Positions 1-14,070 of a stretch of DNA of 14,070 bases are shown here, in pieces. The position numbers and the translations under genes are program-made. The DNA is from Terriglobia bacterium (GTDB taxonomy: Bacteria; Acidobacteriota; Terriglobia; UBA7540), in the NCBI GenBank assembly GCA_022866195.1, contig JALHUF010000197.1:1-14070 (forward strand). Reading direction: 5' to 3'. Position 1 is the stretch's first letter; every line of letters begins with the position of its first letter. Below the pieces are notes generated by a model. That model searched no databases and had not been told where the DNA came from. It was given only the letters and a program-made list of their open reading frames with translations.

Positions 1-65
1 ATTCCGCCAGCAACCATGGCCCAGAAACCCAGAACGAATAGCCCGACCACTGCGATTAGTCTCAT
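1..65 (-). CDS. 5' end of a gene with an N-terminal hydrophobic segment (partial)
   Basis: An ATG at 65-63 opens 21 codons that run off the left edge. The peptide begins MRLIAVVGLFVLGF and continues WAMVAGG: one basic residue, then an uninterrupted hydrophobic stretch. This looks like a signal peptide or a membrane anchor. It lies 65 bases downstream of leuS on the same strand, so it is probably cotranscribed with it. In many diderms leuS is followed by lptE, which encodes the outer-membrane lipoprotein of the LPS translocon, and a lipoprotein signal would fit. However, the expected lipobox cysteine has not appeared within the visible codons, and the next codon begins AT. There is no clear Shine-Dalgarno, because the upstream bases belong to the palindromic element at 68-134. 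The product cannot be named from this fragment. Confidence 0.5.
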   Translation of the reverse strand, partial: MRLIAVVGLFVLGFWAMVAGG

Positions 66-67
66 AG

Positions 68-134
68 GTAGCAAAAACCCACGGCACAAACCCGTGCCGC
101 GGCAACACAATGCCGGGCTAAAGCCCGGCGCTAC
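68..134. repeat. 67-base palindromic element with short terminal inverted repeats
   Basis: The element begins GTAGC (68-72) and ends GCTAC (130-134). It contains two stem-loops. The first pairs 82-87 with 94-99, extendable to 80/101 with one mismatch. The second is a perfect 7-bp GCCGGGC/GCCCGGC stem (112-118 with 123-129) around a TAAA loop. The terminal repeats could close a cloverleaf-like three-way structure. It fills the whole leuS-to-next-gene gap, and its right end provides the leuS stop codon (131-133, TAG on the minus strand). There is no U-run after either stem, so this looks like a dispersed REP-type repeat rather than a standard intrinsic terminator. From memory, GCCGGGCTTTAGCCCGGC-type hairpins are common between genes in Acidobacteriota. 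I could not search for further copies. Confidence 0.65.
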
Positions 135-2626
135 TTGACCACGATATTCACGAGCTTCCGCGGCACGACGATTACCTTCACTACTTGCCGGCCAGCCACG
201 TGCTGCGCGACCTTCTCCTCTGCCAGGGCACGGCGACGGATCTCCTCCTCCTCCACATCCACGGCGACGCGGATCCGCCCGCGCAGCTTGCCGTTTACCT
301 GGACTGGTATTTCCAGCTCGTCCTCGGCAGCCAGCTCCGGAGCAAAGGCCGGCCAGGAAACCCGCAGGGTGGGTTCAAGATGCCCCAGCTCTTCCCAGAG
401 CTCGTCCGCAACGTGCGGGGCAAAAAGCGAAAGAATCAGGACCAGGCACTCGAGTCCGCGCTTGTGGATTTCCGGCCGAATCTTCCCGGCTTCCACGGCG
501 CCTTCCAGATCGCTTAACTCGTTCACCAGCTCCATGGCCATGGCGATGTCGGTATTGAAGTGCCACCGGCCTTCCATGTCCTCCGTGACGTGCCGCAGTG
601 TCTGATGCACCTTCCGCAGCAGTCGCCGCTCTTCGGAGCCAAGTTGGTCCGTGTGGAGCTCGAAAGGCGGGGCGCCTACGGAGCGCAGCCGGTCGGCGTG
701 CTTCGCCACCAGGCGATAGACCCGATGAAGGAATCGCGATGCACCCTCGATGCCGGCATCGCTCCAATCCAAATCCTTTTCCGGGGGCGCAGCGAACAGC
801 ATGTAGAGCCGCACGGTGTCGGCGCCGTACTTGGCGCACATTTCCGTCGGGTCCACCACGTTGCCCTTCGACTTCGACATCTTCGCCCCATCCTTGATCA
901 CCATGCCCTGGGTGAAGAGGCGCGCCACGGGTTCGGCCGAATCCACCAAGCCGATATCCCGCATCACCTTGGCGAAGAAGCGCATGTAAATGAGGTGCAG
1001 GATGGCATGCTCGATGCCGCCAATGTACTGGTCAACCGGGAACCAATACGAGACCGCCTCGTGGCTGATGGGGGCCGTGGAAATCTTCGGGTCGGTGTAA
1101 CGATAAAAGTACCAGGAGGAATCCACGAAGGTATCCATCGTATCGGTCTCGCGGCGCGCGGGCCGGGCGCAGCGGGGGCAGGACGTTGCGACAAATTCCG
1201 ACACGCTGGCCAAGGGCGAGTCGCCCTGACCCGTCAGCTTGACCCCGGGGGGCAACACCACCGGCAGGTCTGCTTCCCGCACGGGAACGATCCCGCAGGC
1301 ATCGCAGTAAACGATGGGAATGGGCGTGCCCCAGTAGCGCTGGCGCGAGATTCCCCAATCCTTGATGCGGTACTGGATGGTTCCCTTCCCGAAGCCCTGC
1401 GCTTCCGCGTCGCGCGTCATGCGCTCGATGGCCTGCTCCGATGTCAAGCCTGTGTAGGCACCGGAGTTGACCAGCCTCCCATATTCAACGTAGGCGGCCT
1501 CCAGCTTCTCTGGAAGCGCGCCGCCCGTCGGGACGATCACTGTCCGGATGGGAAGGCCATAGGCCGTGCAGAACTCGAAGTCGCGCTGGTCGTGCGCCGG
1601 CACGGCCATGACGGCGCCCGTGCCGTATTCCATCAGAACGAAGTTGGCCAGCCACACGGGCACCAGTTCTCCGTTGTACGGGTTACGGGCTTTGAAGCCT
1701 GTGTCTATGCCCACCTTTTCCAGATCGACCTCCACGCGCGCCCGTACCGCCGAGGCTTTGACGCGTTCAACTTCGGCCCGCAGCTTCTCCGGCGCCTCGG
1801 AGCCGGCCACGAGCTTCTCGACAATCGGATGCTCCGGGGCCAGGAACACCGCGGTGCAGCCGAAGATCGTGTCCACCCGCGTGGTGAAAATGCGCAGCGG
1901 CTCGCCCAGTTGGGGCAGGAAGAAATCCACTTCCGTGCCCAGCGACTTGCCGATCCAGTTCTGCTGCATGGTGAGCACGCGCTCGGGCCAGCGCACAAGT
2001 TCTTTCGTGTCCTCGAGCAAGCGCTCCGCATAGGCCGTGATCTTCAGGAACCACTGCTCGAGTTCCCGTTCGATGACCGGCGTCTCCTCGTGACGCCAGC
2101 AGCAGCCGTTCACCACCTGCTCATTGGCCAGGACAGTCTGGCAGAGCGAGCACCAGTTAACCCGGCTCTTCTTGCGGTAAGCCAGGCCGCGCTGGTACAT
2201 CTGCAGGAAGAACCACTGGTTCCAGCGGTAGTATTCCGGAACACAGGTAGCGATCTCGCGCCGCCAGTCATAGCTCACCCCCAGACGCTTCAACTGCTCG
2301 CGCATCCGGTCGATGTAACTGAAGGTGAACTCCGAGGGATGCCGCTGGAGCTTGATGGCCGCGTTCTCGGCCGGCAGTCCGAAGGCGTCCCAGCCGATGG
2401 GGTGCAGGACGTTGTACCCTTTCATCCACATGTAGCGCGCCAGCGCATCGCCAATCGAGTAATTGCGGACGTGCCCCATGTGGATGTCCCCGGAGGGATA
2501 GGGCAACATCTCCAGGACATAGTACTTCTTCCGCCCGGGCACCTCATCAGCGTCGAAAAGCTTCTGCTCGGCCCAGCGCGCTTGCCATTTGGCTTCGATT
2601 TTTTGCGGGTCGTAGATGAGGTCCAT
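131..2626 (-). CDS. leuS: Leucyl-tRNA synthetase
   Basis: This class I aminoacyl-tRNA synthetase charges tRNA-Leu with leucine in the cytoplasm. At 831 residues it is close to the usual bacterial length of about 800-880. The HIGH-type motif is HMGH at residues 49-52, and KMSKS is at 582-586. A zinc-type CxxC...CxxH set is visible at C159, C162, C176 and H179, with a second CxxC pair at C441/C444 and C483/C486. The CP1 editing domain lies at roughly 225-415. It has the threonine-rich TTRVDT segment (248-253) and AVPAHDQRDF with Asp346, the expected anchor for the alpha-amino group of mischarged amino acids. The anticodon-binding and C-terminal domains run from about 620 to the end. The start matches family N-termini (YDPQKIEAKWQ), but no Shine-Dalgarno precedes it: heptamer repeats fill that region. 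nfo lies 37 bases upstream on the same strand. Confidence 0.97.
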   Translation of the reverse strand: MDLIYDPQKIEAKWQARWAEQKLFDADEVPGRKKYYVLEMLPYPSGDIHMGHVRNYSIGDALARYMWMKGYNVLHPIGWDAFGLPAENAAIKLQRHPSEFTFSYIDRMREQLKRLGVSYDWRREIATCVPEYYRWNQWFFLQMYQRGLAYRKKSRVNWCSLCQTVLANEQVVNGCCWRHEETPVIERELEQWFLKITAYAERLLEDTKELVRWPERVLTMQQNWIGKSLGTEVDFFLPQLGEPLRIFTTRVDTIFGCTAVFLAPEHPIVEKLVAGSEAPEKLRAEVERVKASAVRARVEVDLEKVGIDTGFKARNPYNGELVPVWLANFVLMEYGTGAVMAVPAHDQRDFEFCTAYGLPIRTVIVPTGGALPEKLEAAYVEYGRLVNSGAYTGLTSEQAIERMTRDAEAQGFGKGTIQYRIKDWGISRQRYWGTPIPIVYCDACGIVPVREADLPVVLPPGVKLTGQGDSPLASVSEFVATSCPRCARPARRETDTMDTFVDSSWYFYRYTDPKISTAPISHEAVSYWFPVDQYIGGIEHAILHLIYMRFFAKVMRDIGLVDSAEPVARLFTQGMVIKDGAKMSKSKGNVVDPTEMCAKYGADTVRLYMLFAAPPEKDLDWSDAGIEGASRFLHRVYRLVAKHADRLRSVGAPPFELHTDQLGSEERRLLRKVHQTLRHVTEDMEGRWHFNTDIAMAMELVNELSDLEGAVEAGKIRPEIHKRGLECLVLILSLFAPHVADELWEELGHLEPTLRVSWPAFAPELAAEDELEIPVQVNGKLRGRIRVAVDVEEEEIRRRALAEEKVAQHVAGRQVVKVIVVPRKLVNIVVK

Positions 2627-2631
2627 TGTTC

Positions 2632-2673
2632 GTTGTCAGTTGTCAGTCGTCAGTTGTCAGTTGTCAGTGGTCG
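2632..2673. repeat. Heptamer tandem array, consensus GTTGTCA, about six units
   Basis: Six consecutive 7-base units share the form GTNGTCA. Four are exact GTTGTCA, the third is GTCGTCA, and the sixth is degenerate (GTGGTCG). On the minus (coding) strand the unit reads TGACAAC. The array occupies almost all of the 37-base gap between nfo and leuS, contains the nfo stop codon (2664-2666), and begins five bases from the leuS start codon. Confidence 0.85.
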
Positions 2674-3569
2674 CTCTTCTTCACTGTTGACTTTCGACTT
2701 TCGACTTTTGACCTTTGACTTTTGTCTTCTCCTGCCAGGCGGCGCATCATCCGCAAGTTCCGCTGGTCGTCGCCCGGCCGGTCAATGGGCGTCTCGCAGA
2801 TGAACGGCATGACCCTGAGCCGGGGGTGGCGCACAATGCGGCGGAACGCTGCCGTGCCGATCTCTCCCCTGCCAATATGCTGGTGGCGGTCGGCGTGCGA
2901 GCCGCAAGGCGTCTTCGAATCGTTGGCGTGAATTACCCGGACGTTGGCGAGGCCCACGGTTGACTCCAACTGCCGCAACGTCTCCCGCAGCCCGCACGGC
3001 GTGTGCAACCGGTAGCCAGCCTCATAGCAGTGCGCCGTATCAATGCAGGCACCGACCGGCAAATCCCGCGCCGCCCCGGCAATAATTTCCGCCACCTCTT
3101 CAAACGTCCGGCCGATGGCGGAGCCTTGTCCCGCCGTGTTCTCCACCAGAACCATCAGGCCGTTGAATTGCACTCCCTCTGCTGCCCGCCGCAGTGACTC
3201 AACACAGGTCTTAATGGCTTCCGAAGGGCTTGCACCTTTTGCGCTTCCCGGATGCGTTACCAAGTAGTCCGCCCCAAGCGCCACGGCCCGCTGGATTTCC
3301 CGCCGGAAGGCCGCAACGGATTTCTCGCGCATCAGGGGGTCCGCCGAGGCCAGGTTAATCAGGTAGTTGTCGTGCACCACGACCGGAGAAAGACCATACT
3401 GACACCGGGCGGCCTGGAACCGCACGCACTCCTCCTCGGTGGGATCTAACGTCCTCCAGCCGCGAGGGTTAGCGGAAAACATCTGGAACGTGTCGCAGCC
3501 GAGCTTCTTGGCGCGGTGCGCCGCGTTCTCCAGCGCCCCGGCAATCGAAGTGTGTACACCCACCCTCAC
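2664..3569 (-). CDS. nfo: Endonuclease IV (AP endonuclease, Nfo family)
   Basis: This is a zinc-dependent TIM-barrel enzyme that nicks DNA 5' of abasic sites in base-excision repair. All nine metal-ligand positions known from E. coli Nfo can be placed: H66 (VVHDNY), H106 (THPG), E143 (VENTAG), D177 and H180 (IDTAH), H214 (IHANDSK), D227 and H229 (ADRHQHIG), and E259 (CETP). The start is GTG at 3569-3567. A GGAG at 3578-3581 sits eight bases upstream, and the family-typical MRVGVHTSIAG follows. The 301 residues exceed the usual 280-285. The final 20 or so residues (from about EDKSQRSK) are basic and hydrophilic and are encoded by the heptamer array at 2689-2730 and the edge of the next array, so they are probably an acquired tail. 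leuS follows 37 bases later and is likely cotranscribed. Confidence 0.95.
   Translation of the reverse strand: MRVGVHTSIAGALENAAHRAKKLGCDTFQMFSANPRGWRTLDPTEEECVRFQAARCQYGLSPVVVHDNYLINLASADPLMREKSVAAFRREIQRAVALGADYLVTHPGSAKGASPSEAIKTCVESLRRAAEGVQFNGLMVLVENTAGQGSAIGRTFEEVAEIIAGAARDLPVGACIDTAHCYEAGYRLHTPCGLRETLRQLESTVGLANVRVIHANDSKTPCGSHADRHQHIGRGEIGTAAFRRIVRHPRLRVMPFICETPIDRPGDDQRNLRMMRRLAGEDKSQRSKVESRKSTVKKSDH
2689..2730. repeat. Heptamer tandem array, consensus GACTTTY, inside the 3' end of nfo
   Basis: Five 7-base units (2689-2723) follow the form GACYTTY/GACTTTT, and a sixth is decayed (GTCTTCT, 2724-2730). On the nfo coding strand the unit reads RAAAGTC. The array is translated as the KSQRSKVESRKST portion of the endonuclease IV tail. 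It is separated from the GTTGTCA array by 15 bases of non-periodic sequence. Confidence 0.8.
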
Positions 3570-3597
3570 AGAAATTTCTCCGCCAAGTTAAATTCCC

Positions 3598-3627
3598 ATG
3601 GTAACAGAACGGTTTAAAAGGCGTCAA
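3598..3627 (-). promoter_or_regulatory. Candidate sigma-70-type promoter for nfo-leuS
   Basis: On the minus strand TTGACG (3627-3622) is followed by an 18-base spacer and TACCAT (3603-3598). A TG at 3606-3605 makes the latter an extended -10. Transcription would begin near 3591, about 20 bases before the GTG start and ahead of the GGAG at 3578-3581. The -35 matches the consensus at five of six positions, while the -10 is only fair. Confidence 0.45.
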
Positions 3628-3691
3628 CAAACGCGCTTGTGAAGACACCCGCCCCATGCAGCAGCGCTGCGGAGGTTTTCGCGACGAATCG

Positions 3692-3934
3692 TTATGCGGC
3701 CTGGCGTGCTTTAACCCGTCTGTACTCCCAGGAGAAGCCGAGCAAGAAAACGAGGACAGCCAGCATCCAGATCAGGGGTGAAGACTTTGCGAACGAAACC
3801 GGATCCAATGCTACGGCTGTTCCATCCTCGTGAGCGAGGACCGCCGTGAAGTAAACGATTGTGCCGAGGAGCAAAAGGATGGCAGCCCCCACTAGGAAGA
3901 CCAGGCCGGCAAGGATGCTTTTCAGGAGAACCAT
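3692..3934 (-). CDS. Small two-helix membrane protein of unknown function
   Basis: The 80-residue product has two hydrophobic spans, at about residues 5-32 and 54-69. They are joined by a polar, acidic segment (HEDGTAVALD), and the protein ends in a basic tail (EYRRVKARQAA). The positive-inside rule places both ends in the cytoplasm and the middle loop in the periplasm. I do not recognise the family. The reading frame stays open upstream to 4111, but that extension lacks membrane or domain character and would run across the divergent peptidase promoter, so I use the ATG at 3934. No Shine-Dalgarno is visible. An extended -10 lies exactly where a leaderless transcript would need it. nfo starts 122 bases downstream. 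Confidence 0.6.
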   Translation of the reverse strand: MVLLKSILAGLVFLVGAAILLLLGTIVYFTAVLAHEDGTAVALDPVSFAKSSPLIWMLAVLVFLLGFSWEYRRVKARQAA

Positions 3935-3940
3935 GCTCGA

Positions 3941-3949
3941 ATGGTAACA
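3941..3949 (-). promoter_or_regulatory. Extended -10 placed for leaderless transcription
   Basis: TGTTACCAT on the minus strand ends seven bases before the ATG at 3934, so the expected transcription start is the A of the start codon. The same nine bases form the candidate nfo -10 (3606-3598). I see no convincing -35. Confidence 0.35.
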
Positions 3950-4033
3950 TGCTACACATGCCTTTTGCATCTCTTCGGACGTCCCAGCGCCCTTCCAGCT
4001 TGGCGCCTCCTCCGTACGGCGCACGCACTGACC

Positions 4034-4042
4034 TGCTATACT
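4034..4042 (+). promoter_or_regulatory. Extended -10 promoter element for the M28 peptidase gene
   Basis: TGCTATACT is an extended -10 (TGn plus TATACT, five of six consensus positions). It lies 55 bases upstream of the chosen start codon, giving a leader of roughly 50 bases. No good -35 is present at the usual distance, which extended -10 promoters tolerate. Confidence 0.45.
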
Positions 4043-4085
4043 GGACGCCGCTTCATTACCCTTGGTGCGGCTTTCCCTCACCATC

Positions 4086-4091
4086 AGGAGG
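4086..4091 (+). promoter_or_regulatory. Shine-Dalgarno that fixes the M28 peptidase start
   Basis: A perfect AGGAGG stands six bases before the ATG at 4098. This selects 4098 over the in-frame ATG at 4062, which has no such site and would add 12 polar residues ahead of the signal peptide. Confidence 0.8.
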
Positions 4092-4097
4092 CCATGG

Positions 4098-6251
4098 ATG
4101 CGACGCTTCATCTGGGTCGTTGCCCTGCTCGTCGCCTGCGGCAGCCTACCCGCGCTTGCCCAGCAGAGCCCGTTCCTTCCCGAAGAGACTTACAACAAAC
4201 TGGTGAACGAGATTTCCGGCGACATCGCCTACGACAGCTTGCGCACGCTCGTGATGTATCACGCCACCAGCGGCGGCGCCGAGGACTTCCAGAAGGAAGC
4301 CGATTGGGTCCGCGAACGCGCGCAGAGCTACGGCCTGGAAGATGTCAAGTTCATCGCCCAGCCCGCCTGGCGCCCCTCACCCAAGGGCGTGGATCAAAAC
4401 TGGACGCTCAAGGGCGGCGAGCTGTGGCTGCTCGAGCCCAAGCCGATGAAGTTGGGCGACGTGCGTGAAACGCCCCTCTCGGTCGCCGACAACAGCCCCT
4501 CGGCAGACATCACCGCGGAGTTGATTGACGTCGGCGAAGGCATCCTGGAAAGCGAGTACGCGGGCAAAGACGTGGCGGGCAAGGTTGTGCTGGCCTACGG
4601 CTCCCCCAACAAGGTGAAAGAGCTTGCTTGTTGGGCACGGGGCGCGGTGGGTATTGTCTCCTACTATTCCCAGCGCGTTAATCCGTGGACCGACTATCCC
4701 GACCAGGTGGCCTGGACGCGCGTCAGCCCAGACGAGGAAGGCAAGAAACCGACGCCGCCCGTCTTTGTGATTTCGCCGCGCACCGGCCTGATGCTCAGCC
4801 GCTGGATGGCGGGCCGCGCCCCGAGCCACATCTTCGCGGGCGAGCCTGACAAGCCCGCCACGCCGCCAGTCTTTCGCGTCCACCTGAAGGTTCAGTCGGA
4901 AGTCACGCGGCCGGGCCGCCAGGGTTTCGTCGAAGGGGTCATCCGCGGCACTCGGTACCACGACCAAGCCATCGTGCTCACGGCACACCTCCAGGAAGAA
5001 AAGACCTCGGCCAACGACGACCGCAGCGGCTGCGCCAGCCTGCTGGAGATTGCGCGCGCCCTCACCACCATGATTGCCGACGGGCGCCTGCCCCGCCCCC
5101 AGCGCGACATCCGCTTTTGGTGGGTCGACGAAGTCACGTCGGAGTACCAGTATTTCGCCGACCACCCCGAGGAGCGCGAGCGCATCATCGCCAACATCAA
5201 TCAGGACATGGTGGGGGCCCGGCAATCGCTGGGCGGGCGAGTCCAGCACATCAGCCGCACGCCCTACTCGCGTTGGAGTTACCTGAATGACGTGGTGGAG
5301 AGCATCGTCACAAGCCTCGCGCGCGGCAACAATGCCTACCTCGCCTCCTGGCAGAACAAGAATCCCGTGCCTTACTCGCGGCCCATCTTCGCGCGTCTGG
5401 GCAGCCATGAACCGTACGCCGCGCAGGTAGTGCCCTACTTCGACTCCACCGACCATATGGTCTTCAACGAAGCCGCTATCGGCATTCCGGGCGTCGACTT
5501 CACCAACTGGCCCGATCCCTACATCCATTCCACCGGCGACGATCTCTGGCAGATCGATACGACGCAGCTCCAGCGCAACGCTGTGGCGGTGGCGGCCACC
5601 GCGCTCTACTTAGCCAACCTGAGCGACGCCGACGTGCCCACCCTCATGGCCGTCATAGCCGGCGAGGCCCGGGAACGAGTGGCGCACGACCTGGCCACCG
5701 GCCTCTCCCGCATGGCGCAGGCACCCGCTACCGGAAAGCGCGCCGCCTACGACGACGGCTTGAACCTACTCGTTCAGGCCGTCGCCCGCGAAAGCGCCGA
5801 GCTTGAGTCCTTGCGGCGCTTTGCCGATGCGGGTAGCCGGAAGCTGCTCGACAGCCTTATCGCCGATCTCCACCTCACCGAGGTGAACCACCACCAACGT
5901 ATCGAGGAGTGGCATCAGGCGCTGGGCGGCAAAAAGGCACCACCCACCATGAGCGAGCGCGAAAAGGCTCTGGCGGCTAAAGTCCCCCGCAGCCTCGGCT
6001 CACTCGGCGAGTACCTGCGCAGCAAAGACCGGATTGAAGGGCCTAAGGGGCTCCACGGGCTGATGCAGTGGGAGGCGCTGAATTACGTGGACGGCCAGCG
6101 GTCCATCCTTGAAATCTATTACGCCGTGCGCGCCGAAAGCCTCTCCGTGGGCGAATGGTACTACGGCACGGTCAGGCTGGAGGACATCGAAGCCCTGTTC
6201 ACGGCGGCAGAGAAAGAGAAGGCCGTGGAGATTGTCACGAAGCCTATGTAG
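4098..6251 (+). CDS. Exported M28-family zinc metallopeptidase with PA domain
   Basis: The 717-residue product begins with a signal peptide (MRRFIWVVALLVACGSLPALAQ), with likely cleavage after ALA at 19-21, so it should act in the periplasm or outside the cell. A protease-associated (PA) domain spans about 130-260. The M28 di-zinc core follows: H297 (TAHLQ), D307 (NDDRSG), E345 (VDEV), D370 (NQDM) and H477 (YIHSTGDD), in the family order. The residue before E345 is Asp344, where M28 enzymes normally carry the catalytic Glu. A helical C-terminal extension (about 510-717) ends in a region with winged-helix-like character (NYVDGQRSILEIYYAV). The substrate is unknown; aminopeptidase or di/tripeptidase activity is the family norm. 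DAHP synthase lies 187 bases downstream and is unlikely to be functionally linked. The fold assignment is firm, the activity less so. Confidence 0.85.
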   Translation: MRRFIWVVALLVACGSLPALAQQSPFLPEETYNKLVNEISGDIAYDSLRTLVMYHATSGGAEDFQKEADWVRERAQSYGLEDVKFIAQPAWRPSPKGVDQNWTLKGGELWLLEPKPMKLGDVRETPLSVADNSPSADITAELIDVGEGILESEYAGKDVAGKVVLAYGSPNKVKELACWARGAVGIVSYYSQRVNPWTDYPDQVAWTRVSPDEEGKKPTPPVFVISPRTGLMLSRWMAGRAPSHIFAGEPDKPATPPVFRVHLKVQSEVTRPGRQGFVEGVIRGTRYHDQAIVLTAHLQEEKTSANDDRSGCASLLEIARALTTMIADGRLPRPQRDIRFWWVDEVTSEYQYFADHPEERERIIANINQDMVGARQSLGGRVQHISRTPYSRWSYLNDVVESIVTSLARGNNAYLASWQNKNPVPYSRPIFARLGSHEPYAAQVVPYFDSTDHMVFNEAAIGIPGVDFTNWPDPYIHSTGDDLWQIDTTQLQRNAVAVAATALYLANLSDADVPTLMAVIAGEARERVAHDLATGLSRMAQAPATGKRAAYDDGLNLLVQAVARESAELESLRRFADAGSRKLLDSLIADLHLTEVNHHQRIEEWHQALGGKKAPPTMSEREKALAAKVPRSLGSLGEYLRSKDRIEGPKGLHGLMQWEALNYVDGQRSILEIYYAVRAESLSVGEWYYGTVRLEDIEALFTAAEKEKAVEIVTKPM

Positions 6252-6298
6252 CCGTATCCGACCAATCCTGCGGCGGGTCGAGCGATACGTGCCCAGTT

Positions 6299-6325
6299 GC
6301 GTGTTCGAGGTCCAGGAACACACGC
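6299..6325. repeat. Imperfect inverted repeat between the peptidase and aroF
   Basis: GTGTTC (6301-6306) pairs with GAACAC (6316-6321). The outer GC/GC pairs (6299-6300 with 6324-6325) extend the stem past a two-base bulge. No U-run follows, so it is not a standard terminator. It could be a leader structure for aroF or chance. The rest of the 187-base gap shows no gene and no convincing -35/-10 pair. Confidence 0.3.
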
Positions 6326-6438
6326 GTGAAGGCCAAGCACCGGAGCGAGCGCAAATCCGGGATTGTTTGAGGTCAATGGTTCAATTAGACTTCCACCTCA
6401 GGCCCCTGGTCGCAGCCTCAGCTTAGAAGGCGAAACCC

Positions 6439-7473
6439 ATGCTGATCGTCATGAAGCCGCAGGCGACGGAGGAAAACATCCGCCGCGTGTGCGAGAAGAT
6501 CGAGGCAATGGGCTTCCGCACCCATCCTATCCCCGGGGCGCAGCGCACGGCCATCGGCATCACCGGTAACCAGGGCCCGCTCGAGCCGGCAGAATTTGAA
6601 TGCCTGCCGGGCGTGGCCGAAGCCATCCCGGTCTCGAAGCCCTACAAGCTGGTCAGCCGCGAGGTGAAGAGCGAGAGATCGCTCATCCGCGTGGGCTCAG
6701 GCGATAACCTGGTCACCATCGGTGGCCGAGAGCTGGCCATCATCGCCGGACCCTGCGCCATCGAAAGCCGTGAGCAGGCTTTCATTGCCGCCGGGCAGGT
6801 GCGCAAGGCGGGCGCCCGCCTGTTTCGCGGCGGCGCGTTCAAGCCCCGCACCTCACCTTACAGTTTCCAGGGATTGGGGAAAGAAGCGCTGGAAATCCTG
6901 GCCGAAGTGCGCCGCCAGTTCGGCCTGGCGATCGTGACGGAAACCATTGACCCGGAAAATTGTGCCCTGGTGGAAGAATACGCCGACGTGCTGCAAATCG
7001 GCGCGCGCAACATGCAGAACTTCTCGCTGCTGAAGCGGGCCGGACGCTCGCCGCGGCCGGTGCTGCTGAAACGCGGCCTCTCGGCCACGCTGGAGGAATT
7101 CCTCATGGCCGCCGAGTACATCCTCTCCGAGGGCAACTACAACGTCATCCTGTGCGAGCGCGGTGTGCGCACCTTCGCCGACCACACGCGCAACACCCTG
7201 GACTTGAGCGTCATCCCGGCCGTGAAGCGCCTCTCGCACCTGCCCATCATCGTCGATCCCAGTCACGGCACGGGGGCCCGCGACAAGGTGACGCCCCTGG
7301 CACGCGCCGCGGTGGCCGTGGGTGCCGACGGGCTGATTATCGAGGTCCACCCGGAGCCCGAGCGGGCGCTCTCCGACGGTTACCAGTCGCTCTACCCCGA
7401 TCAGTTCGATGCCCTGATGGAGCAGATCACTGCTATTGGCGCGATCCTGGGCCGCACCACGGCCAGAGATTGA
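6439..7473 (+). CDS. aroF: 3-deoxy-7-phosphoheptulonate (DAHP) synthase, type I-beta with N-terminal ferredoxin-like domain
   Basis: The enzyme condenses phosphoenolpyruvate with erythrose 4-phosphate, the first step of the shikimate pathway to aromatic amino acids. Residues 1-70 form the ferredoxin-like regulatory domain of the Thermotoga-type I-beta class, which in characterised members mediates feedback inhibition by tyrosine or phenylalanine. The TIM barrel follows. Expected metal ligands are C106 (GPCAIES), H276 (DPSHGTG), E302 (IEVHP) and D313 (LSDGYQSL). The phosphate-binding loop [16 protein letters not shown] (130-145) is intact. The length of 344 is typical. AGAAGG at 6425-6430, eight bases upstream, supports the ATG at 6439. 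The stop codon lies inside a degenerate heptamer array, and the beta-propeller gene follows after 32 bases. No other shikimate gene is in view. Confidence 0.95.
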
Positions 7474-7496
7474 CGATTGATAGTTGCCGATTGAAC
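7469..7496. repeat. Degenerate heptamer array across the aroF stop codon, consensus ATTGANN
   Basis: Four 7-base units read ATTGACG, ATTGATA, GTTGCCG and ATTGAAC. The first contains the aroF stop TGA (7471-7473), and the last ends just before the GGAGG used by the next gene. The array is decayed, but the period and the RTTGMNN core hold. Confidence 0.55.
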
Positions 7497-7505
7497 GGAG
7501 GCGGG

Positions 7506-8702
7506 TTGTCTGACTTGCCCGAGCCACATCATCCTGGACGGGAGACCGGGCAGGGCTTGTCCAGCCCCGGTCGTCCCTGGTCCCTCCTCCCTGCCGCGCC
7601 TAGCCCGCGCTCGCTTGGGCTAGTTCTCTTGCTTAGCTGTCTAGCCCTGGCGCTCCCTGCCTGCGCGCGCCGGTCTTATCCGCCCCAGCCCTACCTGGCT
7701 TTTGTGGCGAGTGCCGGCAGCCATTCCGTGGCGGCGGTTAACCTGGAGAGCTTTCGGGTGGTGGCTTCCATCCCCGTGGCCCCCCAGCCCGAGCAGCTCG
7801 CCGTGCGGCCCGGCAGCCGCGAGGTCTACGTTACCGCCGCTTCAGGGCACTTGGAGGTTATCGGCTTCCCTGACTTGCGCGTTATCCGGACGCTGCGCGT
7901 GGGGCGCGGCGCGCGCGACCTCAGGTTCAGCCGCGACGGTCGCGAGGCCTACGTACTCGACCCCGGCGAAGGGCAAATCGTGTTCCTCGATGGCGAGGCC
8001 GCGAAGGTGCTGGCGCGCGTTTCGGTTGGCGCGCCGCTCTCGAGCCTTGCCCTCACCCCGGACGGCAAGACTCTGGTCGCGGCCTCGAGCCACACCAGCC
8101 GAATCTTCTTCGTAAGCGTGGAGGCCCGGAAAGTGCTCGGCGCGGTCGAGGTGGGCAAGGATCCGGGCCCAATGGTGATTACGGCGGACGGCTCCAAGGT
8201 CTTGGTAGCGGACACGGGGGAAGAGAAAATCTCCTCGGCGGACATTGCCACGCGCCGCATCCTCTCGCACATCGAGATCGGGGCCAAACCCACGGCGCTC
8301 ATCCTCAAGCCGGATGGCGGCGAGCTTTTCGTGCTTTGCGCCCAGGCATCCACGCTGGTCATCGTGGACCCCTACCGCGACAACGTCTCGCAAACCATCA
8401 CCACGGGGCGCGAGCCTGGGGCCGCCGTCAGCCGACGGGACTCGAGTGTCCTCTACATCGCCAACTCCGGGGACGGTTCTATCACCACGTTCGACGTCCA
8501 GAACCGCCTCGTCGTGGCCTCGACGCACACCGGGGCGCAGCCCCGCGCCCTGGCCCTGACCCCTGATGAACGCTTCCTGGTGGCAGTGGACAGTGCCGCC
8601 TCCAGCCTTGCCATCCTGCGCACGGACCGCCCCGCGCTGGTTACTACGATTCCTGTCGGCACCCGCCCCGTGGATGTCGTCGTCCCTGATTGGCTAAAGT
8701 AG
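7506..8702 (+). CDS. YVTN-type beta-propeller protein, probable lipoprotein
   Basis: The product has about 398 residues if read from the TTG at 7506, which follows GGAGG (7497-7501) by four bases. In-frame TTG codons at 7470 and 7491 are alternatives; there is no in-frame ATG. A hydrophobic stretch (LGLVLLLSCLALALPAC) ends in a lipobox-like LPAC with Cys53, so the mature protein is probably lipid-anchored and faces the periplasm. The preceding 37-residue n-region is unusually long. The rest is a chain of about 42-residue repeats (for example VSVGAPLSSLALTPDGK and VEVGKDPGPMVITADGS), with eight recognisable segments that would form a seven-bladed propeller with a split closing blade. No enzymatic motif is visible. 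Such domains usually bind proteins or ligands at the surface. It may be cotranscribed with aroF, without an obvious metabolic link. Confidence 0.75.
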   Translation: MSDLPEPHHPGRETGQGLSSPGRPWSLLPAAPSPRSLGLVLLLSCLALALPACARRSYPPQPYLAFVASAGSHSVAAVNLESFRVVASIPVAPQPEQLAVRPGSREVYVTAASGHLEVIGFPDLRVIRTLRVGRGARDLRFSRDGREAYVLDPGEGQIVFLDGEAAKVLARVSVGAPLSSLALTPDGKTLVAASSHTSRIFFVSVEARKVLGAVEVGKDPGPMVITADGSKVLVADTGEEKISSADIATRRILSHIEIGAKPTALILKPDGGELFVLCAQASTLVIVDPYRDNVSQTITTGREPGAAVSRRDSSVLYIANSGDGSITTFDVQNRLVVASTHTGAQPRALALTPDERFLVAVDSAASSLAILRTDRPALVTTIPVGTRPVDVVVPDWLK

Positions 8703-8831
8703 TGCAAGGGTCGTTCCCCCGCCCCTGGCAGCTTCTCGATTCGCCGGGCCCGGCCTGTCAGTTGACTGTGCCGTCCTCCCATACGCAAGGACGCACCGCC
8801 GCAGATAACCCGAGCCAACCAGGCCGCCGTT

Positions 8832-8848
8832 GCCAGCCCCATGCTGGC
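8832..8848. repeat. Stem-loop GCCAGC-CCCAT-GCTGGC
   Basis: A perfect 6-bp stem (8832-8837 with 8843-8848) closes a five-base loop in the gap between the convergent propeller and GH57 genes. It resembles the stem-loop at 8895-8910 and lacks a U-run. Confidence 0.5.
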
Positions 8849-8860
8849 CGAACCCTGCCC

Positions 8861-8880
8861 AACTTAAAGTAAAACTTTAA
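8861..8880. repeat. AT-rich palindromic repeat, copy 1
   Basis: AACTTAAAGTAAAACTTTAA contains a 7-bp inverted repeat, TTAAAGT/ACTTTAA, around three bases. A copy identical at 19 of 20 positions lies at 13917-13936. The TTTAA end could act as a weak termination signal, or the palindrome could be a protein-binding site. Confidence 0.6.
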
Positions 8881-8894
8881 ATCGGGAACACGGG

Positions 8895-8910
8895 CCCAGC
8901 CCCTGCTGGG
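8895..8910. repeat. Stem-loop CCCAGC-CCCT-GCTGGG
   Basis: A perfect 6-bp stem (8895-8900 with 8905-8910) encloses a CCCT loop. It is nearly the same sequence as the stem-loop at 8832-8848, so two related hairpins flank the AT-rich palindrome. The 371-base gap 8703-9073 otherwise holds no convincing gene. Confidence 0.5.
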
Positions 8911-8966
8911 AATCCACGGCTTTGGCATTTGATTGGTATGGGAGAGGAATGGAAGGCTCACGCAAG

Positions 8967-8984
8967 ATGTCGGCGCGCCGACGT
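8967..8984. repeat. 18-base near-palindrome ATGTCGGCGCGCCGACGT, copy 1
   Basis: The inner 14 bases (8969-8982) are a perfect palindrome, and the outer bases ATGT/ACGT add one mismatch. A counterpart at 13763-13780 differs only by a matched pair of substitutions that keeps the symmetry. Confidence 0.6.
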
Positions 8985-9037
8985 GAAGTGCACTAACGGG
9001 TGACCAGGGGGGAGTGACAGGCATGTCGGCCTTCCTC

Positions 9038-9065
9038 GTCACTTGTCACTCGTCACTTGTCACTG
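9038..9065. repeat. Heptamer array GTCACTY, four units, after the GH57 gene
   Basis: Four 7-base units alternate GTCACTT and GTCACTC, with the last ending in G. On the GH57 coding strand they read AGTGAC-type and begin nine bases after its stop codon, following the lead-in CTGAAGAACAGTGAC (9073-9059). Looser AGTGAC-like units in the opposite orientation lie just upstream (about 8999-9019). Confidence 0.85.
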
Positions 9066-9073
9066 TTCTTCAG

Positions 9074-11245
9074 CTACCAGCTCGCCAGATCCTCGGTGAG
9101 TTCGAGCGTCAGCCAGCCTTCCGGAGGGATGACTTGCAGGGGTAATTCGTCGGCCCAGACAGAGACTTGCAGGCGGGTTTCCTCGCCCGCGGCAACGCCT
9201 GCGAGGGTGTAATCGATGCCCAGCTCGAAGATACGGTCAAAGGCCACATGTAGCTGCTCGCCTGTCCCCAGTGGCACCAGGACTTGCTCATCATGCTTCC
9301 AGAACTGGACCAAGGTCAGGCGCCCCTCCTCTATCGTGGCATGGCAGCGTGCCCGACCTTCGCTATCGACGTTAAGCCGAATCTCAAACTGTCGCTGCTG
9401 CTCAAGAAAGGCCGCGCCCAGGTCCAGGCGCACATAGATGGCCTTCTCATTGTAACCGTAATAGAGCGCCTCGACGCACTGGGCGCCGCCGTGCATGGAG
9501 CCGGAACGATAATCCGGGGAGTAGACGCCCGCGCCCAGCCACTCGAAGTAATTGCTGACCTGGCCATCCACCCGGGGCTCAATCCGTCCCGTGGGTGGCA
9601 CCACGACCGCCCGCGCCCTGGGCCGCTTGATGGGCACGGCCAACTCATCGGGCGGAGACCCGCCCAGCAGGCGGTAGATGTTGCTCAGGTGCTTGCGGAA
9701 GAGCAGATCAAATTCCTCGTCGTGGGCGCTGGTATGTTCGGGGCCGTACCACCAGCACCAGTCGCTTCCTTCCGCAATCCAGAGTTCCTCCTGGGCTTTT
9801 TTCACCTCTTCCGGGTCCAGTTCCGAGTCTGCGGACTGGCGCGCGAAGAAGTCGCGGGCGTCGGCCAGCAAATCCCAAGCCCGATTGTCCTCTTCGGCGC
9901 CAATCCAGACATCGAAATTGGCATTGATCCAGGAGCCCGGCACGACGTGGGTGAGCCTGCCGGGCGTAGTCACCTCCAGGGCTTCGCTGGCGGTTACGGC
10001 GTGCAGTTCCGGATCTGAGGCCACGCGGCCGTAGAAGCTCCGGAGGAATTCCCGGCCGTTGCCGGGGAAGAACTCCCAGGCGTTTTCGCCGTCCAGAATG
10101 ATGGAAATGACGGCGGGGCGCTCTCCGGTGCTCCTGGCGGCAGCGCGAATTCGCAGGTGGAGGTCTGCCGCGGCGGCGTGAGGATCCATACGCGAGTAGA
10201 CAAAGCCGATGAGGTCAGAGAGTTGGTGGTCACGGAAGAACAGGCCCACCGTCCGCTCGCCCGCCACGAAGCGGTGGGGACGGTACAATTCGTTTCCGCC
10301 GGAGACGGTCCCGTCGCTCTGGCGATAGAAGCCCATTTGCAGCGAGCGGCCCAAGACACCTTCGTCAGTTGCCGCCCACTGGAAACCCTCCTCGGCAGCC
10401 AGGCGCAGCACTTCGTCCGAGACACTGCCCTCGCTGGGCCACAGACCCCGCGGCCGCTGGCCGAAGACCCGCTCATACTGCGCGACCGCAGCGCGCAACT
10501 GGGCCCGGGCATCTTCCGGATGCCGGAAGGGCTTGCCGGGTAACCTGACTCCGGGATGAGATTCCGCCGCCACGGCCGTATCGCAGAGTAGCGGCAGGAT
10601 GGGATGGTAGAAGGGAGAGGTGGATACTTCGATCTGTCCGCGCCGGCTGGCTTCACGATATTCTTCAAGTGTTGCTTTAAATATCTCAATTCCCCTATTC
10701 CTCAGGATAGACTTATCCTCTTCCGAATAGCCACGACCCTGGCGCACCAGCCCGTTTATTTGCGGGTCATTCTCCAAGTAGCTTTCTTCATACCAAGCCA
10801 ACTGCGACAGGACCTGGAGGTCCAGCAAGTCCTGCGCGCTGAAAAGCCGCCCCGCTCCCTCCTGGCGGCGAGTAGCCTGGGCTTTGTCAAACAACTCGCC
10901 GAAACGCGGATAACGATTCAGGAGGTTCTCCCGGTTCAACTGGAAACCGAACACCAGGAGCTTCTCGCGTTCCTCCGCGGTCAAGTCCCCAACCGGCTTG
11001 AAGGCAATCTGGTAAGGTTCCTCGTGGGCCGTATCCTGGATGTAGTCCTCCAGTTGCGCCACCAGCGAAGGGACCAGGTTGAAGGTCACGTGGACGGAGG
11101 GGAACTCCCTCAACAGGGCCACCATCCCGTAGTAGTCTTTCAGGGCGTGGAGGCGCACCCAGGGCATGGCGTACACGTCCTCGGCCAAGTCCCTGTAAAA
11201 GGGCTGGTGCATGTGCCAGAGGAGCATGAGGTAGGTCTGCGCCAT
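9074..11245 (-). CDS. Glycoside hydrolase family 57, amylopullulanase/alpha-amylase type
   Basis: The 723-residue protein carries the GH57 conserved regions. They are HMHQPFY (11-17), GLWPSEGSV (267-275), WAATDEGVL (290-298) with Glu295 as the expected nucleophile, ILDGENAWE (383-391) with Asp385 as the expected acid/base, and a later HVVPGSWI segment (433-440). The SDWCWWYGPEH block (494-504) and FDLLFRKHL (512-520) fit the amylopullulanase-like subgroup, which cleaves alpha-1,4 and sometimes alpha-1,6 glucosidic bonds by a retaining mechanism. Residues from about 545 to the end look beta-rich and form a separate C-terminal domain. There is no signal peptide, so it probably acts on intracellular glycogen or maltodextrins. 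The ATG at 11245 gives the family-typical N-terminus, but no good Shine-Dalgarno precedes it. It is divergent from lptFG and convergent with the propeller gene, with no glycogen genes adjacent. Confidence 0.88.
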   Translation of the reverse strand: MAQTYLMLLWHMHQPFYRDLAEDVYAMPWVRLHALKDYYGMVALLREFPSVHVTFNLVPSLVAQLEDYIQDTAHEEPYQIAFKPVGDLTAEEREKLLVFGFQLNRENLLNRYPRFGELFDKAQATRRQEGAGRLFSAQDLLDLQVLSQLAWYEESYLENDPQINGLVRQGRGYSEEDKSILRNRGIEIFKATLEEYREASRRGQIEVSTSPFYHPILPLLCDTAVAAESHPGVRLPGKPFRHPEDARAQLRAAVAQYERVFGQRPRGLWPSEGSVSDEVLRLAAEEGFQWAATDEGVLGRSLQMGFYRQSDGTVSGGNELYRPHRFVAGERTVGLFFRDHQLSDLIGFVYSRMDPHAAAADLHLRIRAAARSTGERPAVISIILDGENAWEFFPGNGREFLRSFYGRVASDPELHAVTASEALEVTTPGRLTHVVPGSWINANFDVWIGAEEDNRAWDLLADARDFFARQSADSELDPEEVKKAQEELWIAEGSDWCWWYGPEHTSAHDEEFDLLFRKHLSNIYRLLGGSPPDELAVPIKRPRARAVVVPPTGRIEPRVDGQVSNYFEWLGAGVYSPDYRSGSMHGGAQCVEALYYGYNEKAIYVRLDLGAAFLEQQRQFEIRLNVDSEGRARCHATIEEGRLTLVQFWKHDEQVLVPLGTGEQLHVAFDRIFELGIDYTLAGVAAGEETRLQVSVWADELPLQVIPPEGWLTLELTEDLASW

Positions 11246-11285
11246 GAGGCTCGAGGGCTATTGCTTTACGGCATGAGAACCGGTG

Positions 11286-11294
11286 TGTTAGCAT
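11286..11294 (+). promoter_or_regulatory. Candidate extended -10 for lptFG
   Basis: TGTTAGCAT is an extended -10 (TGn plus TAGCAT, four of six consensus positions). It differs by one base from the TGTTACCAT found ahead of nfo and the small membrane gene. A weak TTTACG (11264-11269) lies 19 bases upstream. The leader would be about 58 bases. The 113-base divergent region must also contain the GH57 promoter, for which I see no good match. Confidence 0.3.
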
Positions 11295-11358
11295 GAGGGT
11301 TTGCCGGTAGCGCGGCCCGGCGAGAATCAGAGCCGCAGCTCGACGCCCAACGCCCCCC

Positions 11359-13677
11359 ATGCGGATTCTTACCCGCTACATCCTGAAAGAAATCCTCTCG
11401 CATTCCTTGCTGGGCCTGCTCGTTTTCACCTTCGTGATCTTCGTCCCCTATATCGCGCACTTGCTGGAACAAGTAGTTCGCCATAGCCTGCCGGCCACGA
11501 GCATTGCCACGCTCTTCCTGCTGCCTCTGCCCGGGATCCTGGTGCGCACCATTCCGATGGCCGTCCTGGTGGGCATCCTGATCGGGCTCACGCGCATGTC
11601 CGCGGACGGCGAGGTGATCGCGACACGCGCCTCAGGCCTCGGCCTGGGGCAGTTCGCGCGACCGGTCATGATCATCGCCCTGTGCGGCTGGGGACTGGCG
11701 CTCTGGATGAGTTTATTCCTGGCCCCACAGTCGGCGCGGAAACTGCACCGCATGGAGCAGGAGATTACCACCAGTGAGGTGCCTTATGAAATCCAGCCGC
11801 GGGTCTTTCTGGAACAGTTTCCCAACCGATTAGTTTACTTGCAAGACGTGATCAGTTCCCGCTCGCGGTGGCGCGGCGTCTTCATCGCTGATACCACCCA
11901 GCGCGACGCGCCGAAAGTTACGTTAGCGGAAAGCGGCATGCTTGTCAACGACCCGGACAGCCGTCGCCTGACGCTTCACCTGGAGCGGGGCAGCACGCAT
12001 GAGATTGACCCGAAGCACCCGGAAACGTATTCGGTCGCTTCTTTCACCGACACCGACATCCCTATCCCGCTGGACCGGGGCAATGGAACCATCTCCGATT
12101 GGCGGGTGCCGCCTGCCCTCTCGCTGGAGAAGCTCCTGGCGGCGACGGCGGACCCACGCCAGCAGCAGGAAGCCTGGGTGGAGCTGCACTACCGCCTGGC
12201 TTTGCCCGTCGCTTCTCTGGTTCTGGCCCTGGTGGGCATTCCGCTGGGACTTTCCACCCGCAAAGGAGGCAAGGGCGTCGGGGTAATGCTGACCGTGCTG
12301 CTGGTTTTTCTCTACTACATCATCATGGCCTTCGGCTGGAGCTTTTCCAAGCAAGGGCGCCTCAGCCCGGCCGTGGGGTTGTGGCTGGCGAACGCGGCCT
12401 TCGGTGTCGCCGGCGCCCTGATGCTGCTCCAATGGCGCCGCCTGCGGCTCCGGCTGCAATTCATCCGGGATTGGCTGGAGGACCTCTGGCGCCAGTGGCA
12501 GCAGCGGCGTTCGCGCCCACCACGGCAGGAGGGAACCCGGGAGGTGACCGGGGCGCCTAAGCCTCGGCCGGCTGGCCAGCATCTGTTTCAGATCCTCGAT
12601 TATTACATCCTCCGTAGCTGGCTTTTCTACTTGGTGCTGCTGGTTCTGACCTTCACAGGCATTTACCTGATCTTCGACTTCTACCAGATCCTGGGCGACG
12701 TCCTCCGCAACCACATCGCGGCACGCGTGGTGGTGAACTACTATTGGTTTCTCCTCCCCCAAGCCATTTATTACCCCGCGCTGCCCCTGAGTATCCTGGT
12801 CGCCACCCTGGTGAGCTTCGGCCTGCTTACCAAGACAAACCAGATCACCGCCATCAAGTCGGCAGGCATCAGCATCTATCGCGCTGCCCTCCCCATCCTG
12901 GCCGCCTCGGCTATCCTGAGCGTAGGGATGTTTCTCTTCGGCGACCGGTACCTTCCCGAAGCCAATCAGCGCAGAGACGCCCTGCGCAACCAAATCAAGG
13001 GGAAGCGGCCGCAGACCTACTACCGGCCCGACCGGCAGTGGATCTTCGGGCAGGCGAACCGTATCTACAACCACCGGTTCTTTGACCCTGACCGGAACGT
13101 CTTTGCCGACCTCTCGGTGTTTGAGTTCGATCCGCAAACCTTCCGCCTGACCCGGCGCATTTACGCCAGCCGCGCCCTCTGGGAACCAGCCATCCGCGGC
13201 TGGATACTGGAGAACGGTTGGGTGAGGGACCTGGATGGTGACCGGGTCACTTCCTACATGCCCTTCGCCATCGCCAAGTTCGATGAGCTCACGGAAGGCC
13301 CTTCCTACTTCAAGAAAGAAGTCAAGCCCTCGGATCAAATGAGCGCCCTGGAACTGCGGCGCTACATCAATGGGCTGGCCCAGAGCGGCTTTGACGTGGT
13401 TCGCCTTTCCGTGCAGTTCTACCGCAAGTTCTCCTTTCCGCTGATTGCCTTCGTGGTGACGCTGATCGGGATTCCCTTCTCCCTCACGGTGGGCCGCAAA
13501 GGGGCAATTTCCGGCGTCGCCCTGAGCATCGCCATCGCCATCGTCTACTGGTCGGTCTCCAGCCTGTTCGAGGCCATGGGGAACTTGAACCAGCTTCCAC
13601 CCCTTGTCGCCGCCTGGTCTCCAGACTTGCTGTTTGGCTTGGGCGGCGTCTATTTGCTCCTGCGCGTCCGAACCTGA
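11359..13677 (+). CDS. lptFG: LptF-LptG fusion, LPS export ABC transporter permease
   Basis: This 772-residue protein joins both inner-membrane permeases of the Lpt machine, which extracts LPS from the inner membrane using the LptB ATPase and passes it to LptC/LptA. The LptF-like half (1 to about 380) has hydrophobic spans near 13-35, 53-77, 101-122, 280-298, 306-328 and 337-357, with a periplasmic beta domain at 125-265. A basic linker (about 360-407, QQRRSRPPRQEG) leads to the LptG-like half, with spans near 418-440, 459-488, 508-528, 690-710, 716-738 and 745-767 and a periplasmic domain at 530-685. Each half ends in the cytoplasm, so a fusion is topologically possible. Coupling-helix segments are 78-101 (Glu85) and 489-512 (Gln495 at the equivalent position). 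The start fits the family (MRILTRYILKE), but no Shine-Dalgarno is seen. lptA, lptB and lptC are not in view. Confidence 0.93.
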   Translation: MRILTRYILKEILSHSLLGLLVFTFVIFVPYIAHLLEQVVRHSLPATSIATLFLLPLPGILVRTIPMAVLVGILIGLTRMSADGEVIATRASGLGLGQFARPVMIIALCGWGLALWMSLFLAPQSARKLHRMEQEITTSEVPYEIQPRVFLEQFPNRLVYLQDVISSRSRWRGVFIADTTQRDAPKVTLAESGMLVNDPDSRRLTLHLERGSTHEIDPKHPETYSVASFTDTDIPIPLDRGNGTISDWRVPPALSLEKLLAATADPRQQQEAWVELHYRLALPVASLVLALVGIPLGLSTRKGGKGVGVMLTVLLVFLYYIIMAFGWSFSKQGRLSPAVGLWLANAAFGVAGALMLLQWRRLRLRLQFIRDWLEDLWRQWQQRRSRPPRQEGTREVTGAPKPRPAGQHLFQILDYYILRSWLFYLVLLVLTFTGIYLIFDFYQILGDVLRNHIAARVVVNYYWFLLPQAIYYPALPLSILVATLVSFGLLTKTNQITAIKSAGISIYRAALPILAASAILSVGMFLFGDRYLPEANQRRDALRNQIKGKRPQTYYRPDRQWIFGQANRIYNHRFFDPDRNVFADLSVFEFDPQTFRLTRRIYASRALWEPAIRGWILENGWVRDLDGDRVTSYMPFAIAKFDELTEGPSYFKKEVKPSDQMSALELRRYINGLAQSGFDVVRLSVQFYRKFSFPLIAFVVTLIGIPFSLTVGRKGAISGVALSIAIAIVYWSVSSLFEAMGNLNQLPPLVAAWSPDLLFGLGGVYLLLRVRT

Positions 13678-13761
13678 AGAGCAGTGACGCGTGGCAAGTG
13701 ACAAGCCAGATCCGTCGGGTTCTGCTCGTCACTCGTCACTTTTCACTCGTCACTGCTCTTC
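13676..13761. repeat. Long inverted repeat starting at the lptFG stop codon, built from heptamers
   Basis: A perfect 14-bp arm, GAAGAGCAGTGACG (13676-13689), pairs with its complement at 13748-13761. It extends inward with mismatches through AGTGAC-type units (to about 13705) against GTCACT-type units (from about 13732). The arm overlaps the last two bases of the lptFG stop codon. The transcript could form a long hairpin that may protect the 3' end or aid termination, although no U-run follows it. Confidence 0.7.
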
Positions 13762-13815
13762 CATGTCGACGCGTCGACGTTTAGGAGCAGAGGCCAGTGA
13801 CGAGTGACAAGTGAC
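13735..13815. repeat. Overlapping second inverted repeat sharing the same heptamer arm
   Basis: The GTCACT-type array at 13735-13755 is complementary at 20 of 21 positions to the AGTGAC-type array at 13795-13815. The 39-base spacer contains the palindrome at 13763-13780. The left arm here is also the right arm of the inverted repeat 13676-13761, so the two hairpins exclude each other. Confidence 0.7.
13763..13780. repeat. 18-base near-palindrome ATGTCGACGCGTCGACGT, copy 2
   Basis: The inner 14 bases (13765-13778) are a perfect palindrome and the ATGT/ACGT ends add one mismatch. Relative to the copy at 8967-8984 it has A for G and T for C at symmetric positions, so the pairing is kept. It sits at the centre of the inverted heptamer arms. 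Confidence 0.6.
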
Positions 13816-13870
13816 CAGTCAAGATTCCCGGAGCACTTCCTACACGACAGGAGCTATTACCCCCGTTCGA

Positions 13871-13910
13871 AAACAAAAGCGCCGCAAGCCTCATGGAAAC
13901 TTGCGGCGCA
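13871..13910 (-). terminator. Intrinsic terminator for the right-edge minus-strand gene
   Basis: A perfect 10-bp stem, GCGCCGCAAG (13879-13888) with CTTGCGGCGC (13900-13909), encloses an 11-base loop. On the minus strand the stem is followed by TTTTGTTTT (13878-13870). Orientation and U-run both point to the gene ending at 14009. On the plus strand no U-run follows, so it would not serve lptFG well. Confidence 0.75.
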
Positions 13911-13916
13911 AATCAG

Positions 13917-13936
13917 AACTTAAAGTAAGACTTTAA
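13917..13936. repeat. AT-rich palindromic repeat, copy 2
   Basis: AACTTAAAGTAAGACTTTAA matches the copy at 8861-8880 at 19 of 20 positions; the difference is in the loop. It lies between the right-edge gene and its terminator. A further perfect 6-bp hairpin, AGCAAG/CTTGCT, follows at 13952-13966. Confidence 0.6.
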
Positions 13937-13983
13937 TTATTCAAGCTGTCAAGCAAGGCGCTTGCTGTTACATACGCTTGCTC

Positions 13984-14004
13984 GTCACTCGTCACTTGTC
14001 ACTC
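13984..14004. repeat. Heptamer array GTCACTY, three units, after the right-edge gene
   Basis: Three exact units (GTCACTC, GTCACTT, GTCACTC) lie four bases past the stop codon of the minus-strand gene at 14009. On that gene's coding strand they read as AGTGAC units, the same polarity as behind the GH57 gene. Confidence 0.8.
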
Positions 14005-14008
14005 GCCC

Positions 14009-14070
14009 CTAGGCTGTGGTGTAGGCCTTCGCCGCGGCTTTCTTCACTGCCGCCTGCGCCGCCGCCAGCC
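14009..14070 (-). CDS. 3' end of an alanine/lysine-rich protein (partial)
   Basis: The last 19 codons of a minus-strand frame read LAAAQAAVKKAAAKAYTTA and end in TAG (14011-14009). The other two frames are less convincing because this one ends neatly before a heptamer array and a matching intrinsic terminator (13871-13910). Alanine/lysine-rich ends of this kind occur in histone-like and other nucleic-acid-binding proteins, but the fragment is too short to name. The rest of the gene lies outside the window. Confidence 0.5.
   Translation of the reverse strand, partial: LAAAQAAVKKAAAKAYTTA

Follow-up and report, generated by a model that had tools for sequence, protein, structure and literature searches.

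Tandem arrays of seven-base units were found at the edges of genes, and their G-rich strand points away from the coding sequence. This placement was beyond chance for arrays of the AGTGACR family in the Acidobacteriota family to which the analyzed DNA belongs (the own family). It was likewise beyond chance for the period-7 arrays of G051, a genome from a different class of the same phylum. The explanation that we favor, with moderate confidence, is that the arrays are dispersed, REP-like intergenic elements of gene ends, which are themselves not palindromes. The results point to a widespread class of small gene-end elements.

The window, meaning the whole stretch of DNA that was analyzed, is one entire contig of 14,070 bp from a draft genome of 3.58 Mb (727 contigs, 85% complete). 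Pfam supported leuS, nfo, an M28 peptidase, a DAHP synthase, a beta-propeller protein, a GH57 protein and LptF/G, and the gene at the right edge is ppdK on the basis of the convergent gene in a relative (L078), which matches TIGR01828. Tandem Repeats Finder, run with a score cutoff of at least 30, called six period-7 arrays in the window. The first of these (2632-2672) is a GTTGTCA/TGACAAC array between the nfo stop and the leuS start. The G-rich strand of this array is the plus strand (GTTGTCA). It begins 5 nt from the leuS start codon, and the array was therefore assigned to the leuS side by the general rule described below, while one TGA of the array is the nfo stop. The second (2683-2728, minus strand) consists of RAAAGTC units and makes up the C-terminal tail of the nfo reading frame; in the best matches, homology of Nfo to solved endonuclease IV extends no further than residue 258-279 of 299. 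Both arrays had been attributed to the nfo stop in a first-pass annotation of the sequence. They do exist, but the first fits leuS and the second lies inside the nfo frame.

The other four called arrays are all of the AGTGACR family. One, with four units, sits 9 nt behind the GH57 stop (9038-9064, minus strand) and has a degenerate, inward-facing partner that was read by eye (9000-9019, plus strand); the fold of this 3' region had a z of -2.4. Another (13725-13754, minus strand) faces a damaged AGTGACR array directly behind the lptFG stop at 13675-13677. The damaged array (13682-13705, plus strand), which was recognized by eye and from the fold, has three AGTGAC-like units with damage to the middle one. 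The two arrays are the arms of an inverted pair with a predicted RNA fold of -48.7 kcal/mol and a z of -6.6. The remaining two arrays lie within the lptFG-ppdK gap (13796-13819, plus strand) and, as is clear from the sequence, 4 nt behind the ppdK stop at 14010-14012 (13981-14005, minus strand). The first-pass annotation had listed arrays at five gene ends, and the program called those at nfo, GH57 and the right-edge gene, whereas those at aroF and lptFG were too degenerate to be called at this score and are readable by eye only. At aroF, this is a degenerate GATTGNN run (7469-7496, plus strand) across the stop (7471-7473); the GATTGNN unit was also present in further loci of the family. The same annotation had rightly noted that AGTGACR keeps a constant polarity after the GH57, lptFG and right-edge stops. 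It did not include 13796-13819 or the inverted partner arms, and without 13725-13754 it did not recognize the lptFG array as half of a pair.

Next, placement was measured across the own family. Three tandem copies of TGACNNN had 59 matches in the genome of the window, four copies were present in 71 of 297 genomes of the phylum, and GTGACNAGTGACNAGTGAC was present in 19 of 39 genomes of the family. The sample consisted of stretches around listed matches, 20 unselected contigs of the window's genome and the GTGACNAGTGACNAGTGAC loci, with genes called by a dicodon model. It held 133 distinct arrays of at least three units, and 108 were analyzed after 15 inside a called gene and 10 without a called gene on one side were dropped. 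The 5' end of the array was within 10 nt of coding sequence in 66 of the 108, compared to a mean of 11.2 (sd 2.9, maximum 22) in 2000 runs of random placement in the same gaps, and the 3' end was within 10 nt of a gene in 3. When the 5' neighbor was a stop codon, 57 of 73 arrays were at most 10 nt away (median 4); for a start codon on the 5' side, the count was 9 of 35. The TGA of unit 1, 2 or 3 supplied the gene's stop in 20 of the 76 arrays with an upstream sense gene. A second sample from the family was not chosen for arrays and comprised 400 kb of contigs known to hold some, with 25 arrays. Here, all six arrays within 30 nt of a stop had more G than C and 13 of 16 had the same polarity; stop sides within 10 nt numbered 4 of 17 against 1.1 expected (maximum 6), so that placement is not significant in this sample alone. 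A reversed-pattern control was unusable since CAGTNNN also occurs in the opposite strand of ACTGACN arrays.

G051 provided a test with other units. The genome itself was picked as array-rich, but the 30 stretches analyzed from it (557 kb) were taken without regard to arrays. They contained 182 period-7 arrays, 10 of them inside genes and 11 without a neighbor, with units that include GGGTTCN, GTTAGTG, GATGARG, GAATGAA, GAGTAGC and TCAGTAG. Stop sides lay within 10 nt in 51 of 171 cases (random placement 9.7, sd 2.9, maximum 20) and start sides in 9 of 151 (random placement 6.9, sd 2.6). Start sides were less clear than stop sides both here and in the unselected own-family sample. Within 30 nt of a stop, the coding strand had G in excess of C in 68 arrays, C in excess in none and a tie in one, and within 30 nt of a start, the outward strand had G in excess in 19 and C in excess in one. 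The 5' side of the G-rich strand was nearer the coding sequence in 133 of 160 arrays. Arrays of other periods showed a weaker polarity (62 of 90). Array-free gaps of the same genome had no G skew behind stops (0.02, 0.02, -0.01, -0.01, 0.01, -0.02) and were mildly skewed toward G on the side of starts (0.03 to 0.14); this control covered 87 of 225 gaps of at least 120 nt. These data bear out the first-pass claim that arrays are tied to the 3' ends of genes with constant polarity, and placement was not random with respect to stops or strand in either the own family or G051.

One possible explanation for such arrays is polymerase slippage. In this case, heptamers would arise in place, seven bases suiting the replication machinery, and would survive outside coding sequence only. 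Slippage is put forward for heptamers in excerpts of the literature, and it agrees with the dominance of period 7 in G051, where periods 7, 14 and 21 made up 171 of 300 merged arrays, and with the longer arrays of other phyla, where unit numbers tail up to 29 among the matches listed. It does not predict the polarity, the flush placement, the inward pairs, a mode of four units or conserved sequence beyond the unit, which distinguishes these arrays from a slippage microsatellite. The mode of four held for 94 of 173 own-family arrays, 53 of 70 from other Acidobacteriota and 52 of 142 from other phyla, the last two among the matches listed, and loci were mostly chosen for arrays of at least three units. 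Alignment of the AGTGACR arrays on their first and last unit showed a weak AARRRC leader (from 112 flanks) and an AGCAAG tail (from 94). In G051, GATGARG arrays are followed by GATGAAATAAAACCAATTCTTCAGCCC (16.5 bits over 38 positions compared to 1.2 at random loci) and GTTAGTG arrays by GTTAGAAATCARTACTTTCGAAG (11.7 bits over 38 positions compared to 1.5). With up to two mismatches, the GATGAAATAAAACCAATTCTTCAGCCC core had 129 copies in G051 and none in nine other genomes of its family, a private core that slippage does not predict. The case against local slippage is weaker for AGTGACR, since its extra sequence is a short leader and tail only. Slippage alone does not explain the arrays, in agreement with the first-pass annotation, and we consider it a rather unlikely origin.

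Adjacent arrays on opposite strands nearly always faced each other. For AGTGACR arrays within 200 bp in the own family, 37 pairs were inward and 1 outward; loci from the genome scan gave 37 and 2 among the matches listed; and neighboring G051 arrays in one gap were inward in 41 cases, outward in 1 and in the same direction in 16. Some G051 gaps contained nested mirrored arms of two units. Tandem genes flanked 26 of the 37 own-family pairs, one of which was crossed by a called ORF. Convergent genes flanked 5, and a called neighbor was lacking for 6; convergent genes thus do not explain the inward order. These pairs, along with the arrays that abut starts, also show that the proposed 3'-end rule holds for stops but is better worded for gene edges in general. 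Degenerate partners (at least 14 of 19 matches) of 95 unpaired arrays were found downstream in 16 cases, upstream in 1 and in shuffled sequence in 1. The idea that arms were copied from each other was rejected for the own family, in which outer-end identity was 0.691 compared to 0.700 for permuted arms; the arms therefore look like independent copies. In the 37 genome-scan pairs among the matches listed, arm identity was 0.739 compared to 0.712 permuted, a difference that the mixing of genomes can produce. In G051, both arms had a unit in common in 20 of 41 pairs (sharing 0.387 compared to 0.135 permuted), so arms there are not independent in unit choice.

Inward order could also come from the healing of ends, if broken intergenic 3' ends gained G-rich repeats before rejoining, in a telomere-like manner. 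The order is indeed inward whatever the unit in G051, and some gaps consist purely of a G-rich half and then a C-rich half (L372). However, Ku was detected in 5 of the 39 family genomes, and the array-rich G000, G340, G311, G315, G299 and G298 are not among them. Neither a fixed leader nor a four-unit mode is expected. In addition, a conserved palindrome is retained beside the arrays in the lptFG and GH57 gaps. Healing of this kind is thus an improbable source of the arrays.

The sequence behind a conserved stop was compared among relatives. Of 30 loci, 29 had a readable orthologue, and in 28 of these the position of the GH57 stop is identical to the residue. In 6 of the 29, the tail held a period-7 tract that beat 99% of its own shuffles, and each had a different unit: AGTGACR (G000), CCCGAAC (G315, inward-facing), GAAGGATG (G313), TGAGGGT (G304), CTTGAAT (G334) and ATTATGA (G298). 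Six genera therefore carry six different units behind one invariant stop. A GATTGAG tract read by eye behind the GH57 stop of G299 failed the shuffle test and was dropped. The lptFG stop is shared with array-free relatives, and the palindrome TGTCGRCGCGYCGACA is kept past the first pair.

Another possible explanation is that arrays of whatever origin are kept by selection as 3'-end signals that end, protect or insulate transcripts. Arrays abut stops in the own family and in G051, a facing pair can fold as strongly as the one at lptFG, and 5 of 23 tRNA genes, from two loci, are also followed by period-7 tails. On the other hand, single AGTGACR elements are unstructured, with a median fold z of -0.16 and 8 of 127 below -2, and thus form no palindrome. 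The other 23 of the 29 GH57 orthologues had no significant period-7 tail within 93 nt of the stop. A terminator scan of the window found no terminator-like site at any array; leuS has terminator-like stems behind it without an array there, and the sole T-tailed stem behind ppdK (13909-13879, minus strand) is about 70 nt past the array. An Rfam search of the window gave no match. Selection for such a signal seems unlikely to account for the arrays.

The arrays might instead serve as back-up stops, with a TGA every seven bases closing all three frames behind a gene. Arrays that provide the stop of their own gene would suit this purpose, but the G051 arrays near stops had stops in all frames on the coding strand in 34 of 69 cases and on the other strand in 23. 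Arrays also occur behind tRNA genes, so a stop codon is not required. As a general explanation, back-up stops are largely refuted by the G051 counts, and we give them very little credence.

Arrays of this kind extend well beyond the Acidobacteriota. At least 118 stretches in named genomes contained AGTGACRAGTGACRAGTGACRAG, for which the chance expectation is about 0.06 in 257 billion bases by a uniform-base estimate. Among the matches listed were Acidobacteria, Chloroflexi, Cyanobacteria, Bacteroidetes, Chlorobi, Verrucomicrobia, Nitrospirae, Proteobacteria, Latescibacterota and Clostridium. Since isolates (Alcanivorax, Shewanella, Alteromonas and Clostridium akagii) are among the records, binning artefacts do not account for the matches. 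The first-pass statement that the units differ from those of cyanobacteria is misleading, as AGTGACR arrays occur in cyanobacteria too, in a genome of the Oscillatoriaceae, besides many other phyla. With the phylum of each locus assigned from record titles, pairs defined by the G-rich strand were 41 inward and 2 outward in Acidobacteriota and 31 and 6 in other phyla, among the matches listed. Placement in other phyla was scored with simple ORF calling, leaving out 65 arrays inside ORFs. Among the matches listed, the 5' side of the G-rich strand was nearer the coding sequence in 81 of 108 arrays, or 33 of 46 without AGTGACR arrays, and within 30 nt of a stop G exceeded C in 39 and C exceeded G in 7. 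A 24-kb Chlorobi stretch had no period-7 array, and the count was 6 of 9 in a 40-kb Porphyromonadaceae stretch, a small sample. The placement and strand rule is present but weaker in other phyla.

Dispersal of small elements is favored by the placement and polarity, the inward order, the leader and tail, the four-unit mode and the independent arms of the own family, together with the family-specific cores, the differing units behind one stop and the lack of skew in array-free gaps. In this reading, an AGTGACR element is about 40 bp long: it opens with the purine leader AARRRC, continues with heptamers, usually four, and closes with a short AGC tail. A copy sits with its G-rich strand running 5' to 3' away from the coding edge, mostly flush behind a stop and sometimes supplying it, and an inverted pair is made of two independent copies that face each other. 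Copies may have spread through a copying or transposition process acting in trans, with placement probably reflecting both entry and tolerance, and slippage may alter unit number only later. Wherever two copies face each other, stem-loops in the mRNA would follow, and the cell might make use of them.

Several results count against dispersal. No mover was located, the sequence beyond the AGTGACR repeat is short and weak, G051 arms share units and the rule is weaker in other phyla. Flanking direct repeats of 4-8 nt were not in excess in 127 elements, so there was no target-site duplication, the hallmark of DDE-type MITEs. REPs are mobilized by Y1 transposases of the RAYT type. In the own family, 34 of 39 genomes encoded Y1 transposases, whose number bore no relation to that of arrays; for example, G311 had 62 array matches and 1 Y1, and G317 had 1 array match and 8 Y1. 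Counts were mixed in the family of G051. In both families, all Y1 were pooled, the RAYT subfamily included. A broader proposal is that one process in many phyla writes about four G-rich seven-base units onto gene edges, G strand outward, with lineages swapping units behind the same stop. Such general gene-end tagging, in place of several unrelated repeats, is possible, and we raise it tentatively.

Heptamer arrays have so far been described unit by unit. If one placement and strand rule spans many units and phyla, then the particular sequence of the unit is unimportant, and attention should shift to what recognizes the edges of genes. If the rule is general, accounts based on G-quadruplexes or back-up stops cannot be. 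There is also a warning for annotation, because arrays provide the stops of genes and lengthen reading frames, as with the last ~20 residues of Nfo here.

Among known systems, the cyanobacterial STRR heptamers, a descriptive label, are intergenic seven-base tandem units and are not known to follow a placement rule. A general placement and strand rule across units was not found in searches of open-licence papers, and a search on Acidobacteria gave none. An article on Geobacter metallireducens mentions, in an excerpt, elements with four heptanucleotide repeats (PMC2700814). Excerpts on the TAACTGA direct repeats of Beggiatoaceae describe them as intergenic, scattered among phyla, gene-oriented and carrying stops in all frames (MacGregor 2015; PMC4679880). 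By that account they lie just upstream of start codons, whereas the arrays here are mostly behind stops. REPs, tagged by GTAG/CGTC, are described in part of Di Nocera et al. (2013; PMC3733652) as dispersed elements that mostly lie no more than 20 bp from the 3' end of an ORF, form dimers of opposite orientation and frequently provide the stop codon. AGTGACR arrays are likewise close to ORF 3' ends and form inverted dimers. In contrast to REPs, single AGTGACR copies have no 20-40 bp palindrome and no GTAG/CGTC tag in their leader or tail consensus. Array numbers showed no relation to Y1 transposases in the own family and no clear one in that of G051.

The closest likeness is to the arrays of GGGAATC in Xanthomonas and GGGGA(C/T)T in Nostoc, which, in the excerpted text of Rehm et al. 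(2015; PMC4692102), lie on the coding strand near stops and on the non-coding strand near starts. The majority have four units, Xanthomonas has 70 and 75 convergent pairs, and the excerpts tie the four units to G-quadruplexes. To that extent, similar placement, pairing and a four-unit mode are already published for Xanthomonas. The arrays described here share the seven-base units, the strand rule at gene edges (also followed in G051), the four-unit mode and the convergent pairs. They differ in that AGTGACR lacks G-tracts: four GG runs, as in a G-quadruplex, were found in 0 of 127 elements. Since AGTGACR has four units nonetheless, the G-quadruplex reason cannot apply to it. Compared to the arrays as described in those excerpts, the features seen here are a median distance of 4 nt behind stops, units that differ between genera behind one stop and, in some families, private cores.

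At 2664-2728 of the window, the heptamer array encodes the final ~20 residues of Nfo (endonuclease IV), and homology to the solved endonuclease IV stops short of this array-coded tail.

Two further elements were seen in the gaps that hold the AGTGACR arrays. The palindrome TGTCGRCGCGYCGACA lies at 8969-8982 in the gap 3' of the GH57 gene and at 13765-13778 in the lptFG-ppdK gap. Many relatives also carry it in these gaps (L078, L080, L083, L085, L086, L089 and L090), and it is present even in gaps without an array. The same two gaps of the window share a second dyad, ACTTAAAGTAANACTTTAA (8862-8881 and 13918-13935), which dyads of the form CTTCAAGTATTGCTTTAAG resemble in relatives.

In a Nitrospirae locus (L298), AGTTAAA-type arrays were found 3' of four tRNA genes of one cluster, each array being preceded by an AT-rich stem.

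In stretches of G051, an array-rich genome from another class of the phylum, entire gaps consist of nested mirrored arms (for example, L413 at 2739 and L408 at 9697), with GAATGAA/TTCATTC as the outer arms and GTTAGTG/CACTAAC or TGGTGCT/AACCAGG as the inner ones. A tandem array was found in 138 of the 225 G051 gaps of at least 120 nt, a load that is unusually high by the standards of bacterial genomes.
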